Shown here: piece after piece, positions 1 through 64,000 of the stretch
Numbering within the stretch: the first letter of the stretch is position 1
How the letters are laid out: each line of letters begins with the position of its first letter
Assembly (NCBI RefSeq): GCF_015234135.1
Contig: NZ_JADGIK010000001.1
Span: 310,001 to 374,000, forward strand
Reading direction: 5' to 3'
Source: Faecalibacter rhinopitheci
Lineage (GTDB): Bacteria; Bacteroidota; Bacteroidia; Flavobacteriales; Weeksellaceae
DNA: 64,000 nucleotides
Notes under the pieces: generated by a model
What the model saw: only the letters and a program-made list of their open reading frames with translations
Databases searched by the model: none
What the model was told of the DNA's origin: nothing
Position numbers and translations under genes: made by a program

Positions 1-515
1 ATGGTGCATTTGTTCCTGCCGTAACAAGTGAGAAAGAATATCATTTAATTCAAGCTATAATTAATGATCTGCAGCTAAAAAGAATAATTCTATTAGGAGA
101 TTTATTCCATAGTGAGCTCAATAAAGATTGGTTTGATTTTGTTGAATTTTTACAAATAAATTATAAAATAGAATTTATTTTAACTAAAGGAAATCACGAT
201 ATTCTTCCACCAGCATTTTATGAATTAGAGAACCTGAAAGTTGTTGATTTTTTTCAAATTGACGATATCATATTCACACATGAAAAACAAAAAGTAGATC
301 CACATCAGTTAAATGTAATTGGTCATCATCATCCAGGAATTGCTATACGAGGCAGAGCCAGACAATCTTATCGTTTACCTTGTTTTTATCTAGAAAATAA
401 GGTATTGATTATGCCTGCATTTGGCGAAATGACGGGATTATATATGTATAAAAATTCTGACCAAAATATTATTTTTCCTATTTTGGGAAACGAAATCATC
501 GAATATAATCCTTAA
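1..515 (+). CDS. pdeM: PdeM, ligase-associated DNA-repair metallophosphoesterase (5' end missing)
   Basis: The frame is open from the window edge to TAA at 513-515, so the N-terminus lies outside. The translation carries calcineurin-like phosphoesterase motifs in order: GDLFHS, GNHD and GHHHP, which bind two metal ions. The C-terminal RLPCF and MPAFGEMTG segments are typical of the ligase-associated PdeM nuclease, which in other bacteria sits beside a DNA ligase/helicase/exonuclease repair cluster. The rest of such a cluster, if present, would be upstream and cannot be seen. Identification rests on remembered family motifs; the phosphoesterase fold is secure, the subfamily likely. Confidence 0.85.
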   Translation, partial: GAFVPAVTSEKEYHLIQAIINDLQLKRIILLGDLFHSELNKDWFDFVEFLQINYKIEFILTKGNHDILPPAFYELENLKVVDFFQIDDIIFTHEKQKVDPHQLNVIGHHHPGIAIRGRARQSYRLPCFYLENKVLIMPAFGEMTGLYMYKNSDQNIIFPILGNEIIEYNP

Positions 516-541
516 ATTTACAAGAAGTAAAAATTCATTTA

Positions 542-2185
542 ATGAAAAAACCTATTGTATTGTTTTCGATTGCTATAACATCAATATTAGCATCTTGTGC
601 ATCACAAAAATCAACTCAAAATTCTACAAATGTTGAAACAACTACATCAGAATTTACTCCCCAATACTATTCAGAATATACATTAACAACAGATTTATCA
701 CATTTATCATCTAACGAAAAAGATATCTTAAAATTAATGATAAAAGCTGCTGACATAATGGATGATTTATTTTGGCAACAAACATATGGAGCTAAAATAG
801 ATATAACTGATGCTGTAAAAGGTGCAGAATTAGACTATGTTAAAATAAATTACGGACCTTGGGATAGATTGGATAATGAGAAACCATTTTTACAAGGTGT
901 AGGTCCAAAACCAGCTGGTGCAATGTTCTATCCACTGGATATGACAGCGGAAGAATTTGAGACTGCAAATTTAGCTGATGGAAAATCTAACTATACGTTA
1001 GTAAAACGTAACCGTGACGGAAAATTATATACAATCCCTTACCACGTAAACTATAAAAACCAATTGCAAAATGCAGCTGGCTATTTAGTTAAAGCTTCAG
1101 AATTAGCGGAGGATCCAGGTTTAAAAAAATACTTACAATTACGTGCTGCCGCTCTATTGAATGATAATTTCTATGCTAGCGACTTAGCGTGGATGGATAT
1201 GAAAAATTCTAATTTAGATATCGTAATTGGACCTATAGAAACGTACGAAGATCAATTATTTGGTTACAAAGCATCTTACTCTTCGTATGTCTTAGTAAAA
1301 GATGTTGAATGGTCCAATAAACTAGCTAAGTTTGTACAATATTTACCAGAATTACAACGAAATTTACCGGTTGATGATAAATATAAAGCCGAAAAACCAG
1401 GAACTGATTCTGATTTGAATGCTTATGATGTAATTTACTATGCTGGAGATTGTAATGCTGGTGGAAAAACAATTGCGATCAATTTACCAAACGATGAACA
1501 AGTCCAATTGGAAAAAGGTACACGTCGACTTCAATTAAAAAATGCAATGCAAGCAAAATTTGATCAAATTTTAGTTCCGATTGCCAATGTAATGATTGAT
1601 GAATCGCAACAAAAGAACATCAAATTTGATGCATTTTTCTCTAACGTAATGTTTCATGAAGTGGCGCATGGTCTAGGAATCAAAAATACGGTCAACGGAA
1701 AAGGCTCTGTACGTGAAGCTTTAAAAGAGACTCAATCAGCATTAGAAGAAGGAAAAGCAGATATTCTTGGTCTTTATATGGTAAATCAATTATTGAATAA
1801 AGGTGAGTTAGAAGGAACACAAGAAGATTATTTCGTGACATTCTTAGCAGGAATTTTACGTTCGGTTCGTTTTGGTGCAAGTTCAGCGCACGGACAAGCC
1901 AATATGATTTGCTTCAACTATTTTGCTGAAAATGGTGCATTTGAAAAAACAGCGAATGGACGTTATAAAGTAAATGTAGCAAAAATGGAACAAGCTATGA
2001 ATGGACTTTCTGAATTAATCTTAACGTTACAAGGAAACGGAGATTACGAAGGCGTGAAATCTTTAATGACGACAAAAGGAAAAATTAGTGCGGATTTACA
2101 AAAAGATTTAGATAAAATTAAATCAGAAAATGTTCCTGTAGACATTAAATTTAAACAAGGTTTAGAAGTCTTAGGATTGAATTAA
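542..2185 (+). CDS. M49 (dipeptidyl-peptidase III-like) zinc metallopeptidase lipoprotein
   Basis: The 547-residue product starts with a lipoprotein signal (MKKPIVLF...ASC, Cys about 19), so it is probably anchored in the outer membrane or periplasm. Residues 372-376 read HEVAH and are followed about 25 residues later by LEEGKAD (401-407), the two zinc-binding motifs of peptidase family M49, which trims di- or tripeptides from N-termini. The classical M49 motif is HExxGH; here the second His comes one residue earlier, the pattern of a distinct subgroup. The gene begins 26 bases after pdeM and ends at a strong terminator hairpin. Substrate is unknown. Confidence 0.8.
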   Translation: MKKPIVLFSIAITSILASCASQKSTQNSTNVETTTSEFTPQYYSEYTLTTDLSHLSSNEKDILKLMIKAADIMDDLFWQQTYGAKIDITDAVKGAELDYVKINYGPWDRLDNEKPFLQGVGPKPAGAMFYPLDMTAEEFETANLADGKSNYTLVKRNRDGKLYTIPYHVNYKNQLQNAAGYLVKASELAEDPGLKKYLQLRAAALLNDNFYASDLAWMDMKNSNLDIVIGPIETYEDQLFGYKASYSSYVLVKDVEWSNKLAKFVQYLPELQRNLPVDDKYKAEKPGTDSDLNAYDVIYYAGDCNAGGKTIAINLPNDEQVQLEKGTRRLQLKNAMQAKFDQILVPIANVMIDESQQKNIKFDAFFSNVMFHEVAHGLGIKNTVNGKGSVREALKETQSALEEGKADILGLYMVNQLLNKGELEGTQEDYFVTFLAGILRSVRFGASSAHGQANMICFNYFAENGAFEKTANGRYKVNVAKMEQAMNGLSELILTLQGNGDYEGVKSLMTTKGKISADLQKDLDKIKSENVPVDIKFKQGLEVLGLN

Positions 2186-2200
2186 TTCTTACATATTAAT

Positions 2201-2230
2201 AAAAGGCAAATTTAGATTTGTCTTTTATTT
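2201..2230 (+). terminator. Rho-independent terminator after the M49 peptidase gene
   Basis: An 11-base stem (2201-2211 with 2216-2226, one G-U pair) with a four-base loop is followed by a T-rich run. Confidence 0.75.
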
Positions 2231-2440
2231 TTTTATTTAATCTTCAGTAATTCTTTTTCTTTAATAGATCAATAGTTTATATATGGAATAAATAATTTTC
2301 CAAAATCTCTATAATTGAATTTTAATAGGTTATCCAATATTTTTACTTAAGTACTTAATTAACAAATGATATAAATATTTAATTATATCTTGTCGTAATT
2401 TAACCTTTGAAAAAAATTATAAAATCTAACTTAAAATGCT

Positions 2441-3406
2441 ATGAGATTATTCTTCGTATTAATTAGCTTTATGCTTATTTCTTGCACAAATGATTATGAA
2501 GATTTTACTGAAAATTTTGATGATTATGTCCCTACTAGTTTAAAAACTGAAAATGTAATTATTTTAGTAATTGACGGTCCGAGAATGTCTGAAACCTGGA
2601 ATGAACCTAATAAACAATATATTCCTGACCGCATAAAATTAATGCAAGAAGGAGTTCTTATCAGTAATTTTATGAATAAAGGAACTACATTGACTGTATC
2701 TGGTCATAGTTCTATTTTGAATGGTACTTATGAAAATTTAGATAATAATGGAACTGAAACTCCAATAAATCCTTCCTTATTCCAATACTTTTTAAAAGAT
2801 AAGAAGTTACCCAACGATAAAGCTTGGATAATTGCTTCTAAAAGCAAATTAAAGGTATTAGCAAATTGCACAGACCCTAAATGGAAAGATCAATATCTTC
2901 CAAAAATAGATACCGGTAATGCTAATAATACGAATAGAACTGATGTATTAACGATTGAAAGTTTTAAAAATACGTTAACTAAAAGTTCACCAAACTTAGT
3001 TATGATAAACCTAAAAGATGTTGATATAGCGGGCCATGAAAACAATTGGGATGGATATATAGAAGCAATTAAAAATACAGATCGACAAATAAAAGAAGTT
3101 TGGGATTTTATACAATCTGACGCTAACTATAAAGATAAAACTACACTAATTGTAACAAATGATCATGGTAGGCATGATGATGATAATGGTGGATTTCAAA
3201 GTCATGGAGATAAATGTAAAGGATGTCAACACATTGAATTTTTTGCTATTGGACCTGATTTTAAAAAGAATACTATTATTAATTTAGGTAATTATGAACA
3301 AAAAGATATTGCTAAAACTATAGGTATATTATTAAATTTCCCGTTAGAAAATTCAGACGGAAAGGTGATAAAAGATATATTTATTAACCCATATTTTATT
3401 AGATAA
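2441..3406 (+). CDS. Alkaline-phosphatase-superfamily lipoprotein
   Basis: The 321-residue protein begins with a short lipoprotein signal (MRLFFVLISFMLISC), giving an acylated exported protein. VIILVIDGPR near residues 39-48 supplies the first metal-binding Asp of the alkaline phosphatase/sulfatase/phosphodiesterase superfamily. TNDHGRHDD near residue 240 and GFQSHGDK just after it are the Asp-His and His metal ligands of the same fold. A TTLTVSGH segment near residue 85 could hold the Thr nucleophile. The substrate cannot be told. It is an isolated gene facing a convergent acetyltransferase across a shared hairpin. The preceding 255 bases hold the upstream terminator and AT-rich DNA. Confidence 0.75.
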   Translation: MRLFFVLISFMLISCTNDYEDFTENFDDYVPTSLKTENVIILVIDGPRMSETWNEPNKQYIPDRIKLMQEGVLISNFMNKGTTLTVSGHSSILNGTYENLDNNGTETPINPSLFQYFLKDKKLPNDKAWIIASKSKLKVLANCTDPKWKDQYLPKIDTGNANNTNRTDVLTIESFKNTLTKSSPNLVMINLKDVDIAGHENNWDGYIEAIKNTDRQIKEVWDFIQSDANYKDKTTLIVTNDHGRHDDDNGGFQSHGDKCKGCQHIEFFAIGPDFKKNTIINLGNYEQKDIAKTIGILLNFPLENSDGKVIKDIFINPYFIR

Positions 3407-3409
3407 AAA

Positions 3410-3434
3410 AATGAGCTTAATGCTCATTTTTTTT
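3410..3434. terminator. Bidirectional terminator between convergent genes
   Basis: A seven-base stem (AATGAGC with GCTCATT) has A-runs on one side and a T-run on the other, so it can end transcription from both sides. It overlaps the stop codon of the acetyltransferase gene. Confidence 0.75.
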
Positions 3435-3941
3435 TGATAAAATTTTTTGAAAAGCTAGTCTTGGAGAACCTCTAAAAAATACCTTTCCACAGTAATGATA
3501 GTTTAACTTATCAAAAATGCGGAGCATGCCTATGTTATCAAAATTGGTATCTACTTTTATTGAATAAATTTCTCTATCCAAAATAAGCTGTTCTATATTA
3601 TGCATAATCCAAGTAGCTAATCCTTTAATTGGGTTTATTGTATCAACTACTAATCGATGTAAAACAATATACTTATCATTTGTAAGCCAATTTCCTTCTA
3701 TAATTTCATAGGCAGGTTCTATCTCCTCCATAGCCGCGATATAACCTATGATAGTGTTTTTATCATTTTCAATTATAAATCCATAATTATTCTCTATATC
3801 ATTTCTAACCACATCTTTATTAGGATAGCCATCTTGCCATTGATTACTCCCTTCCTTCTTCCTCTTTTGAATTCCTTGTTCAAGTAGTTTCCAGATAATA
3901 TCTATATCATTTATAGTCGCATTTCTAAATTTGAAGTCCAT
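3417..3941 (-). CDS. GNAT-family N-acetyltransferase
   Basis: The 174-residue protein has the GNAT layout: an N-terminal FRNATINDIDIIWKLLEQG start, a central strand ending IIGYIAAMEE, then LHRLVVDTINPIKGLATWIM, where the acetyl-CoA pyrophosphate loop (usually Q/RxxGxG/A) is reduced to NPIKGLA. A C-terminal FDKLNYHYCGKV segment completes the fold. The acceptor substrate is unknown. The start at 3941 is the ATG that aligns with usual GNAT N-termini. It is a single gene, terminated by the shared hairpin. Confidence 0.8.
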   Translation of the reverse strand: MDFKFRNATINDIDIIWKLLEQGIQKRKKEGSNQWQDGYPNKDVVRNDIENNYGFIIENDKNTIIGYIAAMEEIEPAYEIIEGNWLTNDKYIVLHRLVVDTINPIKGLATWIMHNIEQLILDREIYSIKVDTNFDNIGMLRIFDKLNYHYCGKVFFRGSPRLAFQKILSKKNEH

Positions 3942-3976
3942 TATATATAATTTTTAACTAAATTACTTAAAATTAA

Positions 3977-4006
3977 AAAGCAGTGTATTACAACACTGCT
4001 TTATGA
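3977..4006 (-). terminator. Terminator of the pirin gene
   Basis: A ten-base stem (3977-3986 with 3993-4002) has a six-base loop; on the minus strand it is followed by a T-run. Confidence 0.7.
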
Positions 4007-4022
4007 ATACATTAAATTGTAT

Positions 4023-4895
4023 TTATAATACACCAAATTTACCCGCTTTAAACTCTTCAAAAGCCTTTACTAATTGTTCTTGTGTATTCATTACAAATGG
4101 TCCGTAATGAGCAATTGGTTCTCGTAATGGTTCTCCGCTTAAAATTAAAATGATAGTATCATCACTTAAAGATTCTAATGTAAAAGTATCGCCTTTATCA
4201 TTTTCGAACATTGCGAAAGAATCTTTTTCTAAAATATCATTTCCATTAACTTTAACATTACCTTCTATAACCAATATTGCAGTATTATAATCGTTAGGAA
4301 AATGAAAATCGGCTTTGCCATTTTTTTGTAAATATGCATTATACATATGTATAGGAGAATAAGTCGTTGCATTCCCTTTTACACCATTATACTCTCCAGC
4401 GATAATATATATATAACTTTTATTATCTGCTAATTCAACATTAGCCATTTCTTTTGATAATAAATCTTGATAATGTGGAGTTGTTTCACGATCTTTTGCA
4501 GGCAAATTCATCCAAATCTGAACCATCTGAAATAGTCCACCATGTTTAGACCATTCTTCTTCATGATATTCTTGATGCAAAATTCCAGCACCAGCAGTCA
4601 TCCATTGTACATCACCTTCACCGATTACACCATGATTTCCTCTACTGTCTTTATGCGCTATTTTACCTTTATATGCTAAAGTAACAGTCTCAAAACCTTT
4701 ATGTGGATGTGCGCCAACTCCTCTTGGTATATCTTTAGCTTCAAATTCAATATCTGCATTATATCCTAATGCAAAGAATGGATCCATACGTCGTCTTGAT
4801 ATAGTACCACCAATAAATGATGTTGTATAAAATGCATCTCCAACCCAATTAAATGATCCTGGATGTAATATTTTTTCTATATTTCTTGTTTTCAT
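4023..4895 (-). CDS. Pirin family protein (quercetinase-like bicupin)
   Basis: The 290-residue protein is a two-domain cupin. Metal ligands match pirin/YhhW: His63 and His65 in HPHKG, then His107 and Glu109 in ILHQEYHE. Bacterial pirins bind Fe or another metal; some oxidise quercetin, others regulate metabolism. The gene is the last of two on the minus strand after the TIGR01777 oxidoreductase, with its own promoter (-33 TTG at 4949-4951, 20-base gap, -7 TAATTTTG at 4921-4928). A 35-base site shared with the hxlR upstream region lies just upstream of that promoter, so it is probably controlled by the HxlR protein encoded at 5951. Confidence 0.88.
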   Translation of the reverse strand: MKTRNIEKILHPGSFNWVGDAFYTTSFIGGTISRRRMDPFFALGYNADIEFEAKDIPRGVGAHPHKGFETVTLAYKGKIAHKDSRGNHGVIGEGDVQWMTAGAGILHQEYHEEEWSKHGGLFQMVQIWMNLPAKDRETTPHYQDLLSKEMANVELADNKSYIYIIAGEYNGVKGNATTYSPIHMYNAYLQKNGKADFHFPNDYNTAILVIEGNVKVNGNDILEKDSFAMFENDKGDTFTLESLSDDTIILILSGEPLREPIAHYGPFVMNTQEQLVKAFEEFKAGKFGVL

Positions 4896-4920
4896 TTGAT
4901 TATAATTTTAAATTGTTATA

Positions 4921-4951
4921 CAAAATTACCGCATAAATAATCCTTAATCAA
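4921..4951 (-). promoter_or_regulatory. Promoter of the pirin gene
   Basis: On the minus strand TTG (4949-4951), 20 bases, then TAATTTTG (4921-4928) match the Bacteroidota -33/-7 consensus (TTG, 17-23 bases, TAnnTTTG). The -7 box is about 25 bases before the ATG. Confidence 0.65.
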
Positions 4952-4955
4952 CCGT

Positions 4956-4990
4956 GTTACCTTTTAGTCACTAGTTACTTACAAGTAACC
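4956..4990 (-). promoter_or_regulatory. Candidate HxlR operator upstream of pirin
   Basis: It contains a perfect inverted repeat (GTTACTT, two bases, AAGTAAC at 4974-4989) running into a GTAACTAGT core and a further GGTAAC half-site. Read on the minus strand it matches 25 of 35 positions of the site at 5912-5946. It lies immediately upstream of the pirin -33 element, a position that suits activation as well as repression. Confidence 0.6.
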
Positions 4991-4995
4991 TTTGC

Positions 4996-5853
4996 TTAGG
5001 AAAAAATTGCTTTTACTGCTTCTTCTATTGTTGGATATTTGAATTGGAAACCTTTCTCTTGTATTTTTTTAGCAACTAAATGTTGCCCTTTATATGGTTC
5101 AATTAATTGATATTTATGTAGACCCATTTCATTAGAAATAGCTTTATAAATATCTTGTTGTGACGCTGGATATGGGGCCACAGAATTATATATACCATCC
5201 AAATGATTTTCCATCGCATGTACAAAAATACCTGCCATATCTTCTACATGATTCCATGGTACAGAACTTAAATTATTTTGATTAACAACTTCGGGATTTC
5301 TTTGAACAAGAGATTTGTAAATTGGAAATATTCCAGCCTCTTTCCCTAGTACTAGAGAAACTCTTATTTTAGAAACATGCTCCGCAATGCCTTCCTCTTT
5401 GAAGAGATCAGCAGCTTTTTCCCAATCATCACTCAATTCTGCCGCAAAACCGATTCCTTTTTTTCCAGTCTCATCAATCTCTAACGTATTATCTTGAAAT
5501 CCATAATAACCAATTGCTGAAGCTGAAATAAAGCCTTTTATTTTTTGATTATTCTCTTTTAATTTTTCTAAAATTAAATTTGCTGCTCCTATCCTACTTT
5601 CATATACGAGTTTTTTTCTTTCCTCAGTTAATGGAGTTCCATCGTTTAGTTTTGAACCAGCTAAATGAATAATGTAGTCAACATTCTCCAACGCTTTTTC
5701 ATCAATATATTGATTAGAAATATCCCATTTATATTCATTTTCGGTAGAAGGGTTTCTCGTTAATAACTTAATTGTATACTTATTAGAAATTAATGAAATG
5801 ATGTATTTCGCTATAAAACTATTTGCACCTGTTATTAAGACATTCTTTTTCAT
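4996..5853 (-). CDS. TIGR01777/SDR39U1-type NAD(P)-dependent oxidoreductase (YfcH-like)
   Basis: The 285-residue protein starts with NVLITGANSFIAKYI, an extended-SDR nucleotide-binding loop in which the usual GxxGxxG is GANSFIA. IIHLAGSKLND, SASAIGYYG and VSLVLG follow the order known for the TIGR01777 epimerase-like family. The usual YxxxK pair is not obvious, as is common in that family. The reaction is unknown. The gene is transcribed divergently from the HxlR regulator and precedes pirin on the same strand, so these three genes probably form one small regulon. Confidence 0.83.
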   Translation of the reverse strand: MKKNVLITGANSFIAKYIISLISNKYTIKLLTRNPSTENEYKWDISNQYIDEKALENVDYIIHLAGSKLNDGTPLTEERKKLVYESRIGAANLILEKLKENNQKIKGFISASAIGYYGFQDNTLEIDETGKKGIGFAAELSDDWEKAADLFKEEGIAEHVSKIRVSLVLGKEAGIFPIYKSLVQRNPEVVNQNNLSSVPWNHVEDMAGIFVHAMENHLDGIYNSVAPYPASQQDIYKAISNEMGLHKYQLIEPYKGQHLVAKKIQEKGFQFKYPTIEEAVKAIFS

Positions 5854-5911
5854 TGGGTTGATTTTTTATTTTGTAATAAATTTAGGTTCAAATTTTGCTA
5901 TATCCCCTATG

Positions 5912-5946
5912 TATTACCTCAAGGTAACTAGTAACCAAAAAGTAAG
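5912..5946 (+). promoter_or_regulatory. Candidate HxlR operator in the hxlR/oxidoreductase divergent region
   Basis: It has an inverted repeat (TTACCT, two bases, AGGTAA at 5914-5927), then the core GTAACTAGT and AAAAAGTAAG. It aligns without gaps to the pirin-upstream site on the opposite strand (25/35 identical) and ends four bases before the hxlR ATG, which suggests autoregulation. Confidence 0.6.
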
Positions 5947-5950
5947 CACC

Positions 5951-6316
5951 ATGATAAAAAAACCTCTTACAGATCCTGCTCCGTGCACAGGAAATTTATT
6001 AGCCATGACAGATACATTTGATATTTTAGGTGGAAAATGGAAATTATTAATATTACACTATTTAATACTTCGTGAAGATATTAACAACACTTTTAAGAAA
6101 ATTGAACGGGATATTGTAGGAATATCTGCGAAAGTATTATCTAAAGAATTAAAAGAATTAGAATTCAATCAATTAATTAAGCGAGAAGAACAAAAAACTA
6201 AACCTATTACTGTAGCTTATTCTATTACGGAATATGGCAAATCAACTAAAGAAATTATTGATATATTAGTGCAATGGGGACAAACTCATCGTATTAAAAT
6301 ATTAAATGAGGATTAA
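5951..6316 (+). CDS. HxlR-family winged-helix transcriptional regulator
   Basis: The 121-residue start at 5951 is chosen because the family begins just before a conserved Cys; the frame stays open upstream to 5798 but that extension is the antisense of the neighbouring gene and the operator. LGGKWKLLILHYL is the HxlR signature helix, followed by winged-helix residues SAKVLSKELKELE and AYSITEYGKS. Cys12 in DPAPC sits where YodB, HypR and QorR carry their redox-sensing Cys, so an electrophile or disulfide sensor is plausible but unproven. Likely targets are itself, the divergent oxidoreductase and pirin. Confidence 0.88.
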   Translation: MIKKPLTDPAPCTGNLLAMTDTFDILGGKWKLLILHYLILREDINNTFKKIERDIVGISAKVLSKELKELEFNQLIKREEQKTKPITVAYSITEYGKSTKEIIDILVQWGQTHRIKILNED

Positions 6317-6398
6317 TCCTGATCTTTCTTACGAGGAGTTATTAAATATGAAAATCCTTTGAAGAAAAAATCATATACATAGGATGAAGATATAGAAA

Positions 6399-6430
6399 AG
6401 GATGAAGAAGTTCTACACCCTTTTTTTGTA
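6399..6430. terminator. Imperfect terminator hairpin between convergent genes
   Basis: A 14-base stem with two mismatches (AAAAGGATGAAGAA side) is followed by TTTTTTT. It lies between the hxlR and oxygenase 3' ends. Confidence 0.45.
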
Positions 6431-6431
6431 T

Positions 6432-7073
6432 TTAGAAACCAGAAATAGATCTAGTTTTTAGCCAACCTGTGATACTATAACGTGGTTTTTGTACTGGTTT
6501 AACCTCATGAGGAATTGTTTTACTATCAAAAATAGCTAATCGCCCTGCAACTGGTAATATATTTATTTCTTTTTCTGTACCATTTGCTTGTGGTAGATAT
6601 AAGGATAATTGACCTCCATACTCTTCTTTCCAATCTTCATCGTTCAAATAGAAAACCATAGATAATGTGCGTCGGTCATCATTTTTAAAAGCATCAATAT
6701 GTCGCTGATAAAAAGTTCCTTCGGGATAAAGTGCATAATGAAACTCACTTTCCTCAATTCCCATATAACAGGTTCTGTTTAGATATTGAATAAAATCGTT
6801 TACTTTCTGAAAAAATATTTCTTCAACTTCATATTTATTATTTTCATCAATCCAGCGAATTTTATCTCCGCGAATTGATTGTATAATCTTTTCATTGTGG
6901 GCATTTCCAATTGCTGCTGCATGGAAATCTTGACTAGTATCTTGATTTATGACATGAGTTTTAAAAGCTGCAGTTTCTTCTGATGTGAAGAAGTGATTGG
7001 ATATAGAGAATTTATTATTGCCTAATTCATCAATAATCTTCTCATATATTGGGTTAATGTTAATATCTATCAT
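6432..7073 (-). CDS. 2-oxoglutarate/Fe(II)-dependent oxygenase (prolyl 4-hydroxylase-like)
   Basis: The 213-residue protein shows the Fe(II)-binding triad His125, Asp127 (YQRHIDAF) and His189 (IPHEVKPV), with Arg198 placed to bind 2-oxoglutarate. RTLSMVFYLN and YGGQLSLY are typical of the P4H-like domain (smart00702). Bacterial members hydroxylate proteins such as EF-Tu or unknown targets. It stands alone, facing hxlR convergently. The 490 bases upstream are AT-rich with no recognisable regulatory site. Confidence 0.85.
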   Translation of the reverse strand: MIDININPIYEKIIDELGNNKFSISNHFFTSEETAAFKTHVINQDTSQDFHAAAIGNAHNEKIIQSIRGDKIRWIDENNKYEVEEIFFQKVNDFIQYLNRTCYMGIEESEFHYALYPEGTFYQRHIDAFKNDDRRTLSMVFYLNDEDWKEEYGGQLSLYLPQANGTEKEINILPVAGRLAIFDSKTIPHEVKPVQKPRYSITGWLKTRSISGF

Positions 7074-7567
7074 TAAATAATATGAAAACTTCAGTAAATG
7101 TATGTTTTATTAAGAAAAATGAAATTATAAAATTACATATATCGTTCTAATATTTATAAATCTTCTTATTTATTGAAATGATGTTAACAACATTATTAAA
7201 CACTTATGAAATCTTTAAAATAACATTTGATTTTTTACATATAATTAAATAAAAAATTATTTTACCATCAACCAAAACTCTTTTTTATTGTTATAAAATT
7301 AAATTATCATTAAAAATATTATCAATTTAATCAATTATTAATAATTTAATTTATATTTTAGTTTTTTAAGTTCTTCTCACGAATTATTAATTACCAAAAA
7401 GTACAAAGCTCATATTAGGAAATACTAAAATTGGATAAGTATATCTTTACTTGTGTAATTCCTTAATTATAAATAAGATTAGTGTATGAATTTAAAATGG
7501 ATTAATATTTTTTATTAAATATTGATGCTTTACGTATATATTTATATTCAATTATAAAACTACATTA
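7074..7567. other. Gene-free AT-rich intergenic stretch
   Basis: It lies between divergent genes. I find no open frame with family features, no tRNA, no clear TAnnTTTG box and no strong hairpin. It presumably holds the two divergent promoters in degenerate form. Confidence 0.5.
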
Positions 7568-8023
7568 ATGAGCATTTCAATTATCAAGACAGATGATATT
7601 ATAAATAAATTAAAAAATCTCCCGACTGATAGGTTAGCAAATTGGGGAATCATGACTCCTCAGCATATGGTAGAACATTTAATCGTTTCTGTAAAAATGT
7701 CTAACGGTGGATTTATCATTCCTTGCAGAACTCCTAAAGAACTGATTCCTAAATACAAGGAAATTGTTTTGAATCCTGAAATTGACATGGAAAAAGGTAT
7801 AAAAGCTGGCGGAATGGATGGATTATTAGACTTAAGATTTGAATCCATGCATCTGGCTATTGAGAAATTAGAATCTGAGTTAATTAAATTTCATGAATAT
7901 TTTAAAACTAATCCGGGAGCTTTAATTATTAATCCTGTTGTAGATGAAATTGGATATGAAGATTGGATAATTTTTCATAACAAACACTTTAAACATCATT
8001 TTACTCAATTTAATTTAATATAA
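7568..8023 (+). CDS. DinB/DUF1569-like small helical protein
   Basis: The 151-residue protein has a LANWGIMTPQHMVEHL helix near the N-terminus and a FHNKHFKHHFTQF helix near the C-terminus. This His-spaced layout is that of DinB/YfiT four-helix metal-binding proteins and DUF1569. No signal peptide or membrane segment is present. The function is unknown; such proteins are often thiol- or metal-dependent small transferases. It is a single gene ending at a strong bidirectional terminator. Confidence 0.6.
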   Translation: MSISIIKTDDIINKLKNLPTDRLANWGIMTPQHMVEHLIVSVKMSNGGFIIPCRTPKELIPKYKEIVLNPEIDMEKGIKAGGMDGLLDLRFESMHLAIEKLESELIKFHEYFKTNPGALIINPVVDEIGYEDWIIFHNKHFKHHFTQFNLI

Positions 8024-8025
8024 AA

Positions 8026-8053
8026 AACCGAAAGGATATCCTTTCGGTTTTTT
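8026..8053. terminator. Bidirectional terminator
   Basis: A long perfect stem (AACCGAAAGGAT with ATCCTTTCGGTT) has A and T runs on either side. It serves the convergent genes at 7568 and 8054. Confidence 0.85.
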
Positions 8054-9004
8054 TTAATGGACCATCTTAATGGAATATACTGTCATTGCTAATAATAATA
8101 TTAAAAAACTTGCTGATGATATTAGCAAGATTAATAAACCTTTAAATAAAACTAAATAGACTTTCTCATGATATACTCTTTTTAAAGCTATCAAAAAATA
8201 AATAATGATATAAGCAATTGCGAAATAATCAAAAATATCAAAAACAAACATCCATACATCACCTATCGCCGTTTTCATAATAGAATCGTTGAAATATCCT
8301 TCTAAGATAGAGAACATACTAATAATTAAAATCATGGAAAAAAAATGAAGTGTAAAAATTCCATGTTCAGAATAATACCATTTTTCTTTATTATGAAATA
8401 TCCACATTATAAAGGCAAAAATGGGCAAAAATATAAATAATGAACGTGGTAGATTATGAATAAAAGAATCTATTATTCGATCTGCAATTTCATCTTTATT
8501 TAGACCTTTATTAGATAATTCTATGTATTTTTCAGTTAAAGGTTTAAAAATAATTAAATCTAAAAAGTTCATGTCGTTCTTCTTTAACTCGAAATTATAC
8601 AACTCATTATTTAAAAAATCTGAAAAATCTTCATTCTCACCTTGTCGATTTTCAAAATTTATACTCAATGTTTCTCGATGTTCTATCAACGAGCCAACTA
8701 AGGGAGGAATAAAAAAAGTTAGAAAACTAATAAAAATGTAAAGTTTAACAGGGGATACATATTTTTGTCTTTTACCAATGAGATAAATATTAGTAAGGTA
8801 ACCAGGTTTTAAAAAAAGATTTTTGAATGTATACCAAAATTGCCCATCATAATGGGTAAAATCCTCAATAAAATGTGTAAATAAATAGTGATAAGGTGCT
8901 TTTGGTTCAGTATTTTCTTGCCCACAATTCGGGCAATACCTTTTTGTCACCTCATCATTACAATTAAGACATGTTTTATCACTTCTTAATTTAGAATGAG
9001 ACAT
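8054..9004 (-). CDS. DUF3667 membrane protein with zinc ribbon
   Basis: The 316-residue protein starts with a zinc ribbon (CLNC ... CPNCGQ, residues about 17-36). The HYLFTHFIEDFTHYDGQFWYTFKNLFLKPG block that follows, with a KYVSPVKLYIFIS segment, is characteristic of Bacteroidota DUF3667. At least four hydrophobic helices follow, so it is an inner-membrane protein. No function is established. It is a single minus-strand gene. Confidence 0.85.
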   Translation of the reverse strand: MSHSKLRSDKTCLNCNDEVTKRYCPNCGQENTEPKAPYHYLFTHFIEDFTHYDGQFWYTFKNLFLKPGYLTNIYLIGKRQKYVSPVKLYIFISFLTFFIPPLVGSLIEHRETLSINFENRQGENEDFSDFLNNELYNFELKKNDMNFLDLIIFKPLTEKYIELSNKGLNKDEIADRIIDSFIHNLPRSLFIFLPIFAFIMWIFHNKEKWYYSEHGIFTLHFFSMILIISMFSILEGYFNDSIMKTAIGDVWMFVFDIFDYFAIAYIIIYFLIALKRVYHEKVYLVLFKGLLILLISSASFLILLLAMTVYSIKMVH

Positions 9005-9271
9005 ATTAGTTTATTTGTTAGTTAGTTAAACTAATTTAATGAAAAAACACAATACTAAATTAATGATAATTGCATAATTTTAACAACGAAATATTTTTAA
9101 TCGTTTAAACTAAAGTTTTATTACATAATTCTTAATTTTGTCTAATGAAAAGTGGTTTGAATAAACCATTTTCTTGGGATTAGGATACACTACAATTTAT
9201 TTAAATAAAAAAACATATTTAAATAGTTCAATTAGTATACGTTAAAAAAATTGTACTAATTACATTTAAAA
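9005..9271. other. Intergenic region before tRNA-Arg
   Basis: It is AT-rich and gene-free. It contains an imperfect hairpin at about 9145-9172 (GAAAAGTGGTTT with AAACCATTTTC) and an eight-base inverted repeat AATTAGTA/TACTAATT (9230-9237, 9254-9261) just upstream of the tRNA. No function can be assigned. Confidence 0.4.
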
Positions 9272-9343
9272 GACAACGTAATTTAATGGATAGAATATCA
9301 GATTCCGATTCTGAAAGTGAGAGTTCGATTCTCTCCGTTGTTA
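9272..9343 (+). tRNA. tRNA-Arg (anticodon CCG)
   Basis: A full cloverleaf folds: acceptor GACAACG with CGTTGTT (the first pair is G-U), a four-pair D-stem with loop AATGGATA that includes the arginine identity base A20, anticodon stem TCAGA/TCTGA with loop TTCCGAT (anticodon CCG), a four-base variable loop, T-stem GAGAG/CTCTC with loop TTCGATT, and discriminator A. CCA is not encoded. The molecule is 72 nt, as usual for short bacterial tRNA-Arg. Confidence 0.92.
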
Positions 9344-9406
9344 TTTTCTTTATATATTATATTGTTATTTATTTTTTTTAGTACTTTTAAATAATTAACA
9401 CATATT

Positions 9407-10729
9407 ATGAAGAAAAAAATACTATCTCTAGTTGCTTTAGTAGCAATGACATTGTCATTTGGACAATCTTGGACACAACAAAATAGCGGAATTCCATTAG
9501 CAGATGGTGGAGTAAGAGACTTCTCTATCGTAGATGCAAATACAGCATGGATTACATTTTATGATGGTTCTGGTAATCAAACTTACCCTTAATATGTAGC
9601 CAATACAATAAATGGAGGAACAACTTGGACAGCGAAATTAGTATCTTCCCTTCCATCTTCAGCTTTAATTTCTGATATTCATGCATTCGATAATAATAAT
9701 GCATATATTGTTTCTGCACCAGCTTCTGGTACTACAGCTAATGGATTATGGAAAACATCAGATGCTGGTTCTTCTTGGACTAAAGTTTCAGGAATTTTTA
9801 ACAATTCTTCTTTTGGAAACATTATCTATTTTTGGAACAACAGTGAAGGTATAGTGATTGGAGATCCGGTTGGATCTAAATATGAAATGTACAAAACCAC
9901 AGATGGTGGAACGACATGGAATACTTTATCTACAGCACCATCTCCGGTAAATGGTGATGAATATGGATATGTAGGAGGAAAAGTATCTTATGGGGATCAC
10001 TTATGGTTAACATCTAATACAGGTCGTATTTTACATACAGCAGATAAAGGATTAACATGGAATAGTTATATTGCTCCTATCGATGATTTTGCTGGGGAAA
10101 ATTCGTCTGGTGCAATGAGTTTCTCTAGTGAAAATTATGGATTGATTGTAGATAATACAGGATGGTTATGGGTTACTGAGGATGGTGGATCTAACTGGGA
10201 GTTAAAAGATGCACAAGGATATTATACTGCGGATATTAAATATATACCAGGTTCTGCAAATACATTCGTGTCTACTGGATTAAATGTTTATGAGAGCGAA
10301 TATGGGTCAGCTTATTCAAATGATGGTGGTAAAACATGGGTTAATATAGATTTTGGTGTAACACTTGCTGACGCACGTATTAACACATCTGCGCTAGATT
10401 GTAACACCATATATACAAGTAACTTCGCAACTTCCACAGGTCAAGGAGGAATATTAAAATTAAATGGTACAATACCTGGATGTACATTAGCTGTTAATGA
10501 TCAAACCTTGACTAAAGTTGAATTAAAAGCTGTTGTTAATAATGGAATACTTAATATCGTTACTAATAAAGATGTTAAAGATATCTTAGTGGGAGATATG
10601 TCTGCTAAAACTTTAGCAAGCTCGACTACTAAATTTGTTAATGTATCTCAATTAAAATCAGGGGTATACTTTGCACGTGTAGCATATGTTGACGAATCAA
10701 ATAGTACTATTAAATTTGTAATTAAATAA
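9407..10729 (+). pseudogene. T9SS-sorted YCF48/beta-propeller secreted protein, interrupted by an in-frame stop
   Basis: An N-terminal fragment (9407-9592) has a signal peptide (MKKKILSLVALVAMTLSFGQ) and the start of a propeller. TAA at 9590-9592 interrupts it, and the same frame continues without a break to 10729, giving a 440-codon gene with one nonsense codon. Repeats such as GGTTWTAKL, DAGSSWTKV, DGGTTWNTL, DKGLTWNSY, DGGSNWEL and DGGKTWVNI are BNR/YCF48 propeller blades. The last 70 or so residues (LNIVTNKDVKDI ... GVYFARVAY) are a type A T9SS sorting domain. A GTG at 9854 could start a truncated product but would lack a signal peptide. Either a recent pseudogene or a sequencing error. 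Confidence 0.85.
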
Positions 10730-10750
10730 TTACTCTAAATATTTATTTTT

Positions 10751-10779
10751 AAAGGACAAAGTCTACACTTTGTCCTTTT
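10751..10779 (+). terminator. Terminator after the T9SS propeller gene
   Basis: An 11-base stem (AAAGGACAAAG with CTTTGTCCTTT) and a five-base loop are followed by TTTTC. Confidence 0.75.
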
Positions 10780-10786
10780 CTATTTT

Positions 10787-10794
10787 TACCTTTG
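10787..10794 (+). promoter_or_regulatory. -7 promoter element of the TSUP permease gene
   Basis: TACCTTTG matches TAnnTTTG and sits directly after the preceding terminator. Transcription would begin near 10800, which excludes a translation start at 10792 and favours 10813 or 10843. Confidence 0.5.
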
Positions 10795-10812
10795 CCAAAA
10801 TTTTATACAATT

Positions 10813-11580
10813 TTGGAAACTGAACTACTCATTTATCTTTGCATGATTGCATTTAGTGCAGGATTCATAGATTCTATTGTTGGTGGAGGAGGATTAATCC
10901 AAACTCCCTTATCCCTAGCGTTATTACCTCAACTACCAGTTGCAACTGTGATAGGAACCTTAAAAGTTCCTGCATTTTCTGGTACAGCATTAGCTACAAC
11001 CCAATATTTAAAAAAAGTAAAAGTAAAATGGAAATTATTTTTAATAATGGCCATCGTTGCATTTATATCGGCATACGTAGGTTCTAAACTATTGACGATG
11101 ATTGATAATGACTTTATGAAGCCACTCTTATTCATTATCTTAATCTTATTATTTATATATACTGTTCTAAAGAAAGATTTTGGACAAGCAAAAGCTAAAA
11201 AAATTACTTTAAAGAAAAGTGTAATATATGGTATTCTCAGTGCTTTTGTGATTGGAATGTATGATGGATTTATAGGTCCAGCAACAGGTACCTTCTTTAT
11301 TGTTGCTTTTGTTAGCCTCCTAAAAATGGATTTTTTAGAAGCTTCTGGAACAGCAAAACTAGTGAATCTTGCTACTAATTTTGGATCCATATGCTTATTT
11401 CTTATCAGTGGTAAAATTATCTGGGCAATAGCTATACCTATGGCAATTTGTAACGGTATTGGAGGATTAGTTGGCGCAAAATTAGCAATTGCTAAAGGAA
11501 ATAAATTTATTCGATATATTTTTATGTTTGTTATTTTGCTTTCAATTTGTAGATTTGGATATGAGGTCTTTATATCATAA
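10813..11580 (+). CDS. TSUP-family (TauE/SafE) membrane permease
   Basis: The protein has about eight hydrophobic helices. AGFIDSIVGGGGLIQTP in the first helix and the related YDGFIGPATGTFFIVAFV in the second half form the two-fold glycine-rich repeat of TauE/SafE permeases, which export sulfite, sulfoacetate or other organosulfur anions. The substrate here is unknown. I chose TTG at 10813 because a -7 box lies at 10787-10794 and the ATG at 10843 would cut the first helix. The 3' end overlaps the next gene by 20 bases. Confidence 0.8.
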   Translation: METELLIYLCMIAFSAGFIDSIVGGGGLIQTPLSLALLPQLPVATVIGTLKVPAFSGTALATTQYLKKVKVKWKLFLIMAIVAFISAYVGSKLLTMIDNDFMKPLLFIILILLFIYTVLKKDFGQAKAKKITLKKSVIYGILSAFVIGMYDGFIGPATGTFFIVAFVSLLKMDFLEASGTAKLVNLATNFGSICLFLISGKIIWAIAIPMAICNGIGGLVGAKLAIAKGNKFIRYIFMFVILLSICRFGYEVFIS

Positions 11581-12355
11581 GTATTGTTCTATTTTACTGT
11601 TTTTATTATTTCAATGGGCAAACGCTCAGTTTGAACTAAAAGATTCGATTCTTCTACCCTTTTCAAGTATAAGTCACTTACAGAAAAATGGGAATAATGA
11701 AGTCGTATTCATCGCAAATAATAATACACTTATAACAATTAATGAAGATCATAAAATAATTAATAAACCGTTAAAAAAAATAGTTTCTCATCTTGATACA
11801 AACTTAAGTCTACGTACTAGTATAGTATACAACTACCAAGAACTGGAAATTTTAGATGATAAATTAAACCCTATACAAGACCATATCAATCTCAACCAAT
11901 ATAATATTTATCCTTCTGCTATTACTGTGACAGATAGTCAATTTTTATGGTATTTTGATCCTATAGAACAACGCTTATATCAATGGAATTATCAATTAAA
12001 ATCAATAATCAACAAATCCAATATACTTCACTTTAAAGATGATGACACAGTTATAGAAAAAATTCATATTGTAAAAAATAGAATTTTCTTAAAAGGGAAA
12101 AACTGGATTTATGAGTTCGATTATTTTGGAAACATAAAATCACAATTTAATTTAGGAGAACATACTAATTATTACTTTTCCAAGGAGAATCTTCACTTAC
12201 TTACAGAGAAAAACATTAAAAGTATTAATCTTTTAAACAGTTCTATTTCGAGTACTGATAATTTTTTTAATGTAAAAGATTTTATTATGGACGAAGATCA
12301 ACTTTTTGTGATAAAGGATAAGGTGATGTATATTTACACCCGAATAAAGAATTAA
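11561..12355 (+). CDS. Exported protein of unknown function, probably beta-propeller
   Basis: From ATG 11561 the 264-residue product has a signal peptide ending ...WANAQ and no later membrane segment, so it is periplasmic. The body alternates short strands with repeats like NNEVVFIANNNTLITI, SQFLWYFDPIEQRLYQW and DEDQLFVIKDKVMYIYTR, reminiscent of propeller blades, but I recognise no named family. It overlaps the permease gene by 20 bases and stops five bases before the deoxynucleoside kinase, so the three are probably cotranscribed. Confidence 0.7.
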   Translation: MRSLYHKYCSILLFLLFQWANAQFELKDSILLPFSSISHLQKNGNNEVVFIANNNTLITINEDHKIINKPLKKIVSHLDTNLSLRTSIVYNYQELEILDDKLNPIQDHINLNQYNIYPSAITVTDSQFLWYFDPIEQRLYQWNYQLKSIINKSNILHFKDDDTVIEKIHIVKNRIFLKGKNWIYEFDYFGNIKSQFNLGEHTNYYFSKENLHLLTEKNIKSINLLNSSISSTDNFFNVKDFIMDEDQLFVIKDKVMYIYTRIKN

Positions 12356-12360
12356 GAAAA

Positions 12361-12975
12361 ATGCACATCGCCATCGCCGGAAATATTGGAGCAGGTAAAA
12401 CTACTCTTACAAAACTTTTAGCTAAGCAATATAACTGGACACCACAGTTTGAGGATGTAGAACACAATCCTTATCTAGATGATTTTTATAATGATATGGA
12501 AAAATGGGCTTTTAACTTACAGATATACTTCTTAGGTAGCCGTTTCAATCAAGTAAAAGAGATTAGAGAGAGTGGTCAAAACATAATTCAAGACCGAACA
12601 ATCTATGAAGATGCCCATATATTTGCGAGTAATCTAAACGACATGGGTTTATTGTCTACACGAGATTATAATAATTATTTACGTGTTTTCGATCTAATGA
12701 CTTCATTTGTGGAAGCTCCAGATTTGTTAATTTATTTAAAAGCTTCTATTCCTACTTTAGTAAAACAAATACAAAAACGTGGAAGAGACTATGAAAACTC
12801 GATTAGTATTGACTATTTAAGCAGATTAAACGAGAAATACAATACATGGACATCTAATTATAAGGAAGGTAAAATTTTAATTATTGATGTTGATAATTTA
12901 GATTTTGTTGAGAATCAAGAAGATTTAGGAGAAATTTTTAACAGCGTAGAAGCTGAAATCAACGGTTTATTCTAA
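12361..12975 (+). CDS. Deoxynucleoside kinase
   Basis: The 204-residue cytoplasmic enzyme has a P-loop (GNIGAGKT, residues 7-14), then EDVEHNPYLDDFY, the substrate-binding DRTIYEDAHIFA segment with the catalytic Asp/Arg pair, and a LID region KRGRDYE. This is the dNK/dGK/dAK family, which phosphorylates deoxynucleosides for dNTP salvage. The base preference cannot be read from the sequence. Length is normal. It follows the exported protein gene by five bases and is ended by the hairpin at 13000. Confidence 0.88.
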   Translation: MHIAIAGNIGAGKTTLTKLLAKQYNWTPQFEDVEHNPYLDDFYNDMEKWAFNLQIYFLGSRFNQVKEIRESGQNIIQDRTIYEDAHIFASNLNDMGLLSTRDYNNYLRVFDLMTSFVEAPDLLIYLKASIPTLVKQIQKRGRDYENSISIDYLSRLNEKYNTWTSNYKEGKILIIDVDNLDFVENQEDLGEIFNSVEAEINGLF

Positions 12976-12999
12976 TACCTTATTACATAAAATATTTAT

Positions 13000-13032
13000 A
13001 TGGCTTGTTTCGGAAGAAACAAGCCATTTTTA
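13000..13032 (+). terminator. Terminator after the deoxynucleoside kinase gene
   Basis: An 11-base perfect stem (ATGGCTTGTTT with AAACAAGCCAT) and loop CGGAAG are followed by TTTTT. It contains an ATG in frame with the EamA gene, which is therefore not the true start. Confidence 0.85.
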
Positions 13033-13050
13033 AGCAAATCAATTTTTTAT

Positions 13051-14022
13051 ATGCAAAATAACCAACTATTAAAAGGCGTATTATTCGTAGGACTAGGATC
13101 TAGTTTTTATGGTATGCTTGCTACATTTGTTAAACTAGCCTACGATGAGGGCTATTCTACTGCAGAAGTAACGGCATCACAATTTGTACTAGGAATTTTA
13201 ATACTAATAACAATCAACGCTTATTTATTCTTTAAAGGTAAAGATCAAGTTAAATTTCAAGGAAATGATAGAATAAAATTACTTGTTGCGGGTAGCTCAA
13301 TTGGATTAACTAGTTTATTTTATTACATCGCTGTACAATATATAAATGTTTCTATTGCTATTGTTTTACTGATGCAAACAGTTTGGATTAGTATCTTAGT
13401 GGAATCTATTTTACAAAAAAGTTTTCCATCTTTAAAAAAGATTCTAGCTGTTATTATCGTGTTAGTAGGAACATTAATGGCTACCAATTTAATTGGCCAA
13501 AAGATAGATTTAGATTGGAGAGGGATTTTTTGGGGATTAATTGCTGCTTGTTCATTCACGACAACTATGTTCACAGCTAATAGATTAGCTAATTATTTAC
13601 CTACTTATAAAAAATCTTTATACATGATTTTAGGTGGTGGATTTATGGTATTGATGTTTGTCTTAATTTCACAAATTGGACCATATTACTTTTCAGATTA
13701 CGTCAATTTTAACTCTTTTTTAAGTGATGAGATGATTGCCAATAGACCTTTTAATATTTCAATATTTTTTAAATGGGGAATTGCTTTGTCATTATTCGGT
13801 ACAGTTTTACCTCCTATATTAATGAATAAAGGTTTTCCTATGACAGGATTAGGACTAGGAAGTATAGTGGCTTCAGTGGAGTTACCTGTATCTGTTACTA
13901 TGGCATTTGTATTATTACAAGAAAAAGTATTACTAGTACAATGGTTAGGAATTATTATAATTCTTTTCGCTATTGTATTTATGAATTACAGTCAAGTTTT
14001 TCCTAAAAAGAATAAAATTTAA
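13051..14022 (+). CDS. EamA/DMT-family transporter
   Basis: From ATG 13051 the 323-residue product has about ten hydrophobic helices in two EamA repeats, beginning LLKGVLFVGLGSSFYGMLATFVKLAY. VSIAIVLLMQTVWISILVE and, in the second half, LGSIVASVELPVSVTMAFVLLQEKV are typical drug/metabolite-transporter helices. Substrates of this family range from amino acids to nucleotide derivatives and cannot be predicted. An upstream ATG at 13000 lies inside the previous gene's terminator. It is a single gene ended by a bidirectional terminator. Confidence 0.88.
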   Translation: MQNNQLLKGVLFVGLGSSFYGMLATFVKLAYDEGYSTAEVTASQFVLGILILITINAYLFFKGKDQVKFQGNDRIKLLVAGSSIGLTSLFYYIAVQYINVSIAIVLLMQTVWISILVESILQKSFPSLKKILAVIIVLVGTLMATNLIGQKIDLDWRGIFWGLIAACSFTTTMFTANRLANYLPTYKKSLYMILGGGFMVLMFVLISQIGPYYFSDYVNFNSFLSDEMIANRPFNISIFFKWGIALSLFGTVLPPILMNKGFPMTGLGLGSIVASVELPVSVTMAFVLLQEKVLLVQWLGIIIILFAIVFMNYSQVFPKKNKI

Positions 14023-14025
14023 AAT

Positions 14026-14055
14026 AAAAAAGCCGACTATTAGTCGGCTTTTTTT
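14026..14055. terminator. Bidirectional terminator
   Basis: A 14-base perfect stem (AAAAAAGCCGACTA with TAGTCGGCTTTTTT) has a two-base loop. It is shared by the EamA and MetX-like genes and overlaps the latter's stop codon. Confidence 0.85.
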
Positions 14056-14848
14056 ATGCTACATTATTTATATATTCTTTTTCTAAAATTCCATCTACTA
14101 CTCTATCTACTTGTTCTATGTTTTCTTTTAGATATATCGTATCTTCAATTTCATCCAGTTCATAAAATTTTACATTACTTTTTATTTCATTTAACTTCGT
14201 GTAAAATCTTCTTAATTCTCTTTTATTATAAGTCGAATCATTTTTAACATAGATAATGTGAATATTCGATTTAATTAATTGAGCAATTTCTAGAATAGGT
14301 TGTCTATTTCTACTAATATCAATACTATAAAACAAAGATTTTATAAACTCATTTTTACCTATTGGTTCTTCTACTAACCAATTTTCTGTAATTGGAGAAG
14401 AGGCTATTGGTATCAAGTTTAAAATTCTTTTTGGAAATAAACATGCCATTTCCCATGCAATACCTCCGCCTAAATCTGCACCAATTACAGCAAACAGCTC
14501 ATTTATCTCCAATTCAAATAATGTCAACCAAAACAATACTGCAACATCTCTAGATGTTATTTTTTCAAACGGTAAATGTTTATAATTAATTTCTTTGACT
14601 ACTTCATTTCCTGGGATATCAATACATATAACTGTATATTCGGTTAAATCAATAGCTTTATTTTTCCCTATTACTCCATCCCAATGAAACATACAATCCG
14701 AATCACTATTTAGCGAGTGATTAATTAAAATAACTGGTGCCGTTCCAATTGGTAATCCATAATGACGATAAGTAACCGAAACGTTATTAATTATAGAGTT
14801 ATCTTCGAGAGGCCAAACAGGTATTGAGATTTGTTGTAAAGTTTGCAT
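14054..14848 (-). CDS. MetX-like alpha/beta-hydrolase-fold protein lacking catalytic residues
   Basis: The 264-residue protein follows the homoserine O-acetyltransferase (MetX) outline: VILINHSLNSDSD for the oxyanion strand, YTVICIDIPG, then the nucleophile elbow AVIGADLGGG. There the Ser of GGSLGG is Asp125. Near the C-terminus the usual GHDxFL His is also absent; DEIEDTIYLKEN stands in its place. It is much shorter than MetX (about 350 residues). It is thus probably a pseudoenzyme or a divergent hydrolase using Asp as nucleophile. A 200-base leader with a strong hairpin precedes it. Confidence 0.7.
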   Translation of the reverse strand: MQTLQQISIPVWPLEDNSIINNVSVTYRHYGLPIGTAPVILINHSLNSDSDCMFHWDGVIGKNKAIDLTEYTVICIDIPGNEVVKEINYKHLPFEKITSRDVAVLFWLTLFELEINELFAVIGADLGGGIAWEMACLFPKRILNLIPIASSPITENWLVEEPIGKNEFIKSLFYSIDISRNRQPILEIAQLIKSNIHIIYVKNDSTYNKRELRRFYTKLNEIKSNVKFYELDEIEDTIYLKENIEQVDRVVDGILEKEYINNVA

Positions 14849-14901
14849 TGTTATAAATTTTAGGATTGTTTTTGATAATTTATATTTTATTTAAATAAAA
14901 A

Positions 14902-14930
14902 TCCCCGACGATTTTTAATTCGACGGGGAG
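14902..14930 (-). promoter_or_regulatory. GC-rich leader hairpin upstream of the MetX-like gene
   Basis: On the minus strand a nine-base stem with one T-T mismatch (CCCCGTCGA with TCGTCGGGG) is followed by ATTTTTATTT, about 55 bases before the start codon. It could be an attenuator, the expression platform of an unrecognised riboswitch, or the terminator of a short leader RNA. It lacks the conserved bases of SAM-I. Confidence 0.5.
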
Positions 14931-15256
14931 ACCAAAGTATCATAAAAAATGAATTTTATTATAATATATACGACTCTTCCACGCCTGAATTTAACATCCA
15001 CACCTGTTTACAAATTGACATATATAACGAATTAAATTTCACTTTTTCTGTACTTTCTATCTCAAATATAGGATTAATTTATAAAACTTGCTAATTACAC
15101 ATCTGATTTTAACGTTAAATAAACAGTTTTTATAAAAAATTTAATATTAAACATTCTAGAAAAAATATTGATAAGAGGATATAATTTGGAAATGATATGC
15201 ATAATCCATAAATCATTCTTTTTCTAGTTACGCGTACAGAATCAAAATTAGTTTAT
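14931..15256. other. Leader/intergenic region between argF' and the MetX-like gene
   Basis: On the minus strand TATATTTG (15063-15070) matches a -7 box, which would give a leader of about 200 nt reaching the MetX-like gene. The middle of this leader has unusually G-rich stretches on the minus strand (around 14980-15010) compared with the AT-rich flank, suggesting a structured RNA. No known riboswitch is recognised. Confidence 0.4.
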
Positions 15257-15284
15257 AAAAAAAAGCTGGTATTTCTACCAGCTT
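15257..15284 (-). terminator. Terminator of argF'
   Basis: A nine-base perfect stem (AAGCTGGTA with TACCAGCTT) and loop TTTC are followed on the minus strand by TTTTTTTT. Confidence 0.85.
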
Positions 15285-15304
15285 GTAATTTTTATATAAA
15301 ATTT

Positions 15305-16276
15305 TTACTTATTCTTTAAAATTTCATGAAATACTGTCTGAGCAGAAAAAATTCTGTTCGTTGCTTCGTCAATTACAATCGAAACATCAGAATCGAGCAC
15401 TTCATCAGAAACAACTACATTACGACGTACCGGTAAACAGTGCATGAATTTTCCATTATTCGTTAAATTCATTTTATCCATTGTTACTTGCCAGTCTTTG
15501 TCTCCTTCATTCGCTTGCCCATAATTTTCATAAGAAGACCAGTTTTTAGCGTATACAAAGTCAGCATCTTTTAAAGCTTCATCTTGATCATACATAATCG
15601 TTGCACCTTCAGTAAATTTAGGATCAAGTTCCATCCCTTTCGGTTGCACTATAGTAAAGTCTACCCAGTCTACTTTAGAAAACCATTCAGCGAAAGAATT
15701 GGGTACAGCTTGTGGTAGACGACGTGGATGAGGAGCCCAAGTCATCACAACTTTTACTTTCTTCTTAGGTTTAGCAATTGCATCATATCCTATTTTCTCA
15801 GCTATTGTAATTAAATCAGCAAAAGATTGTAAAGGATGTAAAGTTGCACTTTCTAATGAAACAACTGGAACTGAAGATAATGATTTCACTTTATTAAACA
15901 TAATTTCATTATAGTCTTCATCACGATCAACTAGCTTAGGAAAAGTTCTAACACCTAAAACATCACAATAAGCACTCATTACTTGAATAGCCTCTGTAAT
16001 ATGTTCCTGAGAATCTCCATCCATCACTGTTCCGTCTGCCATTTCTAATGTCCAAGAATCTGCACCTGCATTTAGTACCCAAACATTAGCGCCTAGATTA
16101 TAAGCTGCTTTTATAGAACTTAAACGTGTACGTAAACTAGGATTAAAGAAAATTAAACCTATTGTTTTATTTTTTCCAATTTCTTGTTGGTCGAATGGAT
16201 TTGCTTTAATTTTTAAAGCTGAATTCAGTAATTCGTCAATGTTCTCCACATCGTTAACCGAGGTAAACTGTTTCAT
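15305..16276 (-). CDS. argF': N-acyl-ornithine carbamoyltransferase (acetyl- or succinylornithine)
   Basis: The 323-residue enzyme has the carbamoyl-phosphate site FFNPSLRTR (residues 43-51), a long insertion with MADGTVMDGDSQEHI, and HCLPVRRNVVVSD near the C-terminus. These are features of the Bacteroidota/Xanthomonas enzymes that carbamoylate N-acetyl- or N-succinyl-ornithine in arginine synthesis, rather than ornithine. I cannot settle the acyl group: the position that distinguishes the two subtypes is not clear from this sequence alone. It stands alone, away from other arginine genes. A -7 box (TAAATTTG, minus strand, 16307-16314) lies upstream. Confidence 0.88.
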   Translation of the reverse strand: MKQFTSVNDVENIDELLNSALKIKANPFDQQEIGKNKTIGLIFFNPSLRTRLSSIKAAYNLGANVWVLNAGADSWTLEMADGTVMDGDSQEHITEAIQVMSAYCDVLGVRTFPKLVDRDEDYNEIMFNKVKSLSSVPVVSLESATLHPLQSFADLITIAEKIGYDAIAKPKKKVKVVMTWAPHPRRLPQAVPNSFAEWFSKVDWVDFTIVQPKGMELDPKFTEGATIMYDQDEALKDADFVYAKNWSSYENYGQANEGDKDWQVTMDKMNLTNNGKFMHCLPVRRNVVVSDEVLDSDVSIVIDEATNRIFSAQTVFHEILKNK

Positions 16277-16306
16277 ATAAATATGCGTTATGTATTATTC
16301 GTTAAG

Positions 16307-16314
16307 CAAATTTA
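16307..16314 (-). promoter_or_regulatory. -7 promoter element of argF'
   Basis: The minus strand reads TAAATTTG, matching TAnnTTTG, 31 bases before the start codon. No -33 TTG is visible at the expected distance. Confidence 0.45.
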
Positions 16315-16363
16315 CTTTAAACAATTGATGTATTCTCCTTCTATACTTAAAAATATTTTATAA

Positions 16364-17242
16364 TTATTCATGATATACACTCGGTATACGAATATTTATA
16401 CCAAGTTGATCATTTAATTTTTCTATAAAATACGTAGCATATAATTCTTCTTTTCCTTGAAGACCTTGATGAATAAAGAAATTAACTGATTGTAAACCTT
16501 TCTCTTTAAGTTGCTTTATTACTTCAATCCAATTATCTAAACGCTTATAATCAATAGGATCGTATGCACTTACGAATCGTACAAAAAGATGTGGCGAGGT
16601 TAATCTCATATGTAAGATATCTCTACGACCTGGAGTGTCTACGATAACATTAGTTATTAAATTATTTTCCAATAAAAGAGCATATTGATCAAAAATATTT
16701 TGATTCTGAAACCATTCCTCATTTCTGACTTCAATAGCAAATGGGTAACCTTTTGGAAAATTTTCTACGAAATCGATTAATCGATCTAAATCTTTAGGCT
16801 TATAATTATCATGCATTTGTAGAAAAGCTATTCCTAATTTTTCTTCGAACAAAGTTATTGCATCTAAAAAAGTCCACAATTTTTCTTTAACATTTAGTAA
16901 CCTATTGTAATGGCTAATAGTTTGCGGTACTTTTGGAAAAAATTTGAAGTCAACCGGTGTTTTATTTTTCCATGTTACAATTTGTTCTTTTTTTGGAGAA
17001 CTATAAAAAGTACCATTCATTTCTATCGCATTAAATTGAGTAGAATAATAGGTTAATTCATCTTTTGTTTTCGGAGGAAAAAATCCTTTTAAATCTTGTT
17101 TTGACCAACGAGCTGCACCTACATACACTTCAAAAGTTGTATCCTTTTGTTTAAATTTCTCTAAAATCTTAAATGTATCTAGCGGTATTGGTGGCAATTT
17201 AAAATCAATTCCGTTTATACTTTCTACTTTTCCAAACTTCAT
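16364..17242 (-). CDS. DUF72 (YecE-like) TIM-barrel protein
   Basis: The 292-residue protein contains the DUF72 landmarks VYVGAARWSKQDLKGFFPP, YYSTQFNAIEMNGTFYSSP, FFPKVPQTISHYNRL, FAIEVRNEEWF and MRLTSPHLFVRF. The family forms a TIM barrel of unknown activity. It is transcribed divergently from htpG; the 126-base gap between them contains an eight-base inverted repeat. Length is normal for the family. Confidence 0.88.
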   Translation of the reverse strand: MKFGKVESINGIDFKLPPIPLDTFKILEKFKQKDTTFEVYVGAARWSKQDLKGFFPPKTKDELTYYSTQFNAIEMNGTFYSSPKKEQIVTWKNKTPVDFKFFPKVPQTISHYNRLLNVKEKLWTFLDAITLFEEKLGIAFLQMHDNYKPKDLDRLIDFVENFPKGYPFAIEVRNEEWFQNQNIFDQYALLLENNLITNVIVDTPGRRDILHMRLTSPHLFVRFVSAYDPIDYKRLDNWIEVIKQLKEKGLQSVNFFIHQGLQGKEELYATYFIEKLNDQLGINIRIPSVYHE

Positions 17243-17303
17243 TCTGACTAAATTTTGATAAAAATACAGTTTTTAACGATTGATTTGGGACAAAATGTCA
17301 TAT

Positions 17304-17325
17304 AAATCCGAATGGTATCGGATTT
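17304..17325. promoter_or_regulatory. Perfect inverted repeat in the htpG/DUF72 divergent promoter region
   Basis: AAATCCGA (17304-17311), a six-base spacer, then TCGGATTT (17318-17325), 43 bases before the htpG start codon. A second short palindrome (GACA, AAA, TGTC) lies about ten bases upstream. It is a candidate operator; the protein that binds it is unknown. Confidence 0.4.
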
Positions 17326-17368
17326 GAGTATTAATTAATATCAATTATTTATAAAAAAACTTAATATA

Positions 17369-19246
17369 ATGAACAAAGGAAGTATTAATGTATCGGTGGA
17401 AAATATCTTTCCGTTAATTAAAAAATTCTTATACTCTGATCACGAGATCTTTTTACGCGAATTAGTTTCAAATGCAACAGATGCTACGTTAAAATTAAAG
17501 CATTTAACAAATATCGGAGAAGCAAAAGTTGAATATGGAGAGCCAAAAATTGAGGTAAAAATCAATAAAGAAAATTCAACTTTACATATTATTGACCAAG
17601 GACTTGGTATGACAGCTGAAGAGGTGGAAAAATATATCAACCAAGTTGCTTTTTCTGGTGCAGAAGAATTTATTAATAAGCATAAAGATGCTGATGGAAT
17701 TATAGGTCATTTTGGGTTAGGTTTTTATTCTGCTTTTATGGTAGCGGACAAAGTAGAAATTATCACTAAATCTTTCAAAGATGAACCTGCAGCACATTGG
17801 ACGTGTGATGGTTCTCCAGAATTTACATTAGATGTAGCTGATAAAACAGATCGTGGTACTGAAATTATCTTACATATCGCTGAAGATTCTAAAGAATTCT
17901 TGGATGAGTGGAAAATCCGTGAACTTTTAACAAAGTATAATAAATTTATGCCTGTTCCAATTAAATTTGGAACACGTAAAGAAACATTACCATTACCAGA
18001 AGGAGCAGCTGAAGATGCAAAAGCAGAAGAAATAGAAGTTGATGATATCATTAATAACCCTACTCCAGCTTGGACGAAAGCCCCCTCTGATTTAACAGAA
18101 GAAGATTATTCAAAATTCTACCGTGAATTGTATCCAATGCAATTTGAGGATCCATTATTCCATATTCATTTAAATGTAGATTATCCGTTTAATTTAACTG
18201 GAATATTATTCTTTCCTAAATTAGGTAACAACATTAATATTGATAAAGATAAAATTCAATTATATCAAAACCAAGTGTTTGTAACAGATGAAGTAAAAGG
18301 AATTGTACCTGACTTCTTAATGTTATTACGTGGTGTAATTGATTCACCAGATATTCCGTTAAATGTTTCTCGTTCATACTTACAAGCTGACGGAGCAGTG
18401 AAAAAAATATCGGCTCACATTACCAAGAAAGTAGCAGATAAAATGGGTTCTCTAATTACTCAAAATCGTGAAGATTATGAGCAAAAATGGAACGACATTA
18501 AAGTTGTTATAGAATATGGTATGGTAACAGAAGATAAATTTTTTGAAAAATCTGACAAGTTTGCCTTATACCCTACAACAGACGGTAAATACTATACTTG
18601 GTCTGAATTAGAAGATAGAATCAAAGTAAATCAAACAGATAAAAATGGTAAAACTGTAGTCCTTTATTCAACGGATAAAGATGCACAAGATCAATATATC
18701 CAAATTGCTAATGAAAAAGGTTATGAAGTTATTTTCTTAGACTCTCCTATTTCGGCTCATCTAATCCAAAAATTAGAAGGATTAAAAGAAAATGTAACGT
18801 TTGCTCGTGTAGATGCTGATCATATTAATAACTTAATTGATAAAGATGAAGTTAAGATTTCAAAATTATCTGACGAAGATAAAGAGAAGTTAAAAACTCA
18901 AATTACAGAAGGAATTGATAATAAATCTTACACAGTACAATTAGAAGATTTATCTGCAACTGATGCTCCATTTATTATTACACAATCAGAATTTATGCGT
19001 CGTATGAAAGATATGCAAGCTACTGGAGGTGCAAATATGTTTGGTATGGGAAGTTTTCCTGAAATGTATAATGTTGTAGTGAATGCAAATTCAGATTTAG
19101 CTTCACAAATTCTAAGCAAAGAAAATGATGATGAACGCAAGGAAATAATCTCACATGCATTAGATCTGGCAAAATTATCTCAAGGATTGTTAAAAGGTAA
19201 AGAATTAACAAATTTTATCAATCAAAGTTTCAATAAAATTAAATAA
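17369..19246 (+). CDS. htpG: HtpG, Hsp90-family molecular chaperone
   Basis: The 625-residue protein has the GHKL ATPase domain: FLRELVSNATDATLK (Glu and Asn for ATP/Mg), DQGLGMT and GHFGLGFYSAFMVAD. The middle domain has LNVSRSYLQ with the catalytic Arg. The C-terminal dimerisation domain includes a Met-rich loop (RRMKDMQATGGANMFGMG). It ends without the eukaryotic MEEVD tail. Length matches the Bacteroidota form. A terminator follows at once, so it is monocistronic. Confidence 0.96.
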   Translation: MNKGSINVSVENIFPLIKKFLYSDHEIFLRELVSNATDATLKLKHLTNIGEAKVEYGEPKIEVKINKENSTLHIIDQGLGMTAEEVEKYINQVAFSGAEEFINKHKDADGIIGHFGLGFYSAFMVADKVEIITKSFKDEPAAHWTCDGSPEFTLDVADKTDRGTEIILHIAEDSKEFLDEWKIRELLTKYNKFMPVPIKFGTRKETLPLPEGAAEDAKAEEIEVDDIINNPTPAWTKAPSDLTEEDYSKFYRELYPMQFEDPLFHIHLNVDYPFNLTGILFFPKLGNNINIDKDKIQLYQNQVFVTDEVKGIVPDFLMLLRGVIDSPDIPLNVSRSYLQADGAVKKISAHITKKVADKMGSLITQNREDYEQKWNDIKVVIEYGMVTEDKFFEKSDKFALYPTTDGKYYTWSELEDRIKVNQTDKNGKTVVLYSTDKDAQDQYIQIANEKGYEVIFLDSPISAHLIQKLEGLKENVTFARVDADHINNLIDKDEVKISKLSDEDKEKLKTQITEGIDNKSYTVQLEDLSATDAPFIITQSEFMRRMKDMQATGGANMFGMGSFPEMYNVVVNANSDLASQILSKENDDERKEIISHALDLAKLSQGLLKGKELTNFINQSFNKIK

Positions 19247-19270
19247 GGTTTAAAACCAGATAATTACTAT

Positions 19271-19300
19271 AATCCTGCTTATTATTAAGCAGGATTTTTT
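19271..19300 (+). terminator. Terminator of htpG
   Basis: A ten-base perfect stem (AATCCTGCTT with AAGCAGGATT) and six-base loop are followed by a T-run. Confidence 0.85.
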
Positions 19301-19411
19301 ATTACTGAAATTCTATATTGATGTGTTAAATTATGATATTTTATGTATAAATATTTTTAATATATGATATTTGTCATTAAATTTACAATAGAAATAAAAA
19401 TAATCGTTCTC

Positions 19412-19564
19412 TTCTTTAAAATTATTGGAGGTTTTAAAACAGAACATTTTAAAAGTTATTTATATTTCTAATTGAAATTACAGCATAATTAAGATTATAA
19501 CTTAAAATGTTATTATTTTCATTATCAAATTTCTAAAAGGATGTCAAGTAATTGACATCCTTTT
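19412..19564 (+). ncRNA. Candidate noncoding RNA cassette 1 of 3
   Basis: It begins with TTCTTTAAAATTATTG and ends in a hairpin at 19535-19564: stem GGATGTCAA/TTGACATCC extended by four A-T pairs, with GTAA (GNRA) tetraloop and a T-run. It contains no open frame. Compared with cassettes 2 and 3 the stem has a compensatory G-C for T-A change, which points to selection on RNA pairing. Its interior is only weakly alike. The function is unknown. Confidence 0.45.
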
Positions 19565-19575
19565 ACACCCGAAAG

Positions 19576-19771
19576 TTCTTTGTAATTGTCAAATAGATTA
19601 TCTGTAAATCATGTGTATTTACTTCGGAAGATAAAATTTTATAGAATTAAAATTTGAGGTGCATTTAATCCATCAAATGACAATTTATTTTTATATATAG
19701 AACCTATACAATTACTATATTAATTATATATAGTATTTGGAAAGGATTTCAAGTAATTGAAATCCTTTTTT
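19576..19771 (+). ncRNA. Candidate noncoding RNA cassette 2 of 3
   Basis: It starts 11 bases after the first hairpin with TTCTTTGTAATTG and ends in the hairpin at 19741-19771 (GGATTTCAA, GTAA loop, TTGAAATCC, then T6). A segment around 19687-19716 (TATATATAGAACCTATACAAT) matches 23 of 30 positions in cassette 3 at a similar distance from the hairpin. There is no open frame. Confidence 0.45.
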
Positions 19772-19779
19772 ATAAGAAG

Positions 19780-19997
19780 TTCTTTAAAATTGATGAGTTA
19801 ATGATATGGTATTTAACTAAATAATTATAATAAATTTTATTAAGAGAATAATTTCCTGAGTAAACTTTCTTATTATAGAAGTAATTAATAAACAATTAAT
19901 TTATCAATTAATGTTATATATAGAGCGAATACAATAATTAAATTCATTATTGGATTAAGTTTTTGGGAAGGATTTCAAGCAATTGAAATCCTTTTTT
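19780..19997 (+). ncRNA. Candidate noncoding RNA cassette 3 of 3
   Basis: It starts nine bases after the second T-run with TTCTTTAAAATTGATG and ends in the hairpin at 19968-19997 (GGATTTCAA, GCAA loop, TTGAAATCC, then T6). The tetraloop differs from cassettes 1 and 2 but stays GNRA. The next element is the sdh terminator, so the array ends here. Confidence 0.45.
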
Positions 19998-20002
19998 GTA
20001 AA

Positions 20003-20033
20003 AAAAAAGGTGTAGAATAAATCTACACCTTTT
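20003..20033 (-). terminator. Terminator of the sdhCAB operon
   Basis: A 13-base perfect stem (AAAAAGGTGTAGA with TCTACACCTTTTT) has a five-base loop; the minus-strand tail is T-rich. Confidence 0.85.
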
Positions 20034-20059
20034 TAAGTATTATATCGAATGATTTCGAA

Positions 20060-20836
20060 TTAAGCCATTTCTTCAGAAGTAATTTTAGCTGATAAGAACT
20101 CACGGTTCATACGAGCGATATTTTCTAAAGAGATTCCTTTAGGACATTCAACTTCACAAGCTCCTGTATTAGTACAGTTACCGAAACCTTCCAAGTCCAT
20201 TTGAGCAACCATTTTCTGTGCACGACGAGAAGCTTCTACTTTACCTTGTGGTAATAATGCAAATTGAGAAACTTTAGCACCTACGAATAACATCGCAGAA
20301 CCATTTTTACAAGTTGCAACACAAGCACCACAACCAATACATGTTGCAGCATCAAAAGCGTCATCAGCAGCTTTCTTGTTGATTGGAATAGCGTTAGCAT
20401 CAACTGTACGTCCTGAAGTATTTACAGAAACATAAGCACCTGCTTGTTGGATACGGTCAAAAGATGAACGGTCAACCATTAAATCTTTGATTACAGGGAA
20501 TGCAGCAGATCTCCAAGGCTCGATGTAAATTGTCTCACCATCTTTGAACATACGCATGTGTAATTGACATGTAGTAACTCCAGAATCAGGTCCATGTGCT
20601 TGTCCATTAATGAATAAAGAACACATACCACAGATTCCTTCACGACAGTCGTGGTCAAAAGCAACTGGTTCTTTACCTTCTTCGATTAATTGCTCGTTTA
20701 ATAAATCAAGCATTTCTAAGAAAGAAGAGTCAGTCGAAACATCTTTTAGAGAATATGTTTCCATTTTCCCTTGGTCATTAGCGTTTTTTTGACGCCAAAT
20801 TTTCAGTGTAATACTGATATTTTTTGATGATGCCAT
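20060..20836 (-). CDS. sdhB: Succinate dehydrogenase / fumarate reductase iron-sulfur subunit
   Basis: The 258-residue subunit passes electrons from the flavin to quinone. It shows the [2Fe-2S] ligands Cys64, Cys69, Cys72 and Cys90 (CREGICGMC ... TTC), then [11 protein letters not shown] and [15 protein letters not shown] for the [4Fe-4S] and [3Fe-4S] clusters. It is the last gene of sdhCAB, 62 bases after sdhA, on the cytoplasmic face of complex II. Length is normal for the Bacteroidota diheme enzyme. Confidence 0.96.
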
Positions 20837-20898
20837 ATTATTTTAAGATATTTTGACATTTAGTTGAGTTCAAAAATAAACTCAATTAAATGATTTAA

Positions 20899-22911
20899 TT
20901 ATTTGTAACTACGAGCTTTTAACTCAATAAATTTGTATTCTAACATTTCTTTGTGTAGAACCTCTTGGTTGATATCTTTTCCTTTATATTCCCAAGCAGC
21001 TACATAAGCAAAGTTTTCGTCATCACGTAAAGCTTCTCCTTCTGGTGTTTGGTAATCTTCACGGAAGTGTCCACCACAAGATTCATTACGGTGTAATGCA
21101 TCAATCGCCATTAATTGACCTAATTCTAAGAAATCTGCAACACGTCCAGCTTTTTCTAATTCAGAATTTAATTCGTCAACTTTTCCTGGAACTTTTACAT
21201 CACGATAGAATTCTTCACGTAAAGCTGCAATTTCAGCAATAGCTTCTTGTAAACCTTTTACATTACGAGCCATACCAACTTTATTCCACATAATGATACC
21301 TAAACGTTTATGGAAGTGATCCACAGATTTAGTACCGTTATTATTTACGAAGAAGTTTAATTGATCTTTAACAGCTTTTTCAGCAGCATCAAATTCTGGA
21401 GTATTTGTAGGGATTTTACCTGTACGAATATCAGAAGCTAAGTAATCAGCGATTGTATAAGGTAATACAAAATAACCATCAGCTAAACCTTGCATTAATG
21501 CAGAAGCTCCTAAACGGTTTGCACCGTGATCAGAGAAGTTAGCTTCACCAGCTACGAAACATCCAGGGATTGTAGACATTAAGTTGTAATCTACCCATAC
21601 TCCACCCATTGTATAGTGAATCGCTGGGTAAATACGCATTGGATTTTCATAAGGATTTTCATCTGTAATTTTCCAGTACATTTGGAATAAGTTACCATAT
21701 TTCTCCTCAATCCATTGTTTACCTAATCTTTCGATTTCAGCATCTGATGGATTTTGATCTCCATTTGCAAAGGCTACTTCTTTACCTTTCTTTTTAATTT
21801 CGTGAGTAAAGTCTAAGTATACACCTTCTCCTGTTTCGTTTGCTTCAATACCGTAACCTGCATCAGAACGTTCTTTAGCAGCACGAGATGCAACGTCACG
21901 AGGTACTAAGTTACCAAATGCTGGGTAACGACGCTCTAAGTAGTAATCTCTGTCTTCCTCTTTGATATCTTTTGCTTTTAACTTTCCTGCACGGATAGCT
22001 TCAGCATCTTCTTTTTTCTTAGGAACCCAAATACGTCCAGAGTTACGTAATGATTCAGACATTAACGTTAACTTAGACTGATTTGTTCCGTGAATTGGAA
22101 TACAAGTAGGGTGAATTTGTACATAACAAGGGTTAGCGAATAATGCACCTTGTTTGTGAATTTTCCATGCTGCAGTAACATTAGATCCCATTGCATTAGA
22201 CGATAAGAAATATACGTTACCGTAACCTCCTGTCGCAATTACAACTGCGTGAGCTGAATGTCTTTCAATTTCACCTGTAACCATGTTACGAGCGATAATA
22301 CCACGAGCTTTTCCATCAACAATTACTAATTCTAACATTTCGTGACGGTTGTACATCTCGATATGTCCTAAGTGAATTTGGTGATTCATTGCTGAATAAG
22401 CACCCAATAATAATTGTTGTCCTGTTTGACCTTTTGCGTAGAATGTACGAGAAACCTGTACCCCACCAAAAGAACGGTTATCTAATAACCCACCATAATC
22501 ACGTGCAAAAGGAACCCCTTGCATAACACATTGGTCGATAATGTTACCAGAAACTTCAGCTAAACGATAAACGTTTGACTCACGTGCGCGGTAATCACCC
22601 CCTTTTATAGTGTCATAGAATAAACGGTAGATAGAGTCATTATCTCCTTTGTAATTTTTAGCAGCATTTACCCCACCTTGCGCAGCAATAGAGTGTGCAC
22701 GACGTGGAGAATCTTGGTAACAGAAAGCTTTCACTTTGTATCCTAGCTCTGCTAATGTAGCAGCTGCAGAACCTCCAGCTAAACCAGTACCAACAACAAT
22801 AACATCAATTTTATCACGGTTATTAGGAGCTACTAAATTTAAGTGAGCTTTATGCTCGCTCCATTGATTTGCGATATCTCCTTTAGGAGTTTTAGAATTT
22901 AAAATACTCAT
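20899..22911 (-). CDS. sdhA: Succinate dehydrogenase / fumarate reductase flavoprotein subunit
   Basis: The 670-residue subunit oxidises succinate to fumarate in the TCA cycle. [19 protein letters not shown] is the FAD dinucleotide fold, and [15 protein letters not shown] includes the His that carries covalent FAD. HPTCIP and the C-terminal [13 protein letters not shown] supply active-site residues. Length and family match the class B (diheme, single-cytochrome) complex II of Bacteroidota and epsilon-proteobacteria. It is the middle gene of sdhCAB, 11 bases after sdhC. Confidence 0.96.
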
Positions 22912-22922
22912 TTCTCTTGATA

Positions 22923-23603
22923 TTATAAGTTATTAACAAAATGGTAAATAGCAATAACGATAAAACCTGCTGGAATTAGGATTGAATACCATTTTCCGAA
23001 AGCTACAATACATGGTGTGTATTTAGCATGTCTAGCTCCAATAGATTGGAAAGCAGAAGCAAAACCATGTTGTAAGTGTAATGATAAAAATACAAATGCA
23101 ACAACGTATAATACTAATGTAATAACAGAAGTAAATACATGGTTTACGTGATCCATAAAGAAGTTACCTTGACCAAAGTTAGGATCTACATTCACATAAT
23201 GTGCGTTGATTGTAGGTACCCAAAATTGCCATAAGTGAACTAATAAAAATAATAATACAACCGCTCCAGAGATAATCATATTTCTTGACATCCAAGTAGA
23301 GTTAGCAGCACCATTATATTTAGCATAAGCTACTGGTCCACGTGCTTTTTTGTTTTGAATTTCTAATACAAATCCCATTACGAAGTGGTAAACCACCCCA
23401 ATTAACAAGATTGGTTGCATTACAAATTGAATAATCGGGTTAGCGCTCATAAAAGCTGAAACCTCGTTAAACCCATCAGGATAAATTACTGATAAGGCAT
23501 TAATCACGAAATGTTGTAACAAGAACACGATTAAAAATAACGCTGATAGCGCCATCGCGAACTTCTTACCAATCGAAGACTTTAGTAATGATTCATTTGC
23601 CAT
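22923..23603 (-). CDS. sdhC: Succinate dehydrogenase cytochrome b subunit
   Basis: The 226-residue protein has five hydrophobic helices and conserved heme-ligand histidines (HFVINAL, YHFVMGF, HLWQFW, HLQHGF). This marks the single-polypeptide diheme anchor (TIGR02046, class B complex II), so no separate sdhD is expected. It is the first gene of the operon and has a good promoter (TTG at 23666-23668, 21 bases, TAAATTTG at 23637-23644, minus strand). Confidence 0.93.
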
Positions 23604-23636
23604 AAAGCAATACGTTTAATTTTTTAGATATTTCTA

Positions 23637-23668
23637 CAAATTTAATCAACACAAGCCGCTATGCACAA
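23637..23668 (-). promoter_or_regulatory. Promoter of sdhCAB
   Basis: Minus strand: -33 TTG (23666-23668), 21-base spacer, -7 TAAATTTG (23637-23644), 33 bases before the sdhC start codon. Confidence 0.65.
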
Positions 23669-23767
23669 TGAATTTTATCATTTAAAGACTACTTACTCTA
23701 GTTTAGAACGATTCTTATTAATAAGTTAAAGATTTACACTTTTTTATAAAAAAAAATCAAAAAAGTA

Positions 23768-23796
23768 TTGTTTATATATTATTTTCATTAGATTTG
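23768..23796 (+). promoter_or_regulatory. Promoter of a candidate small RNA
   Basis: -33 TTG (23768-23770), 18-base spacer, -7 TAGATTTG (23789-23796). The next downstream element is a terminator, not a gene. Confidence 0.6.
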
Positions 23797-23800
23797 TTGC

Positions 23801-23879
23801 TGATAAAGCAATAGCTTTTTCATAGGTTTAAGTTAGTTAGGAAATCTCCATGTCTTCGGATATGGAGATTATTTTTTTT
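23801..23879 (+). ncRNA. Candidate small RNA of about 75-80 nt (or attenuated leader of the sigma gene)
   Basis: The stretch lies between a good promoter and a strong terminator. It has a five-base hairpin near its 5' end (TTGCT, GATAA, AGCAA) and a 12-base 3' stem at 23843-23870 closed by a C(TTCG)G tetraloop and followed by T8. There is no plausible open frame. The divergent sdhC gene excludes its being another gene's terminator. It may be an independent small RNA or an attenuator before the sigma gene at 23928. Confidence 0.55.
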
Positions 23880-23927
23880 GTAACATTTTCATATTTTAGT
23901 CTACTAATAGTAAAATATAACTTTAAA

Positions 23928-24428
23928 TTGTCAACTAAGGCCACCATATTCACTAATTTGATTGAAAAAAATCAAGGGATTATTCATAAAATCTGTCGTA
24001 TATATACAGATGATGAACTATCTCATGAGGATTTATTTCAGGAAATCGTTTTACAATTATGGCGTTCATACGATAGTTTTAAAGGTGATGCAAAGTTTTC
24101 TACATGGATGTATCGGGTAAGCCTTAATACAGCTATAATTTTAATCCGTAAAAAACATAAATCTATACAAATTTCGAATTTAGAATACCAATCTTTAAAT
24201 ATAAAATCAGAAGATATAAATTCTGAAACAGAAGAGCAACTACAACTCCTCTATGCCGCTATTAAAATGTTAAATAACATGGAAAGAGCGTTAGTATTGA
24301 TGTATTTGGATGATCTACCTTATAAAGAAATCGCAGAAACTATAGGAATATCGGAAGTAAATGCACGGGTTAAAATGAATAGAGTTAAACAAAAGTTGAA
24401 AGAAATTATTACTAAAATAGATCAATAA
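23928..24428 (+). CDS. ECF-type RNA polymerase sigma factor
   Basis: The protein has region 2 (DELSHEDLFQEIVLQLWRSY, then FSTWMYRVSLNTAI) and region 4 (LPYKEIAETIGISEVNARVKMNRVKQKL). The frame is open upstream to an ATG at 23850, but that codon lies inside the small-RNA terminator stem. The TTG at 23928 gives MSTKATIFTNLIEKNQGIIHK, which aligns with the usual N-terminus of Bacteroidota sigma factors. It overlaps the next gene by one base, so the downstream membrane protein is probably its partner. Confidence 0.85.
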   Translation: MSTKATIFTNLIEKNQGIIHKICRIYTDDELSHEDLFQEIVLQLWRSYDSFKGDAKFSTWMYRVSLNTAIILIRKKHKSIQISNLEYQSLNIKSEDINSETEEQLQLLYAAIKMLNNMERALVLMYLDDLPYKEIAETIGISEVNARVKMNRVKQKLKEIITKIDQ

Positions 24429-25060
24429 TGGAATTAGATGATTTAAAATCCGCTTGGAATTCTATTCCTGAAGAAAAAACATATAATAAGCAAGATATTT
24501 TTGATATGTTGAAGAAAAAATCTTCTTCGACAATAAAGTGGTTGTTCCTATTTACCATTTTCGAATTAGCTTTAGTTCTGTTTTTTACAATGCTTTCTAT
24601 TGCAAAAAGAAAATTAATTAACGGCGATATTATTTCGCCTAATGAAAACTTTATTTCCAATAATTATATTGTTGGTTCAGCATTTACAATTATAATCTCA
24701 GTCATATTTATCGCATATACTTATAAAACTTATCGTAAAATAAATATCAATAATTCTATTACAGATTTAATTACTCAGATTATAAAATTCAGAAAAACTA
24801 TAAATTTATTTGTATTATTTATTTTAATATCTATTATTTCTGTTTCACTACCCTATTATTATAAATTAGGACAAAATATTTACATCAATAAGCTTGGAAT
24901 TGAGCATAATACAGAAAAAATAAACACATTTGGATGGATTGCTGTTGTCGTTGCACTTGTATTTATTATTCTTATAACATCTATGTATTATGGCTTTTTA
25001 TATTGGTTTTTTCTAAGAAAATTATCACGAAATTTAATTGATTTAAAGAACATTAAATAA
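24428..25060 (+). CDS. Membrane protein coupled to the ECF sigma factor (probable anti-sigma)
   Basis: The 210-residue protein has a soluble N-terminus (MELDDLKSAWNSIPEEKTY), then four hydrophobic helices around residues 37-57, 77-97, 118-138 and 165-190. The DLKSAWN opening is common to Bacteroidota membrane proteins encoded just after an ECF sigma factor. The start overlaps the sigma stop by one base, meaning translational coupling. An anti-sigma role is inferred from context; there is no FecR or zinc anti-sigma motif. Confidence 0.7.
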   Translation: MELDDLKSAWNSIPEEKTYNKQDIFDMLKKKSSSTIKWLFLFTIFELALVLFFTMLSIAKRKLINGDIISPNENFISNNYIVGSAFTIIISVIFIAYTYKTYRKININNSITDLITQIIKFRKTINLFVLFILISIISVSLPYYYKLGQNIYINKLGIEHNTEKINTFGWIAVVVALVFIILITSMYYGFLYWFFLRKLSRNLIDLKNIK

Positions 25061-25067
25061 TTTTATA

Positions 25068-25075
25068 TACTTTTG
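25068..25075 (+). promoter_or_regulatory. -7 promoter element of the putative zinc-uptake operon
   Basis: TACTTTTG matches TAnnTTTG, seven bases before the start of the gene at 25083, so the mRNA would be nearly leaderless. No -33 element is seen at the normal distance. Confidence 0.45.
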
Positions 25076-25082
25076 CCAATAC

Positions 25083-25391
25083 ATGATAAGCAAATTAAAA
25101 CATATAATTCTAATGTTGAGTATACTGATGTCTACCTATCAGTCTATACACATCATCAGTCATGTTTTTACAAATCATGAGGATGTACAAAAAGAATTAG
25201 TTCATATCAATGATCATAAATGTAGTTTATGTCAAATTGATATGAATACATTAATTCCTATTATTACGTACGAAACCTTTACATGGTATAATTCTGATAT
25301 TAAACAAAACTTTAGTTTCTATCAAATTAATGAATTTTCTTCTACAATTCTACTCTTTTATAGCCTTAGAGCGCCCCCTTATGTGATTTAA
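25083..25391 (+). CDS. Small exported or membrane protein preceding the TonB receptor (metal-related)
   Basis: The 102-residue protein has an N-terminal hydrophobic segment (ILMLSILMSTY), His-rich stretches (HIISHVF, NHED, HINDHK), a CSLC pair (Cys47, Cys50) and a C-terminal SLRAPPYVI. The Arg-[Ala/Gly]-Pro-Pro ending also occurs in the small protein after the receptor. I know this layout from unnamed small genes beside metal-related TonB receptors in Flavobacteriia. A metal-binding periplasmic role is inference. Confidence 0.65.
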   Translation: MISKLKHIILMLSILMSTYQSIHIISHVFTNHEDVQKELVHINDHKCSLCQIDMNTLIPIITYETFTWYNSDIKQNFSFYQINEFSSTILLFYSLRAPPYVI

Positions 25392-25432
25392 TTTCAGTTT
25401 ATTTTTATTGTTTTTAATCCCATAACACATTC

Positions 25433-27817
25433 ATGTCACATATAATTAAAGGCACTGTTGTAGCTACATTATTATGTAGTTCAGCATTTGCACAACATAC
25501 TATTTCGGTTCAAATAGTTGATCAAAATTTAAATCCTGTACCTTTTGTTACAATAGAATTTAATAAAGTTAATTTACAAAGTGATGCATTAGGAAAATTT
25601 ACGATTAGTGATATATCTAATGGATCTTACGAAGTTTATATTAACGAACAAGGCTTTGTCCCTTTTTCAAAAAAAATCATTGTAAGTCAAAGTCAAAATT
25701 TAAAACTTACTCTTATACATGATCACAGTTATACACTAGATGAAGTTAGCGTTATAGCTCATAAACATGATTTTAAAACAACCAATACTCAACATGTCGA
25801 TCAAAAATATGTTAGGGATAATTATGGAGGTTCTTTAGCCAAATCTTTAGAAAATATGGCTGGAGTTAACGCTTCTGGAATTGGATCAGCTGCTTCGAAA
25901 CCCATTGTTAGAGGTTTAGGATTTAATCGATTATTGGTTTCTGAAAATGGACTAAAACAAGAAGGGCAACAATGGGGAGCAGATCATGGATTAGAAATTG
26001 ATGCGCTGAATATTGAGGAGGTTGAAGTAATTAAAGGTCCAGCAACATTAGAATATGGTAATGAAGCTATTGCAGGAGTTATTAAAATTAAAAATAACCA
26101 AATCCCTTTTAAAAATTCTACCCAGACAAATGTTGGAATAATGTATCAATCCGTAAATGATAATTATGTAACATCTGCAAATCATCAAGCGCGTGGAGAT
26201 AAATATTTTTATAAAATAAAGGGGAGTTATAGCGATTTTGCTGATTACAGAACTACGACAGATCGTATAAAATACTTAGATCGTTGGATGCCTATTTATA
26301 AGAATCGAGTTAAAAACACTGCCGGTGAAGAGTTCAACCTTCAAGGCCAAGTTGGTTATATTGATCAGAAAATTAGAAGTATATTAACCCTATCAAATTA
26401 CAATCAAAAGACTGGATTTTTCCCAGGTTCACATGGAATTCCATCAATAGATCGTTTAGGTCATGATGGCGATTATCGCAATGTAGATTTTCCTTACCAA
26501 AAGGTAAATCATTTTAAAGTAATTAGTGAAAATGAAATAAAATTAAGCACTAAAGATCAACTTAAATTTAATTTTGGTTACCAAAGAAATTTAAGACAAG
26601 AGAAAAGCGCTTTTCATACCCATTACGGTAATCAAAATGCTCCTACAATAGACCCTGATGTAGAATTAGAATTTGCATTAACTTCATATGATGCGCAAGC
26701 AAAATATGAACATACACATAATAAGAATTTTAAAACTATAATTGGTGCCCAAACCCAGGTACAATATAATAATATCTCGGGATACAATTATCTGTTACCT
26801 GCCTATGATCGTAATATTTACAGTGGATTTATTATAGAGGAATTCCAGAAAAATAAAACATGGAAAGTAACTGCGGGATTACGCTATGATTATGCTGATT
26901 TTAAATCTGAAGGTTTTTTTGATCAAACTTTGGCAGATTATTTAATTGAAAATAATTATTCAGCTGAGATTGCGAATTATTATGCCAATAGAAGTGAAAA
27001 TATTTCTCGTTCTTTTTCTAATTTGAATGGTATGGTTGGAGCTACTTTTCAACCCAATGATTTTTGGGATTTTAATTTAAATATTGGGACTAATTTTAGG
27101 TTACCAACGGCAATAGAACTTGGATCTAATGGAATACATCACGGATCTTTCCGCCATGAACGAGGCGATGCCACTTTAGATACGGAGAAAGGTTATGCTC
27201 TTGATTTTAAAACTACATTTCATAGAAATGATTGGGATATTTCTGTAAATCCTTATTTATATTACTTTACAAATTATATTTTTTTAAAACCATCTGGCCA
27301 GTTTTCGATCTTACCGCATGGTGGGCAAATTTATCAATACACACAGAGTAAAGCTTTATTAACTGGGTTTGAAGCTGAGATAAATAAACGATTCTCGAAA
27401 GAATTTGAGGCTCAAATGGTCTATGAATTTATTTATAATCGTCAATTAAATGATCATAATAATTTAAGCTATTTTCTTCCATTTACACCACCTAATTCTA
27501 TCTATACCCGTCTAAATTACACAGTAGACAAATCTCTTTCGTTTATAGATAATTTAACTTTTGGATTAAATGGAAAATATGCTTTTCAGCAAAATAATAT
27601 TGCACAGAATGAAGATATTACAAAAGATTACTTTTTATTAGGAGCAAGTGTTAAAGCGAATATACTAATCAATAATTTCAAAGCTACCTTAACTGTACAA
27701 GGGTCTAATCTTCTTAATAAAAACTATTATAATCATACAAGTTTTTACAGAGCATTGCAATTACCTGAGCAGGCAAGAAATATACAAGTGATGTTGAATA
27801 TACCTTTTGGAAAATAA
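25433..27817 (+). CDS. TonB-dependent outer-membrane receptor, probable zinc (ZnuD-like) receptor
   Basis: The 794-residue protein has a signal peptide (to about residue 20), a carboxypeptidase-regulatory-like domain (residues 22-100), a plug domain with KPIVRGLGFNRLLV and VEVIKGPATLEYG, and a long beta-barrel ending in Phe-Gly-Lys. His-rich loops (KHDF, HGIPSIDRLGHDGD, FHTHYGN, HTHNKN) and the barrel motif SNGIHHGSFRHERGDATL resemble ZnuD-type zinc receptors. The small His/Cys-bearing neighbours fit metal uptake. Zinc is the best guess; copper or heme is not excluded. Confidence 0.85.
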   Translation: MSHIIKGTVVATLLCSSAFAQHTISVQIVDQNLNPVPFVTIEFNKVNLQSDALGKFTISDISNGSYEVYINEQGFVPFSKKIIVSQSQNLKLTLIHDHSYTLDEVSVIAHKHDFKTTNTQHVDQKYVRDNYGGSLAKSLENMAGVNASGIGSAASKPIVRGLGFNRLLVSENGLKQEGQQWGADHGLEIDALNIEEVEVIKGPATLEYGNEAIAGVIKIKNNQIPFKNSTQTNVGIMYQSVNDNYVTSANHQARGDKYFYKIKGSYSDFADYRTTTDRIKYLDRWMPIYKNRVKNTAGEEFNLQGQVGYIDQKIRSILTLSNYNQKTGFFPGSHGIPSIDRLGHDGDYRNVDFPYQKVNHFKVISENEIKLSTKDQLKFNFGYQRNLRQEKSAFHTHYGNQNAPTIDPDVELEFALTSYDAQAKYEHTHNKNFKTIIGAQTQVQYNNISGYNYLLPAYDRNIYSGFIIEEFQKNKTWKVTAGLRYDYADFKSEGFFDQTLADYLIENNYSAEIANYYANRSENISRSFSNLNGMVGATFQPNDFWDFNLNIGTNFRLPTAIELGSNGIHHGSFRHERGDATLDTEKGYALDFKTTFHRNDWDISVNPYLYYFTNYIFLKPSGQFSILPHGGQIYQYTQSKALLTGFEAEINKRFSKEFEAQMVYEFIYNRQLNDHNNLSYFLPFTPPNSIYTRLNYTVDKSLSFIDNLTFGLNGKYAFQQNNIAQNEDITKDYFLLGASVKANILINNFKATLTVQGSNLLNKNYYNHTSFYRALQLPEQARNIQVMLNIPFGK

Positions 27818-27821
27818 ACTA

Positions 27822-28166
27822 GTGAATCAATTTATCAAACATAAATTTATTGTATTATGTAGTAACATTATTTTGTTATTACCCCTTTCTAATGCATTAC
27901 ATTTTGTTTTAATTGATCACGAATTATCTATATTTTCCATCAAAAAGAATAAAATCACGCATCAATGCGATGATTATATTCTTTACCAAGTTTACACTGA
28001 AAATGACTTTGATCTAGAAATAAATCCACCAGTTTGGATAAATTTTATACAAATTATAGACGTATTTTATCAGATTAATTCTTTTTCTACTTTTTTTATA
28101 AATATTAATAATAGAGGTCCTCCTGAGTACTTAAAAACAATAAACTACTTAAACCAGCATTATTAA
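27822..28166 (+). CDS. Small exported protein following the TonB receptor
   Basis: About 114 residues from GTG 27822 (TTG 27807, overlapping the receptor stop, is the alternative). It has an N-terminal hydrophobic segment (FIVLCSNIILLLPLSNA), an ITHQCDDYIL segment and a C-terminal NNRGPPEYL. The Arg-Gly-Pro-Pro end and size mirror the gene before the receptor, suggesting two diverged members of one family. No function is established. Confidence 0.6.
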   Translation: MNQFIKHKFIVLCSNIILLLPLSNALHFVLIDHELSIFSIKKNKITHQCDDYILYQVYTENDFDLEINPPVWINFIQIIDVFYQINSFSTFFININNRGPPEYLKTINYLNQHY

Positions 28167-28187
28167 ATAATTTATAAAATAGCAAAA

Positions 28188-28643
28188 ATGAAAAAATTCT
28201 TAAAAACAATCATATTATCAGTATCACCTTTATTTATCTTAGGTTCTTGTTCTAGTGACGATGAAGTATTAGACATTACAAAACCTGTAATTACATTACT
28301 TTCTCCAAAAGATCATGCACATTTACACTTGGGAGATACATTTACTGTTGAAGCAATCTTAAAAGATGATATAGAATTAGGATCAGGAAAAATTGATATT
28401 CATTATTCAGGCGACGGACACCAACACAGATCAATCAACACTGAATGGAAATATTCGAAAGAAATTCAGATTTCTTCAGGAAAAAAAGAAGAAATTTTGA
28501 GTCATCAAATTACAATTCCTGAAGAAGGTATATTAGATGGATCTTACCATTTAGGAGTTTTCTTAATTGACAAAGCTGGTAATCAGACACAAACATTTAT
28601 AGAAATTGATATTGTAAATCATGGAAATGAACACGATCATTAA
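28188..28643 (+). CDS. DUF4625 lipoprotein with His-rich tail
   Basis: The 151-residue protein has a lipoprotein signal (LSVSPLFILGSC, Cys21), a DITKPVITLLSP start of an immunoglobulin-like DUF4625 domain, scattered His (DHAHLHLGD, GDGHQHR) and a C-terminal NHGNEHDH. Its His content and place at the end of the receptor operon suggest a surface or periplasmic metal-binding protein working with the receptor. It ends at a clear terminator. Confidence 0.78.
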   Translation: MKKFLKTIILSVSPLFILGSCSSDDEVLDITKPVITLLSPKDHAHLHLGDTFTVEAILKDDIELGSGKIDIHYSGDGHQHRSINTEWKYSKEIQISSGKKEEILSHQITIPEEGILDGSYHLGVFLIDKAGNQTQTFIEIDIVNHGNEHDH

Positions 28644-28652
28644 ATAGAAATC

Positions 28653-28688
28653 AGGCTTGGAAACTTATGAAATTCCAAGCCTTTTTTA
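28653..28688 (+). terminator. Terminator of the metal-receptor operon
   Basis: A ten-base perfect stem (AGGCTTGGAA with TTCCAAGCCT) and ten-base loop are followed by TTTTT. Confidence 0.8.
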
Positions 28689-28740
28689 TTTCTATTAAAT
28701 GAAAGATTTGTTACTTTAGCAACTATCAAATAAAATTCAA

Positions 28741-29598
28741 ATGATAATTATCGCAGATAGTGGATCGACTAAAACAGATTGGGTTGTTTTAGATAATAAT
28801 AATGAAGAAGTTTTTCGTACAAACTCTATTGGATTTAATCCTTACTTCGTTTCAAGCGTTGATATTACAACCGAAATTTCTAAAAATGAAGAACTAAGTG
28901 CTATAGCTTCTGAGGTTACAAAAGTATTTTTTTATGGTGCAGGAACTTCATCAGAAGAAAATAGAGAAATCGTCCGTGTAGGCTTAAATGGAATTTTCAC
29001 GAATGCTCAATTTGTTGTAGATCATGATTTGTTAGCAGCCTGTTATGCAACTTATATGGGGAAACCTGCAATGGTTTGCATTTTAGGGACAGGATCTAAC
29101 TCATGCTATTTTGACGGAACTTCTATGCGAGAAGAGACCAAATCCTTAGCTTATATCTTAGGAGATGAAGGTTCTGGGAATGATCTAGGTAAGAGATTAC
29201 TTCGCGCTTATTTCACTAAAAAAATGCCTCCACATTTAGCAAAAGCTTTTGATGATTATTATAAACTATCAATAGAAGAGTTAAATAAAAACGTGTATCA
29301 AAATAAATTTGCAAATGCTTATTTAGCCTCATTTAATAAATTTGTGGTTGAACATAAAGACGATGCATTCATCCAAAAACTGATATATGATGCCATGACT
29401 GGTTTTATTGAGTTTCAGATTTTACCATACGAAGAAGCACGCCATTCTGAATTAAATTTTATAGGTTCTATTGCTCACATTTACGAACCTATTATACGAT
29501 CTGTAGCAGCTCAACATCACTTAACAGTTGGACATATTATTAGAAAACCGATTGATAATGTGGTTGAATATCACAAAAAATATTTAATTAACGCATAG
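28741..29598 (+). CDS. BadF/BadG-type ASKHA ATPase, probable N-acetylglucosamine kinase
   Basis: The 285-residue cytoplasmic protein starts with IIADSGSTKTDWVVLD, the phosphate-1 loop of the sugar kinase/Hsp70/actin fold. VCILGTGSNSCYFDG is phosphate-2 and YILGDEGSGNDLGKRLL the following signature, shared by N-acetylglucosamine kinases of the BadF/BcrA family. It probably phosphorylates GlcNAc or a related amino sugar, for instance during wall recycling. It is followed by a formyltransferase-like gene after ten bases. Confidence 0.83.
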   Translation: MIIIADSGSTKTDWVVLDNNNEEVFRTNSIGFNPYFVSSVDITTEISKNEELSAIASEVTKVFFYGAGTSSEENREIVRVGLNGIFTNAQFVVDHDLLAACYATYMGKPAMVCILGTGSNSCYFDGTSMREETKSLAYILGDEGSGNDLGKRLLRAYFTKKMPPHLAKAFDDYYKLSIEELNKNVYQNKFANAYLASFNKFVVEHKDDAFIQKLIYDAMTGFIEFQILPYEEARHSELNFIGSIAHIYEPIIRSVAAQHHLTVGHIIRKPIDNVVEYHKKYLINA

Positions 29599-29608
29599 AT
29601 TTTCATCA

Positions 29609-30313
29609 ATGAATCAACCTACTATTGCTGTAATCACTTACAATACACCACATCGTAAAACGCAAGACGTTTTACACGGACTAAAAGCAAAAGGATACCA
29701 GTACGTAAAAATATATGCTCTACCATTTGTTCGTCGTGAGAATCCTTTTAAACCTATTTTTCAGCATCGTCCAAGTAAAGCAATAAATATTGAGATCGAA
29801 GATTATGCGCGTAATTTTAATTATCAATTTGCTACAACTACAGCGGAAACTTTGAATCAACAATTGATTGAAGATAAAGCTGATTTTGTAATTATTGCAG
29901 GCGCAGGATTATTACCAGATGATTTAGTTGTTAATCATAAAATTATAAACACACATCCTGGATTTTTACCTAAAACTCGTGGACTAGATTCTTTAAAATG
30001 GGCAATCGTAAAGGGTGTAGAAATAGGTGTTACTACTCATTTTGTAGACACAGAAGCTGATGCAGGCTTTTTAATAGAACAGAAGTTGGTTCCTATTTAT
30101 CATAATGATACTTTTCATTCTGTAGCTACACGACAATATGAAATGGAAATAGAAATGTTGATCAACTCTATTGAATTAATTCCTAATTTATTAGAGTTCC
30201 CATCACTTTCTACGACGGAATATGAAGCTACACGTAGAATGCCTAAAACTATAGAGCAAGATTTAATGGATTCATTTGAAATTTATAAAAACAAATTTCA
30301 ACTCACTGAGTAA
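29609..30313 (+). CDS. Formyltransferase-family protein
   Basis: The 234-residue protein has the folate-dependent formyltransferase core: INTHPGFLPKTRGLDSLKWAI carries the catalytic Asn-x-His pair, and GVTTHFVDTEADAGFLI the Asp. It resembles PurN/Fmt-type N-terminal domains but lacks the tRNA-binding domain of Fmt. The acceptor is unknown; a sugar amine is conceivable given the neighbouring amino-sugar kinase, with which it seems to form an operon. Ended by a bidirectional terminator. Confidence 0.75.
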   Translation: MNQPTIAVITYNTPHRKTQDVLHGLKAKGYQYVKIYALPFVRRENPFKPIFQHRPSKAINIEIEDYARNFNYQFATTTAETLNQQLIEDKADFVIIAGAGLLPDDLVVNHKIINTHPGFLPKTRGLDSLKWAIVKGVEIGVTTHFVDTEADAGFLIEQKLVPIYHNDTFHSVATRQYEMEIEMLINSIELIPNLLEFPSLSTTEYEATRRMPKTIEQDLMDSFEIYKNKFQLTE

Positions 30314-30331
30314 ATAAAATCATCAACTAAC

Positions 30332-30366
30332 AAAAAAGCTATTTCAATCATGAAATAGCTTTTTTT
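30332..30366. terminator. Bidirectional terminator
   Basis: A 15-base perfect stem (AAAAAAGCTATTTCA with TGAAATAGCTTTTTT), loop ATCA. It lies between the formyltransferase-like gene and efflux operon 1. Confidence 0.85.
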
Positions 30367-30412
30367 ATCTAAAATAGGTTTACTTTAAACTTAATTTTAC
30401 AAGTATAAAGAT

Positions 30413-31987
30413 TTAATTAATTTCTTTTTTGTGGAATACATATACTTTGATGGGATTATAAAGCAATATAATAACAACCGTTATTACTCCTACTACAAAT
30501 AAAGTACGGAAGATTTGAATATTAGAAATCAATAAAGATTGGTTATACAAACTTGCCTTTAATGCAGTAGATGTTAAACTCACTGACTCATTGTGTATAT
30601 GAGTAGCAATATTAGCATTGAATAATTCTTCCCATTTATTTTGAAAATAAGATTTAGTAATATCTAAATTCTCTGTCATGTAAAACTGATGCTTAGTTGT
30701 CAGATACAAAATAAGATTTTGCATTAAAGAGAAACCAATCGTAGAAGTCCAATACCTAGCAGCAACAGCAGCTTGCATGGTATTCATAGAAAAATTAGCA
30801 TGTACAGATCCTACCATATATTGCAGAATTGGAGAAAAAAGAATTCCTTGTCCCAAACCTTCAACAATAAGTGGTGGAATAACTTCCGCAGGTTTTGCAT
30901 CGGGTACAAATAAGTAACTAAACCACATCATACTAGTGGTAAGACACATAAAACCTAGAATAAATACATATCTATAGGCCAATCCTCTTACAATTAATAC
31001 ATAAGATAAGAATGCACCTAAATAAATACCTAGACAGTTATAATATTGAATTTCTAAAACATATTCCCAATGCCATTTCCAAACAACACTCATTACTTGG
31101 TAAATATTACTCATACTAGCCTTGAAGATATATAATACAAAAAATATTAAAATACCTATTATTACACGTTCTGATCGTAAAATATTAAAATGGAAAATAG
31201 GTTTCTTAGAAGTTAATTGTTGTAAAACAAATATACCTGAGAACACACAAAATCCCGTAAAAGCTAATATGATATAAGACGACTCAAACCAATAATATCT
31301 CTTACCATAGATTAATACAAACGCTCCCGAAACCAAACTCAGCATCATTAATAGATAACCTGCCAAATTCAGCTGATACAAAGGCTTTTTAGGATATAAA
31401 CGACCGTGACTAAATAAAAACACATAGATAAATAATGCAATAACGTGAAAAAATACAACCGTGTAAATCATCATGTTGTAATTATAATTTTCAATTGCAA
31501 ATTTCACTACAGAAGTAGAAATTTTATCACCAGTCATTATAAATGCATATAAAAAAGAGTTCCCTAATAAACGACCATAGGGACTCTTTATACGAGACAT
31601 AATTAGCGGCACTGTAATACAACTTTCTAAATAAGAAGTTGTTCCTTGTATAGCTCTTAATGTATAGACTAATTCTTTATTAGAAGAAATAGACAATAAT
31701 AGCATCACAATAATATTAATAATTGTCATTATTAACATATATGATCTAATATTGAAGAAATGAAACAAACGTTCATTTATACACAATCCACAAACAATTG
31801 TTGCATACGCAAGAGTAAAGATAAATTGCAAATCATCAACATCAACATCTAAAAATGACGCAGTAAAAGTACTGTTCATGTTAAAGAAAGGAAGAATCAT
31901 GATATATGGGATAAGAGAAAGAATTAATATTGGAATAATTAATTTCTCGGGCACCCACTTTCTAAAAATCGAATGATTGTTGTGCAC
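30413..31987 (-). CDS. MFS drug transporter (14-TM, DHA2/EmrB-like), efflux operon 1
   Basis: The 524-residue inner-membrane protein has about 14 hydrophobic helices and starts with FRKWVPEKLIIPILILSLIPYIMIL. With the HlyD adaptor and TolC channel encoded just before it (nine-base gap) it would form a tripartite pump driven by the proton gradient. It is a paralogue of the MFS protein at 34706: the blocks STFTASFLD, YATIVCG, GKRYYWFESS and LYLTTKHQ are kept, but it has diverged more than its partners. The substrate is unknown. Confidence 0.86.
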   Translation of the reverse strand: MHNNHSIFRKWVPEKLIIPILILSLIPYIMILPFFNMNSTFTASFLDVDVDDLQFIFTLAYATIVCGLCINERLFHFFNIRSYMLIMTIINIIVMLLLSISSNKELVYTLRAIQGTTSYLESCITVPLIMSRIKSPYGRLLGNSFLYAFIMTGDKISTSVVKFAIENYNYNMMIYTVVFFHVIALFIYVFLFSHGRLYPKKPLYQLNLAGYLLMMLSLVSGAFVLIYGKRYYWFESSYIILAFTGFCVFSGIFVLQQLTSKKPIFHFNILRSERVIIGILIFFVLYIFKASMSNIYQVMSVVWKWHWEYVLEIQYYNCLGIYLGAFLSYVLIVRGLAYRYVFILGFMCLTTSMMWFSYLFVPDAKPAEVIPPLIVEGLGQGILFSPILQYMVGSVHANFSMNTMQAAVAARYWTSTIGFSLMQNLILYLTTKHQFYMTENLDITKSYFQNKWEELFNANIATHIHNESVSLTSTALKASLYNQSLLISNIQIFRTLFVVGVITVVIILLYNPIKVYVFHKKEIN

Positions 31988-31995
31988 TTTATTGG

Positions 31996-33042
31996 TTATT
32001 TAACTTTCTCAGCGGATACCAATACATTCATCCCTGAACGTAATCTATCGTTGTTTTTAGATTCCTTTAAAATTATTTTGATTGGAAAACGTTGTTCAAT
32101 TTTAACAAAGTTTCCAGTTGCATTATCAGGCTTTATCAATGCAAATTCAGATCCAGATGCTGGAGATAGCGATTCAATCTTTCCTTCAAATTCAAAATCT
32201 GGATATGCATCAGCAGTAATAACTACATTCTTATCAATATCGATTTCTCCAATTTGTGTTTCTTTATAATTGGCAATTATCCATTTTTCTTTTGATACTA
32301 CTTGTACTAATGCTTGACCTTCTTTTATTAATTGGCCTTCCTGAATATTTTTTACACCTACCCAACCATCATAAGGAGCTACAACGTAACTGTATGAGTA
32401 GTTTAACTTCGCGTTATTCAATTCTGCTTTCTTTTGCATAATTTGAGTTCGAGCAGGAGCAACTTTTGTTTTCTCTCCAGTAGATCCAACGAAAACCGTA
32501 TTTTTTTGTTGAATTAATGCATTTAAGTTTGCTTTTGCTTGTTTGTACTTCGCCTCAATTTCTTCAAATTGTTGTACAGTAGCAGCATCCTCTTCTACAA
32601 GATTTTTATAACGAATATAATCTCTCTCAGTTCGCCAAACCTCTATTTTTGCTGCTTCTATATTTGCATCAATTACAGAAGCGTGACTTTCTTGTGTATC
32701 TACAGCTTTTTCGTAAGTTTCAACAGATTGGCTTGTACTCTCTAAATTAGCTTGTGCAATATCAATTTCATTTTTATACTCACGGTTATCGATAACAACT
32801 AAAGTATCTCCTTTATGAACAAATTGATTTTCTTCAAAATTAACTTTTGTAATGTACCCCGGAACTCTACTAGCTACAGGAGTAATATATTGTCTTACTT
32901 GAGCATCATTTGTATTAACATGTGTGCTGGAAAATGCATAAAACCAAACTACAGCTCCTAAACCTATTAAAATAAATAACCACGCAACAGAAGTCAAGAC
33001 TTTGTTCATGCGTATTTCGCCCTTTGTTAATTGCTTCGCCAT
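31996..33042 (-). CDS. HlyD/EmrA-family membrane fusion protein, efflux operon 1
   Basis: The 348-residue adaptor has one membrane helix (residues about 14-32), a lipoyl-like half motif (VASRVPGYITKVNFEENQFV), a coiled-coil hairpin with many Glu/Ala/Lys (about 90-190) and the second lipoyl half (YVVAPYDGWVGV). It bridges the MFS pump and TolC channel in the periplasm. Long stretches are identical to the paralogue at 36269. It lies four bases after tolC-1. Confidence 0.9.
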   Translation of the reverse strand: MAKQLTKGEIRMNKVLTSVAWLFILIGLGAVVWFYAFSSTHVNTNDAQVRQYITPVASRVPGYITKVNFEENQFVHKGDTLVVIDNREYKNEIDIAQANLESTSQSVETYEKAVDTQESHASVIDANIEAAKIEVWRTERDYIRYKNLVEEDAATVQQFEEIEAKYKQAKANLNALIQQKNTVFVGSTGEKTKVAPARTQIMQKKAELNNAKLNYSYSYVVAPYDGWVGVKNIQEGQLIKEGQALVQVVSKEKWIIANYKETQIGEIDIDKNVVITADAYPDFEFEGKIESLSPASGSEFALIKPDNATGNFVKIEQRFPIKIILKESKNNDRLRSGMNVLVSAEKVK

Positions 33043-33046
33043 TGTA

Positions 33047-34378
33047 TTATAAGTTTCCTAGTACGTATTGTAGTTGATAAAATTTTAATTGTTTATTGAT
33101 TTGTAAGGAAATCAAATTTGATTGTGCTTCTAAAAATGAATTATCTGCATCTATTAATTCAGTAATCAAACTCAATTTATTGATATATTTTGTTTTTACA
33201 ATTCTATAATTTTCTTTTGCTTGTACAATTGCCTCTTCTGCAATTTCTATCTTTTCCATAGCATCTTCTAAACGTTTGCTTGCTGCAAAAACATTATGAA
33301 TGATTTCTTCCTCTCTTTCTTCAAGTTCTAACTTTGCAATTGATATATTTTGATCAGCAATTTGCATTTTTTGTTTATTCTTAAAGAAATTACTAATTGG
33401 TATTGAAACATTAACTCCAATCATACCAAATCGATACATAAACTCTTCTGGAGGAAAAAACATGAAGTTAGGATAATTATATCCATATTTCCCACCACCT
33501 GTAATTGTTGGAAGAACATTGGCTCTTGTTAATTTCTTATCAATTTCCTTTAGGTGAATATCTTTTTCAGCAATTTTTATATTCTCACTATTTTCAAAAG
33601 CCTGTAAAATCATTTCATCAACAAAACCGATATGATCAGTAGTTGTAAAAAGGTCTTGTGTATCGATATGAACTTCATGCTCTGGATGAATGGCAAGAAT
33701 CGTTTTTACCTGATGTTCTAATATATCAATCTCTTTACTAAGTTCTGAATGAGAAATTTTATGATTTGATAATTGCAATTCGGTTCTTAAAACTTCGTTG
33801 TAGGTAACTGCACCATTTTTCTTTAAAGCTTTAGTTTGCTTTATCACTAAAGAATCCTCGTGCATCTTATCTTCAATTAATCCTTGCTGCTCTTGTAAGT
33901 GTAAAACTTTTAAGTAAGCAGTAATTATTTCCATTCGAAGCTCACGCTCATCCTTCTTAGTTCTTAGCTTACTAATGTCTACTTCTATAGCAGCCTTTTT
34001 CTCATCGTTTTTTAACCTTCCTCCTAGGTAAATAGGAATTTCTGCTGATAAAGTAAAATCATACTGCTCACCTGGCACATCGTATTTTGTAGATGGTTTT
34101 AAAATACCATGCTCAAATTGTCTTAATGTTGATAGTTTATGAAATCCGGTATGAAAATTTATATCAGGTAATTTCTCGTTGATTAAATCCCTTTCGTGTA
34201 ATTCTGCTACTTCCACTTGTAAGGAACGAATTTGTAGCTTTTTGTTGTTCTGTAATCCGAGATCAATTGCTTCACTCAATTTTAATCGGTGGTAATCAAT
34301 ATCTGTTTGAGCAAACGAAATTACACCTATTAAAAAAAATACTGTAAGTAACTGATATCTAATAATATTAAATATCAT
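33047..34378 (-). CDS. TolC-family outer-membrane channel, efflux operon 1
   Basis: The 443-residue protein has a signal peptide (to FAQ, about residue 24) and two OEP/TolC repeats of long helices beginning LSEAIDLGLQNNKKLQIR and, in the second half, ILQAFENSENIKIAEKD. It forms the outer-membrane duct of the pump. It is first in the operon, with a -7 box at 34423-34430 and the shared AraC-type site 44 bases upstream. It is very like the copy at 37322. Confidence 0.9.
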   Translation of the reverse strand: MIFNIIRYQLLTVFFLIGVISFAQTDIDYHRLKLSEAIDLGLQNNKKLQIRSLQVEVAELHERDLINEKLPDINFHTGFHKLSTLRQFEHGILKPSTKYDVPGEQYDFTLSAEIPIYLGGRLKNDEKKAAIEVDISKLRTKKDERELRMEIITAYLKVLHLQEQQGLIEDKMHEDSLVIKQTKALKKNGAVTYNEVLRTELQLSNHKISHSELSKEIDILEHQVKTILAIHPEHEVHIDTQDLFTTTDHIGFVDEMILQAFENSENIKIAEKDIHLKEIDKKLTRANVLPTITGGGKYGYNYPNFMFFPPEEFMYRFGMIGVNVSIPISNFFKNKQKMQIADQNISIAKLELEEREEEIIHNVFAASKRLEDAMEKIEIAEEAIVQAKENYRIVKTKYINKLSLITELIDADNSFLEAQSNLISLQINKQLKFYQLQYVLGNL

Positions 34379-34422
34379 ACTAGAATTAAATTCTGAAAAT
34401 TTTATTGACTTTTTTTATAGTG

Positions 34423-34430
34423 CAAACTTA
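34423..34430 (-). promoter_or_regulatory. -7 promoter element of efflux operon 1
   Basis: The minus strand reads TAAGTTTG, 45 bases before the tolC-1 start codon. A good -33 element is absent, as expected for an activator-dependent promoter. Confidence 0.6.
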
Positions 34431-34473
34431 CATTCAAACACGCACAAGAACGTGTGTTAAACAAGAAAAAAAT

Positions 34474-34500
34474 TTGTTCATTACAGCCAAAAAGGCATAA
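34474..34500. promoter_or_regulatory. Candidate AraC-regulator site upstream of efflux operon 1
   Basis: The plus strand reads TTGTTCATTACAGCC followed by AAAAAGGCATAA. AGCCAAAAAGG recurs in front of the AraC gene (38937), and TTGTxCATTA..GCCAAA in front of efflux operon 2 (38746). The left edge lies 44 bases from the -7 box, exactly as in operon 2. Confidence 0.55.
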
Positions 34501-34667
34501 TTTATAAATTATTTAACAACTTAAAATATGAGATATTTTTAAGAATAATCTGAGGTTTTTACTGTTAAATCCATTTAATTTATTCATTGATAAATTAGTA
34601 GGTTATAAACTTAGGAAAATATTCTTTAAATACCTCAAAATTTGTTAAAATTTATATTAATAAAATA

Positions 34668-34702
34668 AAAAAAGCTATCTCAGTTTTTGAGATAGCTTTT
34701 TT
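34668..34702 (-). terminator. Terminator of efflux operon 2
   Basis: A 15-base perfect stem (AAAAAAGCTATCTCA with TGAGATAGCTTTTTT) with a five-base loop follows the MFS-2 stop codon on the minus strand. Confidence 0.85.
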
Positions 34703-34705
34703 TAT

Positions 34706-36268
34706 TTATCGTTTAATTATTAATTGACTTACGGGTCTATAAATTATAATTAAAAATATTACAATTACACTAAACACGAATAGAGTTCTGAATATTTCTA
34801 TATTAGAAATCAATAATGAATGATTGTATATTTTGGACTTTATAACAGCAGAAGTTAAATGTACAGATTCATTATAAAGATGTGTCGCTGTATATTTATT
34901 GAAAATAGGTTCCCACTCATTCTGAAAAATCGTATTTGAAAGATCTAAATTAGAAGTTAGATAATATTGATGTTTAGTTGTTAAATATAATAATGAATTC
35001 TGCATGATAGAAAAACCGATTGTATTTGTCCAAAAACGTATAGATACACCAGCATGTGCTGCACTTCCAGATAAAGATGGATCTACTCTTGATATTATAT
35101 ACATAACCAAAGGTGTCATCAACATTCCTGTACCCAAACCTTGCAAATATAGCGCAGGTACCACAGCTAATACTCTTACATCTGGTACAAATAGGTAGCT
35201 AAACCACAACATACTCATAGACAAAAATGTAAATCCTACTATAAAGATATATTTGAAATCAGTTTTATTTCTCATCAATAAGTAAGATGTAAAAACTCCT
35301 GTTAAAACCCCAGCAACATTAAAAAACTGAATTTTTAAAATATATTCCCATTGCCAATGCCATACGACATTCATTACATTATAAATATTTCCCATGCAAG
35401 ATCTTAACATATAGAAACAGAAAAACATGATTAATCCTAAAATAACTCTTTCTGATTTTAATACACTAAAGTGAAATAATACCCTTTTGGCATATCTTTG
35501 ATGTAAAATAAATAGTCCTGAAAAGAACAAAAACATGCCTAATGCAAAATTTATTCTAGAAGATTCAAACCAATAATATCTTTTACCATAAACAAGAACA
35601 TATACAGCAGAAATAAGTGCTATAGTAATTAGAAATATCCCTCCTAAACCCAGCTGATACATTGGCTTTTTAGGGAATAATCTCCCATGATTAAACACTA
35701 AAGCGTAAATAATAAGGGTAAGTATATGAAAAGATATAATAGTATATACAATCATATTATGGTTATAATGCTCTATCGCAAATTTTACTAATGCAGTTGT
35801 AAACTTATCACCTGTAAGTAATATTACATAAAGAAATGAATATGCAATCATCTTAGAATTTTCTGTTCTCAACTTAGCCATAATAATAGGAACCAATATA
35901 CACCCTTCAAAAAGACAAGCTGGTCCTTGTATAAGTCTTAATATAAATATTAGTTGTGTATTCGTAGTAAGTGTTAAACAAAATAGAACTACAATATTGA
36001 GCAAATTCATGAATAACAAATAGTTCCTTATATTAAAGTATTGAAAGAAACGAATATGGATGAACATTCCACATACAATTGTAGCATATGCAATAGAAAA
36101 AAGAAACTGAATATCATCTACATCTATATCCAAAAAAGAAGCCGTAAACGTACTGTTCATACTGAAAACAGTAAGTATCATTACTTGCGGAAATAATGCA
36201 ATTACCAGCAATGGCATAATAAATTTTTCTGGAATCCAAGTTTTAAATATTGAATGTTGCTTCTGCAT
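34706..36268 (-). CDS. MFS drug transporter (14-TM, DHA2/EmrB-like), efflux operon 2
   Basis: The 520-residue protein has about 14 hydrophobic helices from FKTWIPEKFIMPLLVIALFP onward. It matches the MFS protein at 30413 in layout and in blocks such as STFTASFLDIDVDD, YATIVCGMF, GKRYYWFESS and LLISN at the C-terminus, with clear divergence between them. It abuts the HlyD gene (no gap) and is last in its operon. A drug or toxic-metabolite efflux role is inferred from the tripartite context. Confidence 0.86.
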   Translation of the reverse strand: MQKQHSIFKTWIPEKFIMPLLVIALFPQVMILTVFSMNSTFTASFLDIDVDDIQFLFSIAYATIVCGMFIHIRFFQYFNIRNYLLFMNLLNIVVLFCLTLTTNTQLIFILRLIQGPACLFEGCILVPIIMAKLRTENSKMIAYSFLYVILLTGDKFTTALVKFAIEHYNHNMIVYTIISFHILTLIIYALVFNHGRLFPKKPMYQLGLGGIFLITIALISAVYVLVYGKRYYWFESSRINFALGMFLFFSGLFILHQRYAKRVLFHFSVLKSERVILGLIMFFCFYMLRSCMGNIYNVMNVVWHWQWEYILKIQFFNVAGVLTGVFTSYLLMRNKTDFKYIFIVGFTFLSMSMLWFSYLFVPDVRVLAVVPALYLQGLGTGMLMTPLVMYIISRVDPSLSGSAAHAGVSIRFWTNTIGFSIMQNSLLYLTTKHQYYLTSNLDLSNTIFQNEWEPIFNKYTATHLYNESVHLTSAVIKSKIYNHSLLISNIEIFRTLFVFSVIVIFLIIIYRPVSQLIIKR

Positions 36269-37318
36269 TTAGTTTTTTAATTTTTCTGAAGTTATTAATA
36301 CATTCATTCCTGAACGTAATTTATCGTTGTCTTTAGAATTTTCTAAAATTATTTTTATCGGAAAACGCTGTTCTATTTTCACAAAGTTACCTGTGGCATT
36401 ATCTGGTTTTATTAACGCAAATTCAGATCCTGATGCTGGAGATAAAGACTCTATTTTACCGATAAATTTTATCTCAGAATACGCATCAGCTTGTATTATA
36501 ATCGGTTTGGTAATATCAATCTCACCAATTTGTGTTTCTTTATAATTTGCTATGATCCATTTTTCTTTAGAAACCACTTGTACTAAAGCTTGTCCTTGTT
36601 TTATAAGTTGACCTTCTTGTATGTTTTTAACTCCAACCCAACCGTCATATGGTGCAATTACATAACTATAAGAGTAATTTAATTTGGCATTATTAAGCTC
36701 TGCTTTCTTCTGCATAATTTGAGTTCTGGCAGGAGCTACTTTGGTCATTTCTCCTGTTGAACTTACAAATACAGATTTTTTTTGCTCAACCAAAGATTGA
36801 AGACCTGCTTTGGCTTGTTTATATTTTGCTTCTACTTCTTCTAACTGTTGTAAAGTTGCAGCATCCTCTTCTACAAGATTTTTATAACGAATAAAATCTC
36901 TTTCAGTTCGCCAAACTTCTATCTTTGCAGCTTCAATATTGGCATCTATTATTGGTGCCTGACTTTCTTTTGTATCTACAGCTGTCTCATAAGTTTCTAC
37001 TGATTGAGTTGTACTAGACAAATTTGCACTCGCAATATCTATTGCATTTTTATATTCTCTATTATCAATAACTACAAGTGTATCTCCTTTATGAACAAAT
37101 TGATTTTCTTCAAAATTCACTTTAGTAATATATCCCGACACACGGCTAGCTACAGGAGTTATATATTGTCTTACTTGTGCATCATTTGTATTAACATGAG
37201 TACTAGAAAAAGCATAAAACCACACAATAGTTCCCACCCCCGCGATAATAAATATCCACGCAATAAAAGTCAGAACCTTATTCATACGAATTTCTGCCTT
37301 TGATAAATTCTTTCCCAT
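36269..37318 (-). CDS. HlyD/EmrA-family membrane fusion protein, efflux operon 2
   Basis: The 349-residue periplasmic adaptor has one N-terminal membrane helix, paired lipoyl motifs (VASRVSGYITKVNFEENQ and YVIAPYDGWVGV) and a coiled-coil hairpin between them. It shares long identical runs with the copy at 31996, including the C-terminal FALIKPDNATGNFVKIEQRF. It is the middle gene of operon 2, four bases after tolC-2. Confidence 0.9.
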   Translation of the reverse strand: MGKNLSKAEIRMNKVLTFIAWIFIIAGVGTIVWFYAFSSTHVNTNDAQVRQYITPVASRVSGYITKVNFEENQFVHKGDTLVVIDNREYKNAIDIASANLSSTTQSVETYETAVDTKESQAPIIDANIEAAKIEVWRTERDFIRYKNLVEEDAATLQQLEEVEAKYKQAKAGLQSLVEQKKSVFVSSTGEMTKVAPARTQIMQKKAELNNAKLNYSYSYVIAPYDGWVGVKNIQEGQLIKQGQALVQVVSKEKWIIANYKETQIGEIDITKPIIIQADAYSEIKFIGKIESLSPASGSEFALIKPDNATGNFVKIEQRFPIKIILENSKDNDKLRSGMNVLITSEKLKN

Positions 37319-37321
37319 ATT

Positions 37322-38653
37322 TTATAAATTTCCTAATACGTATTGTAATTGATAATATTTTAATTGTTTGTTGATTTGCAAAGAGATCATATTTGACTGT
37401 GCTTCTAAAAGAGAATTATCAGCATCTATTAACTCTGTAATCAAACTTAACTTATTAATGTATTTTGTTTTTACTATTCTATAATTCTCTTTAGATTGAT
37501 TAATTGCCTCTTTTGCAATCTCAATTTTTTCAATCGCATCTTCCAAACGCTTATTCGCTACAAATACATCATGAATTATTTCTTCCTCACGTTCTTCTAC
37601 TTCTAATTTTGCAATTGAAATATTTTGATTTGCAATTTGCATTTTTTGCTTATTCTTAAAAAAATTGCTAATTGGTATAGATACATTCACACCAACCATC
37701 CCAAATCTATACATAAACTCTTCTGGTGGAAAAAACATAAAATTGGGATAAGTATAACCATATTTTCCACCTGCAGTTATCTTAGGCAAAATATTAGCTC
37801 GTGTAATTTTTTTATCAATTTCTTTGAGGCGAACATCTTTTTCAGAAATCTTTAGTTTCTCGCTATTTCCTAGTGCTTCTAAAATCATATCATCTACCAA
37901 ACCTATATGATCTGTTGATGTAATAAGGTCACTTGTATCAATGTGCACTTCATGCTCAGGATGTATAGCTAATATAGTTTTTACATGATGTTCTAATATG
38001 TCAATTTCTTTACTTAATTCTGAGTGAGAAATTTTATGATTAGATAATTGTAATTCTGTTCTCAACACTTCGTTATAAGTAACCGCACCATTTTTCTTGA
38101 GAGCTTTTGTTTGCTTGATTACTAACGTATCTTCATGCATTTTATCTTCAATCAACAATTGCTGTTCTTTTAAATGTAATACTTTAAGATAAGCCGTAAT
38201 TATTTCCATTCTAAGCTCACGCTCATCTTTACGTACTTGTAACTTTTTTATATCAACCTCGATAGCGGCCTTTTTTTCATCATTTTTTAATTTCCCTCCT
38301 AAATAAATTGGAATTTCCGCAGATAACGTAAAATCATATTGTTCTCCAGGAACATCGTATTGTGTAGAACGATTTAGTATACCGTGTTCAAATTGTCTCA
38401 ATGTAGACAGTTTATAAAAACTTGTATGAAAATTGACATCAGGTAATTTATCATTTAATAAATCTCTCTCATGTAATTCTGCAATCTCAGTTTGTAATGA
38501 ACGTATTTTTAATTTTTTATTATTTTGTAATCCGATTTCAATTGCTTCGCTCAATTTCAATTGGTTATAGTCTAAATTGGCCTGAGAAAACACATGACTA
38601 CCACCTAAAATAAAAAGCGTAAGCAACTGATATTTAATATATTTAAATATCAT
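37322..38653 (-). CDS. TolC-family outer-membrane channel, efflux operon 2
   Basis: The 443-residue protein has a signal peptide ending near HVFSQA (about residue 25) and two TolC helical repeats. It equals its paralogue at 33047 in length and aligns without visible gaps. It is the first gene of operon 2; a -7 box lies at 38695-38702 and the candidate activator site at 38746-38763. The divergent AraC gene at 38976 is the likely regulator. Confidence 0.9.
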   Translation of the reverse strand: MIFKYIKYQLLTLFILGGSHVFSQANLDYNQLKLSEAIEIGLQNNKKLKIRSLQTEIAELHERDLLNDKLPDVNFHTSFYKLSTLRQFEHGILNRSTQYDVPGEQYDFTLSAEIPIYLGGKLKNDEKKAAIEVDIKKLQVRKDERELRMEIITAYLKVLHLKEQQLLIEDKMHEDTLVIKQTKALKKNGAVTYNEVLRTELQLSNHKISHSELSKEIDILEHHVKTILAIHPEHEVHIDTSDLITSTDHIGLVDDMILEALGNSEKLKISEKDVRLKEIDKKITRANILPKITAGGKYGYTYPNFMFFPPEEFMYRFGMVGVNVSIPISNFFKNKQKMQIANQNISIAKLEVEEREEEIIHDVFVANKRLEDAIEKIEIAKEAINQSKENYRIVKTKYINKLSLITELIDADNSLLEAQSNMISLQINKQLKYYQLQYVLGNL

Positions 38654-38694
38654 ATAGGTAATTTATCTAAAAAGTATGATGATGAATAATGGTG

Positions 38695-38702
38695 CAAAGG
38701 TA
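38695..38702 (-). promoter_or_regulatory. -7 promoter element of efflux operon 2
   Basis: The minus strand reads TACCTTTG (TAnnTTTG), 42 bases before the tolC-2 start codon. No -33 element is visible. Confidence 0.6.
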
Positions 38703-38745
38703 CACTCAAAATGAAGTAACATTTTTGATCTAAAATGAAAATAAT

Positions 38746-38763
38746 TTGTCCATTATCGCCAAA
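38746..38763. promoter_or_regulatory. Candidate AraC-regulator site upstream of efflux operon 2
   Basis: The plus strand reads TTGTCCATTATCGCCAAA, identical to the operon 1 site at 15 of 18 positions and with the same 44-base distance to the -7 box. Confidence 0.5.
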
Positions 38764-38930
38764 TTCATCATATCATTAATTTGTTAGAGATACAGGACCT
38801 TTTTAAGGTTTTTCTTATCTTCTATGCATATAACCAAAGAATGATAAAACAAGCTAACACGTTTCAAAAACGAAAAATAATAGATAATCAAATAGTTAAA
38901 CACAATAAAATTAGATCATAAAATTTAGCG

Positions 38931-38952
38931 CATTTCAGCCAAAAAGGTATAA
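38931..38952. promoter_or_regulatory. Candidate autoregulatory site of the AraC gene
   Basis: CATTTCAGCC followed by AAAAAGGTATAA, closely matching the efflux operon 1 site, starts 45 bases before the AraC start codon, so binding here would overlap the promoter. Confidence 0.5.
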
Positions 38953-38975
38953 CTTGCAAAGTATAAATTCAGGTA

Positions 38976-39779
38976 ATGGATATTAAATATTTTGAAGATT
39001 TAGATCAAGAAAATATTGATTTTTTTATTCATCATGTAGAGCTACATGATATAGAAACTGGTATGCATAGCCACTCAAAAGCACAACTACTCTATGCCGA
39101 AGGTGGAATTGTTCATGTTTTTGTAAATGAAAAACACTGGTATTTACCAGCTAGATGTTTTATGTGGATTCCGGCCAATACTACTCACTCTATTCTCACA
39201 TACAGTAAAACAGGAGAATTATATAATTTATATTTCCATGCTGATGAGTCAGAAAATGAATTCTACTCTAAAACTAATATATACTATGCAGATGATTTAA
39301 TTAGAGAGATGTTTTTGCATACCAAAAAATGGGATGGAGAAATAGACAAAGGAAATCCTGCAAAATATGATTTTATAAAAGCTATAAAATCTATTCTTCC
39401 CGAAATGGAATCTAATAACCTGCCTATATCTATACAACATCCCTTTCCTAAAGACCCTAAATTAATTGAAATAGCTAAATTTCTTATGCAGAATATTGAG
39501 AAAAGCTATACAATAGAAGAGGTTTCTAAACATTTTGGAATAAGTTCTCGTACGCTTTCAAGAAAATTTAAAGAAAATATGGGAATGAATTACATCCGTT
39601 TTTTAAGATCATTACGTATTACAAAATCTTTAGAGTTAATCATTGAAAATAAATACAATATGTATGAAATAGCTATGTTAGTAGGATATAACTCTTTATC
39701 ATCTTTTAGTACAATATTTTTAAAAGTTTGTGGTATTCGTCCTACAGATTATGCTAAAATGTTACATCATAAGCAATAA
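38976..39779 (+). CDS. AraC-family transcriptional regulator
   Basis: The 267-residue protein has an N-terminal cupin sensor domain (HSHSKAQLLYAEGG, CFMWIPANTTHSI) and a C-terminal double helix-turn-helix (residues about 165-262): YTIEEVSKHFGISSRTLSRKFKE and NMYEIAMLVGYNSLSSFSTIFLKVCGIRPTDYAK. The second helix-turn-helix has the canonical GYxSxSxFS..F pattern. It is divergent from efflux operon 2 and shares a candidate operator with both pump operons, so it probably activates them on binding an inducer. Confidence 0.9.
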   Translation: MDIKYFEDLDQENIDFFIHHVELHDIETGMHSHSKAQLLYAEGGIVHVFVNEKHWYLPARCFMWIPANTTHSILTYSKTGELYNLYFHADESENEFYSKTNIYYADDLIREMFLHTKKWDGEIDKGNPAKYDFIKAIKSILPEMESNNLPISIQHPFPKDPKLIEIAKFLMQNIEKSYTIEEVSKHFGISSRTLSRKFKENMGMNYIRFLRSLRITKSLELIIENKYNMYEIAMLVGYNSLSSFSTIFLKVCGIRPTDYAKMLHHKQ

Positions 39780-39810
39780 TTTTTTTTAAATTTATGAATT
39801 AATACGATTC

Positions 39811-40740
39811 ATGAATTTCTATAAAAAACACCAACATTTTTATATTCCGATACTTTTTGGGGTAGTACTAATTAGTATTGGTACACGATTTATTGAGTCC
39901 TACGGGATTGCTTTGTTTTTACTTACGCCCTTATTAATAGGTTTTTTAACTACACTTCTTATCAGTAAAAATAAGCCAAATGAACTTAAACTTTCTACTG
40001 CAACACTTTGTGGTTTTATAAACACAATTGCTGTTTCATTAACCATCTTACTTGTAGGGGTTGAAGGTCTCATTTGTATTATTATGGCCTCTCCTATTTT
40101 ATTCCTATTTGTATTTATTGGATGTGTAATTTCTCTGGCTTATGTGCGTAGAATAAATCATCATCCTTTACCCATTATACTTATTGGATCCACATTATTT
40201 ATAGGTTTATCGTTTGCTGAAAAGCAACAGAAACCCTCACTTTCTGAAGTCAAAACTTCTCTTATTATTCATGCTCCAATTGAAAAAGTATGGGAAAATG
40301 TAGTTACTTTTCCTCAATTGGAAGAACCAACAGAATTACTTTTTAAAGCTGGAATTGCATATCCAATCAATGCAACAATAGAAGGTGAAGGTATCGGTGC
40401 AATTAGATATTGCAACTTTACAACAGGAAGTTTTGTTGAACCAATCACCACTTGGAACGCTCCTATGCATTTGGCTTTTGATGTTTTACAACAACCTGCT
40501 CCAATGAAAGAAATTTCGTATTGGAATTTTGATGCTGCTCATTTACATGATTATTTTGTTTCAAAGAATGGTGAGTTTAGATTAAAAAAAATCGACGAAA
40601 ATACTACTGAATTAACTGGTACTACTTGGTATACTCACAGAATATATCCAGAATTTTATTGGCGTTTATGGAGTAATGAAATCATTCATCAAATTCATTA
40701 TCGGGTACTAAATCACATCAAAAATGAAGCTGAAAAGTAA
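39811..40740 (+). CDS. Membrane protein with C-terminal SRPBCC (START-like) domain
   Basis: The 309-residue protein has four to five hydrophobic helices in its first half (to about residue 135). From residue about 147 it reads VKTSLIIHAPIEKVWENVVTFPQL, the opening of a polyketide-cyclase/SRPBCC lipid-binding domain, ending in TWYTHRIYPEFYWRLWSNEIIHQIH. It probably binds a hydrophobic ligand at the membrane; no specific role is known. The next gene follows one base after its stop, indicating cotranscription. Confidence 0.72.
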   Translation: MNFYKKHQHFYIPILFGVVLISIGTRFIESYGIALFLLTPLLIGFLTTLLISKNKPNELKLSTATLCGFINTIAVSLTILLVGVEGLICIIMASPILFLFVFIGCVISLAYVRRINHHPLPIILIGSTLFIGLSFAEKQQKPSLSEVKTSLIIHAPIEKVWENVVTFPQLEEPTELLFKAGIAYPINATIEGEGIGAIRYCNFTTGSFVEPITTWNAPMHLAFDVLQQPAPMKEISYWNFDAAHLHDYFVSKNGEFRLKKIDENTTELTGTTWYTHRIYPEFYWRLWSNEIIHQIHYRVLNHIKNEAEK

Positions 40741-40741
40741 T

Positions 40742-41359
40742 ATGAGTACACATCAATTTTCTATCTATACACCAAAAGAAAAATCACTATTAACCGATAT
40801 TAACTTAAAGCCTCTGGCTTTTTTAGGTTTAGTTTTCTGTTTTTTTATATTGAATGAATTTATCGATTTGCCTGAAGAAGAAAATTACAGATATATTCTA
40901 TTGAATGGTTTATGGATCACTATAGCTCTAGTTGGTATATATTATTATAGTTTATTGAGAATAGATGGAGATTTAACCCCAGATGAATTATTAAAAAAAC
41001 TTGTCTTTGAAAAAGAAAGAATAGTTATGGATTATCAAGTTATTGACTTAAACGACATTCAAAAAATTACAATTAATGCTTTCGATTTTAAAAGAAATCA
41101 ACGACCAATCGTAATGCAAAAAAATAGAACAAGCTATTCATTAGGTATAAGTAACTTTTTAGAATTAAATTTAAAATCAGGAAAGAAAATTAATATTCAA
41201 TTTAAACAATTAACAGAAAATGAATTATTGAAAGCTAAAAATGAATTGATTTACTATTACCAAAAAGATAAAATCTCATTACTCAACGTAACCGAAGCTT
41301 TACATATCACAAAATACGAGGATATTCAACAGTTTATAGATGACTATCCACAGTTATAA
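40742..41359 (+). CDS. Membrane protein of unknown function
   Basis: From ATG 40742 (an in-frame ATG at 40724 would overlap the previous gene) the product has about 205 residues. It has two hydrophobic helices (LAFLGLVFCFFILNEF, YILLNGLWITIALVGIYYYSL) and a soluble C-terminal part with beta-rich stretches (IQKITINAFDF, FLELNLKSGKKINIQF) like a PH-like domain. I recognise no family. It likely acts with the preceding SRPBCC protein. Confidence 0.65.
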   Translation: MSTHQFSIYTPKEKSLLTDINLKPLAFLGLVFCFFILNEFIDLPEEENYRYILLNGLWITIALVGIYYYSLLRIDGDLTPDELLKKLVFEKERIVMDYQVIDLNDIQKITINAFDFKRNQRPIVMQKNRTSYSLGISNFLELNLKSGKKINIQFKQLTENELLKAKNELIYYYQKDKISLLNVTEALHITKYEDIQQFIDDYPQL

Positions 41360-41419
41360 TGATTTAAAAATCATCTGTTTAGAATATATTTATTTTCCGT
41401 AAATTGAAAATAAAAACCT

Positions 41420-41941
41420 ATGAATACAATAGCCTTTGCAGGAAGTAATAGCAAAACTTCTATTAATAAACAATTAGTTACTTATGCCGTACATCTATAT
41501 GGTGAAGCATATATTTTAGATTTTAATGATTATAGTATTCCAACCTATGACATAGATATAGAAAAAGAAGATGGCTTTTCCGATGAGGTAATACGTTTTT
41601 ATCAAACTATAAAAGATGCGCAAATTGTGCTTATTTCATTTTCAGAACACAATGCATGTTTTACTGCAGTTTTTAAAAGTTATATGGATTGGTGTTCTCG
41701 TATCGAATATCAGTTTTTTAAAGACAAAAAGATTTTTGCAATGAGCACTTCTCCAGGCGGATATGGCGGAAGAAATTCACTAGAAGCTGGTATAAAATTA
41801 ATAACAAAATTTGGTGGTGAAGTGTTAGAAGAATTTGCATTACCTAAGTTTAATGAAAATTTTATTGATGGTAAAATAACTAATATCGAATTAGACCATG
41901 AATTAAAATCAAAAATACAATCTTTTAAGAATAAAGTTTAA
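41420..41941 (+). CDS. NADPH-dependent FMN reductase-family flavoprotein (paralogue 1)
   Basis: The 173-residue protein has the flavodoxin-like phosphate loop AGSNSKTSINKQLV (residues about 6-19), an ISFSEHNACFTAVFKSYMDW segment and STSPGGYGGRNSLEAG, as in NADPH-dependent FMN/azo reductases. It reduces flavin or quinones in the cytoplasm. Compared with its neighbour at 42042 it carries Ala-Cys at the flavin-contact EHNAC where the other has EHNGN, so activity may differ. Confidence 0.82.
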   Translation: MNTIAFAGSNSKTSINKQLVTYAVHLYGEAYILDFNDYSIPTYDIDIEKEDGFSDEVIRFYQTIKDAQIVLISFSEHNACFTAVFKSYMDWCSRIEYQFFKDKKIFAMSTSPGGYGGRNSLEAGIKLITKFGGEVLEEFALPKFNENFIDGKITNIELDHELKSKIQSFKNKV

Positions 41942-42003
41942 TTATTTATTCAATTCAATAAAAATCCTATCATAAATCAATACATATTAAGTGATTTGTA
42001 TTT

Positions 42004-42011
42004 TATATTTG
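42004..42011 (+). promoter_or_regulatory. -7 promoter element of the second FMN reductase gene
   Basis: TATATTTG matches TAnnTTTG, 30 bases before the start codon at 42042. Confidence 0.4.
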
Positions 42012-42041
42012 TGCCGTTAAACAGAATTAAATATAAAATAT

Positions 42042-42584
42042 ATGAAAATCTTAGCTTTCGCTGGTTCAAATAGTACAACATCAATCAATAAAGAATTATT
42101 AAATTATGCTACAGCGCAGTTAGCATCACATGATATAAATGTCGTTGATCTTAATGATTATGAGATGCCTATTTATTCAATAGAACGTCAAGCTTCTGGG
42201 TTTCCACAACAAGCTATTGATTTCCACAAAGAGATTAAAGATGCAGATGGATTAATTATTTCGTTAGCGGAACATAACGGTAATTTTTCTGTTGCTTTAA
42301 AAAATATTTTAGACTGGGTTTCTCGAATTGAAATGCCATATTTAAAAGATAAAAAAATCTTATTATTAGCAACTTCTCCAGGTGGATACGGTGGAGGAAA
42401 TGTATTGGAAGTTGGATTAAAAACTTTTGTACATTTTGCAAGCGGTGAGGTGGTTGCTTCATCTACTTTCCCATCTTTTTACGATAATTTTAAAGAAGGA
42501 AATATCGTAAATGAAGATTTAAAAGTTTCTATAGATGAAAAAATTAAAACTTTTGAAAATTCATTAGTCGCGGTAGAAGCATAA
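42042..42584 (+). CDS. NADPH-dependent FMN reductase-family flavoprotein (paralogue 2)
   Basis: The 180-residue protein has AGSNSTTSINKELL for flavin phosphate binding, LAEHNGNFSVALKNILDWVSRIE and ATSPGGYGGGNVLEVG. It is a tandem paralogue of the gene at 41420 but keeps the usual EHNG(N/S) flavin contact, so it is the more typical enzyme. It has its own -7 box and terminator. The oxidative-stress genes that follow suggest a redox or quinone-detoxifying role, by context only. Confidence 0.85.
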   Translation: MKILAFAGSNSTTSINKELLNYATAQLASHDINVVDLNDYEMPIYSIERQASGFPQQAIDFHKEIKDADGLIISLAEHNGNFSVALKNILDWVSRIEMPYLKDKKILLLATSPGGYGGGNVLEVGLKTFVHFASGEVVASSTFPSFYDNFKEGNIVNEDLKVSIDEKIKTFENSLVAVEA

Positions 42585-42602
42585 TTAATGACATACTAAT
42601 CT

Positions 42603-42637
42603 AAAAGCCATCAATTAAGAAATTGATGGCTTTTTAT
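42603..42637 (+). terminator. Terminator of the FMN reductase gene
   Basis: A 14-base perfect stem (AAAAGCCATCAATT with AATTGATGGCTTTT), four-base loop and T-run. Confidence 0.85.
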
Positions 42638-42860
42638 GTTATAAATGGTTTAACAGTTCTCCCAAACTAATTTATATCATTTTTAAAATTCAGTGCAAAT
42701 GTTATCTTTATGTAAGATTATGAAACAAAATTTATTTGTTTTCAACCTCTGATAAAATTTATGTGAGCTTAGCATCTTGATTATCAATAAATATAATTAT
42801 AACATATGTATGGTTATAAAAATTATCTATTGTTTTATCTAAAATAGAAATTGAAAAAGG
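42638..42860. other. Gene-free upstream region of the peroxiredoxin gene
   Basis: AT-rich, with no open frame or clear inverted repeat. The peroxiredoxin promoter follows at 42861. Confidence 0.4.
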
Positions 42861-42891
42861 TTTGTAACACCGCTATAAGAGCATAAGTTTG
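42861..42891 (+). promoter_or_regulatory. Promoter of the peroxiredoxin gene
   Basis: TTTG (42861-42864), exactly 19 bases, then TAAGTTTG (42884-42891): a perfect match to the Bacteroidota -33/-7 consensus. The 5' leader would be about 65 bases. Confidence 0.75.
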
Positions 42892-42963
42892 TATCAGAAA
42901 AGTAACAAAACACAATTTTACTTTTAGTAAAAAATATATCATAAATATAAAAAACATTAAATT

Positions 42964-43590
42964 ATGTCATTAGTAGGAAAAAAAGCGCCTTTATTTACAG
43001 CGCCTGCAGTAATCGATGGAGACGAAATCGTTGAAAACTTTTCATTACCAATTGGTGAGAAAAATATCGTATTATTCTTTTACCCAAAAGATTTTACTTT
43101 TGTTTGTCCAACAGAATTACACGCTTTCCAAGCTAAATTAGCTGAATTTGAGAAAAGAGACGCTGTAGTTATTGCTGCATCTGTTGATTCAGAAGAAACT
43201 CACTTAGCATGGTTAAACACTGCTAAAGATAATGGAGGTATAGAAGGTGTTACTTACCCAATCGTTGCAGATTTCGCTAAAACTATTGCTATGGACTACG
43301 GTGTATTAGCTGGTGAGTACGTTTACAATGAAGAAAACGATTCATTAAAATTCGAGGGAGCTCCAGTAGCATACCGTGGTACTTTCATCATCGACAAAAA
43401 CGGTGTTGTTCGTCACGAAACAATCAATGATTTACCATTAGGACGTAATATCGATGAGTATGTACGTTTATTAGACGCAATCTTACACGTTGAAAAATAC
43501 GGAGAAGTTTGTCCAGCAAACTGGGAAGAAGGAAAAGATGCAATGAACGCTACAAAAGATGGTGTTGCTTCTTATTTAGCTTCTCACTAA
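42964..43590 (+). CDS. Typical 2-Cys peroxiredoxin (AhpC/Prx1 family)
   Basis: The 208-residue enzyme reduces H2O2 and organic peroxides. The peroxidatic Cys48 lies in FYPKDFTFVCPTE and the resolving Cys183 in GEVCPANW; the GGxG-like and C-terminal segments typical of peroxide-sensitive Prx are partly present. Reduction is probably by the thioredoxin-like protein encoded next. Its codon choice is biased to few preferred codons, consistent with high expression, and its promoter is near-consensus. Confidence 0.93.
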   Translation: MSLVGKKAPLFTAPAVIDGDEIVENFSLPIGEKNIVLFFYPKDFTFVCPTELHAFQAKLAEFEKRDAVVIAASVDSEETHLAWLNTAKDNGGIEGVTYPIVADFAKTIAMDYGVLAGEYVYNEENDSLKFEGAPVAYRGTFIIDKNGVVRHETINDLPLGRNIDEYVRLLDAILHVEKYGEVCPANWEEGKDAMNATKDGVASYLASH

Positions 43591-43632
43591 TCAATAATTT
43601 GGGTTATCTAACGAGATCCAAAATTCACGAAG

Positions 43633-43722
43633 GGGCTGTCTAAACTGATTGACAGGAGATTTTTATCGAATTCATTTTCAAGCAAAAATCACTAAGTTTA
43701 TACCTTAGACAGCCTTTTTTAT
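43633..43722 (+). terminator. Long nested stem-loop after the peroxiredoxin gene
   Basis: An outer ten-base stem (GGCTGTCTAA 43634-43643 with TTAGACAGCC 43705-43714) encloses an inner stem (GATTTTT 43658-43664 with AAAAATC 43684-43690), then T6. It acts at least as a terminator. The terminal inverted repeats also make it look like a small palindromic element. Confidence 0.6.
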
Positions 43723-43754
43723 ACCCAATTTTTAACGTTTAAAAATTAAAAAAA

Positions 43755-44072
43755 ATGTTTGCAGAATTAGAACAAGATAACTTAGCTCAAGTAGTAGCTG
43801 ATAACAATATAGTAATTGTACAATATGGTGCAGGATGGTGTGGTAACTGTCGTTTAGTAAAACCAAAATTCAAAAAATTAGCTGCTGAGTACGAAGGACA
43901 AGCAGAATTTTTATATGTTGATGCTGAAAAATTACCAGCTTCAAGACAATTAGCTGAAGTTCCAAATTTACCAACTTTCGCAGTTTTTAAAGGAGGAGTT
44001 AATGTAGGACAAGTAACTGCATCTAAAATTGATGCTGTAAAAGAATTGATCAATGAAGCTGCCGGTATTTAA
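43755..44072 (+). CDS. Thioredoxin-family protein with WCGNC active site
   Basis: The 105-residue cytoplasmic protein has a thioredoxin fold with active site WCGNC (Cys29, Cys32) instead of WCGPC, and the cis-Pro in VPNLPTFAVFKGG. Its place directly after the peroxiredoxin suggests it regenerates that enzyme. It overlaps the downstream DUF6952 gene by 20 bases. Confidence 0.88.
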   Translation: MFAELEQDNLAQVVADNNIVIVQYGAGWCGNCRLVKPKFKKLAAEYEGQAEFLYVDAEKLPASRQLAEVPNLPTFAVFKGGVNVGQVTASKIDAVKELINEAAGI

Positions 44073-44304
44073 AAATTTAGCAAAAACAGTTTCTGTAGAA
44101 GCTATGGAAACTGCGTTAGAGGTTTTAGAAGCTTACGCTGATTCTCCAGCGGTAAAAGAACCAGAACAAGAAGTAATCGGAGAAATGATTTCTAATATTT
44201 GTGGAGCTATTGAAATGAAGCAAATGATGGAAGAAGAAGGAATGGACGAACGTACTGCTGCAAATACATTTATGCAACGTGTAATGGGATCTATTGACAA
44301 ATAA
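44053..44304 (+). CDS. DUF6952 family small protein
   Basis: The 83-residue acidic helical protein (MKLPVFKNLAKTVSVEAMET ... GMDERTAANTFMQRVMGSI) has a single Cys (in ISNICGAIEM) and many Met and Glu. I recall this family as a conserved partner after peroxiredoxin and thioredoxin genes in Flavobacteriia. It starts inside the thioredoxin gene (20-base overlap), so translation is coupled. Function unknown. Confidence 0.75.
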   Translation: MKLPVFKNLAKTVSVEAMETALEVLEAYADSPAVKEPEQEVIGEMISNICGAIEMKQMMEEEGMDERTAANTFMQRVMGSIDK

Positions 44305-44324
44305 TCGTTTCAATTAGATATTTG

Positions 44325-44351
44325 AAAAGCCAACTTAATTGTTGGCTTTTT
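44325..44351 (+). terminator. Terminator of the peroxiredoxin-thioredoxin cluster
   Basis: A ten-base perfect stem (AAAAGCCAAC with GTTGGCTTTT), six-base loop and T-run. Confidence 0.8.
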
Positions 44352-44799
44352 GCATTATATATTAAAAATTACAAGACTATTTAGTTACGAATAATTTCAG
44401 AATCATTTTGGAAATATTACATAGTCTGTAAATTATACCACTTCACATTATAATAATTATAGTATAAAAACATTTATTTTTTTTAAAAATACTTTAATTA
44501 TTAACAATAAACTATAATAATTATAACTCAATCATTTATTTACTCCTTTCAGTATATAAATAGATTATTCCGCATGATTCTAATTTAATTTATTTTCAAA
44601 CACTTAAACAAAATAATTATTCATTTTATTAATTACGGCCATTTTTTAAGTTGGATAAAATTTAATTAATCTATTATTCCAAATAGAAATATACAACATC
44701 CGTATATTTGATTATCAATATTTTATACCTAAAACTTTAGAAATTATCCAGATTTTTTTCAATAATTTTGTTCTATAACTATTTCAAAATTTATTCTAA
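44352..44799. other. Gene-free AT-rich stretch upstream of the outer-membrane barrel gene
   Basis: The only signal I see is a possible -7 box TATATTTG at 44703-44710, 90 bases before the next start codon. There is no hairpin, repeat or open frame of note. Confidence 0.4.
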
Positions 44800-46203
44800 A
44801 TGAATATTCCTGTCCAACAGATTTTAGGAAAATCCTTTATAATCTCACTATTTTTTAGTCAGATAGGTTTCTCGCAAGAAAATGATTCAATTACAATTTC
44901 GCGTGAAATGTTAAGACAAATGATTCAGGAAGAAGTACAAAAAGAAATTAAACTTATTCAATTACAACAACTAAATTCTACTTCTGAATTAACAGTTTCA
45001 CCAAAACCAATCGAAAAAGAAGAACCTAAAGATGATCGAAAATTAATTGGAGATCGTATTAAATTCAGCGGAACAGGTTTATTGCGTGTAGGAGAATGGG
45101 ATTTTAAACAAAATGAAATTAATCCTTCTACTGGTGAAGTAACAAGTCTGCATAAGCGTTTTTGGACAAGAATGAACTTTTATCTTAATATTGATACTAA
45201 ATTGACTGATAATTTAGATTTTCATGCACGCTTAAGAACAGGACAAAAACAATATTCGTTTGTAACGTTTGGAGAAAATGTAGATGAGCGTTTCAATATA
45301 ATCATGGACCAGTTTTGGCTTAATTATAAATTAGGAAATTACGAATTTCGAGCTGGTCGACAAGATGCAGGAAGAATTTGGAGTAACCAAAAAGGGGTAC
45401 AATTTGATATTCCTATGCACGATGGTTTAACCATTACTGCAGATTATAAATTGGGAAAAGTAAATGTATCTCCACGAATTGCTTATTTCATAGAAAACTA
45501 TAAAAATAACGCAGCATATAAAGAACAAGGAAAAGTATATGGTGCTTCTGTCCGTGCGAGTCAAAGTGTAGAAAACCTTTCTTGGAAAGCTGAAACAGGA
45601 TTAATTAAAGCTGAAAAATTACCTACGCGATATATTAACGACATTGCACAAAGCAGTGCAGGTATTAAATACCACGATGGAGATTTAGCGCCGGATTATT
45701 CTATTTGGACAAATCAAATAATGCTTAGTTTACCAAATGTCAGAAACCTGACATTTATAGTAGATTATTACCATAATTTCAAAAATTATACAAAAAATCC
45801 AATTTCTCATTTGATTCATGATACAAATGGAATGAATAATTTCACAAATAATGACGCTTTTTTATCATCAAACTCACCAGATTTCAGAAAACAAAATGAT
45901 GGGTTTGTTGCAAGTATATCTACTGGAAATTTAAATATTCCTAAAAATATTTGGGCATCTGTTTCCTACTTATACATGGAAAAATATGCGGCGATGGATT
46001 ATTTTGCACAATATGATTATACACGTTGGGCATCCACTAATATTCAGGGTCCTGAATTTAGCGCTGGTTATCGTTTTAATAAATATTTACAAATGCGTGC
46101 AAGGTTCTTTATTTCTAATGAGATAAAAGGTTATTATATGACCAATCCTGAATATAAAAAATCTGAAGATCGATTCCGATTAGATTTTAATTTAAGTTTT
46201 TAA
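44800..46203 (+). CDS. Outer-membrane porin-like beta-barrel protein
   Basis: The 467-residue protein has a signal peptide (to FSQE, about residue 25), a short coiled-coil (EMLRQMIQEEVQKEIKLIQLQQ, about 35-56) as in trimeric porins, and then amphipathic strands with arms such as FKFSGTGLLRVGEWD, NLDFHARLRTGQ, YEFRAGRQDAGRIWSN and a C-terminal RFRLDFNLSF ending in Phe. It resembles Bacteroidota putative porins; the substrate is unknown. It is a single gene with its own terminator. Confidence 0.72.
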   Translation: MNIPVQQILGKSFIISLFFSQIGFSQENDSITISREMLRQMIQEEVQKEIKLIQLQQLNSTSELTVSPKPIEKEEPKDDRKLIGDRIKFSGTGLLRVGEWDFKQNEINPSTGEVTSLHKRFWTRMNFYLNIDTKLTDNLDFHARLRTGQKQYSFVTFGENVDERFNIIMDQFWLNYKLGNYEFRAGRQDAGRIWSNQKGVQFDIPMHDGLTITADYKLGKVNVSPRIAYFIENYKNNAAYKEQGKVYGASVRASQSVENLSWKAETGLIKAEKLPTRYINDIAQSSAGIKYHDGDLAPDYSIWTNQIMLSLPNVRNLTFIVDYYHNFKNYTKNPISHLIHDTNGMNNFTNNDAFLSSNSPDFRKQNDGFVASISTGNLNIPKNIWASVSYLYMEKYAAMDYFAQYDYTRWASTNIQGPEFSAGYRFNKYLQMRARFFISNEIKGYYMTNPEYKKSEDRFRLDFNLSF

Positions 46204-46207
46204 ATAT

Positions 46208-46236
46208 AAAAAGCCAACGTTTCGGTTGGCTTTTTG
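46208..46236. terminator. Bidirectional terminator
   Basis: An 11-base perfect stem (AAAAAGCCAAC with GTTGGCTTTTT), six-base loop. It is shared by the porin-like gene and the GLPGLI gene 3' ends. Confidence 0.8.
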
Positions 46237-46239
46237 TAT

Positions 46240-46971
46240 TTAATCTATTTTTGTTTCGACTTTGTTATTTTCCATCTCTTCATATTTTCGGTTTTCTTCT
46301 TCTATGATTTGACTGAATTCTTTTTCAGAAACTATTTTACCTTTTGTTGGTCGTTCAATTTTTGCTTTCGAATCAATTTTGATTTCTTTTGCGTGATAAA
46401 TACGCTTATTTTCTCCTTTATCACTCGAATTTACAATTTCAAGTTTTAAGATTAATCCTGGTAATCCACCATATTCGATTGGTCCATTTTTAATGGCTAA
46501 TTTTGGTGCATACCAAGCTGTAAAAATTGTGTTATTATCTTTATAAAAAGCTTTTTTAACATCATAACCTAAAAATTTATCTTTCTCCTTTTGAATGACC
46601 CAAGGTTGTACTTTTAGAAAATCCTTTATGATTAATTTTAAACCATTATAATTCATAAAGGTTAGGGATTCATTTTCTTTTAAATTCTTATAAAAATCAT
46701 CTCCTGCCCCTCCAAACGAAATTGCAGCTCCACTCTTGCCTTGCGAATTATCGATGCGTTCTATTTTTTTGTAGATCGATTCATCAGCAGTTGTTACCAA
46801 TTCAAAGTAAGAACGTTTCTCATTACTATTTTTATAAATTTCGAGCATTTTTGGATTGGTTTCTTTTGATAAATCAAAAACATTGTAAAATTCATATTCA
46901 ACCACCACTTTTTCTTGGGCAGTAGAAAATAATGATGTTGCAAGTAATACAACAGATAGGAGTTTTTTCAT
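46240..46971 (-). CDS. GLPGLI family exported protein (paralogue 1)
   Basis: The 243-residue protein has a signal peptide (MKKLLSVVLLATSLFSTA) and the family name motif GGLPGLILKLE near residue 165. Before it come FLGYDVKKAFY and FTAWYAPKLAIKNGP. GLPGLI (TIGR01200) proteins are exported, occur in runs in Bacteroidota and have no proven function. It is the last of three copies on this strand, each about 40-120 bases apart. The N-terminal domain of the PNGase-like protein at 53770 has the same order of motifs. Confidence 0.88.
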   Translation of the reverse strand: MKKLLSVVLLATSLFSTAQEKVVVEYEFYNVFDLSKETNPKMLEIYKNSNEKRSYFELVTTADESIYKKIERIDNSQGKSGAAISFGGAGDDFYKNLKENESLTFMNYNGLKLIIKDFLKVQPWVIQKEKDKFLGYDVKKAFYKDNNTIFTAWYAPKLAIKNGPIEYGGLPGLILKLEIVNSSDKGENKRIYHAKEIKIDSKAKIERPTKGKIVSEKEFSQIIEEENRKYEEMENNKVETKID

Positions 46972-47010
46972 AATTGTAATTCAGAAACTAAAAATAAATA
47001 AGTCCAAGAA

Positions 47011-47736
47011 TTAATCAATCTTTCTAATCACCCGATTATTCAATCGCTCTTGTTGTTTTTGCAACATTTCTTCCATAAATGCTTCATAACCTTCTTTCGA
47101 AATCACTTCTCCTTTAGTCGGCTTATTAATCCTCGCTTTATCGTTTATTTTGACTTCTACAGCCTTCGTTATTTTTTGATGTCCTTGCGCATCTGTTTCT
47201 GTCAATTGAAGAATAACACCTGGTAATCCATTAAAGCTGAACGGTCCACTTTTAAAGTTCAATTTTGGCGCAAACCAAGCTTCATAAGTTAATTTACCAC
47301 GAGTCGCAGAGGCTAACTTTACATCATAACCTAAAAGTTTAGTCTTTTCTTTTTGTATCACCCAGTTGTAAGTTGGCAAAGAATCTGTTACAATAAAACT
47401 CTTGCTTATCATATCTTTTAATTCAACAATTTCATTTGTAGAATAATTTAAATAATACGAATTTCTTGGTGGTAACATTGAACCTCCCCCTCCTGTTTTA
47501 TTTTGTTGATTATTTAATTTTTCTATTGGTGCAAAAGTTGCTTCTGTTTTAGAGGTAATTAAATTGTAATCGCCTTTATTTTCATTAGTCGCTTTATAAA
47601 AATCCAACATCGAAGCCTTATCTGCTTTACTTAAATCAAATGCATATTCAAACTCATATTTAATTTCTAGTTTTTCTTGTGCAAAGAGTATTGAAAATTC
47701 AAAAAATAGTGTTAAAAATAATAGTTTTTTTATCAT
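47011..47736 (-). CDS. GLPGLI family exported protein (paralogue 2)
   Basis: The 241-residue protein has a signal peptide to about residue 19 (FSILFAQ), LLGYDVKLAS, YEAWFAPKLNFKSGP and NGLPGVILQLTE, with Val in place of the second Leu of the name motif. The charged C-terminus (KPTKGEVISKEGYEAFMEEMLQ) is shared with paralogue 1 (KPTKGK style). It is the middle gene of the tandem array. Confidence 0.88.
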   Translation of the reverse strand: MIKKLLFLTLFFEFSILFAQEKLEIKYEFEYAFDLSKADKASMLDFYKATNENKGDYNLITSKTEATFAPIEKLNNQQNKTGGGGSMLPPRNSYYLNYSTNEIVELKDMISKSFIVTDSLPTYNWVIQKEKTKLLGYDVKLASATRGKLTYEAWFAPKLNFKSGPFSFNGLPGVILQLTETDAQGHQKITKAVEVKINDKARINKPTKGEVISKEGYEAFMEEMLQKQQERLNNRVIRKID

Positions 47737-47824
47737 AAATTTTTTTAAAAAGAATTCTAACTAATATATAATATTTCGTATTTAATAAAATATTAATTGT
47801 TATTGATTTAGAATAAATTTAACA

Positions 47825-47856
47825 AAAAAGACCAATCTGCATAGATGGTCTTTTTT
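47825..47856 (-). terminator. Terminator of GLPGLI paralogue 3
   Basis: Stem AAAAAAGACCA with TGGTCTTTTTT, with inner ATCT/AGAT pairing; the minus-strand tail is T-rich. It separates paralogue 3 from 2 and 1. Confidence 0.7.
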
Positions 47857-47859
47857 GAT

Positions 47860-48609
47860 TTATTTTACATCAACTCCTGTACTAAAAGATTCCATCATTT
47901 TTTTACGAGATTCGTCTTGTAATTTTTTAAACTCATCTTGAGAAATTTCAGGCGCAGTAAAAGGTTTTATTTTTGTGAATTTTTTAGGATTTAGATTCAT
48001 TTTTTCAGCTGTAAAATTAATAATTAAACCCATTTTCCCTCCAGTTTCGGATGCCGATTTTAAGACTAAACCTGGAAGACCATTGATACGACTAGGTCCT
48101 GCATTCACTGGAATATCTGGCGCAAACCAAGCCGCAACTTTTCTTCCATCAATTTCACTAACCGCTTTAATGACTTTATAACCCAAAATCTTATCTTCGA
48201 TATCCGTTATTTTCCAATTATAGTTATTATATGGCGAAACAACCGTAAATCTCTTTCCATCTAAAACAACTTCTTGTCTAAACTTTTGTTCAGAAATAGT
48301 AGACGTCGTATTTTTAAATTCTCCTCCTACACTAATAGAAAAACTTACATTTCCTGCACCTTGGTTATTGTTTACCGATTCAATTTTATCATAATTTAAA
48401 AAACCATCGTTAACTTCTAATTGATAAAGTATATCAGGAGATTTCATCGACCCAAATTGAATACCACCTTTTTGGGCTAATTCAGCGTTGGATTGTTTTA
48501 GCTTTTCCTCATCATATTCATTGACTTGACGATATTCTACAATAATTTTATCTTGTGCATAAAGTAAGGCTGTAGCTGAAAATAGAGCTGTGAATAATAA
48601 TTTCTTCAT
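47860..48609 (-). CDS. GLPGLI family exported protein (paralogue 3)
   Basis: The 249-residue protein has a signal peptide (MKKLLFTALFSATALLYAQ), ILGYKVIKAVS, VAAWFAPDIPVNAGP and NGLPGLVLKSASE. The C-terminal region (PEISQDEFKKLQDESRKKMMES) is again charged and helical. It is the first and most separate member of the array, with its own terminator. Confidence 0.88.
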   Translation of the reverse strand: MKKLLFTALFSATALLYAQDKIIVEYRQVNEYDEEKLKQSNAELAQKGGIQFGSMKSPDILYQLEVNDGFLNYDKIESVNNNQGAGNVSFSISVGGEFKNTTSTISEQKFRQEVVLDGKRFTVVSPYNNYNWKITDIEDKILGYKVIKAVSEIDGRKVAAWFAPDIPVNAGPSRINGLPGLVLKSASETGGKMGLIINFTAEKMNLNPKKFTKIKPFTAPEISQDEFKKLQDESRKKMMESFSTGVDVK

Positions 48610-48666
48610 ATTGAGTTTTAATTTTTTATGAAGATATTATTTATTTTTAATTCTACAAATATAGAA

Positions 48667-49449
48667 TCAAATTATTTCATAATATTTTAACGCATTCCAA
48701 ATTCCATCGGCATCTGCAGAAGTTGTGACGTAATCTGCGATTGCTTTTACCTCATCATTTGCATTCCCCATTGCGACACCTATAGCACAACCTTTAAGCA
48801 TAGTTGTATCATTTCCTCCATCGCCAAAGCACATAGTTTTGGAAAGATATAAATGGTATTGTTTTGCCATTCGTTCGATGCCTTTCATCTTATGAATCCC
48901 TTTTGGATTAACGTCGGCGAAGTAAGGCATCCAACGTGAGGATTCACTATTCCTTAAAACTTGTTTTACAATGTACTGTTCGGTTTCTTCATCAACGAAT
49001 AAATTCATTTGCATGACTTGATCCAAAGCGACTATATTCAAATCAATTAATTCTGGCACATTCATTCCAAAATATTGATACGCTTTTTGAACATAATCAT
49101 TGACGCGATTTATGGCAAATCCTTTTTCAGTCATTAAAGAAAATGCGATTGGATTTTGGTGAACATAAGTTAATAAAGCTTTAATATCCTCTTCAGCTAT
49201 ATATTTTGTAAAAAACGGTTGCATGTCCGCATCCGAACATCGCCCTCCATTATTGTTGATATAGCCATCAAAGCCAAATGCTTTCAATTCATTGGGCATA
49301 TCTACTAAATTGCGTCCCGTTGCAATATAAATTTTATAGTTATTTAGCTTTAATAAATGTAATGCTTCTCTTGTAGAGTCACTGATGGTGTGATTTTCGA
49401 ACCCTTGTAATGTTCCGTCAAAATCAAAAAATATACTTTCTATTGGCAT
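48667..49449 (-). CDS. Cof-type HAD-superfamily sugar-phosphate phosphatase
   Basis: The 260-residue cytoplasmic protein has HAD motif 1 FFDFDGTLQ (residues 7-15), motif 2 IATGRN, a C2B cap region, and motifs 3/4 KTMCFGDGGNDTTML. The family dephosphorylates sugar phosphates and flavin or pyridoxal precursors. The MKGIERMAKQYHL stretch before motif 3 is typical. The gene follows the lysine-transaminase operon and is separated from it by a terminator hairpin. Confidence 0.88.
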   Translation of the reverse strand: MPIESIFFDFDGTLQGFENHTISDSTREALHLLKLNNYKIYIATGRNLVDMPNELKAFGFDGYINNNGGRCSDADMQPFFTKYIAEEDIKALLTYVHQNPIAFSLMTEKGFAINRVNDYVQKAYQYFGMNVPELIDLNIVALDQVMQMNLFVDEETEQYIVKQVLRNSESSRWMPYFADVNPKGIHKMKGIERMAKQYHLYLSKTMCFGDGGNDTTMLKGCAIGVAMGNANDEVKAIADYVTTSADADGIWNALKYYEII

Positions 49450-49450
49450 A

Positions 49451-49488
49451 AAAAAAATCGTGAGGTATAAATATACTCCACGATTTAA
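49451..49488 (-). terminator. Terminator of the lysine-transaminase operon
   Basis: Imperfect hairpin: AAATCGTG ... GGTATA with TATACT ... CACGATTT (one mismatch, one G-U), minus-strand T-run. It lies between the transaminase and HAD genes. Confidence 0.6.
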
Positions 49489-49525
49489 TGTGTTAAAAAC
49501 TTTTATTGTTAAGAATTGAGTTATC

Positions 49526-50833
49526 TTATATTAATGCTTTCTTTACGATTTCTAATGCTTCGTTTACTTCTTTGAAAGAAACGTTAAGATGAGGACGAAA
49601 ACGAACAGAGTTTTCTCCACATGGCAATAAAATCAATTTATCATTAAAACATTTTGTTATAAAATCAACTCTACTTTGGTCATTATCAAAATCAAATGCT
49701 ATGAATAAACCTTTTCCACGCACATTTGTAATTTTGTTGGTGTGTTTTTCAATATCCTTTAGTCTATCCATTATATAAGTGCCTTTTTCAGCAGCATTTT
49801 CAACTAAGTTTTCTTTTTCGATAACTTCTAAAATTAACTTAAAACGCAACATATCTATATAATTTCCTCCAAATGTTGAATTGATACGGCTAGATTCCTT
49901 GAAAACATTATTTGGAATCATATCCATTTTTTCTTTATTGGCTAAAATTCCACAAACTTGTGTTTTCTTACCAAAGGAAATGATATCAGGAATTACATCA
50001 TAATGTTGAAAAGCCCACATTTTTCCAGTCATTCCCATACCCGTTTGTACCTCATCAAAAATTAGAAGGATTTCCTCTCTATCACAAATCTCTCTTAATT
50101 TTCGTAAAAATTCTGGTCTGAAATAATTATCTCCGCCTTCTCCTTGAATAGTTTCAATGATTATACAAGCTACTTCATTTTTACGTGTTTGTAAAGCTTG
50201 TTCTATTTGCTGAATTGCTGTTTGTTCGTTTTGTTTTGTTTGCGCGATGTTTATGTCTGTTTCTGGGAAGATGATTTTTGGATTGTCAATGCGAGGCCAA
50301 TCAAATTTTGGAAAATACTGATATTTGCGTGGATCTTTTGTATTCGTTAGTGATAATGTATATCCTGATCGTCCGTGAAAAGCTTGTTTAAAGTGAATGA
50401 CATTACTTGCTTCTAAATCTATTCCTTTAGATAAATTTAGACGTGTTTTCCAATCAAACGCGGCTTTTAATGCATTTTCTACAGCTAAAGCTCCTCCAGA
50501 AATAAAGAAACAATATTGTAATTCTTTTGGCATTGCAACACGCGCAAATGTATCTAATAAATCTGCATAGTCTTTGGTATATACATCAGACATTGCTGGT
50601 TTATTGATGGCATTCTTACCTAAAAAATCTGTATGCGCTACTAAATGTGGATGATTATATCCAATTGCTGTAGAAGCAAACATTGAAAACATATCTAAGT
50701 AACGGTCACCTTTATCATCTATTATATAAGATCCTTGAGATTTCTCTAAATCCATTACAATTGGATAACCATCAGCTAATATATGTTGACCTAGTCTGTC
50801 GTGTACTGTTTTATTTAAAATTGTTGTATTCAT
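49526..50833 (-). CDS. lat: L-lysine 6-transaminase
   Basis: The 435-residue class III aminotransferase moves the epsilon-amino group of lysine to 2-oxoglutarate, giving 2-aminoadipate 6-semialdehyde. FISGGALAVENALKAA and IIETIQGEGGDNYFRPEF are PLP-site blocks, IFDEVQTGMGMTG holds the PLP-binding Asp, and FGKKTQVCG (Lys290) is the Schiff-base lysine context of lysine 6-transaminase. The gene follows the aldehyde dehydrogenase by 22 bases, which suits the next reaction. Confidence 0.9.
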   Translation of the reverse strand: MNTTILNKTVHDRLGQHILADGYPIVMDLEKSQGSYIIDDKGDRYLDMFSMFASTAIGYNHPHLVAHTDFLGKNAINKPAMSDVYTKDYADLLDTFARVAMPKELQYCFFISGGALAVENALKAAFDWKTRLNLSKGIDLEASNVIHFKQAFHGRSGYTLSLTNTKDPRKYQYFPKFDWPRIDNPKIIFPETDINIAQTKQNEQTAIQQIEQALQTRKNEVACIIIETIQGEGGDNYFRPEFLRKLREICDREEILLIFDEVQTGMGMTGKMWAFQHYDVIPDIISFGKKTQVCGILANKEKMDMIPNNVFKESSRINSTFGGNYIDMLRFKLILEVIEKENLVENAAEKGTYIMDRLKDIEKHTNKITNVRGKGLFIAFDFDNDQSRVDFITKCFNDKLILLPCGENSVRFRPHLNVSFKEVNEALEIVKKALI

Positions 50834-50855
50834 AGTAGTGTTTAATTGGGTTGAG

Positions 50856-52385
50856 TTAGAAATTAAATTGTATTCCTTGAGCTAGAGGTAATTCTGTCGA
50901 ATAGTTAATCGTATTTGTTTGTCTACGCATATAAATTTTCCAAGCGTCAGAACCTGATTCACGACCTCCTCCAGTTTCTTTTTCTCCACCAAATGCCCCA
51001 CCAATTTCAGCACCAGATGTACCAATATTTACATTTGCAATACCACAATCTGAACCTTGATGAGAAAGGAATAATTCCGCTTCACGTAAATTGTTTGTCA
51101 TTATTGCAGAAGAAAGACCTTGTTTTACACCATTTTGAATTTCAATTGCATCTAAGACATCTCCTGAATATTTAATTAAATATAAAATTGGCGCAAAAGT
51201 TTCTGTTTGGACTATTTCCATTTCATTTGAAACTTCAGCGATAACAGGTTTTACATAACAACCACTTGCATAATCATTCGTTTGTAAAACTCCACCATCA
51301 ACTAAAAATTCTCCTCCTTGGTCTTTAATCATTTCCAAAGCCATTAAATATCCTCGTACTGCATCGTGGTCGATTAATGGTCCGATATGATTTGATGCAT
51401 CCAATGGATTTCCTATTTTTAACTGTCCATATGCATTTTTAAGAATAACTTTTACTTGTTCATATATTGAATCATGTACAATTAATCGTCTTGTAGTTGT
51501 ACAACGTTGTCCAGCTGTACCAACAGCTCCAAACACAGCTGCAGTTAAGGTAATCTTTAAATCAGCGTCTGGCGTTACAATTATAGCATTGTTTCCTCCT
51601 AATTCTAATAAAGTTTTACCTAGTCTTCGTGCCACAACTTCATTTACTTCTTTTCCCATTCGAGTTGAACCTGTAGCAGAAACCAAAGGAATTCTTTCGT
51701 CTTGTGCCATCCACTCTCCTACCTCTTTTCCACCACTAACAACAGCAGAAATTCCCTCAGGTAAGTTATTCTCTTTTAATACTTCAGCTAATATATTTTG
51801 GCAAGCTATTGCACAAACGGGAGTTTTTTCACTAGGTTTCCAAACTATAGCATCTCCGCATACTAAGGCTAAACATGTATTCCAAGACCATACAGCTACG
51901 GGAAAGTTAAATGCCGTTATCACTCCTACAATTCCTAAAGGATGGTATTGCTCATACATACGATGTGATGGGCGCTCTGAATGAATTGTTAAACCATATA
52001 ATTGGCGTGACAATCCAACTGCGAAATCACATATATCAATCATTTCTTGTACTTCGCCATAGCCTTCCTGCAAAGATTTTCCCATTTCATAAGAAACTAA
52101 TTTTCCTAAATCTTTCTTCTTTGCTCTTAGTTTATCTCCTAATTGACGAACAATTTCTCCTCTTTTTGGCGCAGGAATTAGTCTCCATTCCTTAAAAGCT
52201 ATTTCAGCTTTTGTAAGTACTTCTTCATATTCTTCTTTTGTTGTGGCTCTTACTTTTGCTATTTCCATTCCATCAACAGGCGAAAAAGAAGCAAACAATT
52301 CACCTTTTCCAAACCATATTTGTCCTGTAGATGTACCGAAATTTTCATTCTGAATACCAAGTATTCTTTTTTCGTTTTCTAACAT
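50856..52385 (-). CDS. amaB: Aminoadipate-semialdehyde dehydrogenase (ALDH7/AmaB-like)
   Basis: The 509-residue NAD(P)-dependent aldehyde dehydrogenase has the general base Glu261 (LELGGNNAI), the catalytic Cys295 (GQRCTTTRR) and the C-terminal GGAFGGEKETGGGRESGSDAWK block of the ALDH7 (antiquitin) group. It would oxidise 2-aminoadipate 6-semialdehyde, the product of the transaminase encoded next. It starts divergently from a glutaryl-CoA dehydrogenase gene with a perfect dyad between. Confidence 0.88.
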   Translation of the reverse strand: MLENEKRILGIQNENFGTSTGQIWFGKGELFASFSPVDGMEIAKVRATTKEEYEEVLTKAEIAFKEWRLIPAPKRGEIVRQLGDKLRAKKKDLGKLVSYEMGKSLQEGYGEVQEMIDICDFAVGLSRQLYGLTIHSERPSHRMYEQYHPLGIVGVITAFNFPVAVWSWNTCLALVCGDAIVWKPSEKTPVCAIACQNILAEVLKENNLPEGISAVVSGGKEVGEWMAQDERIPLVSATGSTRMGKEVNEVVARRLGKTLLELGGNNAIIVTPDADLKITLTAAVFGAVGTAGQRCTTTRRLIVHDSIYEQVKVILKNAYGQLKIGNPLDASNHIGPLIDHDAVRGYLMALEMIKDQGGEFLVDGGVLQTNDYASGCYVKPVIAEVSNEMEIVQTETFAPILYLIKYSGDVLDAIEIQNGVKQGLSSAIMTNNLREAELFLSHQGSDCGIANVNIGTSGAEIGGAFGGEKETGGGRESGSDAWKIYMRRQTNTINYSTELPLAQGIQFNF

Positions 52386-52454
52386 TATTTTAATTATTTT
52401 GTGGTTTTAATTTTTTACAATTTATACAAAAGTTCGATAATTTAAAATTTTTAG

Positions 52455-52498
52455 TAAATAATATTCATAATTATTTTTATTATTATGAATATTATTTA
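52455..52498. promoter_or_regulatory. Perfect 17-bp inverted repeat, candidate operator of the divergent lysine-degradation genes
   Basis: Arms TAAATAATATTCATAAT (52455-52471) and ATTATGAATATTATTTA (52482-52498) are exact reverse complements around a ten-base spacer. The dyad lies 26 bases before the gcdH start codon and about 20 bases upstream of a near-consensus -7 box (AACTTTTG, minus strand, 52427-52434) for the aldehyde dehydrogenase. An AsnC/Lrp-type regulator is a reasonable guess. Confidence 0.6.
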
Positions 52499-52524
52499 GT
52501 TTTATATAAAATAAACCGCATAAT

Positions 52525-53691
52525 ATGAACAATACAACTGATTACTTTAAAATAGATGATCTATTAACGGAAGAACACTTGATCATTCGCCAATCTGTAA
52601 AAGATTTTGTTGATAAAGAAATAATGCCCGTTATCGATGAATGTGCACATGAACACAGAGATATTCCAAACTTAATGCAGAAATTGGGCGCAATTGGAGC
52701 ACTAGGACCATATATTCCAACTGAATATGGTGGAGCTGGATTGGACCAAATTTCGTACGGAATTATTATGCAAGAACTAGAGCGTGGAGATTCCGCTGTA
52801 CGTTCTGCTGCATCTGTTCAATCTTCACTTGTAATGTATCCAATTTACAGTTATGGATCTGAAGAACAAAAGCAAAAATTCTTACCCAAATTAGCTTCTG
52901 GAGAATTTATTGGATCATTTGGTTTAACTGAACCTAACCATGGTTCAAACCCTGGAGGAATGGAGACTCGCTTATCGAAAGATGGAGATAATTATCGTCT
53001 AAATGGTGCCAAGATGTGGATTACCAATGCACCTGTTTGTAATATTGCAGTTGTATGGGCAAAAGATGATGAAGGTAAAATTAGAGGTATAATAGTTGAG
53101 CGTGAAATGGAAGGTTTTTCTACGCCAGAAACACACAATAAATGGTCTTTACGCGCCTCTAAGACTGGAGAATTGGTATTTGATAATATATTGATCAAAC
53201 AAGAAAATATTTTACCAGGTATCCAAAGTTTACGTGGTCCATTATCTTGCTTAAATTCTGCGCGATACGGAATTTCTTGGGGAGTAATTGGCGCTGCAAT
53301 TGACTGCTACGAAACGGCATTAAAATATAGTTTAGAGCGTACACAATTTGGTAAACCAATAGCTTCTTATCAGTTACAACAAAAGAAATTAGCTGAATTT
53401 ATTACAGAAATTACAAAAGCACAATTATTAGTTTGGCGTTTAGGAACTTTAAAAAATGAAGATAAAGCGACTCCTGAACAAATATCTATGGCGAAACGTA
53501 ATAATGTAAAGATGGCTTTGGATATTGCTAGAGAATCAAGACAAATTATCGGAGCTATGGGGATTATTGGCGATTTTCCTAACATGCGACATGCAGCTAA
53601 TCTAGAATCTGTCATTACATACGAAGGAACACATGACATTCATTTATTAATTACAGGAGCAGATGTAACAGGTATTAATGCATTTGTATAA
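52525..53691 (+). CDS. gcdH: Glutaryl-CoA dehydrogenase (acyl-CoA dehydrogenase family)
   Basis: The 388-residue FAD enzyme oxidatively decarboxylates glutaryl-CoA to crotonyl-CoA in lysine degradation. GSFGLTEPNHGSNPGGMET, NGAKMWITNAP, SARYGISWGVIGAA, RTQFGKPIASYQLQQKKLA and TYEGTHDIH (catalytic Glu367) all match the glutaryl-CoA subgroup rather than short-chain acyl-CoA dehydrogenases. It is divergent from the lysine 6-transaminase/dehydrogenase pair, so the locus covers the first two steps and a late step of one pathway. Confidence 0.9.
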   Translation: MNNTTDYFKIDDLLTEEHLIIRQSVKDFVDKEIMPVIDECAHEHRDIPNLMQKLGAIGALGPYIPTEYGGAGLDQISYGIIMQELERGDSAVRSAASVQSSLVMYPIYSYGSEEQKQKFLPKLASGEFIGSFGLTEPNHGSNPGGMETRLSKDGDNYRLNGAKMWITNAPVCNIAVVWAKDDEGKIRGIIVEREMEGFSTPETHNKWSLRASKTGELVFDNILIKQENILPGIQSLRGPLSCLNSARYGISWGVIGAAIDCYETALKYSLERTQFGKPIASYQLQQKKLAEFITEITKAQLLVWRLGTLKNEDKATPEQISMAKRNNVKMALDIARESRQIIGAMGIIGDFPNMRHAANLESVITYEGTHDIHLLITGADVTGINAFV

Positions 53692-53725
53692 ACGAATTAA
53701 TTTGAAAAACTCCTTAAAAATATCT

Positions 53726-53764
53726 AGGTTTACATAAATTCATTTTGTGTAAACCTTTTTTTAT
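53726..53764 (+). terminator. Terminator of gcdH
   Basis: A nine-base perfect stem (AGGTTTACA with TGTAAACCT) and 13-base loop are followed by T7. Confidence 0.75.
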
Positions 53765-53769
53765 TTTCA

Positions 53770-55443
53770 ATGATTAGATTATTAACTTTCATTATTTTAA
53801 ATTACTTTTCGATTTGTGCGTATGCTCAAGAAACTTATCAAATTACGTATGAAAAGTATAGCAACAATAAAAAAGTTGCCGAGGCAAACCCAATTCGCGT
53901 ACTTGCTGATGAAGAAAAAACAGTAATTGGAACTGTCAATTCTTTTCAACTTAATAAAAAATATCCTAATGAAATTACTTATTACAACAAAGAGGATATA
54001 AATACACTGTATTCTATTATTCAATTAGATGAAGAAAAATCTTTGAAAACGCTAGATTCCACGTCTTTTAAAAAAATTGAAATTAAGAAACTAAATGAAA
54101 CAAAACGAATTTTAGGATTAAGATGTAAAAAAGCTCAACTTACTATCAACTCCAATACAATAGATTTATGGTATGTAGATAATCTAAAAATAAAGGCAGC
54201 ACCTACGCCTGTTGGATTAGATTTAGGATTTATTTTAGAATATTCTCAAAATAATAATTTTACCATCAGAGCATCAAAAATAGAACGCATTAAAAATACT
54301 GATCCAATATCCAATTATACTAAAGAGATAGAACAGAACACTATAGATCCCCTTACCTATAAAGATTTAGTTTGGAAAAGCAAATTTATAACAATTCCTT
54401 TACTAGAGAATCAACAAATTAACTACGAAAATGAAGTCTTCTCATCAGATAGTATTTATCGCTTTGCACATGGAACAATCGCAGTTCGAAAAATAAAACT
54501 TCCTTTTATAAAAAAAGGAGCTCAGATTTTTTTAGATATAAAACAAATCTCAAATGGAGATGCTTACGACCGTACTGGATCTGTTTTTTTGATCCCCATG
54601 AATCATAAAATTTCATTTTTTGATGGTTTATCTAAAGGCATTAATACATTACCAATTTATGAAAATGGTAATGGAAAAAAATATCAAGGTTATACACTGA
54701 CAAAAGATTATGAGCCAACTATTGAATTGATGCGATTTTTTACTCCTTTTGGTATCCAACATTTTGATCATATTCAATTAAAAGATAAAACTTGGCATCA
54801 ATTCACACCATATCGTCAAGATATCTCAGAATTTCATAGTTTATTATCGGATCAAGAAGTTTATATCGGATTCTATATCGGAAATTACGATAAAGGTGGA
54901 CATGTAATTGATGCTAACTTAACAATTCATGATTCAGAGCGCCAATTACTTAAAAACAATAAAATTCTAGCATTATTTAATACTACAAATGTAATGGAAA
55001 TGGCTGCCCAAGAATATTCTACATTATTTAACCAAGATCGTGGCTTATCTGTAGAATTTGAATTAAAGGAAGATTGGAAAAATGCCAAATTGCGTTTTAC
55101 AACAACTGGTCATGGTGGATGGGGAAATGGAGATGAATTTGTACCAAAAGTAAATACCATATTTGTGGATGATAAAAATGTATTTAGTTTAGCACCTTGG
55201 CGCCAAGATTGTGGATCATATAGATTATACAATCCTGCATCCGGAAATTTTGATAATGGATTATCATCTTCAGATTATAGTAGATCTAACTGGTGTCCTG
55301 CAACTATTACAAATCCATATATTATACACCTTGGTGATTTGAAAGTTGGAAAACATACAATACAAGTAAAAATACCACAAGGTGAGCGCGAAGGAGAAAG
55401 CTTTAGTTTCTGGGCAGTTTCTGGCATTTTACTTGGAGAATGA
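53770..55443 (+). CDS. PNGase F-II-like peptide-N-glycosidase with GLPGLI-like N-terminal domain
   Basis: The 557-residue protein has a signal peptide (to YAQE, about residue 20). The C-terminal two thirds match PNGase F, which cuts whole N-glycans from Asn: SNGDAYDRTGSVFLI (the catalytic Asp60 context), TTGHGGWGNGDEF (Glu206 context), and the Cys pair in WRQDCGSYR and RSNWCPA. The extra N-terminal domain of about 180 residues is as in type II PNGases. Within it RILGLRCKKAQL, TIDLWYVDNLKIKAAP and GLDLGFILEY run parallel to GLPGLI proteins. Glycan foraging or glycoprotein processing is likely. Confidence 0.82.
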   Translation: MIRLLTFIILNYFSICAYAQETYQITYEKYSNNKKVAEANPIRVLADEEKTVIGTVNSFQLNKKYPNEITYYNKEDINTLYSIIQLDEEKSLKTLDSTSFKKIEIKKLNETKRILGLRCKKAQLTINSNTIDLWYVDNLKIKAAPTPVGLDLGFILEYSQNNNFTIRASKIERIKNTDPISNYTKEIEQNTIDPLTYKDLVWKSKFITIPLLENQQINYENEVFSSDSIYRFAHGTIAVRKIKLPFIKKGAQIFLDIKQISNGDAYDRTGSVFLIPMNHKISFFDGLSKGINTLPIYENGNGKKYQGYTLTKDYEPTIELMRFFTPFGIQHFDHIQLKDKTWHQFTPYRQDISEFHSLLSDQEVYIGFYIGNYDKGGHVIDANLTIHDSERQLLKNNKILALFNTTNVMEMAAQEYSTLFNQDRGLSVEFELKEDWKNAKLRFTTTGHGGWGNGDEFVPKVNTIFVDDKNVFSLAPWRQDCGSYRLYNPASGNFDNGLSSSDYSRSNWCPATITNPYIIHLGDLKVGKHTIQVKIPQGEREGESFSFWAVSGILLGE

Positions 55444-55506
55444 TAAATTTGGGTTAAATAGCTTTGTAACGTTGCTTATAGTAGCAAGTTTTAAATAATA
55501 ATTCAG

Positions 55507-55514
55507 TAAGTTTG
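55507..55514 (+). promoter_or_regulatory. -7 promoter element of the DUF4290-murA operon
   Basis: TAAGTTTG matches TAnnTTTG, 25 bases before the start codon at 55540; no -33 element at normal spacing. Confidence 0.5.
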
Positions 55515-55539
55515 TAGACTAAAATTGTAGAAAAATTCT

Positions 55540-56283
55540 ATGGAATATAATACACTACGTACGCAATTAATCATACCTGAGTATGGTCGTCATATTCAAC
55601 AAATGGTAGATCATTGTTTAACAATTCAAGACGAAAAGGAAAGGAACGAATTTGCTGAGATTATCATTGAAGTGATGGGTGAATTAAATCCTCATCTTCG
55701 TGATATTCCTGATTTTCAGCACAAGTTATGGGATCAGTTATTTATTATGTCTGATTTTAAAATTGACGTAAAATCACCTTATCCAATTCCTACAAAAACA
55801 GACACAATAAATAGTAAACCAAATAAAGTAGAGTATCCAAATTCAATTTACAAATATCGTTATTACGGAAGTAATATCCGAAAAATGATCAATGTAGCAG
55901 TAACATGGGAAGAAGGTGAAAAAAGTGAAGGATTATACTTTGCCATCGCAAATCACATGAAAAAATGTTATTTAAAATGGAATAAAGATACGGTAGATGA
56001 TAGTGTCATTTTTAACCATTTGTATGAGTTATCAGAGGGTAAAATTGATTTAAGAAATGTAGAAGATCATTTAGTTCAACCAGAACGTGTAATTAATTCA
56101 TCAAATTCTTATCAGAGTAAATCTAATACAAGTTATCAAAATAGATCAACCCTGAATCAAAATCAAAATCGCCAAAATAACAATCAAAATCGTTCAAATA
56201 GCACGAATAGTCCTACCAATAGAAATAATAGTAATAACAACAATAATCGTAACCAAAACGTTAGAAATAACAATAAAGGTTAA
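55540..56283 (+). CDS. DUF4290 protein with Asn-rich tail
   Basis: The 247-residue cytoplasmic protein has an N-terminal helical DUF4290 domain (to about residue 185) typical of Bacteroidota and regularly encoded before murA. From about residue 186 to the end it is a low-complexity tail dominated by Asn, Gln, Ser and Arg. It starts an eight-gene run with short gaps. Function unknown; the murA link hints at envelope growth, by context only. Confidence 0.85.
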   Translation: MEYNTLRTQLIIPEYGRHIQQMVDHCLTIQDEKERNEFAEIIIEVMGELNPHLRDIPDFQHKLWDQLFIMSDFKIDVKSPYPIPTKTDTINSKPNKVEYPNSIYKYRYYGSNIRKMINVAVTWEEGEKSEGLYFAIANHMKKCYLKWNKDTVDDSVIFNHLYELSEGKIDLRNVEDHLVQPERVINSSNSYQSKSNTSYQNRSTLNQNQNRQNNNQNRSNSTNSPTNRNNSNNNNNRNQNVRNNNKG

Positions 56284-56302
56284 TTACAATTAATCATTTT
56301 CA

Positions 56303-57616
56303 ATGGCAACATTTCAGATTAAAGGAGGTAAAAGATTAAAAGGTGAAATCACACCTCAAGGTGCAAAAAATGAAGTTTTACAAATTTTATGTGCTGTTTT
56401 ATTAACAAGTGAAAAAGTACGTGTAACTAACATACCTGATATTCGCGACGTTAACCGCTTAATAGAAATCTTAGGAGATTTAGGCGTTAAAACAATAAAA
56501 AATGGAAAAGGAGATTATTGTTTTCAAGCTGATGAATTACATTTAGAATACTTAAAATCTAATGAATTCAAAAAAGATGGCGCTTCATTAAGAGGATCTA
56601 TCATGTTAATGGGACCTTTATTAGCACGATTTGGGAAAGCATTCATGCCAAAACCAGGTGGAGATAAAATTGGTCGTCGTCGTTTAGATACACATTTTGA
56701 AGGTTTCTTTGCATTAGGGGCTAAATACCGTTTTAATCCAGAAGAAGATTTCTACGGTGTAGAAGTGGATGAAAATGGATTACAAGGTGCTTATATGCTA
56801 TTAGATGAAGCCTCTGTAACTGGAACAGCAAATGTTATTATGGCTGCTGTTTTGGCAAGTGGAACTACTACAATTTATAATGCAGCTTGTGAACCATATA
56901 TTCAACAATTATGTAAAATGTTGATTCGCATGGGCGCTCAAATTTCTGGTATCGGTTCTAATTTATTAACTATTGAAGGGGTTAAAGTTTTAGGTGGGAC
57001 AGACCATGCATGTTTACCTGATATGATTGAAATTGGATCATGGATTGGTTTAGCAGCAATGACAAAATCTGAGCTAACTATAAAAAATGTGTCTTGGGAA
57101 AATTTAGGAATAATTCCAGATGTTTTCAGAAAATTAGGAATTAAACTAGAACGTCGTAATGATGATATTTATATTCCTGCACAAGAAAATTATGAAATTG
57201 AACGTTTTATAGACGGCTCAATCTTAACGATATCTGATGCACCTTGGCCTGGTTTTACACCTGATTTACTTTCAATTATATTAGTCATTGCTACACAAGC
57301 AAAAGGTAGTTTATTGATTCATCAAAAAATGTTCGAATCAAGATTATTTTTCGTAGATAAATTAATTGATATGGGTGCACAAATTATTTTGTGTGATCCA
57401 CATCGTGCTACTATTATTGGATTAAACCACGAAATTCCTTTAAAAGGTTCTCAACTTACATCACCAGATATCCGTGCGGGTATGTCTTTATTAATTGCAG
57501 CATTATCAGCTAAAGGAACTACTGTGATACATAATATAGATCAAATAGATCGTGGATACGAGGATATTGATTCACGTTTACGTGCAATTGGTGCAGATAT
57601 TGTTCGTACAGCATAA
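56303..57616 (+). CDS. murA: UDP-N-acetylglucosamine 1-carboxyvinyltransferase (MurA) with Cys-to-Asp active site
   Basis: The 437-residue EPSP-synthase-fold enzyme makes the first committed step of peptidoglycan synthesis: UDP-GlcNAc plus phosphoenolpyruvate. Lys22 in QGAKNE corresponds to the catalytic Lys22 of E. coli. The loop Cys (Cys115 in E. coli, PGGC) is replaced by Asp121 in KPGGDKIGRRR, as in mycobacterial and chlamydial enzymes that resist fosfomycin. The Asp305-bearing loop reads WPGFTPDLLS. It lies 19 bases after DUF4290. Confidence 0.95.
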   Translation: MATFQIKGGKRLKGEITPQGAKNEVLQILCAVLLTSEKVRVTNIPDIRDVNRLIEILGDLGVKTIKNGKGDYCFQADELHLEYLKSNEFKKDGASLRGSIMLMGPLLARFGKAFMPKPGGDKIGRRRLDTHFEGFFALGAKYRFNPEEDFYGVEVDENGLQGAYMLLDEASVTGTANVIMAAVLASGTTTIYNAACEPYIQQLCKMLIRMGAQISGIGSNLLTIEGVKVLGGTDHACLPDMIEIGSWIGLAAMTKSELTIKNVSWENLGIIPDVFRKLGIKLERRNDDIYIPAQENYEIERFIDGSILTISDAPWPGFTPDLLSIILVIATQAKGSLLIHQKMFESRLFFVDKLIDMGAQIILCDPHRATIIGLNHEIPLKGSQLTSPDIRAGMSLLIAALSAKGTTVIHNIDQIDRGYEDIDSRLRAIGADIVRTA

Positions 57617-57627
57617 ATTATCTTACC

Positions 57628-58293
57628 ATGCAATCTATTATAGAATTTTTAAGCAATTTTGTTCAACGACCAGATAAAGTCATCATGCAAATGATTGATG
57701 CCTACGGTTATTGGATATATGCTATTTTATTTATAATAATTTTTGCAGAGACAGGCTTAATCATTATGACATTTCTTATGCCATTTTTACCTGGTGATGC
57801 ATTAATATTTTCGATAGGTATGATTGCAGCTAATGATAGCCAAAACCACTTACATATCGAATTTATAATTCCATTATTAATGGTAGCAGCAGTTTTGGGA
57901 GATAATGTAAATTATTACGTAGGAAGACGATTTGGTCATTGGATATTACAAAAGGAGGATTCCTTCTTTTTAAAGAAAAAACATTTAGAAAAGGCTACAC
58001 ATTTTTTTAATGAAAATGGTAAAAAAGCCATTATTATAGCTCGATTTATGCCAGTAGTTCGTACTATTATTCCATTTATTTGTGGAACCACAAACCTGAA
58101 GTATAGCGTATTTCTAACTTATAGTATTCTTGGAGCATTACTTTGGGTGGGAGCAATTTCAGTTTTAGGTTATACACTTGGTGGGTTTGAGATAGTTCAA
58201 CAACATTTAGAAAAATTTATTTTCGGAATAATCATTGCCGCTAATATGCCATTAATTATTCGATTAATTAAAGCAAGATTTGGGCAGAAATAA
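57628..58293 (+). CDS. DedA/VTT-family membrane protein
   Basis: The 221-residue inner-membrane protein has the DedA signature: AETGLIIMTFLMPFLPGDALIFSIGM, GDNVNYYVGRRFGHWI and ARFMPVVRTIIPFICGTTNL, with conserved Arg and Glu residues. About five hydrophobic helices are present. DedA proteins take part in lipid-carrier flipping (undecaprenyl phosphate, phospholipids), so a place after murA in the same operon is fitting. It starts 11 bases after murA. Confidence 0.92.
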   Translation: MQSIIEFLSNFVQRPDKVIMQMIDAYGYWIYAILFIIIFAETGLIIMTFLMPFLPGDALIFSIGMIAANDSQNHLHIEFIIPLLMVAAVLGDNVNYYVGRRFGHWILQKEDSFFLKKKHLEKATHFFNENGKKAIIIARFMPVVRTIIPFICGTTNLKYSVFLTYSILGALLWVGAISVLGYTLGGFEIVQQHLEKFIFGIIIAANMPLIIRLIKARFGQK

Positions 58294-58303
58294 AATATAA
58301 AGC

Positions 58304-59035
58304 ATGCAACAATTTGGATTAATAGGCAGAAATATATCCTACTCTTTTTCTAAAAGTTATTTTGCTGAAAAATTTATAAATCAAAACATCGTAGACGCTG
58401 TCTATGATGTTTTTGATTTACAGCATATACAAGAAGTTGAAAAAGTATTTACACAACCTCATCTAAGAGGATTTAACGTTACAATTCCATACAAACAAGA
58501 AATTATACCATTTCTGGATGAACTATCTGCGGAAGCTAAAGAAATTGGTGCAGTAAACACTGTTCTAATTAAAGATGGAAAACGAATAGGACATAATACT
58601 GATTGTGTTGGTTTTGAGAATTCTCTGACTCCTCTGTTACAACCTCATCATAAAAAAGCCTTGGTATTAGGCTATGGCGGCGCTGCGAAAGCTATAATTT
58701 ACAGTTTAAAGAGACTTGGATTCGAATACAAAATTGTATCAAGAGAAAAAAGAGAAAGCCACTTTACATATCAAGATCTTAATCAAGAGATAATAGATTC
58801 TTACCATTTAATAATTAATTGTACACCAATTGGTACCTTCCCAAATGTAGATACGGCTCCACTAATTCCGTATCAGTTTCTTACATCCAATCATTTACTT
58901 TATGATTTAATTTACAATCCTGAGGTTACTCAGTTTCTAAAGAATGGATTAGAAAAAGACGCAAAAATAAAGAATGGGTATGAAATGTTAGTGTTACAAG
59001 CTGAAAAATCATGGGAAATTTGGAATAATCTATAA
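58304..59035 (+). CDS. aroE: Shikimate dehydrogenase
   Basis: The 243-residue enzyme reduces 3-dehydroshikimate with NADPH in aromatic amino-acid synthesis. Substrate-binding SYSFSKSYF, catalytic Lys64 in FNVTIPYKQEI, NTDCVGF (Asp about 103) and the cofactor loop VLGYGGAAKAI are all present. It is shorter than the E. coli enzyme (about 270) but normal for Bacteroidota. It starts ten bases after the DedA gene. Confidence 0.93.
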   Translation: MQQFGLIGRNISYSFSKSYFAEKFINQNIVDAVYDVFDLQHIQEVEKVFTQPHLRGFNVTIPYKQEIIPFLDELSAEAKEIGAVNTVLIKDGKRIGHNTDCVGFENSLTPLLQPHHKKALVLGYGGAAKAIIYSLKRLGFEYKIVSREKRESHFTYQDLNQEIIDSYHLIINCTPIGTFPNVDTAPLIPYQFLTSNHLLYDLIYNPEVTQFLKNGLEKDAKIKNGYEMLVLQAEKSWEIWNNL

Positions 59036-59043
59036 GATTAGTA

Positions 59044-59074
59044 TTGATTTTATAGTTTTGTTTTATTAGATTTG
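59044..59074 (+). promoter_or_regulatory. Internal promoter before the DUF349 gene
   Basis: -33 TTG (59044-59046), 20-base spacer, -7 TAGATTTG (59067-59074), 23 bases before the start codon at 59097. It allows separate expression of the operon's second half. Confidence 0.6.
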
Positions 59075-59096
59075 TTAGGAACTAAACTTTCTATTT

Positions 59097-60950
59097 ATGA
59101 GTATTGAAATGGATAACCTGCAATCAGCAGACGGAAAAAATTTATCATCTAGCACTAATAACGATCAAAATAACGAGTCGTATAAATTAAGTGAAAATCA
59201 ACAACATAAATCTGAAAACGTTATAGAACGTAAGAATTATGAATCTTTTGGTCTTGATGTATTAATTGATGAAGCTAAAAACTTAATCAATAAATTCCCC
59301 GTATATCAAATAAAATCTAATATTGAACAAATTAAAGATATTTTTTATCAAAAATTAGAGAACGAAGAAAACGAAAAGAGAGATAAGTTTTTGTCTGAAG
59401 ATGGTGATCCTTTACACTTTAAATACGAAAATCCCTATAAAACAAAATTCTTAGAAGTATTTAATGATTATAAAAATCAATTAAATATATATCATAAAGA
59501 AAACGAGAAAACTGAAAAAGCAAACCTTGAGGAACGTTTAGCGATTATTGAAGAATTAAAATCTCTTTATCAAAATCATAGCGAATCTAATACGGATATG
59601 TTTAAATCTTTTAGAGATTTAAAATCAAGATGGCATAATGCAGGCCGTATACCAGCTGCAAATTCTGAAAATGTATTTAAAAATTATTTCTTTCATCTAG
59701 ATAATTTTTATAAATATCTAGACCTAAATAAGGAACTACAAATATTAGATTATACGCATAATTTGGAAGTAAGATATTCTATTATAAAACGTGCAGAAGA
59801 GCTTGTAAACGAAGAAAACGTACAAAAAGCGTTGAACGAATTACAATATCTTCACCGTCTTTGGAAAGAAGAAGCTGTACCAGTTGTAGAAGAAAAAAGG
59901 GAAGAAACTTGGCATAAATTTAAAGAACTTACCAATAAAATACATGATCGTAAAGCTCTGTTGAACGAACAACTAAAAAAAGAGCAAGCGGATAACTATT
60001 CTAATAAAATTGCAATAATTGATCGTATAAATGAATTGACTACATCTACAGTAGGCAAATCTCATAGCGAATGGCAAAAAGCAATTAAAGAAATTGATTC
60101 GTTAAGAAACAAATTCTTATCAGTAGGTAGAGTGCCAAAAGATAAAAATAATAAAACTTGGGATGCTTTTAAAGAAGCTACAAAACAGTTTAACCAAGTA
60201 AAAAATGAATTTTATAAAGTTCTAAAAACTGAGCAACAAGTAAACTTAAAAAAGAAACAAGAATTACTTCAAATCGCAAAGGAACATAGCACTAGCACAG
60301 ATTGGAATAACTCTGTTAAAGTGATTAAAAAAGTTCAGAATGACTGGAAACTAATAGGACATGTACCTCGAAAAAATTCAGATAAAATTTGGAAGGAATT
60401 TAAGGACACTTGTAATATGTTTTTTGATCGTTATAAAAATCGTGGTAATGAATTCAACGAACAATTTGAAAATAATTTCAATTTAAAGGTAGAATTATTG
60501 AATGAATTTCGTGGCCTAGAATTGCCAACTGATAAAAATGAAGGTTTAGCTTTATTAGCAGATTACAATAATAAATGGAGTGAAATAGGTAAAGTTCCTT
60601 CTAACAAAACTGATATTCACCAAGAATTTTCTAAAGCTTATAGTGAAAAATTAAAGTCTTTAAAACTATCTCAAAACGAAATAAAAGATTTTAAACTTCA
60701 AGGTTTCATTGATACTATTGTAGCCAATAAAGACAATAGAAGTTTAGACGATGAAATAAGAAAAACTAAGAAGATAATTGAAGAATTAGAAAAAGAAATC
60801 AATCAATTAGATAATAATATTCATTTTTTTGCTAATGCTGACCAAAATAATCCTTTGTTAAAAGATGTATATCGACAATTAGAGGAAAAGAAAATTAAAT
60901 TAGCAGAATCTGAAATTAAGTTAAAAACACTTTTTGGAGTTCAATTTTAA
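59097..60950 (+). CDS. DUF349 repeat protein
   Basis: The 617-residue cytoplasmic protein contains about five DUF349 repeats, each a helix pair with a Trp and a [I/V]GRVPR-like turn (WHNAGRIPAANSE, LWKEEAVPVVEEK, LRNKFLSVGRVPKDKNN, WKLIGHVPRKNSD, WSEIGKVPSNKTD). It ends in a coiled coil (about 545-600). It is acidic at the N-terminus and lysine/glutamate-rich throughout. The function is not established. Its own promoter lies in the 61-base gap after aroE. Confidence 0.9.
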   Translation: MSIEMDNLQSADGKNLSSSTNNDQNNESYKLSENQQHKSENVIERKNYESFGLDVLIDEAKNLINKFPVYQIKSNIEQIKDIFYQKLENEENEKRDKFLSEDGDPLHFKYENPYKTKFLEVFNDYKNQLNIYHKENEKTEKANLEERLAIIEELKSLYQNHSESNTDMFKSFRDLKSRWHNAGRIPAANSENVFKNYFFHLDNFYKYLDLNKELQILDYTHNLEVRYSIIKRAEELVNEENVQKALNELQYLHRLWKEEAVPVVEEKREETWHKFKELTNKIHDRKALLNEQLKKEQADNYSNKIAIIDRINELTTSTVGKSHSEWQKAIKEIDSLRNKFLSVGRVPKDKNNKTWDAFKEATKQFNQVKNEFYKVLKTEQQVNLKKKQELLQIAKEHSTSTDWNNSVKVIKKVQNDWKLIGHVPRKNSDKIWKEFKDTCNMFFDRYKNRGNEFNEQFENNFNLKVELLNEFRGLELPTDKNEGLALLADYNNKWSEIGKVPSNKTDIHQEFSKAYSEKLKSLKLSQNEIKDFKLQGFIDTIVANKDNRSLDDEIRKTKKIIEELEKEINQLDNNIHFFANADQNNPLLKDVYRQLEEKKIKLAESEIKLKTLFGVQF

Positions 60951-60965
60951 ACATTAATCTTATTA

Positions 60966-62000
60966 ATGACACAACATATTATCGATGAGCATTATATGGC
61001 TCGTTGTATACAAATAGCTAAAAACGGGTTAGGATCTACATATCCTAATCCGTTTGTTGGTTCTATAATTGTCCATAACGATAAAGTTATAGGCGAAGGA
61101 TTTACTTCCAAATATGGTGGGCCTCACGCCGAAGTTAATGCTATAAATAGTGTAAAAGATAAAACACTATTACACGAATGCACTATTTATGTAACATTAG
61201 AACCATGTTCCCATTTTGGTAAAACACCACCATGTTGTGATTTAATTATTACAAAAAATTTCAAGCGTGTAGTAATTGGTACATTAGATCCTTTTGCTAA
61301 AGTTAATGGACAAGGATACCTTAGATTATTAGAAAATGGTATTGATGTAACGCTAGGAATTCTTGAAGAAGAATGTAAGCAACTTAATACCCGTTTTTTT
61401 ACATTTCATCAAAAGAAAAGACCATACATTATCCTAAAATGGGCACAAACACAAGATGGATACATGGGCCATGATGATGTACAAAAATGGATTACAAATG
61501 GATTTTCTAGACAATTGGTTCATAAATGGAGAACTGAAGAACAAGCAATTTTGGTAGGCAAAAAAACTGCCTTAATTGATGATCCGCAACTTAACACTCG
61601 CTTTTGGGAAGGAAATAATCCACTAAGAATTTCAATCGATAAATTTTTAGTTATTCCAAGGAATTATAATTTATATGATCAATCCACTCCAACGGTGATA
61701 TTTAATGCAATTAAAGATAGTTCTCAAGAAAATTTGAACCTAGTAAAGATAAATTTCGAAGAAAATATTATACCTCCTATTTTAGAATATTTATATCAAA
61801 AGAACATTCAATCTTTGATAATTGAAGGAGGAAATGACACCATAAATAGTTTTATAAAAATGGGTATTTGGGATGAAGCAAGAATTTTAAGTTCAGATGT
61901 TTTTTGGAATGAAGGGATCCGTGCTCCTAAAGTAAATGGAGAAAGAATCTCACAATACAGCGTATTAAATGATCATGTAACTGTGATACGAAATTTATAA
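60966..62000 (+). CDS. ribD: RibD, bifunctional riboflavin-synthesis deaminase/reductase
   Basis: The 344-residue enzyme does two steps of riboflavin synthesis. The deaminase domain has the zinc ligands His54 (HAEVNAI, with catalytic Glu56), Cys81 and Cys90 (EPCSHFGKTPPC). The C-terminal reductase domain (from about 148) has RPYIILKWAQTQDGYM and SLIIEGGNDTINSF, the NADPH-binding part. It is 15 bases after the DUF349 gene and not next to other rib genes. Confidence 0.94.
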   Translation: MTQHIIDEHYMARCIQIAKNGLGSTYPNPFVGSIIVHNDKVIGEGFTSKYGGPHAEVNAINSVKDKTLLHECTIYVTLEPCSHFGKTPPCCDLIITKNFKRVVIGTLDPFAKVNGQGYLRLLENGIDVTLGILEEECKQLNTRFFTFHQKKRPYIILKWAQTQDGYMGHDDVQKWITNGFSRQLVHKWRTEEQAILVGKKTALIDDPQLNTRFWEGNNPLRISIDKFLVIPRNYNLYDQSTPTVIFNAIKDSSQENLNLVKINFEENIIPPILEYLYQKNIQSLIIEGGNDTINSFIKMGIWDEARILSSDVFWNEGIRAPKVNGERISQYSVLNDHVTVIRNL

Positions 62001-62001
62001 A

Positions 62002-62607
62002 ATGATTGATAACTTTAAAACTATTAAAGCTCCAGTAGAAGATGTAATTTTTAAAGAATCTGGCAGTAAGTTTATTAATTATGCATTTCCTGTAGATTCT
62101 GAAGATGAGGTAAATTTCTATTTAAATCAATTATATGAAAAATGGCCTGATGCAACACACCATTGCTATGCCTACTCTATTGGCATTGATGGCAAAAACT
62201 TCAGAGCCAATGATGATGGAGAACCTGGTGGTTCGGCTGGTCTGCCAATATATAATCAAATATTGTCACATGAAATTACCAATGTACTTATTGTTTCTGT
62301 GAGATATTATGGAGGAACGAAATTAGGTATTCCAGGTCTTGTAAAAGCTTATAAATATGCTGCGCAAGTTGTCTTAGAAGATGCCGAGATCGTAGAGAAA
62401 TTTATTACTCAGCGTGTAAAGATGATTTTTAATTATGATCAGCAAGGAATTGTAGAACGAAATGTAGACCGCATGGATGGTGAAATAAAAGAGAAGAATT
62501 TTACAGATAAATGTATGTTTACAATTGCTGTGAGAGCTAGTAAAATGAATGAGTTTATTAAACAATTTGATGAATATTATCAAATGGAAATCAAAATATT
62601 AGATTAA
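62002..62607 (+). CDS. YigZ/IMPACT family protein
   Basis: The 201-residue protein has the UPF0029/IMPACT N-terminal domain: FKESGSKFINYAFPV, WPDATHHCYAYSIG, DDGEPGGSAGLPIYNQI, VSVRYYGGTKLGIPGLVKAY. A C-terminal DUF1949 ferredoxin-like domain follows (about 135-201). The family binds nucleic acid or ribosomes in other organisms, with no firm bacterial role. It starts one base after ribD and its stop overlaps the next start. Confidence 0.92.
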   Translation: MIDNFKTIKAPVEDVIFKESGSKFINYAFPVDSEDEVNFYLNQLYEKWPDATHHCYAYSIGIDGKNFRANDDGEPGGSAGLPIYNQILSHEITNVLIVSVRYYGGTKLGIPGLVKAYKYAAQVVLEDAEIVEKFITQRVKMIFNYDQQGIVERNVDRMDGEIKEKNFTDKCMFTIAVRASKMNEFIKQFDEYYQMEIKILD

Positions 62608-63653
62608 TGCTAAACAGTTTAACATCGTTACGTTTTTTCTTTGCATTTGCTGTATTTTTATCACATCTAACTTTTGTTAAGACGGATTTAAAATGGTATA
62701 ATGAATTAAAAAATACAGTATTCTTTGAAGGCTATGTAGGTGTAGGGTTCTTTTTTATTTTAAGTGGATTTGTTTTATCACTTAATTACTTTGAGAAAAT
62801 CACAACAAATCCTAAATTTTCTTTCAAAAATTTTTATATCGCACGCATGGCGCGTATCTATCCATTGCACCTGATAACGTTCGCCATAATGATTCCGTAC
62901 GTTATTATACAACAACTTTTTGGTTGGGACAAAGCCATCCTCAACCTTTTCTTATTACAATCTTTTGTACCAGATAAAGCATATTATTTCACCATAAACA
63001 ATGTTTCTTGGAGTATTTCTACCGAATTCTTTTTTTATCTAATGTTCCCTATTTATGTGATTGTTTTACATAAATTTAAATGGTTAAAATATATATTATT
63101 TTTGATTGCGGTTCCTTTATTAATATACTTCGAACCGTTAATTGCTAATAACGGCAACCTAGAAAAAGGTGTATATTATATCAATCCAATTGTTAGAAGT
63201 CTAGATTTTATCATAGGAATTATACTTTGTCAATTTTATAAGTCTATAAAAAATAAAGAAATCTCCTTTGTAAGTGGAACAATTTATGAATTTTTAGCTA
63301 TTGGCATTTTTATAGCCTTCTTTGTTGAGCATGAATTTATTCAACGCGCTTTTAGATATGGAATATATTATTGGATTCCAATTACCTTAATTGTATTGGT
63401 ATTTGCATTACAAAAAGGTGCTATTTCTCAAATCTTGCAAAATAAAACTTTAGTCTATTTAGGAGAAATTAGTTTTGGTTTTTATATGATTCACATGATT
63501 GTAATAAAGTACGGAAACTACATATTTCCTGAAGGAAATGATTTTATCAAGATATTAATCTACTTTATTACAGCAATATTATTAAGTATTTTATGTTTTG
63601 AATATTTTGAAAAACCGCTTGCTAAAAAGATTAAAACAAAATTATTGAAGTAA
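62607..63653 (+). CDS. Acyltransferase 3 (OafA/YrhL-type) membrane protein
   Basis: The 348-residue protein has about ten hydrophobic helices. LTSLRFFFAFAVFLSH at the N-terminus carries the conserved Arg and His of acyltransferase-3 enzymes, followed by GFFFILSGFVLSL and ARIYPLHLI. It would O-acylate a surface sugar (O-antigen, capsule, peptidoglycan) from cytoplasmic acyl-CoA. The extracellular SGNH domain is missing, as in short family members. It overlaps the YigZ stop by one base and ends the operon. Confidence 0.88.
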   Translation: MLNSLTSLRFFFAFAVFLSHLTFVKTDLKWYNELKNTVFFEGYVGVGFFFILSGFVLSLNYFEKITTNPKFSFKNFYIARMARIYPLHLITFAIMIPYVIIQQLFGWDKAILNLFLLQSFVPDKAYYFTINNVSWSISTEFFFYLMFPIYVIVLHKFKWLKYILFLIAVPLLIYFEPLIANNGNLEKGVYYINPIVRSLDFIIGIILCQFYKSIKNKEISFVSGTIYEFLAIGIFIAFFVEHEFIQRAFRYGIYYWIPITLIVLVFALQKGAISQILQNKTLVYLGEISFGFYMIHMIVIKYGNYIFPEGNDFIKILIYFITAILLSILCFEYFEKPLAKKIKTKLLK

Positions 63654-63690
63654 AAAAAAGGGATGTAATTATTACATCCCTTTTTTATCT
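63652..63690. terminator. Bidirectional terminator
   Basis: A 16-base stem (AAAAAAGGGATGTAAT with ATTACATCCCTTTTTT) between the acyltransferase gene and the convergent partial porin gene. Confidence 0.85.
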
Positions 63691-64000
63691 ATATACCAAT
63701 TTCAACTTGTAAACGGGCATACCAATTATTTTTTTCAGTATTATTATAGTATTTTAAATTTTCATACGTTACTTCCGCTTGTAATTTAAAAGCATGTTCC
63801 CAAATATATTTTGTAAGTCCTAAACTCCATTGGTTTGTATTAGGAGTAAATTCAAAAATATCTTTATTTACTCTCTGAGTAGAAAATCTACCAATTAATT
63901 CATAATTTTTAGGAAAGGTGTAAGAAGCTTGAAAATCCTGACCATATCCTGCATAAACATATTTATAATCATCCATATCTTCTGGATTATACGAAAATAT
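63689..64000 (-). CDS. Outer-membrane porin, C-terminal part (cut by the window edge)
   Basis: The minus-strand frame is open from the edge to the stop at 63689-63691. The last 100 or so residues show alternating amphipathic strands (FQASYTFPKNYELIGRFS, NQWSLGLTKYIWEHAFKLQ, WYARLQVEIGI) with an aromatic/aliphatic end typical of beta-barrels. The RFSTQRVNKDIFEFTPN...GLTKYIWEHAFKLQAE pattern fits phosphate-selective (OprP/OprO) porins. The upstream part lies outside. Confidence 0.7.
   Translation of the reverse strand: MFSYNPEDMDDYKYVYAGYGQDFQASYTFPKNYELIGRFSTQRVNKDIFEFTPNTNQWSLGLTKYIWEHAFKLQAEVTYENLKYYNNTEKNNWYARLQVEIGI

Follow-up and report, generated by a model that had tools for sequence, protein, structure and literature searches.

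The gap between htpG and sdhB of Faecalibacter rhinopitheci contains three tandem units, and each of them is closed by a near-identical, terminator-like hairpin with a GNRA loop. The question raised by this locus is what the units are and whether they work one by one or together. An earlier note, made from the letters of this DNA, had read them as a series of non-coding units of no known family, either small RNAs with a terminator each or a repeated RNA element. We analysed the window (the whole 64 kb stretch of DNA that contains the gap) together with 14 genomes of one GTDB genus (Empedobacter, Faecalibacter, Algoriella), which takes in Empedobacter falsenii, brevis, stercoris, sedimenti and tilapiae, Algoriella xinjiangensis and Faecalibacter macacae. 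On the sequence comparisons described below, the gap very probably holds a conserved, structured and non-coding RNA locus that is restricted to this genus.

Architecture and distribution of the array

The htpG gene ends at 19246 and sdhB is convergent to it. The array is bounded and divided as follows.

19271..19296, + strand: htpG terminator, the upstream boundary of the array
19534..19565, + strand: terminator-like hairpin of unit 1, GTAA loop, U-run of 4 (weak)
19740..19769, + strand: terminator-like hairpin of unit 2, GTAA loop, U-run of 6
19966..19995, + strand: terminator hairpin of unit 3 (the last), GCAA loop, U-run of 6
20004..20034, no strand assigned: bidirectional sdhB terminator, the downstream boundary of the array

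The nine-base core of the hairpin is GGATGTCAA in unit 1 and GGATTTCAA in both unit 2 and unit 3, and the two arms have changed together between units (G-C versus T-A), a double change that is seen again among the unit 1 copies of the congeners. Units 2 and 3 additionally have a block of 62 nt in common (73%), as recent paralogs would. The earlier note had described the three tandem GNRA hairpins with their two-arm change, the internal block of units 2 and 3 and the separate terminators of htpG and sdh, and all of this was borne out, with nine-base stems and loops matching. The T-run that it had placed after each hairpin is likewise present in every unit, although with lengths of 4, 6 and 6, and hence that of unit 1 is weak.

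The array was found in 12 of the 14 genomes, always in the htpG-sdhB gap, with two to four units each, at one locus per genome and with flanks conserved within the genus. In the two genomes that lack it, the gap either has another reading frame (G005) or is rearranged, with sdhC directly after htpG (G012). A covariance search, which the earlier note had proposed, was run with a model of unit 1 (R1) and matched 12 of the 14 congeners at E values of 1e-21 to 1e-39, each at a single locus; R1 was built from those same 12 sequences, yet no further genome or locus matches it. The R1 search of the rest of the family gave nothing convincing, and a weak match in one family member (G330) was rejected, being a match to the terminator only. 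Copies at several unrelated loci, as in a REP- or MITE-like dispersed repeat, were not found in these genomes. The common repeat with unrelated flanks that the earlier note had weighed against its own reading is therefore not what this genus has, since the array keeps to one locus with conserved flanks.

The bare hairpin, judged by the same comparisons, is not special, but the array is. The hairpin was not found at one mismatch or fewer in 297 other genomes of the order, and elsewhere (one genome for each of about 85,000 species) the sequence serves as an ordinary terminator, in most cases following a tRNA gene. A cross-phylum RNA element was considered and rejected, the matches in Emticicia, Sedimenticola and a Flavobacteriales MAG being terminators behind tRNA or protein genes. 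A phage origin was also rejected: the one match, 36 nt in a Cronobacter phage, is put down to chance, and no viral contig carries the hairpin. As a separate observation, two loci of Emticicia / Cytophagaceae (L066:4080-4560 and L071:2680-3130) have, behind a tRNA gene, three more tandem copies of its 3' half, each with the same GGATTTCAAGAAATTGAAATCC terminator; each tRNA half carries the GC-rich insert GCGGGGTCGCCCG, and the copies look like serial duplications of tRNA and terminator.

None of the families of Rfam 15 was matched by the array at its gathering score in the comparison that had been suggested, and low-score matches (STnc40, sraA, MicX and others) were rejected as noise from AT-rich terminators. 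The covariance models of 6S-Flavo (RF01685) and Flavo-1 (RF01705) did not match the array either; copies of Flavo-1 lie elsewhere.

Predicted fold and coding potential

All units examined are predicted to share a three-part fold. Domain I is usually closed by a GUUC/GAAC pairing, domain II is a hairpin, and domain III is the terminator hairpin, which abuts it directly. The first two domains of each unit are these.

19389..19470, + strand: unit 1 domain I, with the GUUC..GAAC hairpin and site 19412 inside (fold, covariation)
19474..19533, + strand: unit 1 domain II (fold, layout as in the congeners)
19575..19703, + strand: unit 2 domain I, closed by GUUCU (19575-19579) and AGAAC (19699-19703)
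19709..19739, + strand: unit 2 domain II hairpin (fold)
19779..19926, + strand: unit 3 domain I, closed by GUUCU (19779-19783) and AGAGC (19922-19926)
19932..19965, + strand: unit 3 domain II hairpin (fold)

Unit 1 was folded for six genomes and downstream units for seven, each on its own by minimum energy, and every fold had this layout, at z values from -2.8 to -6.8. When the terminator was removed, all 30 unit bodies still fell below their own shuffle mean (z -0.5 to -4.2), the weakest being unit 3 of the window, which at z -0.5 is barely better than its shuffles. In unit 1, where GUUC/GAAC forms the inner hairpin of a longer stem starting at the predicted RNA start, both sides have changed in 3 of 58 pairs when the Empedobacter clade is taken alone and in 4 of 27 across all 12 genomes, counts that rest on few independent lineages; with the partner strand slid as a control, none or one such change was left. 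The downstream units have the long-range GUUC pairing in 16 of 17 cases, versus 2.8 expected when the body is shuffled, and the partner strand lies mostly 33-48 nt before the terminator. Between unit types, U-A is exchanged for A-U at the fifth and sixth closing pairs. Domain I keeps its architecture while its sequence diverges fast. A possible pseudoknot, GTAATTG/CAATTAC, was noticed by eye in unit 2 of the window.

Across the 12 arrays, neither strand has an open reading frame of at least 20 codons whose position and sequence are conserved. Together, the 12 genomes, the fold, the covariation and the Rfam comparison uphold that part of the earlier reading in which the units are tandem, non-coding, each provided with a terminator-like hairpin and of no known family.

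The boxA-like motif at the start of downstream units

Units 2 and 3 of the window open with a motif that resembles the boxA of rRNA operons, a likeness that the earlier note had not recognised.

19573..19588, + strand: boxA-like motif of unit 2, AAGTTCTTTGTAATTG
19775..19792, + strand: boxA-like motif of unit 3, AGAAGTTCTTTAAAATTG, with GTTCTTTAAAA inside

A shared opening had been claimed for all three units, and it holds for the second and the third. Their common motif GTTCTTTNNAATTG belongs to these two only, with 2 matches in 64 kb against 0.22 expected, and GTTCTTTNNAATNG occurs in the window at 19575 and 19779 only. The supposed copy of unit 1, TTCTTTAAAATT at 19412, was rejected as a unit start on the congener alignment and on shuffles: it is part of a conserved hairpin, the congeners do not keep it, and it does no better than shuffled sequence.

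In the genus, GAGAAGTTCATTTGAAATTA stands in the rRNA leaders, about 140 nt ahead of the 16S gene, and AGAAGAGTTCATTGACATTATT in the spacer before 23S. In E. coli, the leader boxA is found at -147 to -133 (PMC10250234). The rRNA copies of the genus thus occupy the two places of boxA in E. coli, the leader and the pre-23S spacer. Elsewhere in the genus, unit 2 opens with AGAAGTTCATTTAAATTG (G001), with AGAAGTTCTTTTAAATTG (G007, G008) or with similar sequences. The pattern AGAAGTTCWTTN{0,3}AAATT, which was picked after both sequences had been seen, so that the absence of other matches and the shuffle test weigh more than the matches themselves, has 53 matches in the 14 genomes, all of them in rRNA-leader sequence or at the start of an array unit. 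The array-start matches are those of G000, G001, G007 and G008, and in the four genomes with checked 16S coordinates (G003, G004, G006, G011) every match stands directly before a 16S gene. By the shuffle test, the boxA match is significant in all twelve second units and in unit 3 of the window (p 0.002-0.018); no significant match was found in unit 1 or in most third and fourth units, those of the Faecalibacter-like clade included. The leaders of tmRNA and RNase P RNA were searched as well and do not have the motif. The string AAGCCGA, common to the rRNA leader and some units, was taken as coincidence; in rRNA it is complementary, by eye, to the 16S trailer.

The 11-mer GTTCTTTAAAA is a boxA that raises precursor-crRNA about ten-fold before a Legionella CRISPR array (PMC7862264), so that the very sequence tested there is also present in unit 3 of the window. 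Like the boxA-led rRNA operons and CRISPR arrays, the array is non-coding, with a motif that matches the rRNA leader of its own genus: the rRNA-type sequence is present in unit 2 of all arrays and in unit 3 of the window, and the lack of a conserved reading frame with a conserved predicted fold is what an untranslated transcript would have. Unlike them, it is made of short structured units parted by terminator-like hairpins, with no CRISPR repeats and no rRNA, and its motif sits inside the array and not only in a leader. In the fold predicted for the finished RNA, the boxA bases pair with a conserved anti-boxA, the GAAC strand, and before that strand is made the boxA would presumably be free. 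That the boxA functions as such is about as likely as not.

Transcription of the array and competing explanations

Ahead of unit 1 there is a promoter-like site, in which two elements of the window can be placed.

19365..19376, + strand: conserved palindrome TGATATTTGTCA (TGA-N6-TCA), kept in 12 arrays, single match in the window
19378..19386, + strand: -7-like element TAAATTTAC of the promoter-like site of unit 1

The element TAATTTTAC with TTTG 19-20 nt upstream is present in 11 congeners; in the window the -33 part is degenerate and the -7 part is kept. The full form TTTG-N19/20-TAATTTTA occurs in 11 of the 12 arrays, once each, ahead of unit 1, and closely resembles the Flavobacterium promoter consensus TAnnTTTG (PMC9723704). 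A consensus scan of the arrays found no such site ahead of the second or later units. In 12 of 12 arrays no internal U-run is longer than the last, and in 11 all internal ones are strictly shorter, a comparison that rests on few independent cases and lineages. The single promoter-like site and the graded U-runs suggest one start site with graded read-through, and we consider transcription from one promoter across the units fairly probable. The palindrome lies between the -33 and -7 regions of this site; it is like a CRP/FNR-type operator by resemblance only, and its version in Faecalibacter macacae is TGATAATTATCA.

The explanation that we favour, although we would put it a little short of an even chance as a whole, is an array with one promoter, read-through and boxA-opened downstream units, possibly linked to Nus factors. 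RNA polymerase would start at the single promoter ahead of unit 1 and produce a three-domain RNA of about 180 nt. A fraction of the polymerases would pass the weak first hairpin and make further units of the same architecture, until the stronger last hairpin is reached. The nascent boxA of unit 2 (and of unit 3 in the window) would recruit NusB-S10 and its partners, and the downstream GAAC strand, once it emerges, would capture the boxA and close domain I a short way ahead of the following terminator. Once complete, the downstream RNA could then be a Nus-factor-binding or Nus-responsive regulator tied to rRNA synthesis. In rRNA, the Nus complex increases processivity, and a tethering of the 5' end that lets long-range helices form has also been proposed for it (PMC10250234). 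In two-unit arrays the boxA stands in the last unit, where it can have no part in passage through the array, and Rho protection, help in folding and titration remain as alternatives. The array, its fold and the motif are seen by computation in the sequences, and from them we infer transcription, read-through, Nus recruitment and function. That the downstream RNAs are a Nus-linked regulator is, taken by itself, unlikely, and we regard as rather speculative the further idea of a contest for the boxA of a downstream unit between the Nus complex and the built-in anti-boxA, by which the array would sense or titrate Nus factors and act back on rRNA synthesis. If this further idea is true, non-coding transcription units with a boxA would include one more class next to rRNA operons and CRISPR arrays. 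The locus would allow Nus action outside these two to be tested in Bacteroidota, as well as the switching of boxA in cis by an antisense strand; few regulatory RNAs are understood in this phylum, and Empedobacter species can be cultured.

The strongest competitor, which we hold to be possible but somewhat unlikely, is that two to four independently transcribed, base-pairing regulators, each with a promoter and a terminator of its own, arose by duplication and that the likeness to boxA is a by-product of the GUUC/GAAC closing helix. Sibling sRNAs in tandem are known from other bacteria, Listeria LhrC1-4 being one example. The array is likewise intergenic and composed of tandem paralogous units, two to four in number and recently duplicated in the case of units 2 and 3, each with its own terminator-like hairpin (several internal U-runs are weak). 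Unlike sibling sRNAs, its second and later units have no promoter-like site of their own and begin only about 6-10 nt past the preceding T-run, domain I diverges fast in sequence, and the motif pattern is elsewhere confined to rRNA leaders. For the same two reasons, a conserved promoter-like site at unit 1 only and a motif so close behind the T-run, the earlier note's reading is not supported in so far as it makes each unit an independent gene.

A single promoter-like site and internal U-runs that are shorter than the last, down to 3, would also suit one non-coding RNA of about 600 nt, whose internal hairpins are structural or processing elements and from which an RNase cuts out the units. We consider this improbable, as some internal hairpins with 6-7 U have the look of full terminators and the identical hairpin sequence is a terminator behind tRNA genes elsewhere. 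A non-functional remnant, or a repeated terminator that insulates htpG from sdhB, would agree with the use of the hairpin as an ordinary terminator in other genomes and with the missing array of two congeners, but the conserved promoter block, the three-domain fold with compensatory changes and the separate termination of both htpG and sdhB make it very improbable. Tandem, terminator-ended units of about 200 nt are typical of some type I toxin-antitoxin systems, yet such a system, or a small-protein cluster, is scarcely credible in view of the missing conserved reading frame on both strands of the 12 arrays.

Among known systems, the array is most like tandem sRNAs and boxA-led non-coding transcripts combined. 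Rfp18 is described as one sRNA conserved in Flavobacterium (PMC9723704), a genus of a related family, and is likewise genus-wide, multi-stemmed and intergenic. The 6S-Flavo RNA is also a structured RNA of Bacteroidota but, unlike the array, is present as a single copy elsewhere in 14 of 14 genomes (G000:C1:508862-508987 in G000). In 14 of 14 genomes (L081-L094), its leader likewise keeps GAGAAGTTC, the nine bases with which the boxA region of the rRNA leader begins. The string lies some 70 nt ahead of the 6S match, where it closely follows the stop codon of the preceding gene and is itself followed by a small variable hairpin. The 6S-Flavo of the genus scores 45-54 bits (L081, G000) against an Rfam gathering score of 85, and annotation pipelines probably miss it there. 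Copies of Flavo-1 lie shortly downstream of several rRNA operon terminators (G011, G003, G006 and G004; L141-L144) and number at least 150 in G005; in this genus Flavo-1 has the look of a dispersed element.
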